From Bacteroidota bacterium (lineage in GTDB: Bacteria; Bacteroidota; Bacteroidia; JABEUT01): a DNA stretch of 50,806 nt. The notes beneath the pieces were generated by a model. It was not told where the DNA came from and searched no databases. It was given only the letters and a program-made list of their open reading frames with translations. A program made the position numbers and the translations under genes. The stretch is from positions 1,117 to 51,922 of the forward strand of contig JAKAOA010000006.1 of NCBI GenBank assembly GCA_021823405.1, read 5' to 3'. This document shows positions 1 to 50,806 of this stretch, piece by piece; the first letter of the stretch is position 1; each line of letters begins with the position of its first letter.

Positions 1-1
1 G

Positions 2-1291
2 GCATACCGGCTGCTGGTGCAAACGATGGATTCGGAAAAGATGAACTATCCGCTGCATCTTGGAGTAACCGAAGCGGGCGAAGGCGAAGACGGGCGCATT
101 AAATCGGCGGCGGGAATAGGCGCACTGCTCGAAGACGGTATCGGAGACACCATAAGGGTTTCACTGACCGAAGACCCTGAATTTGAAATTCCGGTAGCTA
201 AAATTCTGGCTGACAGATACAACAATTATGAAAATAATCCTCTTCCACAGGATGCGGAACTGCCTCATGACGTAAAACTCCCATATTCACCTTATAATTA
301 TACAAAACGCTTTACAAGAGCGGTACGCAATATAGGCGGCAAAACTGTGCCCGTTATTATCGCCGACCTAAAACTTAACAATGATAAGGATATCCCGACC
401 GGAGAGATAACTTCACTTTGGAAGAATGAAGACCAGAAGCCCGATTATTTGTTTGCAGAGGATTATGACGGCACACAAGCGCTCCGCACTCTTTTCAAAA
501 TTCCGGACAGTATAGGGATTATATACCATTCGGCTATTTGGGAAAATGACAAAGAAGCGAACGCCTACCCCTTGTTCGGCAATATTGAGAAATACTTGTC
601 GGCATGTAAGAGGGATGGAGCCGTTTCCCCTGTGCTGAATTTTGTCAGGTTAACCATCGCCGATTTAAAAAATCAGGCGCTTTCAGCGCCGGGCTGCGAC
701 AAGTCAGTGGTATGGGTTTTGGATTCAGACCAACCGCACGGCTTGTTGGCAGAACGAAGAATCTGTATCGAATTAATGAACATGAATAATGACGCTCCGG
801 TAATCATACGCCGAACATATCCGGCGGGCATGGTTAATGAAGCGGTACTGCTCTTTGCCGCTACCGATGCTGCCGCCCTTCTACTCGACGGTATTGGAGA
901 CGGACTCTGGATTTCAGCGCAAATGTCTCCTGTATTGCTGAACAGCGTTGGTTTCGGGATATTACAGGCAACAAGGCGCCGCATCACAAAAACGGATTAT
1001 ATCTCCTGCCCGTCATGCGGCAGAACGCTCTTCAACCTGCAGCAGGTATCGGAGCAGATTCATGAACGCACCGCCCACCTGAAGGGACTTAAAATAGGCA
1101 TAATGGGGTGCATAGTGAACGGTCCGGGTGAAATGGCTGACGCTGACTACGGGTATGTGGGCACAGGTGTGGGCAAGATTACACTTTACAAGGGCAGGCA
1201 GGTGGTAAACCGGAACATACCATCGGAACTGGCTGTGGACGCCTTAATAACGCTGATAAAGGAGAACGGCGATTGGGTAGAGAAAAAGTAA
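2..1291 (+). CDS. ispG: 4-hydroxy-3-methylbut-2-enyl-diphosphate synthase, C-terminal part (5' end outside window)
   Basis: Penultimate enzyme of the MEP isoprenoid pathway, which reductively converts MEcPP to HMBPP using a 4Fe-4S cluster. The reading frame is open from base 2, so the gene starts before the window; the GTG at 17 is internal. The segment after the edge reads [18 protein letters not shown], a strongly conserved part of the TIM barrel. About 180 residues of the extra middle domain follow, which marks the long IspG form of Bacteroidota, chlamydiae and plants. The C-terminal cluster domain is complete: CPSCGRT supplies two cysteines, [10 protein letters not shown] the third cysteine and the glutamate ligand. 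About 429 codons are visible. The downstream gene is convergent. Confidence 0.97.
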
Positions 1292-1339
1292 AGTTAGATG
1301 CAGGGATGTCTAAACGGTGCGAACTGTTTGTAAAACGGC

Positions 1340-2059
1340 TTACAATATTATTATGGAAATACCTGATGCCATTAATAGAAGGAGCAAAATATTTCTGAAA
1401 ACTTCTTCATTGATTTTGTTGTAAGTGCGATGCCCAAGAATGATGGCAAGGATAAAGAACGGCATAAGGCAAAGCGCTAACAGTAGCAACGGCAGGTTTA
1501 TAATTCCGCTATAAATCAGCATTGGCGCTTTTATCATATTTATAACGCCCAGCGCGCCAATGATAGACGCCCGCATAACGCTATTCTCATCAATTTTATT
1601 ATAAATATAGGCAACTACGGGCGGTCCGCCGGTCGCAAACAGCCCTGAAAAGAAGCCGCCGGCGAACCCGAATAAGATTCCCAGCCGTTTGAAGTGTTTA
1701 TTTTTCCTGTTGTGAAAGTATAAATAAGCAACCATAATCAGCACAAATACGCCGAAAATCTTTTTTAAAATAATCGGGTCGCCCGACTTTAGAAGTTTGA
1801 TGCCTGCAATCAGCCCTATAACTATTCCTATGGCAAGTTCGCCCACAACTTTCCTGTTGATGAGCTTATAATTCTTAAATGTCAGGATAATTGACGAGAG
1901 TAAGTAGAATATTGATTCAAGACCTACTGCATCGCGTATATTCATAACAAGCAGGAAGAACGGAAAAGATACCAGTGCGGCTGAAAAACCTACAATTGTG
2001 TTGACATAGAATCCGGCGGTAACGCCTGCAATCAAGACCAGAAAATGAACTACGGTCAT
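1340..2059 (-). CDS. TauE/SafE-family sulfite/anion exporter-like permease
   Basis: 239-residue polytopic inner-membrane protein. Hydrophobic segments alternate with short loops across the whole length. The glycine-rich N-terminal helix (VTAGFYVNTIVGFSAALVSFPF) and the mid-protein GGFFSGLFATGGPPVVAYIY match the duplicated half-repeats of the TauE/SafE (DUF81) family, which exports sulfite, sulfoacetate or similar anions. Length is near family average. The substrate cannot be told from sequence and no sulfur metabolism gene is nearby. A TACTTTTG box sits about 30 bases before the ATG. It converges on ispG and runs divergently from rbfA. Confidence 0.85.
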   Translation of the reverse strand: MTVVHFLVLIAGVTAGFYVNTIVGFSAALVSFPFFLLVMNIRDAVGLESIFYLLSSIILTFKNYKLINRKVVGELAIGIVIGLIAGIKLLKSGDPIILKKIFGVFVLIMVAYLYFHNRKNKHFKRLGILFGFAGGFFSGLFATGGPPVVAYIYNKIDENSVMRASIIGALGVINMIKAPMLIYSGIINLPLLLLALCLMPFFILAIILGHRTYNKINEEVFRNILLLLLMASGISIIIL

Positions 2060-2087
2060 TTATTAAGATGTTGAAACTTCCGGAGAA

Positions 2088-2095
2088 CAAAAGTA
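2088..2095 (-). promoter_or_regulatory. -7 promoter box of the TauE/SafE gene
   Basis: On the minus strand this reads TACTTTTG, an exact match to the Bacteroidota -7 consensus TAnnTTTG. The predicted transcription start is near 2083, giving a leader of about 24 bases. No TTG is seen at -33. Confidence 0.5.
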
Positions 2096-2222
2096 TGAGA
2101 AAGAATACATCATTTTCTATCGTCCCTTGTTTTCTTTGCTCTTTAATCGCTTCCAAGCGGCATTTTCTTTAGCAGAAAACTCCTTTACCCGTTCGTATCT
2201 CCTGAATCATTAATATTCTTCG

Positions 2223-2230
2223 TACGTTTG
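2223..2230 (+). promoter_or_regulatory. -7 promoter box of rbfA, 4 bases from ATG
   Basis: TACGTTTG matches TAnnTTTG exactly and ends only 4 bases before the rbfA start codon, so the transcript would begin at or next to the A of ATG (leaderless). No TTG is visible at -33. Confidence 0.5.
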
Positions 2231-2234
2231 CACG

Positions 2235-2573
2235 ATGGCAACCATCAGGCAAAATAAGATATCCCGTCTCCTCCAAAAGGAACTGGGCGAGGTTTTCCAG
2301 AAGAAATCGGGAGCGCTGTTCCCCGGCGGACTTGTAACCGTAACAAATGTGGAGGCAAGCCCCGACTTGTCGATAGCAAAGGTATATCTCACGATACTGG
2401 GGAATTTCAAACCGGCTGATGCCATTGAATTACTTATGCAGAAAAGAGGAGAGATAAGGAATGAACTCGCCCACAGAGTGAGGCGTCAACTGCGGATAGT
2501 CCCTGACTTGCGTTTTTATATCGATGAATCCTATGATGCTATGAGGAGGATAGAGACGCTTCTTAGCAAATAA
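2235..2573 (+). CDS. rbfA: 30S ribosome-binding factor A
   Basis: 112-residue ribosome assembly factor that binds the immature 30S subunit near helix 1 of 16S rRNA and supports late maturation and cold adaptation. The product shows the KH-like RbfA fold signature: RQNKISRLLQKELGEVF at the N-terminus, then VTNVEASPDLSIAKVYLTIL, and the end RVRRQLRIVPDLRFYIDESYDAMRRIETLL. Length is normal for the family. The ATG at 2235 is the only start that keeps the conserved N-terminus, and a promoter box lies immediately before it. The next gene, pssA, has its own promoter. Confidence 0.97.
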   Translation: MATIRQNKISRLLQKELGEVFQKKSGALFPGGLVTVTNVEASPDLSIAKVYLTILGNFKPADAIELLMQKRGEIRNELAHRVRRQLRIVPDLRFYIDESYDAMRRIETLLSK

Positions 2574-2685
2574 TTCTCTGCAACAGCTTACAATCAAATA
2601 CCTGCGCTTATAAACAGCAGAAGTAGAAGTAGGTCATTTAAGCGAAAAGGCAATAAATGGATGACAACAGCATTTAAATCGTGTA

Positions 2686-2720
2686 TTGCAATTTTCTTAT
2701 CAATCCCATTATTATTTTTG
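2686..2720 (+). promoter_or_regulatory. Promoter of the pssA operon
   Basis: TTG at 2686-2688 and TATTTTTG at 2713-2720, separated by 24 bases, resemble the Bacteroidota TTG/TAnnTTTG promoter. Predicted transcription start is near 2725, between rbfA and pssA. Confidence 0.5.
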
Positions 2721-2759
2721 CACCCACTCTTACTATAGCCGCTGACAGTTACCCATACT

Positions 2760-3524
2760 TTGAATAACCCTGTACCTTCGCAAAAAATACCGCACGATTT
2801 GAACTTTATAAGAAATAATATTCCTAATGCCATTACCCTGCTCAACTTGCTTTGCGGATGCATCGCCATTGTTCTTCTCATTTTCTATATTCAAACCCGC
2901 TCCGGTCTTTCACTGGATGGAGCCGATGTTGCCTCATGGTTCATATTTGGCGCCATGGCGGCCGATTTTCTCGACGGCTTTGCGGCGAGGATGCTTAATG
3001 CAAAATCAACCATAGGTAAGGAGTTAGATTCTCTTGCCGACATGGTTTCCTTTGGCGTGGCGCCTGGTATAATAACGGCAGTACTTATACCGGACGGTAG
3101 ATTATGCTGGCTGTCTATGTTAATACCTGTCTGCGCTGCAATACGGCTCGCTAAATTCAATACAGATGAGAGGCAAAACGTGCGTTTCCTCGGCTTGCCT
3201 ACACCCGCGAATGCACTGCTAGTCTGTTCCATTCCGCTTATCATATACCATGTACCTTACTGGAACAGCTTTTACATGTTGCACCCATCTCGCAGCATAG
3301 TCCTGCTTTCATCTTTAGCCGTAGTTTCATCCGCGATGATGGTGATTCCTATACCGCTTTTCTCATTGAAAATAAATGATTTAAGCTGGACAAATAACAA
3401 AATGCGCTATATTTTCGCCATTCTTTCCCTTTTATCTCTCGCGTTGTTTCATTACGAGGCGTTACCTGTAATTATTGCGCTTTATGTTGTTATATCGATT
3501 ACGGAAAATATGTTGAACCTATGA
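2760..3524 (+). CDS. pssA: CDP-diacylglycerol--serine O-phosphatidyltransferase (phosphatidylserine synthase)
   Basis: Integral membrane enzyme that transfers a phosphatidyl group from CDP-diacylglycerol to serine, the first step to phosphatidylethanolamine. The CDP-alcohol phosphatidyltransferase motif is complete at residues 69-94: D69, D72, G73, A76, R77, G86, D90 and D94. NIPNAITLLNLLCGC at about residue 20 is the usual N-terminal signature of Bacteroidota PssA. There is no in-frame ATG: a TAG lies at 2736-2738 and the first possible start is TTG 2760. A second TTG at 2799 would give a protein starting at NFIRNN, which aligns better with usual family N-termini. The stop overlaps the next start as ATGA, so the pair is translationally coupled. 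Confidence 0.93.
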   Translation: MNNPVPSQKIPHDLNFIRNNIPNAITLLNLLCGCIAIVLLIFYIQTRSGLSLDGADVASWFIFGAMAADFLDGFAARMLNAKSTIGKELDSLADMVSFGVAPGIITAVLIPDGRLCWLSMLIPVCAAIRLAKFNTDERQNVRFLGLPTPANALLVCSIPLIIYHVPYWNSFYMLHPSRSIVLLSSLAVVSSAMMVIPIPLFSLKINDLSWTNNKMRYIFAILSLLSLALFHYEALPVIIALYVVISITENMLNL

Positions 3525-4435
3525 ATGTTTGCTTTATAATCAACCCTAAATCAGGAACCGGTGACTGGAAAGGTATAGAACAAAAGATAACAAAGTACCT
3601 TTCACCTCAATTCTCGTCGACCATAGTGCATACAAAGCGTCCGGGGCATGCAACCGAGCTTGCAAGAGAAGCGGCAAAAACCAATTCCGTAATAGTAGCT
3701 GTCGGCGGCGATGGGCTCGTTAACGAAACCGCAAGAGGTGTAATTGCGGCTGTGAAAGCGCAGCCGGAAGGAAGCGAACAGGAGACCATTCTCGGAATAA
3801 TTCCCACCGGCTCCGGAAATGCTTTGGCGCGACATCTGGGTATCCCAATGAGTCAGAAGAAAGCGATAGAATGCCTTAACAGGAAACATACCGAATTAAT
3901 AGATACCGCAACCTTGAACGACGAACCCTTTTTTGCGGTTGCCGGCACCGGCTTCGACGCAGAGGTGGCAGCCAGGTTCGCTTTAAGCGGGATAAGGGGG
4001 TTCTGGACCTATTGCCGGCTCGCCTTTGTCCGCTTTTTTACTTATAAACCTGCGGAGTATATTATTACAACCGATAGTAAAGGTATTAACAGAAAAGCAT
4101 TTCTGATAAGCGTTGCCAACGGCAGCCAGTATGGTAACAACGCATTCATAGCGCCTTATGCCTCGCTTCAAAGCGGTATGCTGGATGTGTGTATCCTTAA
4201 GCCGTTCCCATTGCTGAAAGGACCCGGGCTTGTCTGGCGTTTGTTCACCAAAACCCTCGACCGCTCTCCTTATATGGAAACAGTAAAAGGGCAAAATATT
4301 GAGATACGGCGAACCGACGGCAATCCTATGCCTGTCCACTATGACGGCGAAACCATGCCTCCGGCAAACAATCTTATCTTCGAGGTTAAGCCGAAAACGC
4401 TAAAAGTTATTTTACCTGAAGGAAGAAAAATATAG
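3521..4435 (+). CDS. Diacylglycerol/lipid kinase, YegS/DgkB family
   Basis: 304-residue cytosolic or membrane-associated kinase that phosphorylates diacylglycerol or a related lipid, probably recycling it into phospholipid synthesis. Visible motifs are the N-terminal INPKSGTGD, the nucleotide-binding VGGDG at about residues 61-65, and PTGSGN at 95-100. The C-terminal beta-sandwich ends in HYDGE, typical of the family. Its ATG overlaps the pssA stop by 4 bases, which fits a shared job in phospholipid metabolism. The stop lies only 2 bases from the stop of the convergent ATPase gene, so the two transcripts must overlap at their 3' ends. Confidence 0.93.
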   Translation: MNVCFIINPKSGTGDWKGIEQKITKYLSPQFSSTIVHTKRPGHATELAREAAKTNSVIVAVGGDGLVNETARGVIAAVKAQPEGSEQETILGIIPTGSGNALARHLGIPMSQKKAIECLNRKHTELIDTATLNDEPFFAVAGTGFDAEVAARFALSGIRGFWTYCRLAFVRFFTYKPAEYIITTDSKGINRKAFLISVANGSQYGNNAFIAPYASLQSGMLDVCILKPFPLLKGPGLVWRLFTKTLDRSPYMETVKGQNIEIRRTDGNPMPVHYDGETMPPANNLIFEVKPKTLKVILPEGRKI

Positions 4436-4437
4436 GA

Positions 4438-4917
4438 TTAATTCGCAGATAACTCAAATTTGAGTGAAACGCAACTGCCTTTATCCGAAAATTCTACCTC
4501 ATCTGCCAGCCGGTGCATCAAAAAAACGCCTCTGCCTGTGGGCTTCTCTAAATTTACAGGGTCAGTAGGGTCGGGAAGATTTTGGAAATCGAATCCAATT
4601 CCCTCGTCACGAACGGTAAATGTTATCATGTTCGGGTCCGACTTGAAGGCGATATGTATCTTTTTATCCGGGTCCGATTTGTTGCCGTGGTAAATGGCAT
4701 TGTTCACCGCTTCGGTAATGGCGACAATAATATTGCCGTAGTGGTTTTCGTTCACCTTGTAGTTGGCGCAGATGGTTTCAATTAGCTTTTCTACAATGTT
4801 GATGCTGTCCGAGGTAGAGCAAAGCTCCAGTTGTTGAGCCATTTGAGAGGTATTTTTTTTTGTTTCCGAAGGTTGTTTTTTTGTCGAAGGTTTTTGCTTC
4901 GCAGATTGCTTTTTCAT
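4438..4917 (-). CDS. RsbW-like anti-sigma/ATP-binding protein (HATPase_c_2)
   Basis: 159-residue GHKL ATPase domain with no histidine phosphorylation domain. The N-box reads ITEAVNNAIYHGN, the G1 box VRDEGIGFD and the G2 box GRGVFLMHRL, which is the pattern of anti-sigma-factor serine kinases such as RsbW and SpoIIAB. The first 26 or so residues are Lys/Ser/Gln-rich and probably disordered. The start codon overlaps the stop of the DUF4175 gene as TAATG, so translation is probably coupled. No sigma factor, anti-anti-sigma or PP2C gene lies in the window, so the partner is unknown. Confidence 0.85.
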   Translation of the reverse strand: MKKQSAKQKPSTKKQPSETKKNTSQMAQQLELCSTSDSINIVEKLIETICANYKVNENHYGNIIVAITEAVNNAIYHGNKSDPDKKIHIAFKSDPNMITFTVRDEGIGFDFQNLPDPTDPVNLEKPTGRGVFLMHRLADEVEFSDKGSCVSLKFELSAN

Positions 4918-7900
4918 TATTCCTGAAATGAATTGAAGTACTGATTTACCTTGTTCTGATAAAATTTATTAAGGTCGAGCGGGATGGTTTTAAGTAACTC
5001 ATCCTGCTGCGTTTTTTGCATATTATACTGAAAAAAAGGATTTTGGTTACCAAAATATTGTTTTTTTGCAACATGGGACTCAAAATCGGGTTCCTGACCC
5101 TGTGTGCGTTCGCTTTTTTCGTATTCCAGCAAATGTTTTATTATTTCCTGCTGCCGTTCCAATGTAGCTTCGGTTATTTGCTGATTTAAAATGTCATTTT
5201 TGGTCTCATCCATCTCCTTGGCTACATTACCAAGCGCCGCTCCACCTTTTTTATCTCTGTCAATTTCATCTTCGGCATCTTGCATCTGACTGCGGATAAA
5301 TTCTTGTTCCGCTGCCATTTTGGCAAGTTGCTCATTCATTTTTTCGTCACCCTGCTTATCGCCCGATTTCTGTCCATTCTTTTCCATGGCGTTTTTCATC
5401 TGCGACATCTGTTGCGAGAGCTGTTCCTGCATTTTCCTTATCTGCGACATAGACACTTTGTTCCCCATTCCGCCTGGTTTATTGCAGCTTCCGTTGCCGG
5501 GAGTATGGTTCTTCATATTCATTTGCGATTGCAGGGAGTTAAGTACTTCGCTAAGCATAAGGGCAAGGTTATTTATCGAAGTCATGGAGTATTGCTGGTT
5601 CCCGGCTGCTTCAAAGCCCTGACGTTCTTCCATCTCTTTAATAGATTGAACCATGTTATGATTTATATCGCTGATTTGTTGATTTACAATGCCTTGTATT
5701 TGCGGGGCTCTTTTACTTAATTCATATAAACTGTCCTCAATAGTACTCGCTTTGTCCTGCAACTCTTTTTGGTTTTTGGCTATACGGGCGAACTGCATAC
5801 TATGACCGTTTTCAGCCGAGGTCTGCTTCATAAGGTCTTCTTGTGCAAAGGAGAGCGACACAAGGTTATTCAGTATCCGGCGCAAACTTTCGGTATTTGC
5901 CTGTTCCTGTTGGTCTTCCGATTGCTGTTGCATGCTCTGTAACTGTTCGCTCATCTGCTGCATTTGCTGCGATGCATTCTGTTGCGACTGCGATGCTTTG
6001 CTGCTTTGACTTTTGGAAAGCTGATCGCTGCTATTTTGCTGCTGTTCCTCAATTTTTTGCTCCTGTTCAGCGGGATTTTTAAATGAAGTAGGACTTTCGA
6101 GGTTGTTGTTTTTCTTCTCCAGTTCATTCAGATTTTTGCTGATATCTTTAAAGTCGTTGTTCAGTCCATCCTGCTTTTTCTCCAGTTCGCCGTTCTTCTC
6201 CTGTTGCGCCTGTTTTGTCCCCTTCGATGAGGAGACATCCTTAGATTCTTTGCTTAATTGTTGCTGTTTTGAGGCGAGCGAGTCAAGCCGTTGAATATTT
6301 TCAGAAAGCTTCTGCTCAAACTCCAATTGCTTGAATAAATCGAGGGTGCGTTCCAGTTCCTTTTTAAGGTCCTGGTCGTTCTGCGACAGTTTATCCAATT
6401 GCTGCTGTACCTGGTCCTTGTTCATTTTATCGAGCATTTTTTGCAGCTCGGCGAATTTCTTTTTCAAGCTGTCGCTGGCAAGTTGGTCGAACAGTTTTTG
6501 CAGTTCCTCCTGCTTTTGCGCCAGCGAAGAATCTTTTTTCTTGTAATCCCATTGTTTCTGGTTGTTCTCTTTGTTTTCTTTAGCCATTTCTTTCATCTTT
6601 TCCTGAAGGTCAAGTTGTTTCTGAAGCATATCTTTCACCTTTTTCTTGTCCGCCCAGTTCAGTTCCTGTTTATTGAACATATCTGTCCTCGTCTGCTCCA
6701 TTTGGTTTTGCAGGGTAAATGCCTGCTGAATGGTATTGCTTATTTCACTCTCTACCTTGTCGCTGTTCTTATCTGTTGTTTTGTCAATTTCCTCCAACGA
6801 TGGTATCTTATAGTACATAAGATTGCTTTTAGTCCCTTTGTTGCCATTCACCTGGTCGTTGTCCCATACTTCAAAATAATACTCTATTTGTTGCCCGGGC
6901 CAAAGGTTCAGGGTATCAAGGTTCCAGTAATAGTAAAACGGCTGGGCTAAAACATTTTTTGATATATCCAGCTCTACGGTATGTGTAACGCCTGATTTGG
7001 CAGCCGTGTCGTCCTGATTAAATATTCTGAATATGAATGCAAGACGGGTAAAGCCATAATCGTCTTTAACAGTCCCATTGAAATAGAGCTGTTTCGATGA
7101 AAGTGAATCATCCTGATTTTCAACATCTATGGAGGGGTATAGGTCTGGTATTACCTGTATGGCATACCGCACCGAATCCTGGCTGGCGATATAACTATTT
7201 GAAGCGGAAATGGAGTAGTTCTGGCTCTGCATCAGTCGCCTGCTATATGCAAAGATATTTTTACCCGAAGGGATAAGGGTGAGCGCCGTATCTGCAAAAT
7301 GGAGATGCATATTATCGGTATTACGCGTATTGAAACTCCAGTTTGCTACAGTGCCTTGCGGTACGGACAAATCTCCTATGTTATGTAATGTTTCATCGGC
7401 GCGCTTAGTATAAGGAGGATAGTGCAGTTTCACCTCGAAGTTGAGCAGTGAGGGGTTGGGTATGGCGTTGAGCCGATATCCTTCCGATTCATAACCGGCG
7501 GCGCTGAAACTGAAGTCGATGCTGTGCTGTACGTTCCTGAAGATATATTGAAATGAGACGGGGTTCAGTTTCTCCATTTTAAAAACGCTGCCCTCATAGT
7601 TAATAAATACCTCGTCGGGCGCTTCTTTACCGGTGAGTTTAAGTTTAAGGGTAAAATCCTTTTGTTCTACTGCAGTCAGGTTATTATTTTCGATTGTAAA
7701 AGCAAATGGCGCCTGCCGTGCGTAAACGGTTTCATAATGAATCATTTGCTTGGTCCCTTGTCGCAAAATCAGTGGTTTTATCCACAGGGTAAGCAATAAC
7801 ACTATTATCGGGATAGCCGCATAGGGAATGTACTTTTTATTTTCCGAAATATCGACAGCTATTGAGAACGGGACAGGGCGGATGTCCTTTATTTTTTGTT

Positions 7901-8324
7901 CAATGCCCGCTTCAATTAAAGCGAACGATGCCATTCCTGTTTCCCCTGTTATCTCATCGGAAACAGTTAGCTGTCGTTTAAGTTGAAGGATATTCAGCAG
8001 TTTATCCTGTACTTCGCGGAAGTGTTTACCGATTATCATTGAGGCGTCTTCGTAACTGATTACATTGCCGATGCGATAGAGTTTGAGAAGTGGTATGATG
8101 ATATATCGTGTAAGGATAAAAATGTTGCCTGTAAGGAACAGGTAAAATATTATGGCGCGAATAAGAGTGTATGAATATGAATAATAGGCGGTAGCGGCCA
8201 ATGAAATATAAAACGACAACCCAAGCGCTACGGAATAAAGGACACCCCTTACAAGTTGATTTTTATAGTACTTGCGGATGAATTCGTCAAGCTTGGAAAT
8301 CAATATTTTGTAGGAACTCTCCAT
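4917..8324 (-). CDS. DUF4175-family giant membrane/coiled-coil protein
   Basis: 1135 residues, function unknown. Two membrane segments lie at about residues 25-80 and a third near 165-187 (IPIIVLLLTLWIKPLIL). A beta-rich region of roughly 300 residues follows, then an exceptionally Gln/Lys/Glu-rich stretch (about 520-1100) predicted to form long coiled coils, with many QQ and MxxQ repeats. The architecture and the end (QNPFFQYNMQKT...LDLNKFYQNKVNQYFNSF) match the large Bacteroidota DUF4175 proteins. A periplasmic envelope-organising role is plausible but only inferred. A TATCTTTG box lies 11 bases before the ATG. It forms a two-gene operon with the RsbW-like ATPase. Confidence 0.85.
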   Translation of the reverse strand: MESSYKILISKLDEFIRKYYKNQLVRGVLYSVALGLSFYISLAATAYYSYSYTLIRAIIFYLFLTGNIFILTRYIIIPLLKLYRIGNVISYEDASMIIGKHFREVQDKLLNILQLKRQLTVSDEITGETGMASFALIEAGIEQKIKDIRPVPFSIAVDISENKKYIPYAAIPIIVLLLTLWIKPLILRQGTKQMIHYETVYARQAPFAFTIENNNLTAVEQKDFTLKLKLTGKEAPDEVFINYEGSVFKMEKLNPVSFQYIFRNVQHSIDFSFSAAGYESEGYRLNAIPNPSLLNFEVKLHYPPYTKRADETLHNIGDLSVPQGTVANWSFNTRNTDNMHLHFADTALTLIPSGKNIFAYSRRLMQSQNYSISASNSYIASQDSVRYAIQVIPDLYPSIDVENQDDSLSSKQLYFNGTVKDDYGFTRLAFIFRIFNQDDTAAKSGVTHTVELDISKNVLAQPFYYYWNLDTLNLWPGQQIEYYFEVWDNDQVNGNKGTKSNLMYYKIPSLEEIDKTTDKNSDKVESEISNTIQQAFTLQNQMEQTRTDMFNKQELNWADKKKVKDMLQKQLDLQEKMKEMAKENKENNQKQWDYKKKDSSLAQKQEELQKLFDQLASDSLKKKFAELQKMLDKMNKDQVQQQLDKLSQNDQDLKKELERTLDLFKQLEFEQKLSENIQRLDSLASKQQQLSKESKDVSSSKGTKQAQQEKNGELEKKQDGLNNDFKDISKNLNELEKKNNNLESPTSFKNPAEQEQKIEEQQQNSSDQLSKSQSSKASQSQQNASQQMQQMSEQLQSMQQQSEDQQEQANTESLRRILNNLVSLSFAQEDLMKQTSAENGHSMQFARIAKNQKELQDKASTIEDSLYELSKRAPQIQGIVNQQISDINHNMVQSIKEMEERQGFEAAGNQQYSMTSINNLALMLSEVLNSLQSQMNMKNHTPGNGSCNKPGGMGNKVSMSQIRKMQEQLSQQMSQMKNAMEKNGQKSGDKQGDEKMNEQLAKMAAEQEFIRSQMQDAEDEIDRDKKGGAALGNVAKEMDETKNDILNQQITEATLERQQEIIKHLLEYEKSERTQGQEPDFESHVAKKQYFGNQNPFFQYNMQKTQQDELLKTIPLDLNKFYQNKVNQYFNSFQE

Positions 8325-8334
8325 TTTCTCAAAC

Positions 8335-8342
8335 CAAAGATA
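8335..8342 (-). promoter_or_regulatory. -7 promoter box of the DUF4175 operon
   Basis: Minus-strand TATCTTTG is an exact TAnnTTTG match, giving a leader of only about 6 bases before the ATG at 8324. Confidence 0.5.
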
Positions 8343-8401
8343 AGCACAAACCTTTTTGTGGGCGTTATTTCTTTGTTAAACGTTCTTAAAGGGAAAATAG
8401 T

Positions 8402-9118
8402 TTAACTGCGCTTCTCTTTCGACAAATTTTTTGCCCTCTTTACAAATGAAATGATACCGGCGATTATCAAGGTTTCACCGGCTATGAAGATATACCAGTT
8501 GAATATGGAGGGAACATAAGCGCCGAATACGGTAAGCAAACCATAAACGTTTTCCGGCAGAGGGTTTGTAAAGTTCATCCCATACTTCAGATAATCTTCG
8601 ATGAAGGAAAGAATGGTCAGAAGGCAGCCCATTATCATTAATACCCATTCTTTAAGTTTCAGGTGAACATTAATGCCCTTTTCCTGATAGCTGATGACTG
8701 CAGCGGTAAGAGCTGCCATGGTGAGCGACAGGAGGCAAGGGCATAGCACAGGTCCCACCCATGGTACGGGAATCAGGAACAAAATATCCCACGTAAGCAA
8801 AGATTGGGGCCAGCCGAGTAGCAATTTTAGAAAGATATAATAGAAAATATCCCAGACGGCAAAACAAAAAATAAAAATGGCAAATTTCTGCGAAGTGTTT
8901 TTACCTGTAAGAATCCCGATTGAAAGCAGCATAATGACTGTAGCCGCTTCCCTGAATACTTCCACGCCCGCTATGGAGGGCTCCATCGGTACCAAGGGGA
9001 AATGAAAACCCGCGGGATAATATAGTTTGCGAAGGTAAACCACCACGGCTGACTCAAGAAAACCCATGGCAATGCCATAAGCGGTGAGCCATAAAAATTT
9101 TCTTCGTAATGAAATCAT
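8402..9118 (-). CDS. Hypothetical integral membrane protein
   Basis: 238 residues with about six predicted membrane helices. I do not recognise a named family. The segment ESAVVVYLRKLYYPAGFHFPL near the N-terminus and FREAATVIMLLSIG look like conserved elements, with charged residues embedded in or next to helices. The C-terminus is a positively charged cytosolic tail. It starts 20 bases after the YdeI-like gene and is the last gene of the VOC-led operon. Expression with the neighbours is likely, but a shared function cannot be shown. Confidence 0.7.
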   Translation of the reverse strand: MISLRRKFLWLTAYGIAMGFLESAVVVYLRKLYYPAGFHFPLVPMEPSIAGVEVFREAATVIMLLSIGILTGKNTSQKFAIFIFCFAVWDIFYYIFLKLLLGWPQSLLTWDILFLIPVPWVGPVLCPCLLSLTMAALTAAVISYQEKGINVHLKLKEWVLMIMGCLLTILSFIEDYLKYGMNFTNPLPENVYGLLTVFGAYVPSIFNWYIFIAGETLIIAGIISFVKRAKNLSKEKRS

Positions 9119-9138
9119 CCCCTTTGCTTCAGTTCATC

Positions 9139-9726
9139 CTAATCGTCAAGCCCTTTACCCATAAGAATTTTTGAAGTATATTTTTCCACTCTTTCAGCGC
9201 GTGTTTTCGATTGTTTTGCCTGCGAAAAATAGAATATATACCCCCGCTGCCTTCCGGGTGTAAGTGTGAGGAAAGCTTTTTTCAGAGCGGCGTTTTCATC
9301 CAGCTTGTCTTGAAATTCTTCGGGTACGGCATAGTCGGATGTTTTTTTAAGTTCAATCTTTAGCCCTTTTTTTTCTGTTTCCCCTGCCTCTTTTATATAG
9401 GTCTTAAGTACATTTGCAAGTTTAATGATATCCTTAACGCCGGTAAAGCGCATCTGTCGAGGCAACTGAACATTTGGGGTTTGCTGAATTAGTAAATGAT
9501 GGCTATCCTTTAAGAGCGCGCCCTTGAAGAATAGCACCGCACAGTAATCCTTAAAGCCATGAATAAGAACTATATTTTTCCCTTCGTTTGTATAACACGG
9601 ACAGCCCCATTTTAACTCCTCTTCAAGGTCGCAACCGAGGATGATTTTACGAAGAGTCAGATATTCTTCCTGCCACCTTCCGGGTTTATTGAAAAACCAG
9701 TCAACTTTAGGGTTCATATTCTTCAT
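9139..9726 (-). CDS. YdeI/OmdA-type protein with DUF1801-like N-terminus
   Basis: 195 residues. The N-terminal half (VDWFFNKPGRWQEEYLTLRKII, CPCYTNEGKNIVLIHGFKDYCAVLFFKGALL) is the DUF1801/YdhG-like domain. The C-terminal end (LTPGRQRGYIFYFSQAKQSKT, RVEKYTSKILMGKGLDD) is the YdeI/OmdA bacteriocin-protection-type region. The biochemical role is unknown. The gene starts 6 bases after the VOC gene ends, so they are co-transcribed. Such small stress or accessory proteins are often found beside AHSA1, DoxX and VOC genes, as here. Confidence 0.85.
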   Translation of the reverse strand: MKNMNPKVDWFFNKPGRWQEEYLTLRKIILGCDLEEELKWGCPCYTNEGKNIVLIHGFKDYCAVLFFKGALLKDSHHLLIQQTPNVQLPRQMRFTGVKDIIKLANVLKTYIKEAGETEKKGLKIELKKTSDYAVPEEFQDKLDENAALKKAFLTLTPGRQRGYIFYFSQAKQSKTRAERVEKYTSKILMGKGLDD

Positions 9727-9732
9727 ATATTT

Positions 9733-10155
9733 TTAGCTTATTTTGTCACCTTTGAAAATCCATTGAACGCCAAATCTGTCATATAGCTGACCATATATCC
9801 CAAATGGCATCTCATGCAGCGGCTGAAATCTATCCTTTTGAGCGCCGAGCGAAAGTTTGTCAAAAATAGCTTTTAGTTCATTTAATTTGGCGCCAATTAC
9901 AAATATAGCGGAAGTGTTGCCTTGTTTGGGTTCATAATTAGGAGACGCCATCCAATCGGCGGAAGAAATTTCTATCTCACCGCACTTTAAATGAGCATTG
10001 ATAATCCGTCCGTGTTTCTGCCGCGGGAACTGGTCTTTCATTGGCGTATCTTGCAGTTTGGTTAGTATTAGCTCTCCGCCAATGCAAGAATGGTAAAATT
10101 TCATTGCTTCCGCACAGTTGCCGTCAAATAATAGAAATGGAATGGTACGCAACAT
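9733..10155 (-). CDS. VOC superfamily (PhnB-like glyoxalase/dioxygenase fold) protein
   Basis: 140 residues. The sequence FLLFDGNCAEAMKFYHSCIGGEL and the end YGQLYDRFGVQWIF are the signature of PhnB-type VOC proteins, small metal-site or metal-free enzymes often annotated 3-demethylubiquinone methyltransferase-like; the substrate is unknown. An upstream in-frame TTG at 10161 lies inside the promoter box, so I place the start at ATG 10155. The TATATTTG box ends 3 bases before this ATG, which predicts a leaderless message. It heads a three-gene operon. Confidence 0.85.
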   Translation of the reverse strand: MLRTIPFLLFDGNCAEAMKFYHSCIGGELILTKLQDTPMKDQFPRQKHGRIINAHLKCGEIEISSADWMASPNYEPKQGNTSAIFVIGAKLNELKAIFDKLSLGAQKDRFQPLHEMPFGIYGQLYDRFGVQWIFKGDKIS

Positions 10156-10158
10156 GGT

Positions 10159-10166
10159 CAAATATA
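10159..10166 (-). promoter_or_regulatory. -7 promoter box of the VOC operon, 3 bases from ATG
   Basis: Minus-strand TATATTTG is an exact TAnnTTTG match and overlaps the upstream TTG that an ORF caller would choose. It decides for the ATG at 10155 and predicts a leaderless mRNA. Confidence 0.5.
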
Positions 10167-10215
10167 CTGAAATAATGAATTCGGCTTTTTATATGGTTTC
10201 CTATACTTTGAGCAA

Positions 10216-10593
10216 TTATCTTGCCACCCTTCTGCCCGCCGGTCTGAAATACCAAGATGTCATTATAAAAAGAATTTGAAAAATGGGACCAAGCATTGCT
10301 TTTACGCCAAAGTCGCCGCACGCTATATGTGAAATAAGCGCTCCCGTCATAACAAAGAAAAATCCCGCATAAGCCCACTCTTTGAGGATTTTAAAACCCG
10401 GCATTAAAACTGCCGCCACCCCCAGAATTTTCCAAACGCCTAGTATTGTCATAAAGTACATCGGGTAACCCAAGACGCTTACCATGGCTGTCATATCTTT
10501 TTGCCTGAATATTTGCTGCAGTCCGCTTGAGAACATGCCGATGGTGAATAAACCGGTTGCTGCCCAATAAATAATTCTGTCTGATTTCTTCAT
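10216..10593 (-). CDS. DoxX-like small membrane protein
   Basis: 125 residues with four predicted helices. IIYWAATGLFTIGMFSSGLQQIF, the second helix GYPMYFMTILGVWKILGVAAVLMP and EWAYAGFFFVMTGALISHIACGD match the DoxX-like family found with AHSA1/ArsR operons. In other bacteria DoxX proteins associate with quinone- or thiol-linked oxidoreductases; the role here is not known. It follows the frameshifted AHSA1 gene by 6 bases and is the last gene of the ArsR operon. Confidence 0.88.
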   Translation of the reverse strand: MKKSDRIIYWAATGLFTIGMFSSGLQQIFRQKDMTAMVSVLGYPMYFMTILGVWKILGVAAVLMPGFKILKEWAYAGFFFVMTGALISHIACGDFGVKAMLGPIFQILFIMTSWYFRPAGRRVAR

Positions 10594-10599
10594 GGCTGC

Positions 10600-11083
10600 T
10601 TATTTTATTTTTCCCATTACTTCCTGTAATCGGTCGTGCGCCATATTCAAGCCCTGTGCGAAAGGCATCTTCAACAATTGGTCTCTCTTCTCGACCGATT
10701 CAAAAATCACGTGCATATTCAGTCGGCTGGTGTTGCCAGTCAGTTTTTCGAAGTCGTAAATCTCCAGTAGCACGCCCATTGGCGCATCCTCCATCTCAAA
10801 GGTACGGATGATTTTTTTTGTCCGGTATAAAATCATGAAAGGCGCCATTGCTCCGGAACACTACCTTTCCGCTTGTATCTTTCGATTCTAATTGATAACT
10901 CCCATGTTTTCTACCCTCAAATTTTAACACATGTGCGGTAGCGAATGGATTGGTCATAACCTGCGCAATAATATCAGGTTCGGCATGGGCTTTGAACAAT
11001 AGTTCTACCGGTAAATCAAATTCTCTGGTAATTTTCAAGTCCTGTTTGTCTGCCTCGGCGAATACTTTTGTTTTACGTTCCAT
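10600..11083 (-). pseudogene. AHSA1/SRPBCC protein split by an A8 frameshift
   Basis: Two overlapping frames together make one normal AHSA1 domain of about 160 residues. Residues 1-90 (MERKTKVFAEADKQ to HDFIPDKK) are read from 11083. The rest, IIRTFEMEDAPMG to LQEVMGKIK, is read one base out of phase, with a spurious M at 10848. The break is at a run of eight A (minus strand; T at 10812-10819): seven would give DKKIIRTFE, the usual family sequence, while eight gives DKKNHPYL and a stop. Both halves are otherwise well conserved, so this is a recent mutation, a sequencing error, or a site rescued by polymerase slippage. It starts 1 base after the previous AHSA1 gene. Confidence 0.85.
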
Positions 11084-11084
11084 A

Positions 11085-11606
11085 TTATTTGGTTTTAACG
11101 GTTAATTTATTTTCAAGATATATATCTAAGTTGTTGTGCGACATCGCGAATCCTTGTTCAAATCCCATTTTAATCATTTCTTCGAGTTGTGCCGCATTGT
11201 AAAATTCAATTTCAACAGTTACTGCCGTTTCATTTTTGTCAGGTAGCGATTCAAATTTTATTTTCCAAACAGGCGGCGGCAGAGGACTTATTTTATTCCC
11301 ATGTACATCGCAGAAGAATTGGCTCATTTCAAAATCATCGTTTTCGCGGATGGATTTGAATTCACATTTACTGTAATGTGTGTCACCATCCGGTCCCTTC
11401 ATAGCGTAAAGCCACGAACCGCCAACTCTGAACTCCATGCGTATGGTATCCGTTTTCCAGGGTTTGGGCGCCCACCACTCATCAATAACAGCGCTCTCTG
11501 TCCATGCTCTCCAAACCAACTCCTTTGGCGCGCTAAACGTGCGCGATACTTTAAGCTTTTTACCTGTTTCGTCTTTCTCGTAAACCGTTTTTAAAATTGT
11601 TTTCAT
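11085..11606 (-). CDS. AHSA1/CalC-family SRPBCC domain protein
   Basis: 173 residues forming one SRPBCC (START-like) fold with a deep hydrophobic ligand cavity; the ligand is unknown. Typical features are the N-terminal [31 protein letters not shown] and the C-terminal [18 protein letters not shown]. The start ATG overlaps the stop of the ArsR gene (ATGA), so the two are translationally coupled. ArsR-AHSA1 pairs are common in soil and aquatic bacteria, with the regulator controlling its own operon. Confidence 0.93.
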
Positions 11607-11929
11607 TTTTTTGTTTTATTTAATTGTTTTAATACTTCTTCCAATTTGTTAAACCTGTCATCCCACATTTTGCGGAATGGCTCGATGTATTTATCAATCT
11701 CTTTCATCGCATCCGGATTTAATTGATAATATATTGTTCTGCCTTGTTGCTTTTGTTTAAGCAGCCCGCATTCGCTAAGGATTTGGATATGTTTCGATAT
11801 GGTTTGCCTCGACGAATTAAAGTTGTCGGCAATGGCGCCGGGAGTCAATGCCTGCAACGCTACTAAACTCAATATCGCACGTCTTGTTGGGTCGGCAATC
11901 GCCTGAAAAACATCTCTTCGTGATTTCAT
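11603..11929 (-). CDS. ArsR-family winged-helix transcriptional repressor
   Basis: 108 residues with a single winged helix-turn-helix: [23 protein letters not shown], then [29 protein letters not shown] (recognition helix), and the wing [21 protein letters not shown]. No metal-site cysteine pair (CVC) is present, so it is of the SdpR/AHSA1-linked type rather than a metal sensor. The frame stays open to 12187, but that extension crosses the gene's own promoter and the rpsA leader, so ATG 11929 is the start. Two 18-bp inverted repeats around the promoter suggest autorepression. Confidence 0.93.
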
Positions 11930-11931
11930 TA

Positions 11932-11973
11932 TGCAGTTAAATGGCTGCAAATATATGCAGTTATTTGACTGCA
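11932..11973 (-). promoter_or_regulatory. Twin operator of the ArsR/AHSA1 operon
   Basis: Two 18-bp imperfect palindromes on the plus strand, TGCAGTTAAATGGCTGCA at 11932-11949 and TGCAGTTATTTGACTGCA at 11956-11973, start 24 bases apart. They bracket the -7 box: one ends inside the box's edge and the other begins just past it. A bound ArsR dimer at either site would block RNA polymerase. Confidence 0.7.
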
Positions 11974-11979
11974 CGACAA
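11948..11979 (-). promoter_or_regulatory. Promoter of the ArsR/AHSA1 operon
   Basis: Minus-strand TATATTTG (11955-11948) with TTG (11979-11977) 21 bases upstream fits the full Bacteroidota consensus. The predicted start is near 11943, giving a leader of about 14 bases. Confidence 0.65.
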
Positions 11980-12101
11980 CTTTTTTTAAAAATTTTAAAT
12001 GACAGGCAGATTTAAACCGTCGTTTTACACTGATAATTAATGATATACGTAACAACCGCCTTTCTTTATCAATAGATGGTAAATCGTAAAGAAGAAAGTA
12101 G

Positions 12102-12109
12102 TATATTTG
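12102..12109 (+). promoter_or_regulatory. -7 promoter box of rpsA
   Basis: TATATTTG is an exact consensus match, giving a transcription start near 12114 and a leader of about 117 bases, the longest leader predicted for a housekeeping gene in this window. Confidence 0.55.
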
Positions 12110-12112
12110 CAA

Positions 12113-12210
12113 TCCTTTTTTAAAAAGGAAGTTATTCAGGCGATAGCACAGTAAACAACCCTCCTGCCGAGCCGGAAGCAGGAACAAAGTATGAAAAGCG
12201 TTTTAAACGC
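12113..12210 (+). promoter_or_regulatory. Structured leader of rpsA
   Basis: Three short inverted repeats lie between the predicted transcription start and ATG 12231: TCCTTTTT/AAAAAGGA (12113-12120 and 12122-12129), TCCTGC/GCAGGA (12162-12167 and 12178-12183), and GCGTTT/AAACGC (12198-12203 and 12205-12210). S1 represses its own synthesis in other bacteria, so a regulatory leader is plausible, but the fold is inferred by eye. Confidence 0.35.
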
Positions 12211-12230
12211 CGCCATACAAAAAACCGATA

Positions 12231-14096
12231 ATGGCAAATAAAAATCAGACCGAAGCCCAATCGCAGGCAGAGCCCGAATTGGAAATAGCCCCCGCTGCGC
12301 CATCGCAGGAAATTAACTGGGCTACCATTGGCAAAAAGCAAGAAAACTATTCCGAAACAGAACGTGAGAAACTTTCCACCGCGTACGAGAAAACCCTCAC
12401 TTCCATAGCCGAACATCAGGTGCTTGAAGGCACAGTAGTTGAAAAAACAAATAAAGATGTTGTGGTAAACATCAACTATAAATCAGAAGGCGTCATTCCA
12501 CTTACCGAATTCCGTTATAACCCCGACCTGAAGGTGGGCGATAAAGTTGAAGTTTATGTAGAAAAGCAAGAGGACAAAAACGGGCAATTGGTGCTTTCGC
12601 ATAAAAAAGCCCGCTTTGTACGCGCATGGGAACGTGTGAACGAAGCCCTTAATACAAGCGAAGTGATAAAGGGCTTTGTAAAATGCCGCACCAAAGGCGG
12701 ACTTATCGTAGATGTGTTCGGGATGGAGGCATTCCTGCCCGGCTCACAGATAGACGTTAAGCCGGTTAGGGATTACGATGCGTATGTGAACAAAACGATG
12801 GAATTTAAGGTTGTAAAGATCAACCCGGAGTTCAAGAATGTGGTGGTTTCGCACAAAGCGCTTATCGAAGCTGAAATTGAACAGCAAAAGCAGGAAATAA
12901 TCTCCAAACTTGAGAAAGGACAGGTACTGGAAGGTACAGTTAAAAATATAACCTCTTACGGTGTCTTTATCGACTTGGGCGGCGTAGATGGTCTTATCCA
13001 TATTACCGACCTGTCGTGGTACCGCATTAGCCACCCTGAAGAAGTGGTACAGCTGGGACAGAAAATACACGTAGTAATTCTCGACTTTGACAATGAGAAG
13101 AAGCGCATACAGTTAGGTCTAAAACAACTATCGCCGCACCCGTGGGATTCGCTCGACACCAACCTCAAAGCGGGCGATAAAGTAAAAGGAAAGATAGTAG
13201 TGGTGGCCGATTATGGCGCATTTATTGAAATAGCTCCGGGAGTAGAAGGATTGATACACGTATCGGAAATGTCGTGGTCGCAGCACCTGCGCACCGCGCA
13301 CGACTTCTTTAAAGTAGGCGACGAAACCGAAGCGCTGATTCTTACTATGAACCGTGAGGAAAGAAAGATGACGCTCGGAATAAAACAACTTACACCCGAC
13401 CCATGGGCAAATATTCTTGATAAGTATCCCAAAGGTTCGAAACATACCGGCACGGTGCGCAATTTTACCAATTTCGGCGTATTTGTTGAACTGGAGGAGG
13501 GGATAGACGGGTTAATTCATATATCCGACCTTTCGTGGACAAAGAAGATAAAACACCCATCGGAATTCACCAAGGTTGGCGATAAGATAGAGACAGTTGT
13601 ACTGGAGGTAAATACCGAAACCAGACGTCTGTCGCTCGGGCATAAACAGCTGGAAGAAAACCCATGGGATACCTTTGAAACTATATTCACTATGGATTCA
13701 ATCCATAAGGGAACCATTACAAACCTTACCGACAAGGGCGCCACAGTAATGCTGCCTTATGGCGTTGAGGGTTTCGCTCCATCCAAACATCTTATTAAAG
13801 AAAACGGGCAACCCGCTAAAGCCGACGAGGTATTGGATTTTAAAGTGATAGAATTTAATAAGGACGCCAAAAAGATAATACTCTCACATTCACGGATAAA
13901 AGAAGATACCTTACGTGAAGAGAAAAATCATGAGGCGAACGAGAAGAAATCCGATGCCAAAGAAACGCGCCAAGCGGTTAAGAAAATAAAAAGTTCGATT
14001 GAGAAGACAACCCTTGGAGATTTAAGCGGTCTGTCGGAACTTAAAACGAAAATGGACAGGAGCCAGGCGGAAGAGAAAAACCAGAAAGGCGAATAA
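12231..14096 (+). CDS. rpsA: 30S ribosomal protein S1
   Basis: 621 residues with an acidic/Gln-rich N-terminal tail and six S1 (OB-fold) RNA-binding domains. The domains begin near LEGTVVEKTNKDVVV, IKGFVKCRTKGGLIV, LEGTVKNITSYGVFI, VKGKIVVVADYGAFI, HTGTVRNFTNFGVFV and HKGTITNLTDKGATV. Domains 3-5 carry the strongest GLIHxxDLSW signature. The C-terminal 70 residues are Lys/Glu-rich and probably disordered. S1 recruits mRNA to the 30S subunit, especially important in Bacteroidota where Shine-Dalgarno sequences are rare. It is monocistronic: own promoter and leader, and a strong terminator. Confidence 0.97.
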   Translation: MANKNQTEAQSQAEPELEIAPAAPSQEINWATIGKKQENYSETEREKLSTAYEKTLTSIAEHQVLEGTVVEKTNKDVVVNINYKSEGVIPLTEFRYNPDLKVGDKVEVYVEKQEDKNGQLVLSHKKARFVRAWERVNEALNTSEVIKGFVKCRTKGGLIVDVFGMEAFLPGSQIDVKPVRDYDAYVNKTMEFKVVKINPEFKNVVVSHKALIEAEIEQQKQEIISKLEKGQVLEGTVKNITSYGVFIDLGGVDGLIHITDLSWYRISHPEEVVQLGQKIHVVILDFDNEKKRIQLGLKQLSPHPWDSLDTNLKAGDKVKGKIVVVADYGAFIEIAPGVEGLIHVSEMSWSQHLRTAHDFFKVGDETEALILTMNREERKMTLGIKQLTPDPWANILDKYPKGSKHTGTVRNFTNFGVFVELEEGIDGLIHISDLSWTKKIKHPSEFTKVGDKIETVVLEVNTETRRLSLGHKQLEENPWDTFETIFTMDSIHKGTITNLTDKGATVMLPYGVEGFAPSKHLIKENGQPAKADEVLDFKVIEFNKDAKKIILSHSRIKEDTLREEKNHEANEKKSDAKETRQAVKKIKSSIEKTTLGDLSGLSELKTKMDRSQAEEKNQKGE

Positions 14097-14113
14097 CAGT
14101 TATCTTTCTTATT

Positions 14114-14149
14114 AAAAGCCGGAAAGCCGAAAGGGTCCGGCTTTTTTTG
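14114..14149 (+). terminator. Rho-independent terminator of rpsA
   Basis: A perfect 10-bp stem AAAAGCCGGA / TCCGGCTTTT (14114-14123 and 14136-14145) with a 12-base loop is followed by a T run. It starts 17 bases after the rpsA stop. The A-rich left arm could let it act weakly for the convergent SDR gene as well. Confidence 0.9.
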
Positions 14150-14222
14150 TTTAGCAACTTTGCGCGCATGCACTATTTCGGAACATCTTCCGCTTTGGCA
14201 ATTATGGAAAACAAACTAATTT

Positions 14223-15386
14223 CTATGATTCGGCGGCGCCGCCGAAAACATCTATGTTCTTAATATAGTTTCCCGAACTTTTAATGTAGATGTGCGCAGG
14301 AACAGGAAGGTCAATCCCCGTATCTTCAATCAATTTTACGTTGTCGAATAGTTGTCCCATCTGGGCAAACTCTAAATAGGGAGCAAGCGCTGCAAGCAAT
14401 ATTCTCATCCGGCTAATATCCCCGAATGTCTCTTTCCAGTACTCAAGGTACTTGTCGTAGTGGTAAAGTTCGCTCCCTTTCGGCAATGATTTCTTTGCCC
14501 ATAGATTCATCTGTTTAAGAAGGGCGAAGTTCACAAATTTAACAGGCGGCAGACCGGGGAAGAACTGCGCTATTACCGCGGCTATTTTTTCAACATTGGT
14601 TGCCGACTTACTGCCCGATGAAATGTGATAGACCCTGTGGCGGCGGCGGTTTGAAAATAGAAGAGCGATTATTGCCTTCGCGGCATAATCCACAGATATA
14701 ATATCGAGATTCGATTTGCCTTCTGCCGGAATAAGCCGTAAAAGGTTCACCGTGGCGAACGCCCATAGTATTACATACGAACGCGGCACCCAGTCACGGC
14801 TGTCGCCCATTATTATTGAAGGGCGCACTATCAAGAGTTTTTCGGGGGCTATCTCATTCGTAAGCATTATTTCCCCCATCATTTTGGTATAGGTGTATTT
14901 AACTACATGATGCACCTTATTATTAGGCGATTCTTCCTCCCTGATCACCCTGTTCTTATTTTCTTTCCCCGAAATAGATGCAGTGCCTACATATAGAAAG
15001 GTATTCAGTTGCGGAAGTTTGTTTGCCCATCTTATCAGGTGTTCCAGCCCTGTAATGTTTACTTCCTCCACAATTTTATCAAATACTTTTGAAAAGGACG
15101 TATTTGCGGCTGCATGAATTACCACATCGGTATCATTCAACAGCACATTGGAAGTAAGTTTTTCCGAAAGTGTATTTTCGCTTAAATTACCTAAAACCGG
15201 TATTATTTTTTTCTCATTGAAAAAATCGCCGTGGAGTTCAAAAACCTGTTTCAGGCGGAGCAGTGCATGTTCGTCGGATAATCCTCTTACCAGACAATAT
15301 ATTTTATCCACCTTCGGGTGCCTGGATAATTCAATTAGCAGTTCTCCCCCTAAAAATCCGGTGGTGCCGGTAATAAATATATTCAT
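14223..15386 (-). CDS. NAD(P)-dependent SDR, thioester/fatty-acyl reductase-like (NAD_binding_4)
   Basis: 387 residues. The Rossmann glycine motif TGTTGFLGG is at residues 7-15. An extended-SDR pattern follows: DVVIHAAANTSF, then the active-site region YTYTKMMGE, where the YxxxK sequence (Y168/K172 by my count) matches the catalytic pair. RPSIIMGDSRDW is typical of the thioester-reductase/fatty-acyl-CoA reductase branch. It would reduce or epimerise an acyl- or sugar-linked substrate, which cannot be identified. It starts 12 bases after the SMR gene and shares its promoter. The last codons contain a 14-bp GC palindrome (14231-14244). Confidence 0.82.
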   Translation of the reverse strand: MNIFITGTTGFLGGELLIELSRHPKVDKIYCLVRGLSDEHALLRLKQVFELHGDFFNEKKIIPVLGNLSENTLSEKLTSNVLLNDTDVVIHAAANTSFSKVFDKIVEEVNITGLEHLIRWANKLPQLNTFLYVGTASISGKENKNRVIREEESPNNKVHHVVKYTYTKMMGEIMLTNEIAPEKLLIVRPSIIMGDSRDWVPRSYVILWAFATVNLLRLIPAEGKSNLDIISVDYAAKAIIALLFSNRRRHRVYHISSGSKSATNVEKIAAVIAQFFPGLPPVKFVNFALLKQMNLWAKKSLPKGSELYHYDKYLEYWKETFGDISRMRILLAALAPYLEFAQMGQLFDNVKLIEDTGIDLPVPAHIYIKSSGNYIKNIDVFGGAAES

Positions 15387-15398
15387 CTCTTACTGCTG

Positions 15399-15716
15399 TT
15401 AGTCGAAAAACTCCAGTCCAATTATACCCAGTATAATGAGAAGAAGTGAAATTATTTTTACAGGACTGACTGTTTCCTTGAACCAAATTATACCTATGAG
15501 AGCTATTAACGCCGTTCCGGCGCTTGCCCAAATTGCATATATTGAGCTTATTTCCCCGTTCTTCTTCAATACCATTACTAGTGCGCCAAGAGCTAAACCG
15601 TAAAAGATAAAAACAAGGACAGACGGAACAACTTTGGTGAATCCTTCCGCCAGTTTCATGCACACCGTTCCCAGAACTTCAAAAATTATGCCTAATGCTA
15701 GATAGAGCCAACCCAC
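15399..15716 (-). CDS. Small multidrug resistance (SMR) family transporter
   Basis: 105 residues and four helices, the standard SMR size. WLYLALGIIFEVLGTVCMKLAEGF aligns with the EmrE N-terminus, placing the essential membrane glutamate at residue 13 (EmrE E14). The C-terminal helices contain AIWASAGTALIALIG and WFKE. These proteins work as dual-topology dimers exchanging protons for cations such as guanidinium or quaternary amines. The frame opens at TTG 15746, but that codon is part of the TATATTTG promoter box, so I place the start at GTG 15716, which reproduces the family N-terminus. It leads a two-gene operon with the SDR. Confidence 0.85.
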   Translation of the reverse strand: MGWLYLALGIIFEVLGTVCMKLAEGFTKVVPSVLVFIFYGLALGALVMVLKKNGEISSIYAIWASAGTALIALIGIIWFKETVSPVKIISLLLIILGIIGLEFFD

Positions 15717-15743
15717 GTTAAATGTGTTTTGATTGAAAAAATA

Positions 15744-15751
15744 CAAATATA
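15744..15751 (-). promoter_or_regulatory. -7 promoter box of the SMR-SDR operon
   Basis: Minus-strand TATATTTG matches the consensus exactly. It overlaps the upstream TTG start candidate at 15746, which argues for the GTG start at 15716. Confidence 0.5.
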
Positions 15752-15792
15752 ACTTGTTTCTAACTATACAGGGGTTATCTGACTTGTAGAGA

Positions 15793-17064
15793 TTATTTGC
15801 CGGGCAGTTGTTTTTTTGCCGACAGCTGCACCTGTTCTATCCGGTTCGGCGAGGCAGAGATGATTTTAATATTAAAATCGCCGATGGTGAGATTATCCTT
15901 GGGCTTTGGTATAGAACCTGTAGCATATAGGATAAGCCCTCCGAGTGTATTGTATTCGTGCGATACAGGAAACCTTAAATGGTATTTCTGATTCAGGTAA
16001 TCTATTTCGAGCCGCGCAGAAAAAAGATATTCTCCGGGCGCAAGTACCTTTTCCAGCAAGTCGCTTTTTTCATGCTCATCCTTAATTTCTCCTATTATTT
16101 CTTCAATAATATCCTCGGTGGTAAGCACTCCCGAAGTAACCCCGAATTCATCTATTACTACCGCCATGCTTTTATGTTGCTGCATAAACATGCGTAAGGC
16201 ATCCTTTGCCGGCATAGATTCTGGTATTATCGGCACGGGTATAAGCATGGATTGTATGCTGTTCTGACTTTTGAAAATATTGTGAAAATGGACATAACCC
16301 ATAGGATTATCAAGAGTTTCTTTATAGATAAGTACGCGGGAAAGTCCGGTTTGCAAAAATTTTTCTTTCAGTTTCTCCGTACCATCAGTTATATTCATGG
16401 CTATTATATCCGGGCGGGCTACCATGCAGTCCCTCACCCTTACATCCTGAAAAGCAAGCGCATTACGGAATAACTGTACTTCGCTCTCGGTATCTTTGGC
16501 TTCCTCGCCGGCTACTATGGTATGTTCTTCCACATAACTATATAAGTCGAGCGGAGTAAAGTTATTCTTATAGCGGAATAGATTAACCTTAAATAATTTT
16601 CCCGATATAAATTGAGCCATTGTAAGTACTATTATTGTTAATGGGAACAAAATATAGTATAGAATGGTACAGGGCAGTGAGAAAAGTTTCAGAAAGCGGT
16701 TAGGACTTATGCGGAAAAGATTTTTTGGTATAAAATCTGCAACCGCCAGAATTACGGATGTTGTAACTACAGCTTGGATAATAAGCACCTCTGTTCTACT
16801 TAATGCAAAACCGGTAAGTACCTCTTTCAATACTCTGGCGGTAAACAGACCGAATACTACCAGAGAGAGGGTATTGCCCAGCAGCATGGCACCCAAAAAT
16901 CGGATAGGTCGATTGATTATGTGCGAAAACAACCTTCCCGAAAAACTCTCTTCAACACTTTCCACATGTATTTGTAGTTTGTTCGAGGCAACGTATGCTA
17001 TCTCCATTCCGGAAAAGAAGAAAGAAAAAAGCAGAGATATGATAATTACAAGAAAGGTAGTCAT
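15793..17064 (-). CDS. CNNM/CorC-HlyC family transporter-associated protein
   Basis: 423 residues. An N-terminal DUF21 (CNNM) membrane domain starts with SGMEIAYVASNKLQIHV, a conserved metal-site region, and has about four helices to residue 155. A pair of CBS domains follows (about 200-330, including VIDEFGVTSGVLTTEDIIEEIIGEI), and a CorC_HlyC domain at the C-terminus (YNTLGGLILYATGSIP). Family members are linked to Mg2+/Co2+ efflux; older hemolysin annotations are not supported by function. It follows lptC by 111 bases in the conserved Bacteroidota coaX-OMP-lptC-CorC cluster. Confidence 0.92.
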   Translation of the reverse strand: MTTFLVIIISLLFSFFFSGMEIAYVASNKLQIHVESVEESFSGRLFSHIINRPIRFLGAMLLGNTLSLVVFGLFTARVLKEVLTGFALSRTEVLIIQAVVTTSVILAVADFIPKNLFRISPNRFLKLFSLPCTILYYILFPLTIIVLTMAQFISGKLFKVNLFRYKNNFTPLDLYSYVEEHTIVAGEEAKDTESEVQLFRNALAFQDVRVRDCMVARPDIIAMNITDGTEKLKEKFLQTGLSRVLIYKETLDNPMGYVHFHNIFKSQNSIQSMLIPVPIIPESMPAKDALRMFMQQHKSMAVVIDEFGVTSGVLTTEDIIEEIIGEIKDEHEKSDLLEKVLAPGEYLFSARLEIDYLNQKYHLRFPVSHEYNTLGGLILYATGSIPKPKDNLTIGDFNIKIISASPNRIEQVQLSAKKQLPGK

Positions 17065-17175
17065 TCCTTAAAATTAATCAATAAAATTAAGAAAAACCGG
17101 GACAGGAATAATCCTTACTCTTAAATTAATTTTTTGAGAAAATCAGAGGTAAGGTCGCGACCCGGTTATCTCTAT

Positions 17176-17784
17176 CTATTGAGCCGGATTATCAAGCTGA
17201 ACTGTTCCGCGTATATTGGTTATTGTGTAGTGAGTAAAATCTTCGTTTGATTGCAAACCGTCTCCGAGTAATATCTCTGTGGATGTTCTTATCTGAACAT
17301 ATTTAGGCGTATAGATGGTATGCTTTGACTGGTCCCAGAACAGCTGTTCGGTGTTCAGCTTTTCTCCTTTCTTGTTTATTACAACCACATTGCCGTCGGC
17401 TTCCATTATTTTAGTATTTTCATAGCGGATGGCATAATCAGAATTAATATGGCTTGAAATGCGCCCTGAATCATCGTAAAAATCCACGCTCATGCCTTTC
17501 GGACATTCCTGGTAAGGGTTTTTCCCGCCGAAGGTGTTTATAACAGGGGCTTTAAGAATAAATCTTGTTTTTGCCGAATCGGTATAGGCATACTCTGCAT
17601 TTTCTTCGCTTTGGAGAGGTGTTTTATCCGATGCGGTAATTAGGTTTACCTTATCAATATTATTCTCGCAGGAATACATAAAGAAGGGGAAAATAGAATA
17701 AAATAGAAATAAAATGCTCTTGAAAATGGCTGCCAAGGCATGGCTTTTACCGGCTATTTCAGCATTTTTCATTTTCATCCGCAT
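17176..17784 (-). CDS. lptC: LPS export ABC transporter periplasmic component LptC
   Basis: About 202 residues. A single N-terminal hydrophobic segment (AIFKSILFLFYSIFPFFMYSC) ends in a lipobox-like MYSC, so it may be a lipoprotein. The rest is a beta-jellyroll OstA/LptC fold: AEYAYTDSAKTRFILKAPV, then MEADGNVVVINKKGEKLNTEQLFWD and an IRTSTEILLGDGLQSNEDF segment. LptC relays lipopolysaccharide from LptBFG to LptA. The frame is open to 17841, but that would overlap the upstream gene by 50 bases; ATG 17784, 8 bases after that gene's stop, is preferred, with ATGs at 17778 and 17772 also possible. Confidence 0.85.
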   Translation of the reverse strand: MRMKMKNAEIAGKSHALAAIFKSILFLFYSIFPFFMYSCENNIDKVNLITASDKTPLQSEENAEYAYTDSAKTRFILKAPVINTFGGKNPYQECPKGMSVDFYDDSGRISSHINSDYAIRYENTKIMEADGNVVVINKKGEKLNTEQLFWDQSKHTIYTPKYVQIRTSTEILLGDGLQSNEDFTHYTITNIRGTVQLDNPAQ

Positions 17785-17791
17785 TGCGGCG

Positions 17792-19120
17792 CTATTCGAA
17801 TTGCCGTTTGATGAACCATCTGTCGTCAAAAGTGAAGCCAATCATTATTTTAACATATTTTTCCTGCAGCAGGTTATTCGCCGTAGTCCCGAATTCGCCA
17901 AGTTGTATGCCTAAATTCAGGATGGAATTGTGCATTTGCGCCAAATTAGGACCGATTGGGAAGCCAACGCCCAACGATATAGCTTGCTCCTGTATTTGGG
18001 TATTGGAAATATCAAGATAACTCACATTGTGGAAATAGCCAAGCCGATAATATATACCCTGTGCATAATTTTCAGAGTATATGTTACCGCGCGGCACATA
18101 TTGCATCCCAAAGCCATATTCTATGGCATTGCTTAAGTCCTGCGGCTGTCCGAAAAAGGAGTATTGCCCCCAGTTCTGCACACTGTAATCGCCCGTAAAG
18201 GTCCACCTCATGCCTTTCTTAATGGTAACGCCGCCCCCCCACATTAATGGAATGCGCAATTTACCCCGGCTGCTGCTGTCCTGAATGGTGTCGTAATTCA
18301 CGTTGCTGCCGGTAGTATTTAAATAGTTCACGGTCAGTATGTTGTAATTGGCATTTATATTCTGGCTCCATGCCATTGTGCCGCCGAGGATTATCTGCCA
18401 ATCTTTATAAACAGGCAGCGTAAGCAGAAAACCGCCGTTGAAATAAACGTTCTGCACAAAAATGTTCTGCGTTCTCTGAATATCAAATGCGTTATAATTG
18501 GGCGGATAGGTCATGGTTTGGGTTGAGGTCAGGTTTCCGAAAAGGTAGGAGGCATTTATTCCGATGGATAGAAACTTTGGGAATGGAGCAATTGCCAGCC
18601 CTACGAATGCCCTGTTTATACCGCCAGAACCTGTATATTCATTCGATACCTGCGATATGGGGATTGAAGCGCCGCTTGGGGATATACTGTCTATATTTTG
18701 CGAAACAGTTATGTCGTATCCTAAGCTGCTCATAGGCGTCAGTCCTAAACTTAAACCGGCATATTTACCTACCGGCATTGCCACTTCAAAGTATCCGAAG
18801 TATGAGTTGCTGTTTTTGTACGATTGTCCTTGCGTGGCATAGGCGACATTATTGTTCAATATCGCCGCCTCGAAGGTCGTAATACGGTTATAATAGATTG
18901 AAGCAGGGTTTTTCAGATTTATGAAAAAAGGTGAAATGCTGTCATTGCGCATGGCATTGCCTGTATTGCCCATCGAGAAGCCCTGAACCCCGGTTGGGGT
19001 ATATAAGTCGCCTATACCATAACTTGAGTAAGGCGATATTGAGGATGACTGACTGAACCCGGATGCGAAACTAAATAGAAAGAAAAGAAAGCATAAAAAG
19101 ACGCGAATCCTTGCGTTCAT
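17792..19120 (-). CDS. Outer membrane beta-barrel protein (OmpP1/FadL-like)
   Basis: 442 residues from ATG 19120. It has a classical signal peptide (ARIRVFLCFLFFLFSFASGFSQ) followed by amphipathic beta-strands over the whole length. The first conserved element is SSISPYSSYGIGD...GFSMGNTG.AMRN, and the protein ends in an aromatic strand VKIMIGFTFDDRWF. This fits the FadL/OmpP1-like proteins found between coaX and lptC in Bacteroidota; cargo unknown. The frame opens at 19156, but the later ATG places the signal peptide at the terminus. It lies 58 bases after coaX. Confidence 0.82.
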   Translation of the reverse strand: MNARIRVFLCFLFFLFSFASGFSQSSSISPYSSYGIGDLYTPTGVQGFSMGNTGNAMRNDSISPFFINLKNPASIYYNRITTFEAAILNNNVAYATQGQSYKNSNSYFGYFEVAMPVGKYAGLSLGLTPMSSLGYDITVSQNIDSISPSGASIPISQVSNEYTGSGGINRAFVGLAIAPFPKFLSIGINASYLFGNLTSTQTMTYPPNYNAFDIQRTQNIFVQNVYFNGGFLLTLPVYKDWQIILGGTMAWSQNINANYNILTVNYLNTTGSNVNYDTIQDSSSRGKLRIPLMWGGGVTIKKGMRWTFTGDYSVQNWGQYSFFGQPQDLSNAIEYGFGMQYVPRGNIYSENYAQGIYYRLGYFHNVSYLDISNTQIQEQAISLGVGFPIGPNLAQMHNSILNLGIQLGEFGTTANNLLQEKYVKIMIGFTFDDRWFIKRQFE

Positions 19121-19178
19121 ATTTTGGGTATAGAGCGTAATCAGGGCATTCGGCATTTTATTTTCAATTCTGGATTTG

Positions 19179-19919
19179 TTATTTTTCTTGCGAAAGGCAA
19201 AACGTCAAAATTACATTAAGTCCTTGAAGTGTTAGGAATGGTTCTGAAATTATTTTGCGCCTCATCTGTTTTTTCAACCATTCATGCCATCCTCCGGTAA
19301 CTATTACCTGCATCTCTTTGTATCGTGCGGAATATGCTTCAACAATACCGTTTAATTCTTCTATAACACCGCGTTGAACACCCGAAAGAATGGATTCTCT
19401 GGTTGTTTTGCCCTTCAAATCGCCGAATGTTTTATCGGGAGTTATTAACGGCAAACGCGCCGTAAAAGTATGCAACGCTTTGAACCGCATTTCCACTCCG
19501 GGCGAAATACTTCCGCCTTTATATACGCCTTTGCCGCTTATAAAGTCAATGGTGATGCATGTACCGGCATTTATTACAAGTGAATTTTTACCGGCGTAGA
19601 GGTGATGCGCTGCGGCTATGCCGGCTATCCTGTCCGGTCCTAATGTTTGCGGAGTTTTATACTCACTTTTGAACGGAAGTGGTGTTCCGCCCTTAAGGAA
19701 TACCAGTTTATATCTCTTTTTAAGCCAGGCAATCAATCCTGCAGGATAATCTCGTACGGCGCTAACTATTGCATAACCATTTCCGGCGCTTTTTTTATCT
19801 GTTAACATATTCAACTTATTAAAATCGTCCGGCTTGCAGATAAGTTGCTTTACAAGGCGGGCGCCTTGAAACTTACCCGCTTTTATTGTTGTATTTCCGA
19901 TGTCAATTGCCAGATTCAT
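19179..19919 (-). CDS. coaX: Type III pantothenate kinase
   Basis: 246 residues of the ASKHA fold, phosphorylating pantothenate as the first step of coenzyme A synthesis; the type III enzyme needs a monovalent cation and is not inhibited by CoA. Motifs seen are the phosphate loop AIDIGNTTIKAGKF at the N-terminus, GPDRIAGIAAAHH (pantothenate/dimer region), and VINAGTCITIDFI for the second phosphate loop. The length is normal. It is the first gene of the coaX-OMP-lptC-CorC cluster, with a TAGCTTTG box 17 bases before ATG. Confidence 0.95.
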   Translation of the reverse strand: MNLAIDIGNTTIKAGKFQGARLVKQLICKPDDFNKLNMLTDKKSAGNGYAIVSAVRDYPAGLIAWLKKRYKLVFLKGGTPLPFKSEYKTPQTLGPDRIAGIAAAHHLYAGKNSLVINAGTCITIDFISGKGVYKGGSISPGVEMRFKALHTFTARLPLITPDKTFGDLKGKTTRESILSGVQRGVIEELNGIVEAYSARYKEMQVIVTGGWHEWLKKQMRRKIISEPFLTLQGLNVILTFCLSQEK

Positions 19920-19935
19920 ACGTTCAAAATGCCGT

Positions 19936-19943
19936 CAAAGCTA
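19936..19943 (-). promoter_or_regulatory. -7 promoter box of the coaX cluster
   Basis: Minus-strand TAGCTTTG is an exact TAnnTTTG match, giving a leader of about 12 bases before the coaX ATG at 19919. Confidence 0.5.
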
Positions 19944-20169
19944 CAAATTATACTGCTCGCTTATTGGTTTGCTATGCAAACCCCTGTCACGGGCAGGTAA
20001 ACTAATTTAATTGACAATGACGCTACGTTTATCAATATCTGAACTTCAGGCGAGTTTACAGATAGAAACGAACCTTGCAAGCCGTAAAACCCCAACTTGC
20101 CATGAACGGAGCGAAATCAAGCAGTCAGCGTAACTAATCCGTATGATAAAAATCATCTATCAACCTGAC

Positions 20170-20177
20170 TATTTTTG
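20170..20177 (+). promoter_or_regulatory. -7 promoter box of the PAS histidine kinase
   Basis: TATTTTTG is an exact TAnnTTTG match about 45 bases before ATG 20222. No TTG is seen at -33. Confidence 0.45.
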
Positions 20178-20221
20178 AAACAGGTTATTTTATTTTGCTG
20201 TTAATTTGACAAAAACAAGGT

Positions 20222-21763
20222 ATGCCCATAAATTCAGAAAACCGGGAAAAACCTATAAATGAAAAAAAACTGGTAGAGGATATCCTGCAAAGCATAGGGG
20301 ATGCATTTGTAATTATAGATTCGGACTGGCGATATACTTTCATCAATAAAAACCTTGCACGAATTTTTCAGGACCAGAGGTACTCGGAAGATATGATAGG
20401 TAAGGTTGTGTGGGATGTTATACCCGAATTGAAAGGTACCGTAATGGAAAAATTTTACAGGGATGCGATGCAAAAACGGCAACCCGCAGTATTTGATGCA
20501 AAAAGCCTGGTTGCGCCTGTGTGGGTTGAAGTTCGCGTCTTTCCTTATCTGGATGGCATTGCCATCTTTTTCAGAGACATAACCGATAGAAAAAACGACC
20601 ACGAGAATCTTAAAAAATCCGAGGAACGCTTTTCAATGATTTTTAACTCAAGCGCCGCCGCCCAATCTATTACTGATTTTGCTACGGGAAAGATAATCGA
20701 CGTGAACGAAAGTTATGTAGAACTGCTGGGATACGAACGTAAGGAATTACTCGGTAAAACAATAAATGAAATAGGTATATACGACTATGCGCCGCCCGGT
20801 GAGCGGAGTAAAGTTCTAAAAATGATACGGAAAAAAAGGCGCGTTCAGCAGTATGAAATAATATTCCGCAAGAAGTCGGGCGCTCCGTTGAACGTATTAT
20901 TTTCAGCCGAACAAATCGATTTACAAGGGGATAATCTGATTATTACATCGCTGCTTGACATTACGGAAAAGAAAAAGGCGCAGGAGGAACTTAAACAGCT
21001 AAATGATTTATTGGAGGAAAAGGTTCGCTCCAAAACTCTCGAACTGACCAACTCTCTGGAGCGCGAGAAAGCCATAAACGATGTAAAATCGCAATTTGTC
21101 TCTATGGCGTCTCACGAATTCAGGACCCCGCTGGCTACCATTCTGTCGAGTTTGGCATTACTGGAAAAATATGCCGGTGATGAATGCGGCGATAAGATGG
21201 TAAAGCATTTTACACGGATAAGGAATTCTGTTGACAACCTGACCGAAATACTGAACGATTTCCTTTCCTTTGAAAAGATGGAAAAAGGAAAAACAGTAAC
21301 CATTAACCATGTGTTTGATATGAAAGATATGATAACCAGGTTTATTGAGGAATATAGACCAAATCTTAAAGCCGGGCAAAGCATTAATTATCTGCACCAT
21401 GGCGACACGGAATTATTTCAGGATAGGAATATAATTATAAACTCCCTTACCAATCTGCTCTCCAACGCCAGCAAATATTCAGGCAACAACGCCGCCATAG
21501 ATATTATCTCCTTTGTTAAGGATGGAACGGCAGGTATTAAAGTAAAAGACAGAGGCATGGGAATACCGGATAAGGACAAGGAAAATATTTTCACTCTCTT
21601 TTTCAGGGCTAATAACGCAGAAGCGATTCAGGGTACGGGACTGGGGTTGATAATAGTAAAAAAATATATGGAGCTGCTGGGAGGCAATATCAGCTTCGAA
21701 AGCAAGGAAAATGAAGGAAGCGTGTTTGCGCTCAACTTTCCATCGAACGCACGGTTATTTTAA
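20222..21763 (+). CDS. Orphan PAS-domain sensor histidine kinase
   Basis: 513 residues with no membrane segment, so probably cytosolic. Two PAS domains occupy about residues 17-122 and 132-250, the second ending in LLDITEKKKAQEELKQL. A coiled-coil linker follows, then the HisKA domain with phospho-acceptor H298 in ASHEFRTPLATILSS. The HATPase domain has an N-box (NLLSNASKYS), G1 (VKDRGMGIPD), an F-box (LFFRA) and G2 (GTGLGLIIVKKYM). It has no receiver domain and no response regulator is nearby, so the partner and signal are unknown. It converges on the OmpA-like gene with a 73-base gap. Confidence 0.95.
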   Translation: MPINSENREKPINEKKLVEDILQSIGDAFVIIDSDWRYTFINKNLARIFQDQRYSEDMIGKVVWDVIPELKGTVMEKFYRDAMQKRQPAVFDAKSLVAPVWVEVRVFPYLDGIAIFFRDITDRKNDHENLKKSEERFSMIFNSSAAAQSITDFATGKIIDVNESYVELLGYERKELLGKTINEIGIYDYAPPGERSKVLKMIRKKRRVQQYEIIFRKKSGAPLNVLFSAEQIDLQGDNLIITSLLDITEKKKAQEELKQLNDLLEEKVRSKTLELTNSLEREKAINDVKSQFVSMASHEFRTPLATILSSLALLEKYAGDECGDKMVKHFTRIRNSVDNLTEILNDFLSFEKMEKGKTVTINHVFDMKDMITRFIEEYRPNLKAGQSINYLHHGDTELFQDRNIIINSLTNLLSNASKYSGNNAAIDIISFVKDGTAGIKVKDRGMGIPDKDKENIFTLFFRANNAEAIQGTGLGLIIVKKYMELLGGNISFESKENEGSVFALNFPSNARLF

Positions 21764-21836
21764 AATCTATTCAGACCTTGTACGCTACGCAAATTATTCC
21801 ATGCTAAGGGTGGAAAATTATCCTCTGGTAGTTCGA

Positions 21837-23915
21837 TTATTTTGCAAGGATGATAAACTCGGTTCTCCTGTTTTTCCGTCTGCCTTCTTCAGTATCGTTA
21901 CTTGCCACAGGATTGGCAGCCCCGTAACCTTCAAAAGATAGCCGCGTGGATTCTATACCTTCATGTTCCAGCGCTTGCTTTACTGTAAATGCTCTGTCGT
22001 TAGACAAGGCAAGATTGTCTTTATCATTGCCAATATTATCGGTATATCCGGCAATCTTTATCTTCACGCCCGGGTTGGCTTTCAGAAATTTACCGAATTC
22101 GCCTATTACGGCAAGCGATACAGGTTCCAGTTCTGCGGAGTTGCTTTTATAGTAAATGTTGTTCAGGGTGTAATTGGAGCCAATTGCAATTGGTTTAACT
22201 GTAAAATCAACAGTTGCAGGTTTTCCCGTAAATGTGTCTTTTATGCTGATAACGGTGGAGTTAAACGCAGCTCCCTTTTTATTCACAGTCAGCACATAAT
22301 TAGCGGAATCATTCACATCAACGGCAGTTACAAAGGTCCCGTTCATGGTGTCCGTAATCACGGTAGCGGTCTTTTTTGTTTTAGCATTAGTTACCGTAAC
22401 CTCCGCACCTGTTACAATATTGCCATTCACGTCTGTGGTCTTTCCCTTCACCAACGCTACCTTGTCAGGTCTGGCTTCCTGGTACAACGCAAATCCAAAA
22501 ATATCGTATCCTCCCATGTTCCTGCCTTTGGTGCGGTTAGGGTCGTTGGAGCAGAAATAACCCTTTTTACCGTCGGTGCTTACAAAAAAGCCAAGGTCGT
22601 CTCCGGGGCTGTTTATCGGGTAGCCGATATTTACCGGATCCTTCCAGTTACCTGCACTATCCATACGCGAATAAAAAATATCGTAGCCGCCTATACCCAT
22701 GTGTCCGTCCGATGAGAAATAAAGGGTATGGCTGTCGGTATGTATAAAAGGGCTTTCCTCATTGCCGGGTGTATTTATTGGCGCTCCAAGGTTAACCGGC
22801 GGGCTCCAGTCGCCGGTTTTAACGTCTTTTACAGTTTTGTATATATCAGTTTTACCCATGCCCCCTGTTCTGTCGCTTGCAAAGTAAAGGGTGGTGCCGT
22901 CGGCGGTAATGGATGGTTGAGAATCCCATGCGTTGGGGTCGTTCACCTGCTGTCCCAGATTTTCTATTTTCATCCAGCGTCCGTTGTTATAGTTGGTATA
23001 GTAAATATCGCAATTGCGGTATGAACCCTCATCTTCCGACTGGCAGATGGTAAAATAAAGCGATTTATCGTCTATCGTAATGGTGGGACCTCCTTCGTTT
23101 CTTCCGGTGTTGAAGGGTGGAGGCAGCGCGCTTCCAACAGAATAATCGCCATCCGGTTGCAGTTCGCTCTTCATGAAATATTCCTTCTCATTATCGTCAG
23201 GCGTGGCAACATTATTTAAATCCTGATAGGGTAGCTTCCGCGTAAAATAGGCATACCGGTCATCAGGCGAAATGCAGGCGAGGTATTCGTCATGGGTAGT
23301 GCAAAGGTCTTTAACCGGATAGGGGTCAAAAGGCACAGGATGGTCGTAAATGCCCGTGTAAAACTTGGCATATTTCAGCATCTTCTTCGCCTGATACAGG
23401 AACTCGTCGTAATCCTTGTTGAACTTCTTTACATCATCGTCTTTAAAATTCAGAAACTTCTCCAGATAAGTTACAGCGTCTTTATACTTTTCATCTTCAT
23501 AATAACTGAACCCGATATAATAGTATGGGTCTGAATGGTACTTTGGGCATTGCTGAACCACCTTCAGGAAATAAGGCACAGCAGGAGCAAATGGAGCATT
23601 ATCGCTTATCTCCGTCTTAATCAATTCTTCGGCATAAGCAAAGTTTGCGTCAACATAGTCGGGTTCCAGTTGCAGGGCTTGCTGTAAATATGCCATACGT
23701 TGCGGTTTCTCTACTTTTTTCTTATCAGTGCCTTTTTTATACAACTGTACCGCCTTGTCGTCATCCATCTGCTGGCACGGGTTCTCATCCTGCGCGTAAG
23801 ATAGCCCCCCCCATAATGTAAAAGTGAAGATAAAGAGTAGAAACGCCCTTTCTGACAGTAAACAGGACTTACTGAAAACAGTTTGTTTATTTGTACGTTT
23901 TATCGAGTCCGGCAT
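21837..23915 (-). CDS. TPR / PD40 beta-propeller / OmpA-family outer-membrane-linked protein (PorE-like architecture)
   Basis: 692 residues. A signal peptide ends near LSYAQ at 42. Helical TPR-like repeats follow (about 50-165), then a PD40/WD40-like beta-propeller (about 205-470) with blades such as QPSITADGTTLYFASDRTGGMGKTDIY and ESPFIHTDSHTLYFSSDGHMGIGGYDIF. Next is a carboxypeptidase-regulatory-like domain (about 488-570), and an OmpA C-terminal peptidoglycan-binding domain at 585-692 (YTDNIGNDKDNLALSNDRA). This domain order is that of the T9SS component PorE, which is a lipoprotein; this one has no lipobox cysteine, so orthology is open. It runs divergently from the PKD adhesin and PorP/SprF genes. 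Confidence 0.88.
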   Translation of the reverse strand: MPDSIKRTNKQTVFSKSCLLSERAFLLFIFTFTLWGGLSYAQDENPCQQMDDDKAVQLYKKGTDKKKVEKPQRMAYLQQALQLEPDYVDANFAYAEELIKTEISDNAPFAPAVPYFLKVVQQCPKYHSDPYYYIGFSYYEDEKYKDAVTYLEKFLNFKDDDVKKFNKDYDEFLYQAKKMLKYAKFYTGIYDHPVPFDPYPVKDLCTTHDEYLACISPDDRYAYFTRKLPYQDLNNVATPDDNEKEYFMKSELQPDGDYSVGSALPPPFNTGRNEGGPTITIDDKSLYFTICQSEDEGSYRNCDIYYTNYNNGRWMKIENLGQQVNDPNAWDSQPSITADGTTLYFASDRTGGMGKTDIYKTVKDVKTGDWSPPVNLGAPINTPGNEESPFIHTDSHTLYFSSDGHMGIGGYDIFYSRMDSAGNWKDPVNIGYPINSPGDDLGFFVSTDGKKGYFCSNDPNRTKGRNMGGYDIFGFALYQEARPDKVALVKGKTTDVNGNIVTGAEVTVTNAKTKKTATVITDTMNGTFVTAVDVNDSANYVLTVNKKGAAFNSTVISIKDTFTGKPATVDFTVKPIAIGSNYTLNNIYYKSNSAELEPVSLAVIGEFGKFLKANPGVKIKIAGYTDNIGNDKDNLALSNDRAFTVKQALEHEGIESTRLSFEGYGAANPVASNDTEEGRRKNRRTEFIILAK

Positions 23916-24022
23916 GGCTGCAATATTAAGCGAGGGGGCGTAAGATTAGATTATTTCTCAATTAACAGCAATAAAATAAGACGATATTCCGATTGAAATA
24001 TTTTAACAACAGAGGTTCATTG

Positions 24023-24056
24023 CAAAGATAGCGTTAATCCTTTTTCATATAAGCAA
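24023..24056 (-). promoter_or_regulatory. Promoter of the TPR/PD40/OmpA gene
   Basis: Minus-strand TATCTTTG (24030-24023) with TTG (24056-24054) 23 bases upstream. Transcription would start near 24018, leaving a leader of about 100 bases. Confidence 0.6.
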
Positions 24057-24193
24057 AAATAGAGAAAACATGCGGACGGGGCTGCATTTCCGCCCACTCC
24101 AAACATGGTTATAAGATAATCGATTATGGTGTATTGATACCCATGAATTCAAAGCCGAAACGTTAGTTTTTTACGTATATTCCTGAAATTGTA

Positions 24194-24201
24194 TATTTTT
24201 G
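24194..24201 (+). promoter_or_regulatory. -7 promoter box of the PKD adhesin/PorP operon
   Basis: TATTTTTG matches TAnnTTTG and predicts a leader of about 60 bases before ATG 24265. Confidence 0.45.
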
Positions 24202-24264
24202 AACCCTGTATCTCTTTTATCTGACTGGAATTAAACGTATATATTCTACACATAAATATTTTTC

Positions 24265-27200
24265 ATGATGAAAAAACTATTGCTTATACTGCTCGGAACG
24301 GTTACCATGAATTCGGCATTTGCGCAATGTGCAAATTTCACCGTTTCCCAAAGTCCAATCTGCACAGGCGATAATGAAACCTTTACCGACCTAAGTTCGG
24401 GCGGTGCAGCCCCATTTACCTATAGCTGGAATTTCGGAGCTAATGCCGTTCCTGCAACATCTGCCCTTCAAAATCCTCCGGTAGTCACCTATACGCAGCC
24501 GGGCGTGAAAATTGTAACCCTGCACTATACCTCATCGGGCTTCTTCGGTTGTAACAGCACTTATACCGCTACAGTTACCGTTAATGCCAATCCTATAGCT
24601 ACGTTTACTAGCACTGCGCCCCAATGTGTAGGCAACGGCGTGAATTTTACCAATACCGGCAGTTCAGGACCGGGTGTTACCTACAGCTGGAATTTCGGGT
24701 CAAATGCAACTCCATCCACCTCCTCCGCCGAGAACCCGACAGGAGTAACCTTTTCAGCATCAGGACCGCAACTGATAACCTTTTCGGTGAACAACGGGTT
24801 CTGTACAACCGTGGATACCATGACCATACATATCGCTTCCACGCCCACCGCCAGCTTTGCAAGCAATGCTCCCGCCTGTATGAGAGGACCGGTTAACTTT
24901 ACAAACACCGGCTCGGTAGGCGCAGGATTAACCTACCTCTGGAATTTCGGAGTAGCAGCCGTACCTGCTACATCGGTGCTGGCAAACCCGCCGCCGGTTT
25001 CTTATACTTCCCCCGGAGTAAAAACTATCACCTTCGCAATTACCAACTCGGTTACCGGATGCACATCAGTAACCACGCAGCAGATTACCATCTATCAGGA
25101 CCCTGTTGCAAGTTTCACATCCAATGCTCCGCAGTGCACAGGCAACAACGTGAATTTTACCAATACCGGAACCAACGGACCCGGAATAACCTATTCCTGG
25201 AGTTTTGGCGCCGATGCTACTCCTGCAACCTCCAATACTGAAAACCCGTCTGGTGTTACCTATTCTACTCCCGGACCCAAACTTATCACCTTCACCATAG
25301 ACAACGGCTATTGCACCGCAACCGATACCCTCACAATTCACATCAATCAGTCGCCTACGGCAAGTTTCACATCAACCGCCCCGCAATGCGCAGGCGCACC
25401 CGTAAACTTTACAAATACAGGCACCCCGCCGCCGGGAATAACCTATCTTTGGAATTTTGGTCCGGGCGCAAACCCGGCAACATCAAATGTTGAAAATCCG
25501 GCAGGCGTTACCTTTTCAATCCCCGGATCTCAAGCCGTCTCCCTTACCATAACGGAGGTTGCTACAGGATGCGCATCAACCGTTATCCAATATATCAATA
25601 TAAACCCAAGCCCAACGGCAAGTTTCACCTCTAATGCCCCGCAATGCGCAGGCAATCAGGTTAATTTTACCAATACAGGCAGCGCAGGACCCGGCGTTAC
25701 CTATAATTGGAGTTTTGGTGCCAATGCCAATCCGCAAAATTCGGGCGCTGAAAGCCCCTCCGGTATAGTTTACTCTGCTCCAGGACCAAAACTTGTCACC
25801 TTCTCTGTCAGCGAAGGTTCATGCACAAGCGTTGACACCGCAACAATTATTATGGATACTACCCCTGTCGCCTCCTTCACCTCCACCGCCCCGCAATGCC
25901 AGGGTCAATCGGTTTCCTTCACGAATACCGGAACAATGAGCGGTGTAACCTACAGTTGGAATTTTGGTCCGAACGGTAACCCTGCCGTATCAAATGCTCA
26001 AAACCCTTCAGGCATTAAATTCACTGCATCCGGGATACAAAATATTACGCTTACGGTAACCGACCCCGTTTCGGGCTGTTCTTCAACAATTACACAGTAT
26101 ATTAACATTAACCCGTCTCCTGTCGCAACATTCTTCTCAAATACACCCGTTTGCGCAGGAACAGCGGCAGATTTTACAAACACAGGCAGCAGCGGAGCCA
26201 ACCTGACATACAGTTGGGATTTCGGTTCTAATTCCACACCGCAGACATCTTCGTCGGAAAGCCCGACCGGCATCACCTATAGCAGCGGCGGCATGAAACT
26301 TGTTACTTTCACCATCAGCGACGGCGTTTGCAGTTCAACTGACACGGTAAGCGTTGCAATTGACTCTGTACCGGTGCTTAGCGCAGGCAAAGACACAACG
26401 ATATGCGCTACCGACAGCGTTCAGATAGGCGGCACGCCGGTGGCAGGATACAAATACAGCTGGTTCCCCTCTTCGGTGGTGAGCAATCCGAATATAGCCA
26501 ACCCCGAAGCGAAACCGATAGCTCCCGTTACCACATATATTGTAACGGCTACAAGCCCCGCCGGATGCATGGCGAGCGATACGGTAATAGTTACAATGCT
26601 TGCGCCGCTTGTTTCCAATGCGGGACAACCCGAGAGCATCTGCCGCAACGACAGCGTTCAGCTTGGCGCCATGCCCGTAAACGGACAGAAATACAACTGG
26701 AGCCCGGGTAAAGGATTGAGCGATTCAACCATCGCCTCACCTTACGCAATGCCCGATTCCTCACTAACATACACCCTTACCGTTTCCGGCTGGGGTTGCA
26801 CTCCCGCCAGGAGCATGGTAACAGTTACTGTAAACCAGCTGCCTCTCCTTATACCTTTACAGGAAGATACGATAGCCGGAGGGCAGCAGATACAGCTTGA
26901 AGCCACCCAGGGAGGCGCCGAGTACAGTTGGCTGCCTGTTGCCGGATTAAGTAATTCCAATATATATAACCCGGTTGCCAGCCCCGACACTACCACCAAA
27001 TATGTGGTATGGATAACCGATGTACAGGGTTGTGTGAACAGGGATACCATCGTAGTAAATGTTTTAAAATCGAACTTCTGGGCTCCTACCGCTTTCACCC
27101 CCAACGGCGATGGAAGAGACGATATTTTCTATATACACGGTCAATTCCAGACCTTCGATTTCGGAGTGTATAACCGATGGGGCGAACAGATTTTCCATAC

Positions 27201-27345
27201 CAATAACCTTACGCAGGGCTGGGACGGAACAAGGCAGACCGATGGTGAAAAAATGCCCGACGGCGCATATATTTATTATGTAAAAGGAACTCTAAATGAC
27301 GGTTCGGCTGTAAGCCAGCAAGGAATGGTTAACTTGATAAGATAA
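24265..27345 (+). CDS. Secreted PKD-repeat protein with T9SS type B (CHU_C) sorting domain
   Basis: 1026 residues. A signal peptide (KKLLLILLGTVTMNSAFAQ) is followed by eight PKD domains of about 83-86 residues (to about 690), each with a YSWNFG-like core and two conserved cysteines. Three Ig-like/SprB-type repeats of about 78 residues come next (YxWxPxxxLSxxxIxxP). The last 85 residues are the gliding-motility-associated type B sorting domain: WAPTAFTPNGDGRDDIF, then YNRWGEQIFH and GWDG, with PDGAYIYYV. It is probably exported by T9SS and attached to or released from the cell surface as an adhesin. The porP/sprF-type partner follows 41 bases downstream. PKD domains alternate between two subtypes. 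Confidence 0.94.
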   Translation: MMKKLLLILLGTVTMNSAFAQCANFTVSQSPICTGDNETFTDLSSGGAAPFTYSWNFGANAVPATSALQNPPVVTYTQPGVKIVTLHYTSSGFFGCNSTYTATVTVNANPIATFTSTAPQCVGNGVNFTNTGSSGPGVTYSWNFGSNATPSTSSAENPTGVTFSASGPQLITFSVNNGFCTTVDTMTIHIASTPTASFASNAPACMRGPVNFTNTGSVGAGLTYLWNFGVAAVPATSVLANPPPVSYTSPGVKTITFAITNSVTGCTSVTTQQITIYQDPVASFTSNAPQCTGNNVNFTNTGTNGPGITYSWSFGADATPATSNTENPSGVTYSTPGPKLITFTIDNGYCTATDTLTIHINQSPTASFTSTAPQCAGAPVNFTNTGTPPPGITYLWNFGPGANPATSNVENPAGVTFSIPGSQAVSLTITEVATGCASTVIQYININPSPTASFTSNAPQCAGNQVNFTNTGSAGPGVTYNWSFGANANPQNSGAESPSGIVYSAPGPKLVTFSVSEGSCTSVDTATIIMDTTPVASFTSTAPQCQGQSVSFTNTGTMSGVTYSWNFGPNGNPAVSNAQNPSGIKFTASGIQNITLTVTDPVSGCSSTITQYININPSPVATFFSNTPVCAGTAADFTNTGSSGANLTYSWDFGSNSTPQTSSSESPTGITYSSGGMKLVTFTISDGVCSSTDTVSVAIDSVPVLSAGKDTTICATDSVQIGGTPVAGYKYSWFPSSVVSNPNIANPEAKPIAPVTTYIVTATSPAGCMASDTVIVTMLAPLVSNAGQPESICRNDSVQLGAMPVNGQKYNWSPGKGLSDSTIASPYAMPDSSLTYTLTVSGWGCTPARSMVTVTVNQLPLLIPLQEDTIAGGQQIQLEATQGGAEYSWLPVAGLSNSNIYNPVASPDTTTKYVVWITDVQGCVNRDTIVVNVLKSNFWAPTAFTPNGDGRDDIFYIHGQFQTFDFGVYNRWGEQIFHTNNLTQGWDGTRQTDGEKMPDGAYIYYVKGTLNDGSAVSQQGMVNLIR
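24529..26370 (+). repeat. Array of PKD-coding repeats with a two-domain higher-order unit
   Basis: About 250-base in-frame repeats each start near a codon run for xASFTSxAPQC and NFTNTG. Consecutive domains differ while every second domain is alike: one subtype has GxCxxxDTxTI near its end, the other has TGCxSxxxQYINI. The array therefore looks like duplicated pairs of about 500 bases. Boundaries are approximate. Confidence 0.7.
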
Positions 27346-27386
27346 GAAGATTAAGACCGCAGTAAACAAGAAAAATTCAACAAACA

Positions 27387-28445
27387 ATGAAAAAAATACT
27401 AATATTATCCGCAATATGCCTTCAGTTTCTTGTTGCACACCGCCTATATGCACAGGACCCGGCATTTACACAGTTTTATGCCTCGCCACTTCTGGTAAAC
27501 CCTGCCATTATGGGCGCCAGCGACGACTGGAGAACAAGCTTATGCTACCGAAACCAGTGGGGTAGCGTGAACAGCGGATATACCGACTACGATTTTAACA
27601 CAAGTTGCCCCTTCTATCTTAAAGACCCCGGCAGCAAACTGTTCGTAGGTGTCGCCCTGCTTGATGATAAAGCCGGCGCATACGGACTGATGAACGGCTA
27701 TATCTCTGTCGGGTACAACAAACAAATTGCCGAAGACCAGAATGTATGTCTCGCGCTCTATGGAGGATTAGGTCAACTTGCGCTTAATACCAACGGATTA
27801 ACCTACGACGACCAGTATGTAAACGGCAGTTACAGTTCTGCAACCCCATCGGGCGAAATGGCGGTAAGTAAAGCCATAATGTACCCCGATGCAGGTTTTG
27901 GATTTACTTATTATTATAACCCGTCGCAAGACAAGTCGAAAGTAAACTTTTATGCCGGCATTTCAGGTTTTCATTTAAATGAGCCAAACCAGTCGCTGGA
28001 TGCCTCCGTTTCCACCCTTCCTATCAGAATGACCTATTTAGCAGGTCTTAAAATATTTGAATCGGAAAAGGTGGATATTTCGCCCAATGCAATGGTTACC
28101 ACGCAAGCCGGAAATATAATTGCCGCAGCAGGCGCCTACTGCACTTATAAGGTAAAAGACGATTTTAATCTTACGCTTGGAATGTGGTACCGCGCTAACG
28201 ACGCTATTCCCGTTGAACTCGGTATAGAATATAAGGGCTTTGAACTGGGTTACAGTTACGATATGGTGACAAGCACCCTGGACGCTTATGCAATGGGATT
28301 GAATGCCAACGAAATAACATTAGCGTATAAGTTCGCCAGAAAGAAGAAAGAGGATTCAACGCCCATGATAGGAAGCAATACCGCAAATACGCCATCCGCC
28401 CCTACAACTCCCGAAGGCGGTTCGTTTCCTTTTCCTGAATTTTAA
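27387..28445 (+). CDS. PorP/SprF-family type IX secretion outer membrane protein
   Basis: 352 residues with a signal peptide (LSAICLQFLVAHRLYAQ) and the family N-terminus DPAFTQFYASPLLVNPAIMGA, then a barrel-like series of beta-strands (for example FVGVALLDDKAGAYG, KVNFYAGISGFHLNEPNQSL, GIEYKGFELGYSYD). PorP/SprF proteins are encoded next to large T9SS type B cargo and are needed for their secretion or surface anchoring, as sprF is for SprB in Flavobacterium johnsoniae. The tandem arrangement with the PKD adhesin supports the same partnership here. The last 25 residues are Pro/Thr-rich. Confidence 0.93.
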   Translation: MKKILILSAICLQFLVAHRLYAQDPAFTQFYASPLLVNPAIMGASDDWRTSLCYRNQWGSVNSGYTDYDFNTSCPFYLKDPGSKLFVGVALLDDKAGAYGLMNGYISVGYNKQIAEDQNVCLALYGGLGQLALNTNGLTYDDQYVNGSYSSATPSGEMAVSKAIMYPDAGFGFTYYYNPSQDKSKVNFYAGISGFHLNEPNQSLDASVSTLPIRMTYLAGLKIFESEKVDISPNAMVTTQAGNIIAAAGAYCTYKVKDDFNLTLGMWYRANDAIPVELGIEYKGFELGYSYDMVTSTLDAYAMGLNANEITLAYKFARKKKEDSTPMIGSNTANTPSAPTTPEGGSFPFPEF

Positions 28446-28603
28446 TAACCTTACTGCACCGGTTTATATACCGGAGATTATAGTTGCTTCGGTATAAGAA
28501 TATACTACCGTAAATGATTTTGTGACCGCGTCCTGACAACTATCGGGTTCAATTGCAGTCGGTACATTTCCATTTTCACCGGTGGCAGTAAATAATAAAT
28601 TCA

Positions 28604-28691
28604 GGGTATACCTTTGGATACCCATCTGGAAGTGTTAAAGTATTGATATTCAATAATATGACAAAATTTATCCCTCAAAAAAGGTATACCC
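28604..28691. repeat. 88-bp symmetric inverted-repeat element
   Basis: Outer arms GGGTATACCTTT (28604-28615) and AAAGGTATACCC (28680-28691) are perfect 12-base inverted repeats. Their midpoint coincides within one base with a central palindrome TATTGA-TAT-TCAATA (28641-28655). The word GGATACCC follows the left arm (28616-28623) and recurs just beyond the right arm (28699-28706). Confidence 0.7.
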
Positions 28692-28755
28692 AAATTATGG
28701 ATACCCCCACCCATTTACAAACTAATTACCACCCTAAATACACGAAATAAATACC

Positions 28756-28788
28756 TTGACTCCTGACTTTCGATAAAGTGTAAATTTG
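28756..28788 (+). promoter_or_regulatory. Promoter of the recF operon, 4 bases from ATG
   Basis: TTG at 28756-28758, a 22-base spacer and TAAATTTG at 28781-28788 fit the full consensus. The box ends 4 bases before the recF ATG, predicting a leaderless transcript. Confidence 0.65.
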
Positions 28789-28792
28789 CATT

Positions 28793-29926
28793 ATGCACCT
28801 CTCGCACATCTCACTTTTAAATTTTAAAAACTACCGCGAGCTAACGCTTGACTTCTCGCCGGGGATAAACTGTTTTACAGGGCATAATGGGGCTGGTAAA
28901 ACAAACCTCCTTGATGCAATTCATTACTTGTCGTTCTGCAAAAGCTATTTCAACTCGTTCGATAATCAGAACATACTGCAAGGCGAAGATTTATTTGTAA
29001 TACAAGGCATCTTCGATAGAAACGGGCAGCAGGAAGAAATCTACTGCGCACAAAATAGAAATGAATCCAAACAATTCAAACGCAACAAAAAGAACTACAA
29101 CCGGCTTTCGGAACATATCGGACTACTGCCCGTTGTGATGATTTCGCCCACTGACAGCGAACTTGTGCAGGAAGGAAGCGAAACAAGAAGAAAATTTGTG
29201 GATAGTATTATTTCGCAAGCGGATAAAGATTATCTGACCGACCTGATAGATTACAACAGAGCATTATTGCAGCGTAACGCTACCCTTAAATCATTCTTCG
29301 AGAACCGGAATTGGGATGAAACCCTTATGTCGGTTTGGGACGGGCAGATGGTTGCAAAAGGCAGAGAAATATTCAAGAAAAGAGAATCGTTCACCGCCAT
29401 ATTTACAGAACTCTTCTGCCGGATTTACGCCGAGATATCGGGCGTACGCGAATCGGTAGGACTGCAATACTCCTCGCAATTGCTTGACGGCGATTTTGAG
29501 GAGTTGTTAATCAAAGCCAGAGTAAAAGACCAAACGGTTCAATATTCCACCACTGGAGTTCACAAGGACGACTGGCTGTTTACCAAGGATAACCATCCGG
29601 TAAAAAAGTTCGCTTCGCAGGGGCAGCAAAAATCATTTATCATAGCCCTGAAACTGGCGCAGTTTTTTTTCCTGAAAAATCATTTTAACACGCCACCCAT
29701 ATTATTGCTCGACGATATGTTCGATAAACTTGATGAAGAGAGGGTAACCCGTCTTGCCGGTAAAATAAGCGGTGAAGATTTCGGTCAAGTATTCATTACC
29801 GATACCGATACCGTACGGCTTGAAGAACTGTTCGAAAACAGAGAGAAAGATTTCGTTATCATTTCTATTCGGGATGGCGCCTTGCAGAAACATGATTATT
29901 TTCAAACCGGTTATGCGAAAAAGTAA
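28793..29926 (+). CDS. recF: DNA replication and repair protein RecF
   Basis: 377-residue SMC-like ATPase that, with RecO and RecR, loads RecA at single-strand gaps. The Walker A motif is GHNGAGKTN at about residues 30-38; the ABC signature is represented by FASQGQQKS, and Walker B is PILLLDDMFDKLD. The N-terminus LSHISLLNFKNYRELTLDFSPGINCF is canonical. The start is fixed by the promoter box just upstream. It overlaps the next gene by 14 bases. RecF followed by a DUF721 gene is a recurrent arrangement in Bacteroidota. Confidence 0.97.
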   Translation: MHLSHISLLNFKNYRELTLDFSPGINCFTGHNGAGKTNLLDAIHYLSFCKSYFNSFDNQNILQGEDLFVIQGIFDRNGQQEEIYCAQNRNESKQFKRNKKNYNRLSEHIGLLPVVMISPTDSELVQEGSETRRKFVDSIISQADKDYLTDLIDYNRALLQRNATLKSFFENRNWDETLMSVWDGQMVAKGREIFKKRESFTAIFTELFCRIYAEISGVRESVGLQYSSQLLDGDFEELLIKARVKDQTVQYSTTGVHKDDWLFTKDNHPVKKFASQGQQKSFIIALKLAQFFFLKNHFNTPPILLLDDMFDKLDEERVTRLAGKISGEDFGQVFITDTDTVRLEELFENREKDFVIISIRDGALQKHDYFQTGYAKK

Positions 29927-30203
29927 TAATCAAAAGATAAGCGAGTCAATCAAGGAGTTACTTAAACTATACCGGCTCGACGAAAAAATGGATGAATACG
30001 AGCTTATACGTTCATGGGAACAAGTTGTAGGACCAATGATAGCGCGCCACACCACTTCAATAACAATATCAAACAAAAAACTGGTTGTTACCATCGATTC
30101 GGCTCCGATGAGAAATGAACTCCTTTATTGCCGTACAAAAGTATTGAACACTCTGAATGCAATGATTGGCGGCATTGTGGTGGAAGAAATGGTGATCCGA
30201 TGA
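29913..30203 (+). CDS. DUF721 domain-containing protein
   Basis: 96 residues from ATG 29913 (an upstream start in the same frame would overlap recF much further and is not supported). DEYELIRSWEQVVGPMIARHTTSITISNKKLVVTID.APMRNELLYCRTKVLNTLN is the DUF721 signature, a KH-like domain of unknown but probably nucleic-acid-related function, often next to recF or gyrB. It overlaps recF by 14 bases and the next gene by ATGA, so all three genes are translationally linked. Confidence 0.92.
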   Translation: MRKSNNQKISESIKELLKLYRLDEKMDEYELIRSWEQVVGPMIARHTTSITISNKKLVVTIDSAPMRNELLYCRTKVLNTLNAMIGGIVVEEMVIR

Positions 30204-31534
30204 CAATCCAATCACGCCTTGGCAAGTTCGACCTTACGATGATAATCGTCAGTTTGGTAATAGGCGTAGGCATATTTAAAACGCCCGGCATAGTAGCAGA
30301 AAAGGCGGGCTCTCCACTTATTTTTTACACGGCATGGCTTCTTGGCGGAATTGTCTGCGTATGCGGAGCATTCACTTTTGCCGAAATCGGCTCCCGCCTG
30401 ACGGCGGCAGGGGGCTATTACCGTATCTTTTCACACTGTTACCATCCCATTTTCGCCTTCATGTTCAACTGGGGACTTATTTTCACCAATGCCGGCGGTT
30501 CGGTGGCTGTAGCCCTTGTCGGAGCCGAATACATTCAGCCGGTAATAATACCGTCAGGACTGATGCACGTTTTCACTCCCAAGGTAATAGCTGTAATTGT
30601 TGTAACGGGCTTATACATCGTTAACTACCTTGGTATAAAAGTCGGTTCAAGGGCGCAGAACATACTAAGCGGACTTAAAATCACTATGATATTGTTGTTG
30701 TGTCTCCCGCTGTTTATCCGTTCCCATGCACCAGCAGAGAGTTATTCCGCAATACGCACAATCTCTTCAGTAAATCCGATAAGCGCCCTGGGTATTTCGC
30801 TTATATCCATCTTTTTCACTTTCGGCGGCTACCAGAATACGATAAACCTCGGAGCTGATATACAAGATCCGCGCCGCAATATACCGCGCGGCATTTTTGC
30901 AGGAATGACTATAGTGCTTACGCTTTACTTTTTACTGAATATCGCCTACTGTCAGGTACTCGGTCTGGACAATATGAGAGGGAAAACGCTTATTGCCGCT
31001 GAACTTGCAAAGACATTTTTTGGCAATGCAGGATTTAAAATAACCTCTATCGCTGTCTTTATTTCAGTAGCCGGATTTATAAATTCTGCATTTATTTATA
31101 ATCCTCGTATGCTTTATGCCATGTCGGAGGATAACATTTTGCCTCCCATATTCCGCAAGGTGAATGGTAAAACACAGGCGCAGGAGTTCGCCATTACTTT
31201 CTTTTTCCTTATCGTTCTCGTATCACTGCTTATATCAAGCGCATTTGAAAAGGTTATGAACTATACCATGTTCATAGACAGCGGCTCGCTAATATTCGCC
31301 GCAGCCACCATCTTCATCCTTCGCAAGCGTAAGGAAGGCGAAACGGCTGAAGGATTCAAAATGAAACTGTTCCCTTACGTTCCAATCCTATATATGCTTG
31401 TACTGCTGGTGGTCTGCATAAGCGATTTTGCCAACGACTACTTTTCGGTGCTGATAAGTTTAGCCGTCATGGCTGCCGGATATCCGTTATATTATTTACT
31501 GAAAAGGAAACCGGAAAAGGAAACTGCAGGATGA
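30200..31534 (+). CDS. APC-family amino acid permease
   Basis: 444 residues with about 12 membrane helices. The first helix carries the unwound substrate motif IGVGIFKTPG, and TFAEIGSRLTAAGGYYRIF follows in helix 2, as in LAT/APC transporters. The product imports or exchanges amino acids; the substrate is not predictable. The frame is open to 30128, but ATG 30200 overlaps the DUF721 stop as ATGA and gives the correct N-terminus (SRLGKFDLTMIIVSLVIGVG). It is the last gene of the recF operon and converges on the E1 gene with a 17-base gap. Confidence 0.92.
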   Translation: MTIQSRLGKFDLTMIIVSLVIGVGIFKTPGIVAEKAGSPLIFYTAWLLGGIVCVCGAFTFAEIGSRLTAAGGYYRIFSHCYHPIFAFMFNWGLIFTNAGGSVAVALVGAEYIQPVIIPSGLMHVFTPKVIAVIVVTGLYIVNYLGIKVGSRAQNILSGLKITMILLLCLPLFIRSHAPAESYSAIRTISSVNPISALGISLISIFFTFGGYQNTINLGADIQDPRRNIPRGIFAGMTIVLTLYFLLNIAYCQVLGLDNMRGKTLIAAELAKTFFGNAGFKITSIAVFISVAGFINSAFIYNPRMLYAMSEDNILPPIFRKVNGKTQAQEFAITFFFLIVLVSLLISSAFEKVMNYTMFIDSGSLIFAAATIFILRKRKEGETAEGFKMKLFPYVPILYMLVLLVVCISDFANDYFSVLISLAVMAAGYPLYYLLKRKPEKETAG

Positions 31535-31551
31535 ATTGCGGCATGCGCACA

Positions 31552-33630
31552 TCAGTATTCCAGCATTTTTTTTATTGCGGCAGCCACCTTCTGGGTATTG
31601 GGCAGCATTGCTTGTTCAAGAACCGAATTGAGGGGAACGGCAGGCATGTTTTCCGCGCCGATAACGTTAACGGGAGCGTCAAGATATTCAAAACAGTTTT
31701 GCTGGATACGCGCCGCAACAGATTGCGCAAAACTGTTGTTCACCGGTTCTTCGGTTACTACAAGACACTTGTTATTCCGGCGTACCGATGCATATATGAG
31801 CTCTTCATCCAGTGGAATAAGCGTTCGCAGGTCGATTATTTCAACCTGTCCGGGAAAATTTTTGGACCCATTCTTAGCCCAGTAAACCCCCATGCCATAA
31901 GCAATCACGGATAAGGCACTACCCTTACCCGCATCCGCTTGTTGTATAATTCTCCCTTTGCCAAGCGGGATGATATAATCCTCATCGGGTTCAATGGTTT
32001 TAGCATCCTCGGTGCCTTTAATCTTGCTCCAGTATAAACCCTTGTGTTCGAGTACAACTACCGGGTTGTTATCGTAATATGCCGATTTTAGCAATCCTTT
32101 CAGGTCGGCGCCGTTTGACGGGTATGCGATTTTTATTCCCCGTATGTTTGTAAGTACAGATTCCACGCTGGAGGAATGATAAGGACCACCGCTGCCATAA
32201 GCACCGATAGGAACGCGAATAACGGCGCTCACAGGCCATTTTCCGTTGGTCAGGTAACAGGAGCGACTTACCTCGGTAAAGAGTTGGTTAAGTCCGGGCC
32301 ATATATAATCGGCAAACTGTATTTCTACAATCGGCTTGCAACCCACAGCCGACATGCCTGCCGTACTTCCTATTATAAATGCTTCCTGTATTGGTGTATT
32401 GAACACCCTGTCATCGCCAAATTTATCGGCAAGGGTTGCCGCTTCTCTAAATACGCCGCCTAACCGTCTGCCTACATCCTGACCATAGAAAATGCATTCG
32501 GGATGCTTTTTCAGCAATTCTTTGATGGCGAACAGAGCGCAATCAACCATTACGGTTTTTTCCCTGCCTGCCGGTTCGCGTATGCCTCTTTCCTCTGTTA
32601 TCGGTGTTGGCGAATAATCATGCGTGAAAAGGTCTTCCGGGTTCGGGTCTGCCGCTTTTATGGCTTTCTCATAATCCGCCTCTACGCGTGCATTTTCCTT
32701 TTCCTCTATCTGTTTTAATTTATCGCTCGTGAAACCGGCTATGATGAGATGGGAACGCAACCGCTGGAACGGGTCTTTTTTAGCGGCTTCTTCCAAGTCG
32801 TTCCGGTACCATTCCCTGCGAACGCCCGATGTATGATGTGCAAGCAGCGGAACGCGTGCATGAAGCAGAAAAGGGCGGCGCTCAACCCGTATTATCTGAA
32901 TTATCTCATTTAATGTCTGGTAGCTTCGCGTAAAATCACTGCCGTCGATAGATCGTGTTTCAAGTCCCTTGAATCCTTTGGCATACTCGGCGGCATTCAT
33001 AGCTCGTACTTCTTCTATGTGGGCTGAAATATCCCATTCGTTATCCTGTACAAGGTATAATATCGGCAGTTTCTTCAATACAGCCATCTGGAACGCTTCT
33101 GCCACTTCGCCTTCTGTAACAGAACCGTCGCCAAGCGAACATACTGCGATTGGTTTATCGTCCGGAGTGTTCTTGGCCAGCCCTCTTTTTTCCAAATACT
33201 GCATACCCATAGCGACACCTGTTGCAGGAATTGCCTGCATACCTGTAGCCGATGACTGGTGCGGTATTTTAGGCATATCGTCTCGTCTTAAGCTGGGATG
33301 AGAATAATAGGTTCTGCCGCCCGAAAAAGGGTCGTCGCGTTTTGCCAAAAGCTGAAGCATCAACTCGTATGGCGTCAAACCAATGGCTAACAATATGCTG
33401 TCGTCGCGGTAATAAGGGCTTAGATAATCCTGGGGCTTCAACTGTAGTCCGAGCGCTATCTGTATGGCTTCGTGTCCTCGTGAAGTGGCGTGAACATATT
33501 TGCCGGTAACGGCAGCGTTCTTTTCATATATTGCAGACAATGCCTTAGCGCAACACATTAGCTCGAAAGCTCGGATAACCGTGTTTACGTGCACTGTTCC
33601 AACCGATTCCGATGTCAAGGGCTTTAACAC
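31552..33630 (-). CDS. Fused E1 alpha/beta 2-oxoacid (branched-chain-type) dehydrogenase
   Basis: 692 residues. The N-terminal half is the thiamine-diphosphate E1 alpha domain: KYVHATSRGHEAIQIAL, then GDGSVTEGEVAEAFQMA from residue 167, with DN at 196-197 completing the ThDP motif. The C-terminal half (from about 365) is E1 beta: ECIFYGQDVG, then ADYIWPGLNQLFTE and a transketolase C-terminal domain. It would decarboxylate a 2-oxoacid, such as a branched-chain ketoacid, and pass the acyl group to a lipoyl E2, which is not in the window. No ATG precedes the conserved N-terminus; the start is GTG 33630, or a second GTG at 33594. Confidence 0.9.
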   Translation of the reverse strand: MLKPLTSESVGTVHVNTVIRAFELMCCAKALSAIYEKNAAVTGKYVHATSRGHEAIQIALGLQLKPQDYLSPYYRDDSILLAIGLTPYELMLQLLAKRDDPFSGGRTYYSHPSLRRDDMPKIPHQSSATGMQAIPATGVAMGMQYLEKRGLAKNTPDDKPIAVCSLGDGSVTEGEVAEAFQMAVLKKLPILYLVQDNEWDISAHIEEVRAMNAAEYAKGFKGLETRSIDGSDFTRSYQTLNEIIQIIRVERRPFLLHARVPLLAHHTSGVRREWYRNDLEEAAKKDPFQRLRSHLIIAGFTSDKLKQIEEKENARVEADYEKAIKAADPNPEDLFTHDYSPTPITEERGIREPAGREKTVMVDCALFAIKELLKKHPECIFYGQDVGRRLGGVFREAATLADKFGDDRVFNTPIQEAFIIGSTAGMSAVGCKPIVEIQFADYIWPGLNQLFTEVSRSCYLTNGKWPVSAVIRVPIGAYGSGGPYHSSSVESVLTNIRGIKIAYPSNGADLKGLLKSAYYDNNPVVVLEHKGLYWSKIKGTEDAKTIEPDEDYIIPLGKGRIIQQADAGKGSALSVIAYGMGVYWAKNGSKNFPGQVEIIDLRTLIPLDEELIYASVRRNNKCLVVTEEPVNNSFAQSVAARIQQNCFEYLDAPVNVIGAENMPAVPLNSVLEQAMLPNTQKVAAAIKKMLEY

Positions 33631-33669
33631 GTTCTATAATAATTATGAAATGCCGGTTAAATTCACAAG

Positions 33670-33677
33670 CAAAGTTA
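33670..33677 (-). promoter_or_regulatory. -7 promoter box of the E1 fusion gene
   Basis: Minus-strand TAACTTTG lies about 40 bases before GTG 33630. A second exact box, TAGCTTTG, lies at 33710-33717. Either could drive the gene. Confidence 0.4.
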
Positions 33678-33770
33678 TAAAACCTTTCGGAAGAGCCATA
33701 TCTCAAATTCAAAGCTACCTGCCGGCGCTTTTGAAAATAGCTTACGAGAAGTATAATACCGTCAATAACT

Positions 33771-34610
33771 TTACCCTTCAAACGTGAAGGATAGCAGGTA
33801 TACCTGCGAATATAGCGCCTGCAAAGATTCTGTGTAAACGGTATTATCGCGCACTAAAAGATTACGCGCCCCTCTGGATAACTTGAATTCAATGCCGAAT
33901 TTAAAATAAGGCAAGTAAAATTCAATGCCTGTTCCCACCTCATAAGCATAATCGTTTCGGATAAGTCGCACAGTAGCATTGGCTCCGGCAAGCGTCTGGT
34001 TGATGCTTTGCTGCGAGGAGAGGTCGGTGATGTATTTGCCGCCGGCGAGCACATACGCTTCAAAGTTATGCTGGCGCTTTGAAATAAGCTTTAAATCGAG
34101 CGGGAAATCTATAAATGTGGATTGCACTTGTTTTGAGACATTAAAAGTATCTACACCGGCGAAAGAATACTCTAGATTCCGTTGTGAAAAGGCAAGATCG
34201 GGCACGAATCGCAAACGCAGGTAGCGGCTCAATCGTAATTCGGATACTATGCCAAGGTTGAAACCTGATGAGGGAGTGGAACGTATGCCTTTGAGCGTAT
34301 CGTTAAAATGAGACGAAAGGTTAGCCACTGGCACTACTGCAAAATTGGTTGAATTGATAGCCAGGATAAAACCGAAGTGGAGTGTGGCGTTGGTATATGC
34401 AGGAAGGTTCCAGTCGCCGTTTTGGGCTTTGCAATACTTACCGCCTGCAGCCAAGAGAATGCAGGTTATTACCAGCCATCTGAATACAAGGTTGCGCTGT
34501 TCTGGTGAAAGAAGCTTGAACACGTTTTTTGTCATCAGCTTAAGTCCGAATTTCATGAACCGGGATGAATAAACTATTGTAAACGGCGCCAACGGCTGAT
34601 TATTTTCCAA
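33771..34610 (-). CDS. porT: Type IX secretion system outer membrane protein PorT
   Basis: 279 residues from ATG 34610; ATGs at 34556 and 34535 are also possible and put the signal segment (RNLVFRWLVITCILLAAGG..CKAQ) nearer the terminus. The mature part is an eight-stranded-type barrel: LHFGFILAINSTNFAVVP, then GFNLGIVSELRLSRYLRLRFVPDLAFSQRNLEY and FIDFPLDLKLISKR. PorT is needed for secretion by the T9SS. Its 5' end overlaps ubiE by 11 bases; the ubiE-porT pair is a conserved Bacteroidota arrangement. Confidence 0.88.
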   Translation of the reverse strand: MENNQPLAPFTIVYSSRFMKFGLKLMTKNVFKLLSPEQRNLVFRWLVITCILLAAGGKYCKAQNGDWNLPAYTNATLHFGFILAINSTNFAVVPVANLSSHFNDTLKGIRSTPSSGFNLGIVSELRLSRYLRLRFVPDLAFSQRNLEYSFAGVDTFNVSKQVQSTFIDFPLDLKLISKRQHNFEAYVLAGGKYITDLSSQQSINQTLAGANATVRLIRNDYAYEVGTGIEFYLPYFKFGIEFKLSRGARNLLVRDNTVYTESLQALYSQVYLLSFTFEG

Positions 34611-35364
34611 TTGCTCGCTTTTTTGCTATATATATAGATGCAATTCCCATGTTTTGAGGGATGAACCTGGTATCGAGGAAGCCAACTTTTTCAAGGATTA
34701 TTTGAAATTCCTTACCTGTAGGGAACATTGATACTGAACGGTTAAGGTATGAATAGGCGTTATTTTCGGAAAAAATGCCCCCGATGGCTGGGCATATTCT
34801 GTTCATATATGCTTTATAAAGCCGCTTGAACGGCATATTTCCAGGTTCGGAACATTCCAGTATCACTATTATCCCCTCCGGTTTCAACACCCTTAAAATC
34901 TCGGAAAGCCCTTTTTCAAGGTCTTCAAAATTGCGCACTCCGAAAGCGGAGGCGACAAGGTCGAATGTATCGGAAGGGAATTGCAGGTTCTCGCAATCTC
35001 CTTCTTTGAATTCGATTACAGAATCGAGTCCCTTATGTTTAATTTTTTTTGAGCCCAATGCGAGCATGGCATCGGCAATATCTATTCCTATTATTTTTCG
35101 CGGCTTCAACCGGGCGAGTTCAACGGCAAAATCACCGGTACCGGTACCAGCATCGAGGAACAGTCCGCCTTTGCCGGAGCTAATGCCTGCAGATGTTGAA
35201 TATTTTTTCACCAGTTTCACCGCGTTCCTTCTCCACAGCCCGTCGATGCGCATGGTAAGCAGGCGATTCATAAAATCGTAACGCCCTGAAATGCTGTTGA
35301 ACATCCGGCGCACCTGTTCTTTTTTACCTAGTGCAACTTCTTCGTATGGCTTTACCTGATTCAT
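34600..35364 (-). CDS. ubiE: Demethylmenaquinone/ubiquinone methyltransferase
   Basis: 254 residues from ATG 35364. The class I methyltransferase SAM site reads FLDAGTGTGDFAVELA; GVRNFEDLEKGLSEILRVLKPEG and the C-terminal YSYLNRSVSMFPTGKEF are UbiE/MenG signatures. Bacteroidota use menaquinone, so the likely reaction is C-methylation of demethylmenaquinone. The frame continues to 35490, but a promoter box at 35403-35410 lies inside that extension and the family N-terminus (VKPYE... KKEQVRRMFNSISGRYD) starts at the later ATG. Confidence 0.95.
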   Translation of the reverse strand: MNQVKPYEEVALGKKEQVRRMFNSISGRYDFMNRLLTMRIDGLWRRNAVKLVKKYSTSAGISSGKGGLFLDAGTGTGDFAVELARLKPRKIIGIDIADAMLALGSKKIKHKGLDSVIEFKEGDCENLQFPSDTFDLVASAFGVRNFEDLEKGLSEILRVLKPEGIIVILECSEPGNMPFKRLYKAYMNRICPAIGGIFSENNAYSYLNRSVSMFPTGKEFQIILEKVGFLDTRFIPQNMGIASIYIAKKRAIGK

Positions 35365-35402
35365 GCGACTATAGCAGGATATACCGACCACAATTGAATT
35401 TG

Positions 35403-35410
35403 CAAAAATA
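35403..35410 (-). promoter_or_regulatory. -7 promoter box of ubiE-porT
   Basis: Minus-strand TATTTTTG, an exact match. A leader of about 33 bases runs to ATG 35364, and the site excludes the longer start at 35490. Confidence 0.5.
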
Positions 35411-35495
35411 CGCAAATTCAAAGCATCGGTATAATTGCCCCTACAGGTATTTGAATACGCAAATTCGCTTACGGGCAGTATATTTTGCAATACGC

Positions 35496-36518
35496 CTAAA
35501 GTTTTCCCGAATGAGTTTTCAGGTATTCCAGCGCTTCTGCAATAAGCTGTTCTTTATTTACGGGCGCAACCCCCGCCTTTTCGCACACCTGCCCGCCGGC
35601 AAGGTTGGACAGGAAGGCGGTATCGGCAGGCGGGAGTTTCAGAGCGCAGCATAGCGCCGCTACACTGATGACTGAATCGCCTGCGCCGGAAACATCGGCA
35701 ATGTTTCGTATCACGGCAGGGATGATTTTTTTCACTTTACCGGCATTAACATAAACGCCCAGTTCGGAGAGCGTTACCATGGCAATTTCAATATTCTGTT
35801 CTTTGCATAGTTTTCCTACTGCTGCATTCAAACTGTTAATGTCGTGCGGGTCAACGGCGCTGTTCAAACCTTCACGGAGTTCTTTCAGATTAGGTTTAAA
35901 GAGCGTAACGTTCACGTAATAACTGAAATTCCTCCTTTTGGGGTCAACGACTACGGGTATATTTTCCCTTTTTGCAAGTCCTGTTACCTTTTCTATCAAT
36001 GGCGGAGAAATTACCCCTTTGTCATAATCCTCGAAGATTATCACGTCAATTCTCCGTTCCTTTACGAACTCCTTTATGCGCATAAAGAGCGTTTCGGAAA
36101 GGGATTCATCTATTACTCTGTCATCCTCCTCATCAATGCGAACCAGATGTTGGCTATGGCTGATGATTCGTGTTTTAGTTGTGGTGGCGCGGTCTTTAAC
36201 CCTCACTATTCCTGTTACCGGCAGCTTTTTGTCCTTCAACATCCGAAGCAACAGGTCGCCGCTATCGTCGGTTCCGGCAATTCCGCAAAGTATCGGATGC
36301 GCTCCCAGTGCCTGTAAGTTTATAACCACATTGCCTGCGCCGCCCATTCTGCTTTCTTTTCTGTTTACGGCAACAATTGGCACAGGGGCTTCGGGCGATA
36401 TTCTGCTCACGCCGCCCCAGTAATACGAATCAAGCATTACATCGCCTATGATGAGCGCATTAAGCCGGTTAAAGGACTTGAATATGGCTTTTAATTCTTG
36501 CTCTGTCATTTCTTTCAT
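35496..36518 (-). CDS. rfaE1: D-glycero-beta-D-manno-heptose-7-phosphate kinase (PfkB family)
   Basis: 340-residue ribokinase-fold enzyme. ALIIGDVMLDSYYWGGVSRISPEAPVPIV and GGAGNVVINLQALGA form the N-terminal substrate site, and DVSGAGDSVISVAAL carries the DxxGAGD anion hole with the catalytic aspartate. It phosphorylates heptose-7-phosphate at C1 for LPS inner-core heptose synthesis. Only the kinase part is present; the nucleotidyltransferase of bifunctional HldE is absent and must be encoded elsewhere. It has its own promoter box 18 bases upstream. Confidence 0.92.
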   Translation of the reverse strand: MKEMTEQELKAIFKSFNRLNALIIGDVMLDSYYWGGVSRISPEAPVPIVAVNRKESRMGGAGNVVINLQALGAHPILCGIAGTDDSGDLLLRMLKDKKLPVTGIVRVKDRATTTKTRIISHSQHLVRIDEEDDRVIDESLSETLFMRIKEFVKERRIDVIIFEDYDKGVISPPLIEKVTGLAKRENIPVVVDPKRRNFSYYVNVTLFKPNLKELREGLNSAVDPHDINSLNAAVGKLCKEQNIEIAMVTLSELGVYVNAGKVKKIIPAVIRNIADVSGAGDSVISVAALCCALKLPPADTAFLSNLAGGQVCEKAGVAPVNKEQLIAEALEYLKTHSGKL

Positions 36519-36535
36519 TCTGCCAAAATCGGAGT

Positions 36536-36543
36536 CAAAAGTA
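36536..36543 (-). promoter_or_regulatory. -7 promoter box of rfaE1
   Basis: Minus-strand TACTTTTG, an exact match, predicts a leader of about 13 bases before ATG 36518. Confidence 0.5.
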
Positions 36544-36609
36544 CAACATTTCGTCTTTAGGAGGATAACTAACCGTTCACCGAATCTGCAGGAAGCGGCG
36601 GAGGTAAGG

Positions 36610-37551
36610 TCAATACCTTTTCAGTTCGCTCGCCTCATTGTTAAAGATGCTCAAATAGCTCTGGTAACGCGACACGGCAATTTCTCCATCTTCCACCGCT
36701 TTGATAACGGCGCAACCGGGCTCGTTTATATGCAGGCAATTGTTGAATTTGCAATGGGCGCGGTACCGGTTTATTTCCCTGAAATATTGCGAAAGTTCAT
36801 ATTTGCTGATGTCGGCTATTCCAAATTCCTGAATGCCCGGCGTATCAATGATAAAGCCGCCTCCGAAAGGTATCATTTCAGAAAAGGTAGTGAGGTGCAT
36901 CCCTTTTTCATGGGCTTCGGATATTGAACCGGTTTTAAGATTTGTTCCAGGAACCAGCATGTTGATAAGGGTTGACTTACCGGCGCCCGACATGCCGCAG
37001 AGCAGGGTTACTTTGCCTTTAAGCAGATTTTTCAGTTTAGGAATATACTTGTCATCAAGCAGCGAAATAACCTGGCAGGAGTAACCGATGCCATCATAAA
37101 CAGCAAGTCGCTCCATCAGTTCATCCATCACGTTTGCATTATAGAGGTCGCGTTTGTTGAAAATCAGATGGGCATCTATCCCGTATGCTTCGGCGGTTAC
37201 AAGGATACGGTCAACAAATGTATCGTGGGTTTTCGGGCGAATAAGCGTAATGAAAATAAAAACCTGGTCGATGTTGGCTGCAATTACCTGAAATTGTTTG
37301 GACAACTTCTTAGAATTTCGTATAATATAGTTCTTTCTCTTTTCAACATTTAAAATAGTGTAGTCGTTTCCCTTTTCTGACGGCAAGTAGTTAACATGGT
37401 CGCCTACTGCAACCGGGTTCGTGGTGGTAATATCTTTCAGCCGTATATTCCCTTTCAGCGTGCAGGTAACCTTTGCGCCGCCTTCGCCAAGCACGGTATA
37501 GGTCCGCCCTAATGCTTTCAAAACTACTCCTTTTGGTGTTATTTCTGCCAT
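36610..37551 (-). CDS. rsgA: Small ribosomal subunit biogenesis GTPase RsgA
   Basis: 313 residues. An N-terminal OB-fold is followed by a circularly permuted GTPase domain in order G4 (NKRD), G1 (GMSGAGKSTLIN), G2/G3 (DTPGIQEFG), and a C-terminal zinc finger with C-x4-C-x-H-x5-C (CKFNNCLHINEPGC). RsgA checks late 30S assembly. The frame is open to 37635, but the canonical start AEITPKGVVLKALGRTYTV uses ATG 37551; the longer form would run into the divergent gene's promoter. Confidence 0.95.
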   Translation of the reverse strand: MAEITPKGVVLKALGRTYTVLGEGGAKVTCTLKGNIRLKDITTTNPVAVGDHVNYLPSEKGNDYTILNVEKRKNYIIRNSKKLSKQFQVIAANIDQVFIFITLIRPKTHDTFVDRILVTAEAYGIDAHLIFNKRDLYNANVMDELMERLAVYDGIGYSCQVISLLDDKYIPKLKNLLKGKVTLLCGMSGAGKSTLINMLVPGTNLKTGSISEAHEKGMHLTTFSEMIPFGGGFIIDTPGIQEFGIADISKYELSQYFREINRYRAHCKFNNCLHINEPGCAVIKAVEDGEIAVSRYQSYLSIFNNEASELKRY

Positions 37552-37594
37552 TGTTATTAAATCCTTACCTGCCCCTAAGAACGCAATATTATGA

Positions 37595-37602
37595 TAATTT
37601 TG
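37595..37602 (+). promoter_or_regulatory. -7 promoter box of the YVTN propeller gene
   Basis: TAATTTTG matches TAnnTTTG; the leader to ATG 37635 is about 28 bases. It lies in the 83-base divergent gap with rsgA. Confidence 0.5.
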
Positions 37603-37634
37603 CTCCCGATTATCAACCTTCAAATTCCGGTACA

Positions 37635-38666
37635 ATGAAAAAAATAATTTGTGTCGCTTTAAGCATCACATTTTCGGGACTGTTGATGGCACAGTCGTCT
37701 TCCTCATACAAGATAGTCAACCGTTTTCACTTAGACGGCGATATGGGCTGGGATTATCTTACAGCCGACGATGCGACAAACCGGCTTTATGTATCGCACG
37801 GTAATATGGTGCAGGTTCTCGACCTGAATAACGGAGGTAAACAAATAGGAGCTGTTACCGGACTTAACGGCGTACATGGAGTCGCCCTCGCCGATGAATT
37901 GAACAAGGGCTTCATAAGTTCAGGCAGAGACAGTACGGTGGTTGTATTTGACCTCGCCACATTAACTCCGACAGCGAGAATAAAAGTTACCGGCGCTAAT
38001 CCTGATGCAATAGTATATGATAAATTTTCCGGTAAGGTTTTCACCTTCAACGGCAGAACCGATAACTCTACTGTAATTGACGCAAAAACAAATGCAATAA
38101 CCGGAACCATTAACCTGCCCGGTAAGCCAGAGTTTGCAGTGGCTGACGGTAAAGGAAAGATATATGACAATTTAGAGGACAAAAGCGAAATCTGCGTTAT
38201 CAATACCGTTTCCATGAAGGTGGAAAACGCCTGGTCGCTAACGCCGGGCGAAGAACCAAGCGGGCTGGCGATGGACAAAGCGAACAACTTGCTGTTCAGC
38301 GTTTGCGACAACAATTTGATGATAGTTAGCGATGCCTTAAAGGGAACAATCGTAGCCAAAATTCCCATCGGCTCTCACCCCGACGGGGCTGGTTTCGATG
38401 CCTCGCTCTACAGGGCATACAGCTCAAACGGCGAGGGAACACTTACCGTAGTTCAGGAAACAAACGCAAAAAACTTTACTGTACTCGCTAATGTACCGAC
38501 TTCAAGGGGTGCGCGCACCTGCACCGTTGATTCAAAGACACACCATATATATCTCTCCAGCGCTCAATATGGCGAAGCGCCTATGCCGACAGTTGACCAT
38601 CCGCATCCGCGCCCGGCTATAAAATCAGGTACATTTGAAATACTTGATGTAGTCGAAACGAAGTAA
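37635..38666 (+). CDS. Secreted YncE/YVTN-type beta-propeller protein
   Basis: 343 residues from ATG 37635 (the frame opens at 37473, inside rsgA). A signal peptide (KKIICVALSITFSGLLMAQ) precedes a seven-blade-type propeller of YVTN repeats, for example RLYVSHGNMVQVLDLNNG, then DSTVVVFDLATLTPTARIKV and ITGTINLPGKPEFAVADG. The protein is periplasmic or secreted; the function is unknown, with binding or scaffolding likely. No sorting domain is seen. It stands alone and converges on the TrmH-type gene with 5 bases between stops. Confidence 0.85.
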   Translation: MKKIICVALSITFSGLLMAQSSSSYKIVNRFHLDGDMGWDYLTADDATNRLYVSHGNMVQVLDLNNGGKQIGAVTGLNGVHGVALADELNKGFISSGRDSTVVVFDLATLTPTARIKVTGANPDAIVYDKFSGKVFTFNGRTDNSTVIDAKTNAITGTINLPGKPEFAVADGKGKIYDNLEDKSEICVINTVSMKVENAWSLTPGEEPSGLAMDKANNLLFSVCDNNLMIVSDALKGTIVAKIPIGSHPDGAGFDASLYRAYSSNGEGTLTVVQETNAKNFTVLANVPTSRGARTCTVDSKTHHIYLSSAQYGEAPMPTVDHPHPRPAIKSGTFEILDVVETK

Positions 38667-38671
38667 TATTT

Positions 38672-39193
38672 TCAACGTTTCTTCTGTATCTCCCAGACAA
38701 CTATTCCCACGCTTACGGCGAGGTTCAGAGAGTGTTTGGTTCCATATTGGGGTATCTCTATACAGCCATCGCACAGGTCGAGCGCCTGCTGCTCCACTCC
38801 GCTTATTTCATTGCCAAATACAAGGGCGATTTTTTCAGCCGGTTCATTTAGTTTATCAAGCATTATACTATTATGCACCTGCTCAACGGCAAAGATGGTG
38901 AACCCATCCATTTTCAGTTCCTGAATTGAGTCGGAGGCGTTGGCAAAATACTTCCATGAAACGGTTTCGGTAGCGCCGAGGGCGGTTTTCTGTATATCGC
39001 GGTGGGGTGGCGTGGCGGTTACGCCGCAGAGGTAAACCGCCTGCAACAAAAAAGCGTCTGCCGTACGGAATACCGAACCTACATTGTTCATGCTGCGCAC
39101 ATTGTCGAGTACCAGAACTATAGGTGTCTTGGCGCTCTTGCGGAATTGTTCCGGATTTTTCCGGTTTAGCTCCTCCATTGTTAATTTACGCAT
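38672..39193 (-). CDS. SpoU/TrmH-family RNA 2'-O-methyltransferase
   Basis: 173 residues, a minimal SPOUT methyltransferase with a deep trefoil knot. Motif 1 is NVGSVFRTADAF, motif 2 IALVFGNEISGV and motif 3 IPQYGTKHSLNLAVSVGIVVWE. It would use SAM to methylate a ribose in tRNA or rRNA, but the target nucleotide cannot be assigned. A TATCTTTG box lies 26 bases before ATG 39193. It is monocistronic, between two unrelated genes. Confidence 0.92.
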   Translation of the reverse strand: MRKLTMEELNRKNPEQFRKSAKTPIVLVLDNVRSMNNVGSVFRTADAFLLQAVYLCGVTATPPHRDIQKTALGATETVSWKYFANASDSIQELKMDGFTIFAVEQVHNSIMLDKLNEPAEKIALVFGNEISGVEQQALDLCDGCIEIPQYGTKHSLNLAVSVGIVVWEIQKKR

Positions 39194-39218
39194 ATATTGT
39201 CTTTTAAGAACGATGAAT

Positions 39219-39226
39219 CAAAGATA
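39219..39226 (-). promoter_or_regulatory. -7 promoter box of the TrmH-type gene
   Basis: Minus-strand TATCTTTG, an exact match, with a predicted leader of about 20 bases. Confidence 0.5.
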
Positions 39227-39271
39227 GGCATAGCCCGCATATCTCTCCTCATACTGGCAGCGAAACCCGTC

Positions 39272-39396
39272 TTTATACCGATGCTTAGAATTTGAGAATT
39301 TTAACAAACCCCGTTCGGAGTAGCTTGGTGAAGAGTGGGAGTTGGGCGTTGCGACAGCTATCGGAAGGCGGTCGCAAAATCACTTACGGGCAGTAT
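39272..39396 (+). repeat. Dispersed intergenic repeat, copy A
   Basis: It begins TTTATACCGAT and ends with AAATCACTTACGGGCAGTAT. The core 39309-39396 (88 bases) aligns with 48908-48996 with a single-base gap and shares the stretches CCCCGTT, GTGGGAGTT, AGCTATCGG and CGGTCGCAAAATCACTTAC. It is non-coding and sits in the gap before the C10 peptidase gene. Confidence 0.85.
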
Positions 39397-39494
39397 TATG
39401 CAGAATCCGGCGGCGCCGTTAAAAGATTGTTTCGTCGTGGTTAACGCAAATGTTGTTAAATTTCATATATTTACAGTTTAAAACTCATCGTGCT

Positions 39495-41738
39495 ATGAGA
39501 AAACTTCTACTCTTCACCTTGCATTTTTATTTTTTTGGTGCAATATGCTTAGCCAATACCGTTCCTTTAGAGACGGCAAAAAAGGTGGCTGTCAATTTTT
39601 ATACCCGGCAGACGGGCAAAGCGGTTAAGGCGCTTACCCTAGTATATACAGGTGGCCGGTCAGTACCGCTCTATTATGTGTTCGATGCACAAACGGTTGC
39701 AACCTCCGGCGCCAACGGTTTTATTATAATATCTGCCGAAGATGCGCTCCCTCCTGTTATTGGCTATTCAAACCAAGGTACATGGGTAATACCGCAGCCG
39801 GGCACCAATATTTATTACTGGATGCAGAAAGAAGAAGCCGAAGCCGATTATGCAAGACGCACCAACTTAAAAGCGTCTGCGCAGGTAGCTGCTCAATGGA
39901 CTTCCTTTGGCACGCCTGCCCCTGTTCACAATTTGAAAAGACCCCAAACGCCGCCGCAAGTGCTTCCGCTATGTCAGTCCGCCTGGAACCAGTCACCTTA
40001 CTATAATGCATTATGCCCGGGCGGTTCCGTCACCGGTTGCGTAGCTACCGCGATGGCTCAAATAATGAGGTATTGGAGTTATCCGCCACATGGAATAGAT
40101 TCCAGCTTTTATACCGAAACAAGTCCCGAAAATTATGGTTTGTTAAAGGCGAATTACGATACCTCCGCCTACCTCTGGAATTCTATGCCTTATAGCATTA
40201 ACGCCGATAATTTTCAAATTGCTAATCTGATGTACGACTGCGGAGTAAGCGTGAACATGAGCTACGACCCCAACGGCAGCGGTGCATGGGTCATCACCGC
40301 CGATAGTAGGATTTGCGCACAGGCATCGTATGTAAATTACTTTGGCTACGATGCCAATACCATACAGGGATTGAAACGGAAGAATTATAGTGATTCCGCA
40401 TGGATGGCGATGATTAAAAACGAACTGAATAACAACCGCCTTATTCAATATGTGGGCTGGGACTCGGTGAACGGCGGGCATACCTGGGTATGCGATGGTT
40501 ACGACACAAATAGCTACCTGCACATGAATTGGGGCTGGGGCGGCTTTGATGATGCGTATTATGCACTTGACACTTTGAACCCGCCTCCCTTTTTTTTCTC
40601 CAAAAGCGAAGAGATGCTGATAGGCATTGAGCCGGCGCCCATACGAGCTGCATTTAATGCCACTCCGGTTAACGGCTGCACCGGTATTCAGGTAAAATTT
40701 ACCGACAGGAGTTTCGTATATAATAACCTTGATTCAATTACCGGATGGCAATGGAGCTTTCCCGGTGGCACGCCCTCCTCATCAGCATTAAAAAATCCTA
40801 TTGTTACATACAATAGCTCCGGCATTTACCCTGTTACACTTATTGTAACGAACCTTAACGGCGCCGATACCGTGAAAAAAAATACATATATCAGTATTAA
40901 CGGTATAAATACGCTGCCATTTGTTCAGGGTTTTGAAGGCGGAGGGGTTTTTCCTCCGCCCCAATGGACTATTAACAACCCGTGGCGCCATGCTGCCAAA
41001 TGGCAACTGTACACCGGCACAGGGGGCTATGGCAACAGCGACCATTGTATCTATTTCAATAACTGTCAGGACGGTAACCCGGGCGAGCGCGACCAGATAT
41101 ATACGCCCGCATACAATTTCTCTTCCATTACCAAACCTTACCTCTATTTCGATGTCGCTTATTCGCCATATAATGAATTCTACAGCGACACCCTTGCAGT
41201 TTACTATTCCCTTGATTGCGGGAATACATTTACCAGAATATATTTAAAAGGCGGTATGAACTTATGCACTGCCGGCGGACAAACTGTACTCGGCGGAGCC
41301 AATCAGGACATGAATGGCTGTTTTATGCCATTAAGCAATAACTGGAGGACAGATACGGTTTATATTCCTGCTATCGCCGGTCAATCAAGCGTGATGTTCT
41401 CTTTCGAGAACAGAAGCGGCAACGGGTCTAATCTCTATATAGATAACATAAATGTTCCGCTCGCTTTGGGGATAAATCAGCCCATATCTTACACCGGTGA
41501 AGTAAAATTATATCCTAATCCGAACAATGGTATTTTCTCAATAGAATCGCCATTACAGGGAACAAATGAACTACTTCAGATTTACAACATGCTCGGAGAA
41601 AATATTTATGAATCCTCCCTAATCGGGAATAATACATATCTGAACTTGAGCAGCCAGCCGAACGGCGTTTACCTGTACAGGGTAACAGATGAGAACGGCG
41701 GGGTATTAGGAGAGGGTAAATTTGTAATTAACCGATAA
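39495..41738 (+). CDS. Secreted C10-family (streptopain-like) cysteine peptidase with PKD and T9SS type A sorting domain
   Basis: 747 residues from ATG 39495. A signal peptide ends near ANT at 22. A streptopain-type inhibitory prodomain follows (about 23-150, containing GFIIISAEDALPPVIGYS). The peptidase domain has catalytic Cys182 in GSVTGCVATAMAQIMRYW and His329 in NGGHTWVCDGYD, with the LHMNWGWGG oxyanion-region tryptophans. A PKD domain (about 385-450, WQWSFPGGTPSSS) and a jellyroll-like region come next. The end is the type A sorting domain: VKLYPNPNNGIFSIES to NGVYLYRVT. It is likely secreted by T9SS as a zymogen. The NHL gene follows after 14 bases. Confidence 0.94.
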   Translation: MRKLLLFTLHFYFFGAICLANTVPLETAKKVAVNFYTRQTGKAVKALTLVYTGGRSVPLYYVFDAQTVATSGANGFIIISAEDALPPVIGYSNQGTWVIPQPGTNIYYWMQKEEAEADYARRTNLKASAQVAAQWTSFGTPAPVHNLKRPQTPPQVLPLCQSAWNQSPYYNALCPGGSVTGCVATAMAQIMRYWSYPPHGIDSSFYTETSPENYGLLKANYDTSAYLWNSMPYSINADNFQIANLMYDCGVSVNMSYDPNGSGAWVITADSRICAQASYVNYFGYDANTIQGLKRKNYSDSAWMAMIKNELNNNRLIQYVGWDSVNGGHTWVCDGYDTNSYLHMNWGWGGFDDAYYALDTLNPPPFFFSKSEEMLIGIEPAPIRAAFNATPVNGCTGIQVKFTDRSFVYNNLDSITGWQWSFPGGTPSSSALKNPIVTYNSSGIYPVTLIVTNLNGADTVKKNTYISINGINTLPFVQGFEGGGVFPPPQWTINNPWRHAAKWQLYTGTGGYGNSDHCIYFNNCQDGNPGERDQIYTPAYNFSSITKPYLYFDVAYSPYNEFYSDTLAVYYSLDCGNTFTRIYLKGGMNLCTAGGQTVLGGANQDMNGCFMPLSNNWRTDTVYIPAIAGQSSVMFSFENRSGNGSNLYIDNINVPLALGINQPISYTGEVKLYPNPNNGIFSIESPLQGTNELLQIYNMLGENIYESSLIGNNTYLNLSSQPNGVYLYRVTDENGGVLGEGKFVINR

Positions 41739-41752
41739 ACCAGGAAGAATAA

Positions 41753-44143
41753 ATGAAAAAGCTACTCGCCGCTCTCTTCATAATTCATTCATCCTTCTTA
41801 ATTCTTCAAGCCCAAAACGGAATCATCACAACCATTGCCGGTGAAAATGTTGGAAACAATGTGACTGCAACCCAGTTTGGCATAAACCCTTACAGCGCCG
41901 TATCCGATAACGGCGGCAATGTGTTTATAGCCGATGCTTCTAACCATATCGTTCACATTCTTAACCTACCAAGCGGTAAGCTGACCGTGTATGCAGGTAC
42001 CGGCAGTTGCGGCTTTTCGGGCGATGGCGGACAGGCAACCGATGCCCAGTTCAATTACCCTGTAGCCGTGGCGTTGGACCGAAACAACAATCTGTATGTT
42101 GTTGACCAATCAAGCTACTGCGTCAGAGAAATTGACCATGTTACGGGTATTATAAATACTGTAGCAGGCAAAGGCGGATGGTGGGGTTTCGCCGGAGACG
42201 GGGGACTTGCCACAGCGGCGCAACTCAACAATCCTGTTGCTATCGCCATAGATTCAGTGAACAATCTTTACATATCAGATTACAATAACAACCGCATAAG
42301 AAAGGTTAATGCAAGCAATGGAATAATAAACAGCATTGCGGGTTGTGACTCAACCCGTTATACGCACGACAGCACGCTTGCCGATTCCTCGCGGATAAAT
42401 GGACCCGCCGGCATCGCCCTTGACAGGAAGGGTAATGTATTTTTTGTCGACCAGAATAATTGCAGGATACGCGAACTGAAAGTCAGCAACGACACCATTT
42501 ATACTATTTCCGGCGGCAATGCGGGCTTTTCAGGCGACGGCGGTCCGGCTAAAAAAGCTCAATTCTGGTATCCCCTTGGAATTGCTCTCGACTCCACAGG
42601 TAATATTTATATAGCCGACACATACAACAACAGGATACGGGAAATTACTAAAGCCAACGATACCATTAACACCATTTGCGGTAACGGATGGAGTACCTTT
42701 TCAGGCGATGGCGGACCGGCAAGTGCTGCGGAAATATTCCAGCCCCATTACCTCTCTTTCGATAAGTCGGGCAATCTCTATTTCGGCGATATGGGCAATA
42801 ACCGGGTAAGAGAAATTAATACCTCTGATACAATTACCACGCTATCGGGCGACGGGATGCCCGGCTATAACGGGGATAACATCCCCGCGCTCACTACCCA
42901 GCTATCAAATCCCACCTATCTCGTCTCCGATGATTCAGGCAACATTTATGTATCGGACAACGGCAATAATATGATAAGGGAGATAAGCGCCTCAACCGGA
43001 AATATTTTAAAGATTGCAGGTACCGGTATTGGCGGGTATTCAGGAGACGGCGGACCTGCCGGTAAAGCCCAATTGTCGGGTGTAAGCGGCATAGCAATCA
43101 ACGATTCAGGTGATATTATTTTCGCAGACGAGTATAATGAAAGGATACGAAAAATAAACCACTCCACCAACACAATTACTACCATCGGGGGCAACGGTAA
43201 CGCCGGCTCTTCCGGAAACGGAGGTCAGGCAATTGCAGCCGAATTGTTCTATCCCGTTGATGTGGCAATCGATTCAAAAGGAGACATCTACATCGCCGAT
43301 ATGGTAAACGACCGTATCAGAGAGATAAATGCTTTCGGCGTAATGAAACTGATAGCCGGCAACGGCTTTAACTCAAACCACTGGGGAGGCGGCTTCAGCG
43401 GCGACGGGGGAAGCGCTATAGTAGCAGAACTTTACCAGCCGCAGAGCGTAGCAGTTGATAATAACAATAACCTCTATATAGCCGACACATGGAACTACAG
43501 AGTGAGGAAAGTTAACCTGAATACAGGAATTATTTCAACTGTGGCAGGTAACGGCACCTGGGGATATAATGGAGACGGCAGACCTGCAACCGCAGCCGAA
43601 ATAAGCCCGCCAACTTGCATACGGCTCGATGAGTATGGCAACCTGTATATAGCTGACTTCTATAATAACGTTATCCGCGAAGTAAGTGTATGGGATAGTA
43701 CCATAACTACGATAGCCGGTACGGGAATTCAGAATTACAGCGGAGACGGCAGTCCTGCCATCAACGCCGAACTCGATTTGGCGCACGGCATCTGTTTTGA
43801 CAATCGCTGGAATATGTACATAGCCGACTACGGGAACAACCGGGTAAGGAAAATAACCGCACCCCTCGCCGTTCATAATCTGACTGACAAGGGCGGAGAT
43901 ATAGCCGTATTCCCTAATCCGGCTGATAAAGAACTCTACGTTGCGATAAACGGCTTGAATCTCGCTCATGCAACTATCCAACTGCTTGACATTACCGGAA
44001 GGGCTGTATTGCGGCAAGATATCAGTAATCATTACTCTGCGGCGCCCCTCAATTTTGATATTTCCGCACTGTCGCCGGGAGTTTATTTTGTAAATCTGGT
44101 GAGCGAAAGCGGGCGCTTCACTACAAAATTTGTAAAGGAATAG
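41753..44143 (+). CDS. Secreted NHL-repeat propeller protein with T9SS type A sorting domain
   Basis: 796 residues. The signal peptide is LLAALFIIHSSFLILQAQ. At least 12 NHL-type repeats (about 50-55 residues) each carry a GNxYIADxxNNRIRKI core followed by IAGxGxxGFSGDGGPA; twelve repeats exceed one six-blade propeller, so two propellers are likely. The last 80 residues are a type A sorting domain (IAVFPNPADKELYV, LDITGRAVL, LSPGVYFVNL). Function is unknown; binding or adhesion is likely. It is in one operon with the C10 peptidase and the DCC gene. The signal-peptide DNA is low-complexity (repeated attcatt/cttctt). Confidence 0.92.
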   Translation: MKKLLAALFIIHSSFLILQAQNGIITTIAGENVGNNVTATQFGINPYSAVSDNGGNVFIADASNHIVHILNLPSGKLTVYAGTGSCGFSGDGGQATDAQFNYPVAVALDRNNNLYVVDQSSYCVREIDHVTGIINTVAGKGGWWGFAGDGGLATAAQLNNPVAIAIDSVNNLYISDYNNNRIRKVNASNGIINSIAGCDSTRYTHDSTLADSSRINGPAGIALDRKGNVFFVDQNNCRIRELKVSNDTIYTISGGNAGFSGDGGPAKKAQFWYPLGIALDSTGNIYIADTYNNRIREITKANDTINTICGNGWSTFSGDGGPASAAEIFQPHYLSFDKSGNLYFGDMGNNRVREINTSDTITTLSGDGMPGYNGDNIPALTTQLSNPTYLVSDDSGNIYVSDNGNNMIREISASTGNILKIAGTGIGGYSGDGGPAGKAQLSGVSGIAINDSGDIIFADEYNERIRKINHSTNTITTIGGNGNAGSSGNGGQAIAAELFYPVDVAIDSKGDIYIADMVNDRIREINAFGVMKLIAGNGFNSNHWGGGFSGDGGSAIVAELYQPQSVAVDNNNNLYIADTWNYRVRKVNLNTGIISTVAGNGTWGYNGDGRPATAAEISPPTCIRLDEYGNLYIADFYNNVIREVSVWDSTITTIAGTGIQNYSGDGSPAINAELDLAHGICFDNRWNMYIADYGNNRVRKITAPLAVHNLTDKGGDIAVFPNPADKELYVAINGLNLAHATIQLLDITGRAVLRQDISNHYSAAPLNFDISALSPGVYFVNLVSESGRFTTKFVKE

Positions 44144-44158
44144 CATTATAGTTCAGCC

Positions 44159-44548
44159 GTGAAGAATAATCATATTATACTATTTGACGGGGAATGTAAC
44201 CTTTGCAGTAACGCCATAGCATTCGTAATCAAACGCGACCTGAATAGAAAATTCAGTTTCTTCCCGCTGCAATCACCGGCTGGGAAAATGATATTGTCGG
44301 AGGCGAATATGCCTGAAGATTATAACGAATCTTTCGTCTATTTCAGAAATAATAAAGCGTACATTAAATCGGCAGCCCTACTGCGGGTATGTAAGGACAT
44401 CGGCGGAGTTTGGCCGTGCCTGTATCCGTTTATTCTTGTACCTCCCTTTATTCGTGACACGGCTTATAACGCTATCGCTTCATTACGATATACCTTGGCA
44501 GGAACTCCGGATAAATGCCGCCTGTCTGATAATTCATTAAGCCGATGA
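44159..44548 (+). CDS. DCC-motif thiol-disulfide oxidoreductase (DUF393)
   Basis: 129 residues. The N-terminus IILFDGECNLCSNAIAFVIKRD carries the DGxCxxC motif (Cys at about residues 13 and 16) of the thioredoxin-fold DCC family. FFPLQSPAGKMIL, SAALLRVCKDIGGVWP and YNAIASLRYTLAG complete the family pattern. The start is GTG 44159; no ATG is available. It lies 15 bases after the NHL gene, so it is probably in the operon of two secreted, cysteine-containing T9SS proteins. A role in their disulfide state is conceivable but speculative. Confidence 0.88.
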   Translation: MKNNHIILFDGECNLCSNAIAFVIKRDLNRKFSFFPLQSPAGKMILSEANMPEDYNESFVYFRNNKAYIKSAALLRVCKDIGGVWPCLYPFILVPPFIRDTAYNAIASLRYTLAGTPDKCRLSDNSLSR

Positions 44549-44618
44549 ATATAGCGATTTAGGTAAAAAAACGGATGGTTTAATCCTTAAAAGTGCATCA
44601 TGTTTCAAGGCGTTTCTC

Positions 44619-45800
44619 CTAAAGAACTATGCGGGGCGCCTTCACATTATCCGGGTATCGAACGCTGTATTCCTTTAACACATATTCCAGAACGATATTT
44701 TTCAGTTCGTCTATATTCAATTTCTCTCCTGCGGAGATAAATACACAAGGCGCATATTCTTTACCAATGTATGATTTTTTCAGGTCGCCGATGGATACAG
44801 GCAAGGCGTTGCCATCCTCATCGCGGGTACGGTATAGGTCGGCTTTGTTGAATACGGTGAGCGTAGGTTTATCGGCAGCTTTAAGTTCTGCAAGGGTTGT
44901 CTTTACTACCTCAATCTGCTCCGCAAACGAAGGGTGCGAAACATCAACAACATGCAATAAAATATCGGCTTCGCGCACCTCATCGAGGGTAGATTTAAAC
45001 GCTTCGATAAGAAAGGTGGGCAGTTTCCGGATAAATCCGACTGTATCGGAAAGCAGGAAAGCAGTGGAGTCAATGGTTACCTTACGGACTGTTGTATCGA
45101 GGGTTGCGAAAAGGGCGTTCTCGGCGAGCAGCGTTGAACGGCTGATAAGGTTCATCAGCGTTGATTTTCCTGCATTGGTATAACCCACAAGCGACACCCG
45201 TATCAACTGTCCGCGATTTCTGCGTTGCGTGGTCATCTGGCGGTCGATGTCCTCTATTCTATCCTTTAACAGGGCGATCCTTTTCCGCACCCTTCGGCGG
45301 TCGGTTTCTATTTCAGTTTCACCCGGACCTCTCAATCCAATGCCGCCTCGTTGCTTTTCAAGGTGTGTCCACATTCCTGCAAGACGAGGGAGCAGATACT
45401 CATATTGGGCAAGTTCTACCTGTGTTTTGGCATAAGCCGTTTGCGCTCTGTCAGCAAAAATATCAAGTATAAGCCCCGTACGGTCAATAACTTTCCGTTT
45501 CAGTTCCTTTTCAAGGTTACGCTGTTGAGATGGGGTGAGCTCGTCATCGAAAATGACCATATCCACATCGGGATTCTCCTCGGTAAATTTTCTTATTTCG
45601 CCAACTTTCCCTTTGCCAATAAGGGTTGCAGGGTCGGCAGAATGCAGGTTTTGTGTAAAACTTTTAACAGGGATGGCTCCTGCTGTCAAACAGAGAAAAC
45701 TTAACTCATCTAGGTACTCAACCAACTGTTCTTTCGATTGTTCCCTGCGGCATACACCGACTAAAACAGCTTTTTCCTTTTTTCTGGTTCTGTCAATCAT
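44619..45800 (-). CDS. hflX: Ribosome-associated GTPase HflX
   Basis: 393 residues. The N-terminal HflX domain includes DPATLIGKGKVGEIRKF and a coiled coil that ends in GPGETEIETDRRRVRKRI. The GTPase domain has G1 GYTNAGKSTLMN, G3 DTVGFIRKLP and G4 NKAD. HflX splits stalled or stressed 70S ribosomes and 100S dimers. Length is normal. It begins 1 base after the stop of the upstream membrane-protein gene, so the two form an operon; it converges on the DCC gene with a 70-base gap lacking a clear terminator. Confidence 0.95.
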   Translation of the reverse strand: MIDRTRKKEKAVLVGVCRREQSKEQLVEYLDELSFLCLTAGAIPVKSFTQNLHSADPATLIGKGKVGEIRKFTEENPDVDMVIFDDELTPSQQRNLEKELKRKVIDRTGLILDIFADRAQTAYAKTQVELAQYEYLLPRLAGMWTHLEKQRGGIGLRGPGETEIETDRRRVRKRIALLKDRIEDIDRQMTTQRRNRGQLIRVSLVGYTNAGKSTLMNLISRSTLLAENALFATLDTTVRKVTIDSTAFLLSDTVGFIRKLPTFLIEAFKSTLDEVREADILLHVVDVSHPSFAEQIEVVKTTLAELKAADKPTLTVFNKADLYRTRDEDGNALPVSIGDLKKSYIGKEYAPCVFISAGEKLNIDELKNIVLEYVLKEYSVRYPDNVKAPRIVL

Positions 45801-45801
45801 A

Positions 45802-46242
45802 TCAGAACCAAGGCCTTGAAATTGGTCCGAAGGGCCATGGTATTGCCATCATTATTATAAGTAATGCAACAATGTTAAACCAGAATAAACGCTTGAATTT
45901 ACCGGCATCAGTCGATGCTTTCTTCCCAAGCACACGACCGAGCGTGATAAGTATTATTGCAAGAAGCATCATCGTTGTATGTTCCATGGTAAAGAAACGT
46001 ATCTCGGGGTTTTGCATTGCAACAGAACTAAATTGAACGGACGGACTTACAAAATAGAGAGCGATAGCTATAAGCAATTGCGTATGGGCGGAAATCATCA
46101 GAAACAAACTTATTTTGTTGTCGGACGGGGTGAATGCCCGTTTTGAAATTATGCCTATCAGCGACTTTATGATGCAGGCGACGATCAATATAAGTATTGC
46201 CCAGCGCAGCAACGAATGCAGAGTTAATAATATGCTATACAT
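45802..46242 (-). CDS. Small four-helix membrane protein, cytochrome-b-like
   Basis: 146 residues with four hydrophobic helices. It begins ILLTLHSLLRWAILILIVA, contains LFLMISAHTQLLIAIALYFVSP and FFTMEHTTMMLLAIILITLGR, and ends in AIPWPFGPISRPWF. Histidines placed inside three of the helices are typical of the Bacteroidota family commonly annotated cytochrome B, so a haem-binding or electron-transfer role is possible but unproven. The promoter is complete (TATGTTTG with TTG). It is the first gene of a two-gene operon with hflX, to which it has no known link. Confidence 0.8.
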   Translation of the reverse strand: MYSILLTLHSLLRWAILILIVACIIKSLIGIISKRAFTPSDNKISLFLMISAHTQLLIAIALYFVSPSVQFSSVAMQNPEIRFFTMEHTTMMLLAIILITLGRVLGKKASTDAGKFKRLFWFNIVALLIIMMAIPWPFGPISRPWF

Positions 46243-46584
46243 AATGGGAAGGATTAGAATTCAAACATACATATTTAAACGATACAGATAGACAAACCGG
46301 CATACTAATCACGGTCAGCGGGAACGCTTCTCCGCCGTTCTCCGGAACTGGCGTTTGCAGCGGTGTAAACGAAACCGGGTCAGCGATTAGTTCGCAGAGA
46401 GCGATTAATAAGCGGTTGGTCAAAGCAATCAAACAACGCCGTATAGTGAATCCGACACCATTAAATTTCCGTAACGATAACGCCCTGATTTTCATAATCA
46501 TAGCGCCGGATAAAAGCCGTCTTTCTTGAATATTGGCACCAATCGCTGTCATCATCGTTTTCAGCTTACAGGTATAATATTTTG
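46243..46584. other. Intergenic region upstream of the cytochrome-b-like gene
   Basis: 342 bases. Besides the promoter at 46262-46295 I see no gene or strong hairpin. An open frame on the minus strand (46235-46555) has no recognisable product and contains the promoter of the next gene, so it is not called. Confidence 0.55.
46262..46295 (-). promoter_or_regulatory. Promoter of the cytochrome-b-like/hflX operon
   Basis: Minus-strand TATGTTTG (46269-46262) with TTG (46295-46293) 23 bases upstream. The leader to ATG 46242 is about 15 bases. Confidence 0.6.
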
Positions 46585-47523
46585 TCAGTTGGTTTCCTTT
46601 TTCGTTTCCCTTTCAAGGGTAATTCTTTTCAATGTGGCAAGTTCGCGCATTTTGTCCGTAGCCGGTCCTGCGGGGCTGCCGAAGTAGGTTTTACCGCCTT
46701 CAAGCGACCTAATCGGTGCCGATTGTCCCAGCAATACCGCATCCTTGCCTATATGGAGGTTGCTCGGGATGCCTACCTGCCCCCACAGCGTTACATTATC
46801 TTCTATAATCACGCAGCCGGCAATACCGACCTGCGATGCGAAAAGACACATTTTACCGATACGCGTATCATGTCCTACCTGCACCTGATTATCGAGTTTG
46901 GAACCTTCGCCTATGCAAGTAGTGTCCGACACGCCGCGGTCTATACAGCAACCGGCGCCTATCTCCACCTCGTCCTCTATCATTACATTGCCACAGGACA
47001 GCAGCCGGTCGAATTTTTCAGAACGCCGCTTGAAGTAAAACGCGTCTCTTCCTATAACGCTTCCCGAGTGTATTATTACACGGTTGCCAATAGTTACGTG
47101 GTCGTAAATAGTAACATTCGGATGAATGATGCAATTATCGCCTATAGTTACATTATTACCGAGGTAAACACCGGGCATGATAACCGTATTTTTACCAACC
47201 GTTACAGATTCGCTTCTCTGCTTCAATGAGAGATTTACAGGATGAAAATGGCTAACCAGCCGATTGTATGCGGTAAAGGGATCGTCTGCAAAAATCAACG
47301 CTTTCCCTTCCGGGCAATCCACTTTTTTATTGATGAGAACGGTAGTGGCTTTTGAGTTCAGGGCTTTGTCGTAATATTTGGGATGGTCAACGAAAACCAG
47401 ATCGCCGTTTTCCACCCTGTGAATCTCGTTCAGCCCTGTGATAAGATGGTTCGGTGCGCCTTCAAATTCTGCGCCGAGCAATTTTGCTATTGTTTCAACT
47501 GTTTGCGGCGGTTTTAGGTTCAT
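46585..47523 (-). CDS. LpxD-like UDP-3-O-acylglucosamine N-acyltransferase
   Basis: 312 residues from ATG 47523. An LpxD N-terminal domain (about 1-95: TVETIAKLLGAEFEG, then GLNEIHRVENGDLVFVDHPKY) precedes a left-handed beta-helix of hexapeptide repeats (VTVGKNTVIMPGVYLGNNVTIGDN and onward) with VQVGHDTRIG supplying the likely catalytic histidine. LpxD adds the N-linked acyl chain in lipid A synthesis. This form is shorter than usual LpxD, and Bacteroidota often have a second copy, so it may be the paralogue. The frame is open to 47565, which would overlap the upstream gene by 17 bases. Confidence 0.85.
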   Translation of the reverse strand: MNLKPPQTVETIAKLLGAEFEGAPNHLITGLNEIHRVENGDLVFVDHPKYYDKALNSKATTVLINKKVDCPEGKALIFADDPFTAYNRLVSHFHPVNLSLKQRSESVTVGKNTVIMPGVYLGNNVTIGDNCIIHPNVTIYDHVTIGNRVIIHSGSVIGRDAFYFKRRSEKFDRLLSCGNVMIEDEVEIGAGCCIDRGVSDTTCIGEGSKLDNQVQVGHDTRIGKMCLFASQVGIAGCVIIEDNVTLWGQVGIPSNLHIGKDAVLLGQSAPIRSLEGGKTYFGSPAGPATDKMRELATLKRITLERETKKETN

Positions 47524-47548
47524 ACCATCACATTGATTTTTTAAAATA

Positions 47549-48517
47549 TTACCTGCGGGCTTCAAATAGCCATGCGTCCGCTATATGATTCCTGCGAAAA
47601 TTCTCTAAACTGCTTTCCGCCTCTTCCCTTGTGCCGAAACCGCCGTAACCTACCATAAATAATCCCTGTGGATTCGTTCCGATGATAGCTGCATTTATCT
47701 GTTGTTGTTGCATCTTCCTTACAAGTCCCTGCGCATTTTCAAGAATCCGGAAACAGCCCGCAATAATAAGGTAATTACCTGCTTCCGTCCGTGCTTTTGG
47801 ACTTGATATTACTGCGGATGAGCCGGTGGGGGCATTATTAAGGAAGGCAATGGCATTAACGCTGTCCTTACTGTACGAAACGGCTGTTATATGGTGAACG
47901 GCAGTGGCTCTGTAATGCCTTATTTCTTTTTTTGCAAAAATATTCAAACTTGAATAATCAATGCCCGGGTTTTTTGTATTTAGCGATAACCACACGGTGG
48001 ATGCAACAATAGCTCCTGCAACTGCCGCCGCCGCCAATTTTCTGTAACTCTTGGGGGTTTTAAGTTCTACTATTTTAGTTTTCTCCCCCGTATGGTCCAG
48101 AGGGAGCCGATAGAAAGACGATAAACCGAAAGCTTCGGGCAGGTAATTCAGCTTTTCGTCCGGTTGGAACAGAAGGGCTCCATGTTCATCGGTGTAAAGC
48201 AGTCCGATATTATCAAGAGTTACTCTTTTATCCGTAAGTAATGCGGATTGAATGCGTTTTACCTCCCCGGCAATGTATTCCAGCGACATGGAATATGAGA
48301 TATTCCGGCTGTGCGATATATGGTGGGCAAGTAGTCCATCGTTCTGAACAAGCCCCTTATTAAAAAGAATACTTTTACCTGGCGGCTCGAAGAGATGCTT
48401 TACAGGGTCAATACGGGCAGGCGAATAGTTACCGATGAAACCTCCGAAGCCCGGAACAACCACACAATTGTGTTCATAAAGCAATTCGCTGATGTATTTT
48501 CCTATTGGCGCAATCAT
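47549..48517 (-). CDS. Transmembrane protein with CCDC81-like HU domains and a SPOR domain
   Basis: 322 residues. The N-terminal region (about 1-125) holds two HU-like domains of the Bacteroidota CCDC81 type: IGKYISELLYEHNCVVVPGFGGFIGNYSPA, then VTLDNIGLLYTDEHGALLFQP. A single membrane helix lies at 161-179 (LAAAAVAGAIVASTVWLSL), with the SPOR domain at about 246-322 (GNYLIIAGCFRILENAQGLVRKMQQQ to NFRRNHIADAWLF). The SPOR domain should bind denuded glycan strands at division sites in the periplasm, while the HU part is cytosolic. It lies 25 bases upstream of the LpxD-like gene. Confidence 0.88.
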   Translation of the reverse strand: MIAPIGKYISELLYEHNCVVVPGFGGFIGNYSPARIDPVKHLFEPPGKSILFNKGLVQNDGLLAHHISHSRNISYSMSLEYIAGEVKRIQSALLTDKRVTLDNIGLLYTDEHGALLFQPDEKLNYLPEAFGLSSFYRLPLDHTGEKTKIVELKTPKSYRKLAAAAVAGAIVASTVWLSLNTKNPGIDYSSLNIFAKKEIRHYRATAVHHITAVSYSKDSVNAIAFLNNAPTGSSAVISSPKARTEAGNYLIIAGCFRILENAQGLVRKMQQQQINAAIIGTNPQGLFMVGYGGFGTREEAESSLENFRRNHIADAWLFEARR

Positions 48518-48548
48518 TTAAAGCCATGATTTATTTTCAAATACAATA

Positions 48549-48556
48549 CAAAAATA
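48549..48556 (-). promoter_or_regulatory. -7 promoter box of the HU-SPOR operon
   Basis: Minus-strand TATTTTTG, an exact match, with a predicted leader of about 26 bases to ATG 48517. Confidence 0.5.
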
Positions 48557-48639
48557 AAGATTTATAGCCACTACTGTCCGGGAAAAATTATTTCGGCAGT
48601 CAAACACTTAAGTTTATTCTTCCTTGCTTATCCATTCAA

Positions 48640-48785
48640 TTCCATTTTTGGGCATGCCCCTATGCTGTGCAAGGGGTCGGGCTATCCGTTACAAGTCCTC
48701 TCCGCCGGATGGCGTCCCGATAGCTATCGGGAGACGGGCTTTCCGCTTTATCCCTCACGCTAAATCACCTACGGGCTGTATATAA
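48640..48785 (+). repeat. GC-rich palindromic element with partial repeat end
   Basis: It contains the perfect 16-base palindrome CCCGATAGCTATCGGG (48716-48731) and ends in AAATCACCTACGGGCTGTAT, which matches 18 of 20 bases of the end of repeat copies A and B. It is much more GC-rich than its flanks. Confidence 0.6.
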
Positions 48786-48853
48786 GTAAAATTAAGACAT
48801 TCAATCATTATTTTACCGGACAGTACTGATTTATAGCATTGCTTATAATCTGT

Positions 48854-48996
48854 TTTATACCGATCTCTATTGAAACCGATAGCTATCGGGTTGTCAAAAT
48901 GCGCAAGCCCCGTTTAGCGTAGTTTAACGAACAGTGGGAGTTAGGCGTCCGGATAAGCTATCGGGACGCGGTCGCAAAATCACTTACCAGCAGTAT
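48854..48996 (+). repeat. Dispersed intergenic repeat, copy B
   Basis: Same order as copy A: TTTATACCGAT start, CCCCGTT core, end AAATCACTTACCAGCAGTAT. It differs by an inserted 14-base palindrome CCGATAGCTATCGG (48876-48889) before the core. Confidence 0.85.
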
Positions 48997-49104
48997 AGAG
49001 CAAAACTATGGCGTGATTCGTCATATATTAACGGATATCGCCTTAAATGCGGGAAAAACTGTAATTCCTTTAAATTATTTATCCCTACATCCGCTAATTT
49101 GCGT

Positions 49105-49112
49105 TATTTTTG
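49105..49112 (+). promoter_or_regulatory. -7 promoter box of secA
   Basis: TATTTTTG matches TAnnTTTG; the leader to ATG 49137 is about 20 bases. No TTG is seen at -33. Confidence 0.5.
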
Positions 49113-49136
49113 TTTCATTAAATCCCAATATTCCAA

Positions 49137-50806
49137 ATGTTAGAAGGTTTTGTAAATGTCTTGTCAAAGGTTTTCGGCAGCAAACATGAAAGAGATGTTA
49201 AGGAATTACAGCCCGTTGTTGACGCTATAATTGAAATAGAGAAAACGCTCGCCGGGCTGACGGATGATGAATTACGCGAGAAAACCATTGAATTTAAAAC
49301 ACGGGTTCAGGAACGTATTGCCGCAAAAGAGAATGAAAAGAAGGAATTAAAACAACGCGTTGAAGCGGAGGATGAAATGCCGCTTGCGGAAAAGGAGGAG
49401 ATTTACCGCCAAATTGACACACTGGAGAAGGAAATTATTACCGATATAAAGGAGGAACTAAACGACTTGCTCCCCGATGCGTTCGCAGTAATAAGGGAAA
49501 CCGCGAGACGTTTCAAGGAAAAAGATTTTCTTGAAGTTACCGCTACCGACTATGATAAAGAAGTGGCTGACCAGCATCAGCATGTGGTAATAAACGGCGC
49601 GAAGGCGACATGGAAGAGCAGTTGGCTGGTGCGTAACCATCCGGTAAGATGGGATATGATTCCCTATCCGGTACAGCTTATAGGCGGGGCGGTATTGCAT
49701 TCCGGTAAAATAGCCGAAATGGCGACAGGCGAAGGTAAAACCCTTGTCGCCATTATGCCCATATACCTGAACGCTCTTTCGGGCAGAGGCGTTCACCTTG
49801 TAACCGTGAACGATTATCTCGCCAAACGCGATTCCGAATGGATGGGTCCGCTCTTCCAATTCCACGGACTTAAGGTGGACTGCATAGACAAGCACGAGCC
49901 AAACTCCGAAGAACGGAGGGCGGCATACCTTGCCGATATTACATACGGAACCAATAATGAATATGGGTTTGACTACCTGCGTGACAATATGGCGAGGTCG
50001 CCCGAAGACCTTGTGCAGCGCGGACACTACTTCTCAATAGTTGACGAGGTGGATTCAGTCCTGATTGACGATGCCCGCACGCCTCTCATTATTTCGGGAC
50101 CGACGCCGCGAGGCGATAAACATGAGTTTTTTGCCATGAAGCCGCGTGTGGAGAAGCTGCTTAACGCACAACGTACTCTGGTGAACAAGTTATTGGTAGA
50201 TACCAAAAAACTTATCGACGAAAAGAATGAAAAGGAAGCCGGTTTACCCCTGTTGCGCGCCCATCACGGTCTGCCCAAGAACAAAGCCCTGATAAAATTG
50301 TTAAGCGAAGAGGGCAACAGAGTGCTGCTTCAAAAAACCGAAAACTTCTACCTGCAGGACCAAAGCAAAGAGATGTACAAAGTGGATGACGAATTATTTT
50401 TCGTGATAGATGAAAAAAATAACTCGGTGGAGCTTACCGATAAGGGATACGACCTTATAACCGCACAAGGCGAAGACCCCAAGTTTTTCATCCTTCCCGA
50501 TGTAGGAGGTGAAATAGCAGAAATAGAAAAATTAAATATACCCGATGAAGAAAAAAGCAAAAAGAAGGATGAACTGCTGCGCGACTTTGCCGTTAAGTCG
50601 GAGCGGGTACATACCATCAATCAGCTTGTGAAAGCATACACCCTGTTCGAAAAGGACGTTGAGTATGTGGTAATGGAAGGCGAAGTGAAAATAGTAGATG
50701 AACAGACAGGACGTATTCTGGAAGGCAGGCGCTACTCCGATGGACTGCATCAGGCGATAGAAGCCAAAGAAAACGTTAAGATAGAAGCCGAAACGCAAAC
50801 TTACAG
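49137..50806 (+). CDS. secA: Preprotein translocase ATPase SecA, N-terminal part (3' end outside window)
   Basis: Motor ATPase that drives proteins through SecYEG. 556 codons are visible from ATG 49137 and the frame runs off the window. The Walker A region AEMATGEGKTLVAIMP, the following VNDYLAKRDSEWM, the Walker B-type IVDEVDSVLIDDARTPLIISG, and the start of the preprotein cross-linking domain are all present. An insertion-rich N-terminus (Glu/Lys-rich, about 50-110) and a long segment after GPTPRGDKHEF fit the roughly 1100-residue Bacteroidota SecA. The later part DEQTGRILEGRRYSDGLHQAIEAKE is conserved up to the edge. Confidence 0.97.
   Translation, partial: MLEGFVNVLSKVFGSKHERDVKELQPVVDAIIEIEKTLAGLTDDELREKTIEFKTRVQERIAAKENEKKELKQRVEAEDEMPLAEKEEIYRQIDTLEKEIITDIKEELNDLLPDAFAVIRETARRFKEKDFLEVTATDYDKEVADQHQHVVINGAKATWKSSWLVRNHPVRWDMIPYPVQLIGGAVLHSGKIAEMATGEGKTLVAIMPIYLNALSGRGVHLVTVNDYLAKRDSEWMGPLFQFHGLKVDCIDKHEPNSEERRAAYLADITYGTNNEYGFDYLRDNMARSPEDLVQRGHYFSIVDEVDSVLIDDARTPLIISGPTPRGDKHEFFAMKPRVEKLLNAQRTLVNKLLVDTKKLIDEKNEKEAGLPLLRAHHGLPKNKALIKLLSEEGNRVLLQKTENFYLQDQSKEMYKVDDELFFVIDEKNNSVELTDKGYDLITAQGEDPKFFILPDVGGEIAEIEKLNIPDEEKSKKKDELLRDFAVKSERVHTINQLVKAYTLFEKDVEYVVMEGEVKIVDEQTGRILEGRRYSDGLHQAIEAKENVKIEAETQTY

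Follow-up and report, generated by a model that had tools for sequence, protein, structure and literature searches.

We analysed a window of 50,806 nt (the whole stretch under study, from contig JAKAOA010000006.1 of the Bacteroidota bacterium assembly GCA_021823405.1) and found a tight cluster of genes on one strand, encoding in order an ArsR-type regulator, an intact AHSA1-family protein, a broken AHSA1-family protein, a DoxX_2 protein, a PhnB/glyoxalase-like protein and a DUF1801/OmdA protein (Table 1). The cluster of relatives is alike: one or two AHSA1 genes come immediately after ArsR and are followed, in most, by DoxX and DUF1801 genes. The AHSA1 genes of the window (11085-11606 and 10600-11083) stand in tandem behind ArsR, and tandems also occur in four relatives (L003, L006, L007 and L011), which hints at a recurring pair. 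Apart from the broken copy, two PF08327 genes of the genome are intact, the upstream neighbour being one of them. A literature search with AHSA1, SRPBCC and ArsR taken as three terms together returned 0 papers.

Table 1. Coordinates of the broken AHSA1-family gene and its cluster in the window
Feature	Position	Strand	Remarks
ArsR-type repressor, first gene of the cluster	11603-11929	-	
Second AHSA1-family gene, intact, 173 aa, directly upstream of the broken copy	11085-11606	-	PF08327, E 6e-21
Broken AHSA1-family gene, first half	10796-11083	-	AHSA1 profile 1-60, 13.0 bits; ends CTT TGA
A8 run, frame change	10812-10819	-	A7 in 4/21 orthologues, longer in 0/21
CTT TGA G: last sense codon of the zero frame, premature stop and next base	10795-10801	-	RF2 +1 slippery codon and stop; lacks the purine-rich stimulator
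AHSA1 domain, second half, in the other frame, conserved up to its own stop	10600-10811	-	AHSA1 profile 59-124, 14.4 bits
DoxX_2 membrane protein gene, intact, 6 bases downstream	10216-10593	-	PF13564
PhnB/glyoxalase-like gene, same cluster	9733-10161	-	PF06983, PF00903
DUF1801/OmdA gene, same cluster	9139-9726	-	PF08818, PF13376

The zero frame of the broken gene starts at 11083 and comprises 95 codons closed by a TGA stop at 10798-10796. Its first 88 codons give an AHSA1-family reading and lead into eight A's on the coding strand (T8 on the plus strand), where the frame changes; conserved AHSA1 sequence then goes on in the next frame, which is open to 10600. We found this break to be the only one, with 0 further stops or gaps in the window copy. 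Each half alone falls below the Pfam AHSA1 (PF08327) cut-off of 22.1 bits, and the protein read through the break, in which X marks the joint, reaches 28.1 bits across profile positions 1-124, the halves meeting at position 59-60 of 125. Hence, both halves abut at mid-domain. Among solved structures, 1xuv (hypothetical protein MM0500) is nearest by sequence, at E 1.7e-26 over residues 4-160; no NCBIfam family was matched by either half or by the read-through protein, and the viral contigs searched held no relative. An earlier note on this DNA had placed the homopolymer and the AHSA1 halves in two frames correctly, in both coordinates and statement, and its description of the downstream DoxX gene as intact and close-packed also agrees with what we found.

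We searched 100 genomes at the DNA level, and 18 matched, with the genome itself among them. The orthologue set (n = 21) consists of 12 copies from this search and nine from the 11 loci of the named collection; of the latter, L054 duplicates L004 and was not counted again, and L063, a distant actinobacterial match, was dropped. Two intact paralogues (L020 and L021, adjoining L011 and L006) stand outside the set, and short partial matches of the DNA search (L015-L019 and L022) were left out. Nearly all named relatives are Bacteroidota, and a Chitinophagaceae record is among the nearest three. The gene is present in eight of 10 other genomes of the same genus; the two that lack it are 60% and 84% complete. 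We found one uninterrupted frame in all 21 distinct orthologues, including 8/8 same-genus copies found, and so the split gene is more than chance. These intact copies sit in a matching neighbourhood, with ArsR upstream and DoxX/DUF1801 nearby. At the site of the break, an uninterrupted A7 occurs in four orthologues, and the remaining 17 have another base inside the run or at most six A's; a run of at least eight A's was found in none of the 21. By this comparison, A7 would be the natural precursor of A8.

An ATG at 10848, upstream of the second half and in its frame, would allow two genuine half-proteins to be translated separately. We consider this hardly conceivable, as the split cuts through one domain, neither half reaches the family cut-off and split orthologues number 0/21.

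For the second half, we found pN of 0.12-0.29 and pS of 0.70-0.90 against the 12 orthologues of the DNA search, and for the first half, pN of 0.15-0.27 and pS of 0.64-0.94 against the same 12. These levels are like those between intact relatives in both halves; only pN and pS are given since synonymous sites are saturated and dN/dS is not computable for most pairs. Where columns are invariant across the 21 orthologues, the window copy has retained 18 of 19 in the first half and 14 of 15 in the second.

In both halves, the broken gene ranks first in divergence among 12 copies compared, and this rank, taken alone, tells against a recent break. The ArsR gene of the window is also the most diverged (0.345 vs. 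at most 0.256 for the others) and DoxX has the highest divergence of nine; DUF1801 is tied second of 12 and so is not the most diverged. Since ArsR and DoxX are equally diverged, we read the top rank as a lineage effect instead of single-gene decay, and we set aside relaxed constraint, although DUF1801 does not follow the pattern. From these comparisons, the broken gene appears to have no clear decay of its own. Hence, with the second half as constrained as the first and most tested neighbours equally diverged, the break is either very young or exists only in the consensus. An old pseudogene was rejected, given the single break, the low pN beside high pS and the equal divergence of ArsR and DoxX; many disabling changes in sister genomes, which the earlier note had named as the mark of a plain pseudogene, were not found, as 21/21 orthologues are intact.

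In an AlphaFold2 model of an intact orthologue with nine others (mean pLDDT 77.2, pTM 0.72), the break falls at residues 89-91, in the turn between predicted strands 74-86 and 90-96. Beyond it, the model has strands 90-96, 104-113 and 119-127 and a helix at 141-159. Since the stop is the fifth codon after the run, the truncated protein would lose the last three strands and the C-terminal helix and, judged by this model, is very probably non-functional.

We think a recent one-base break in a once functional AHSA1-family gene the probable explanation, though with little more than even confidence. In this reading, a Chitinophagaceae-like bacterium would have had, within an ArsR-led cluster, a working gene of the AHSA1 family (SRPBCC, helix-grip). 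Polymerase slippage may have added one A to the A run in the Lys-Lys-Ile codons, and translation would then halt at the fifth codon past the run, with loss of the last three strands and the C-terminal helix. In evolutionary terms this break would be very recent, as constraint still looks complete in the half that it orphaned. The extra base would then be truly in the DNA of the cells, with loss of function and, we infer, little or no rescue. Of the four alternatives in the earlier note (recent null mutation, phase switch, slippage-rescued gene and base-calling error), the recent null is best supported, with 21/21 orthologues intact and no decay, and tract conservation and a census of homopolymers speak against the phase switch.

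This census covered 445,688 bases of the genome, taking in the first 100 listed places. Its 107 A8 runs divide into three too near an end, 71 lacking a two-sided coding signal in sense and 33 with one. Of these 33, 30 are in frame, two are gene junctions and one is the broken AHSA1 gene; where the run reads as T8 and has coding sequence on both sides, the frame is kept in 11/11 cases. Among all A/T runs of at least seven between coding flanks in the 446 kb (n = 137), we found 131 in frame, four gene junctions, one unclassed and one AHSA1 break, with gene junctions judged by eye from frame opening and stop positions. Hence, since the AHSA1 gene is the only one broken among 33 A8 runs, genome-wide homopolymer error is excluded. 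Other frame changes of the genome that were not classed as gene junctions lie at C5:10583-10589 (T7) and C29:519-523 (A5).

The census thus disposes of the genome-wide form of the base-calling error, and a local consensus or strain-mixture error, in which the cells have an intact gene and the assembly alone contains the extra base, is kept as a lesser but real possibility. The complete lack of decay, the single copy and the position at a homopolymer are equally expected from such a local error. The assembly consists of 183 contigs, the three nearest named relatives are all metagenome-assembled, and the part of PMC3711429 that treats BLAST-confirmed singletons of this kind puts most of them down to sequencing error. 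Against it, there is no systematic homopolymer problem, as the in-frame A/T runs indicate.

The homopolymer lies within coding sequence and at the break point, as would suit a phase-variable switch in which run length often changes and selection keeps the switch. We give this very little credence. No long tract is maintained in the orthologues, which speaks against it: none has a run of eight or more and 17/21 lack even A7. The genome has 420 A8 runs in total, and those between coding flanks are nearly always in frame, as counted above. The AHSA1-family product is also presumably cytoplasmic and not surface-exposed, which we weighed against a switch. A contingency gene was therefore rejected on tract conservation and the A8 census. 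Elsewhere in the window, the gene for a PD40/OmpA-domain protein of 692 aa (21837-23915, minus strand) carries, in its signal-peptide region, an in-frame G8 run (coding strand, 23805-23812) that is better placed for phase variation than the A8 run of the AHSA1 gene. The HATPase_c_2 gene at 4438-4917 (minus strand, 159 aa, intact) contains an A9 run at 4853-4861 and two further 7-base A/T runs.

The zero frame of the broken gene ends TAC CTT TGA G; a ribosome slipping +1 there, from CTT to TTT, would read GAG next, in exactly the conserved frame. Hence, it has one feature of the programmed site of release factor 2 (RF2; prfB), a zero frame ending in CTT TGA with the productive frame at +1. The product of such a shift would be 160 residues long and altered at five of them, NHPYL replacing IIRTF-type residues, and four of the changed positions (I91, R93, T94 and F95) are invariant in 10 orthologues. 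The motif, as defined in PMC12421855, has C following the stop and, 3 nt upstream, a Shine-Dalgarno-like AGGGGG/AGGAGG; both are absent from the site, ATCATCCG TAC CTT TGA G. No RF2-type site is conserved in the orthologues, as 21/21 need no shift, and the fold of 10720-10830 is unremarkable (z -1.01), with no sign of a stimulatory RNA structure. The genome's own prfB (L104, C106; CTT TGA C at 1539, reversed locus) has the canonical +1 site, GGGGAGG CAT CTT TGA C. Of 726 Bacteroidia prfB genes, 72% carry the +1 shift, and Bacteroidota ribosomes seldom use Shine-Dalgarno pairing (PMC8710568); frameshifting at the full prfB motif is reportedly low in F. johnsoniae (PMC12421855).

The CTT TGA coincidence was noticed post hoc. 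CTT TGA is the first out-of-frame stop at 1.27% of 75,553 codon positions (191 genes) and after 4/304 A6-A8 runs; hence, chance suffices for this ending. It arises because the family has a conserved Phe-Glu, here preceded by an ACC Thr codon (ACC TTT GAG).

The gene could still be leaky, with full-length protein made through slippage of RNA polymerase or the ribosome on A8 or through a +1 shift at CTT TGA; we judge such rescue possible but improbable. Rescue would need a message one base shorter (or two longer) or a ribosomal +1 shift; adding one base to the message gives access to a dead frame, which reaches a stop within about 30 codons. In favour of leakiness are the exact entry of the +1 shift into the conserved frame and the canonical site in prfB. 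Two accounts also favour it: the excerpt of PMC7022156 describes an E. coli rpoB +1-nt insertion suppressed at 5% through a 7-nt site three codons downstream, and that of PMC3812077 describes A8 indels, including one-A changes, bypassed at basal expression in E. coli, so that a null phenotype is not assured. Against it are the lack of the purine-rich stimulator, the G in place of the conserved C, the chance-level ending (~1.3%), the ordinary RNA fold and the altered invariant residues. For transcript slippage, the direction needed is disfavoured by two of three studies, in which one-base deletion on the poly(A) runs tested was undetected for E. coli RNA polymerase (PMC6260861) and transcript deletions were seldom within homopolymers (PMC5574713), contrary to PMC3812077 as excerpted. 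That the insertion was suppressed from birth, because it brought CTT TGA in frame four codons past the run and so allowed ribosomes, in a genome whose prfB has this shift site, to make some AHSA1 protein at full length, slightly changed and in amounts that follow RF2 levels, seems to us very improbable.

We compared the break with known systems. It is like the singleton frameshifts of GeneTack, which PMC3711429 ascribes to indel mutation or sequencing error and counts at 104,260 genes: one genome, intact relatives, a break at a homopolymer and no conserved shift signal. Nothing distinguishes it from them, the CTT TGA end being a chance-level extra. Taken by itself, the AHSA1 break is fresh, affects a single gene and belongs to a common kind. 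It also resembles C. rodentium tssM (A11, about 20% rescue by slippage; PMC4256274, in extract), where a poly-A run lies just before a premature stop with the conserved remainder out of frame. However, the run has eight A's and that of tssM 11, and the reported rescue adds A's whereas the transcript of the AHSA1 gene would have to lose one base or gain two.

With prfB, the site shares CTT TGA at the zero-frame end and a +1 shift into the productive frame, but it differs in lacking the Shine-Dalgarno-like stimulator, in having G for C after the stop and in not being conserved. With the suppressed rpoB insertion (PMC7022156), the break shares a one-base insertion that is followed, a few codons later, by a slippery codon and then a slow one, but the heptamer differs, and the AHSA1 product and selective pressure are putative. 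As a clean test case the locus has modest value: the one-base insertion is natural, and the frame that it breaks closes on an RF2 site lacking the stimulator.
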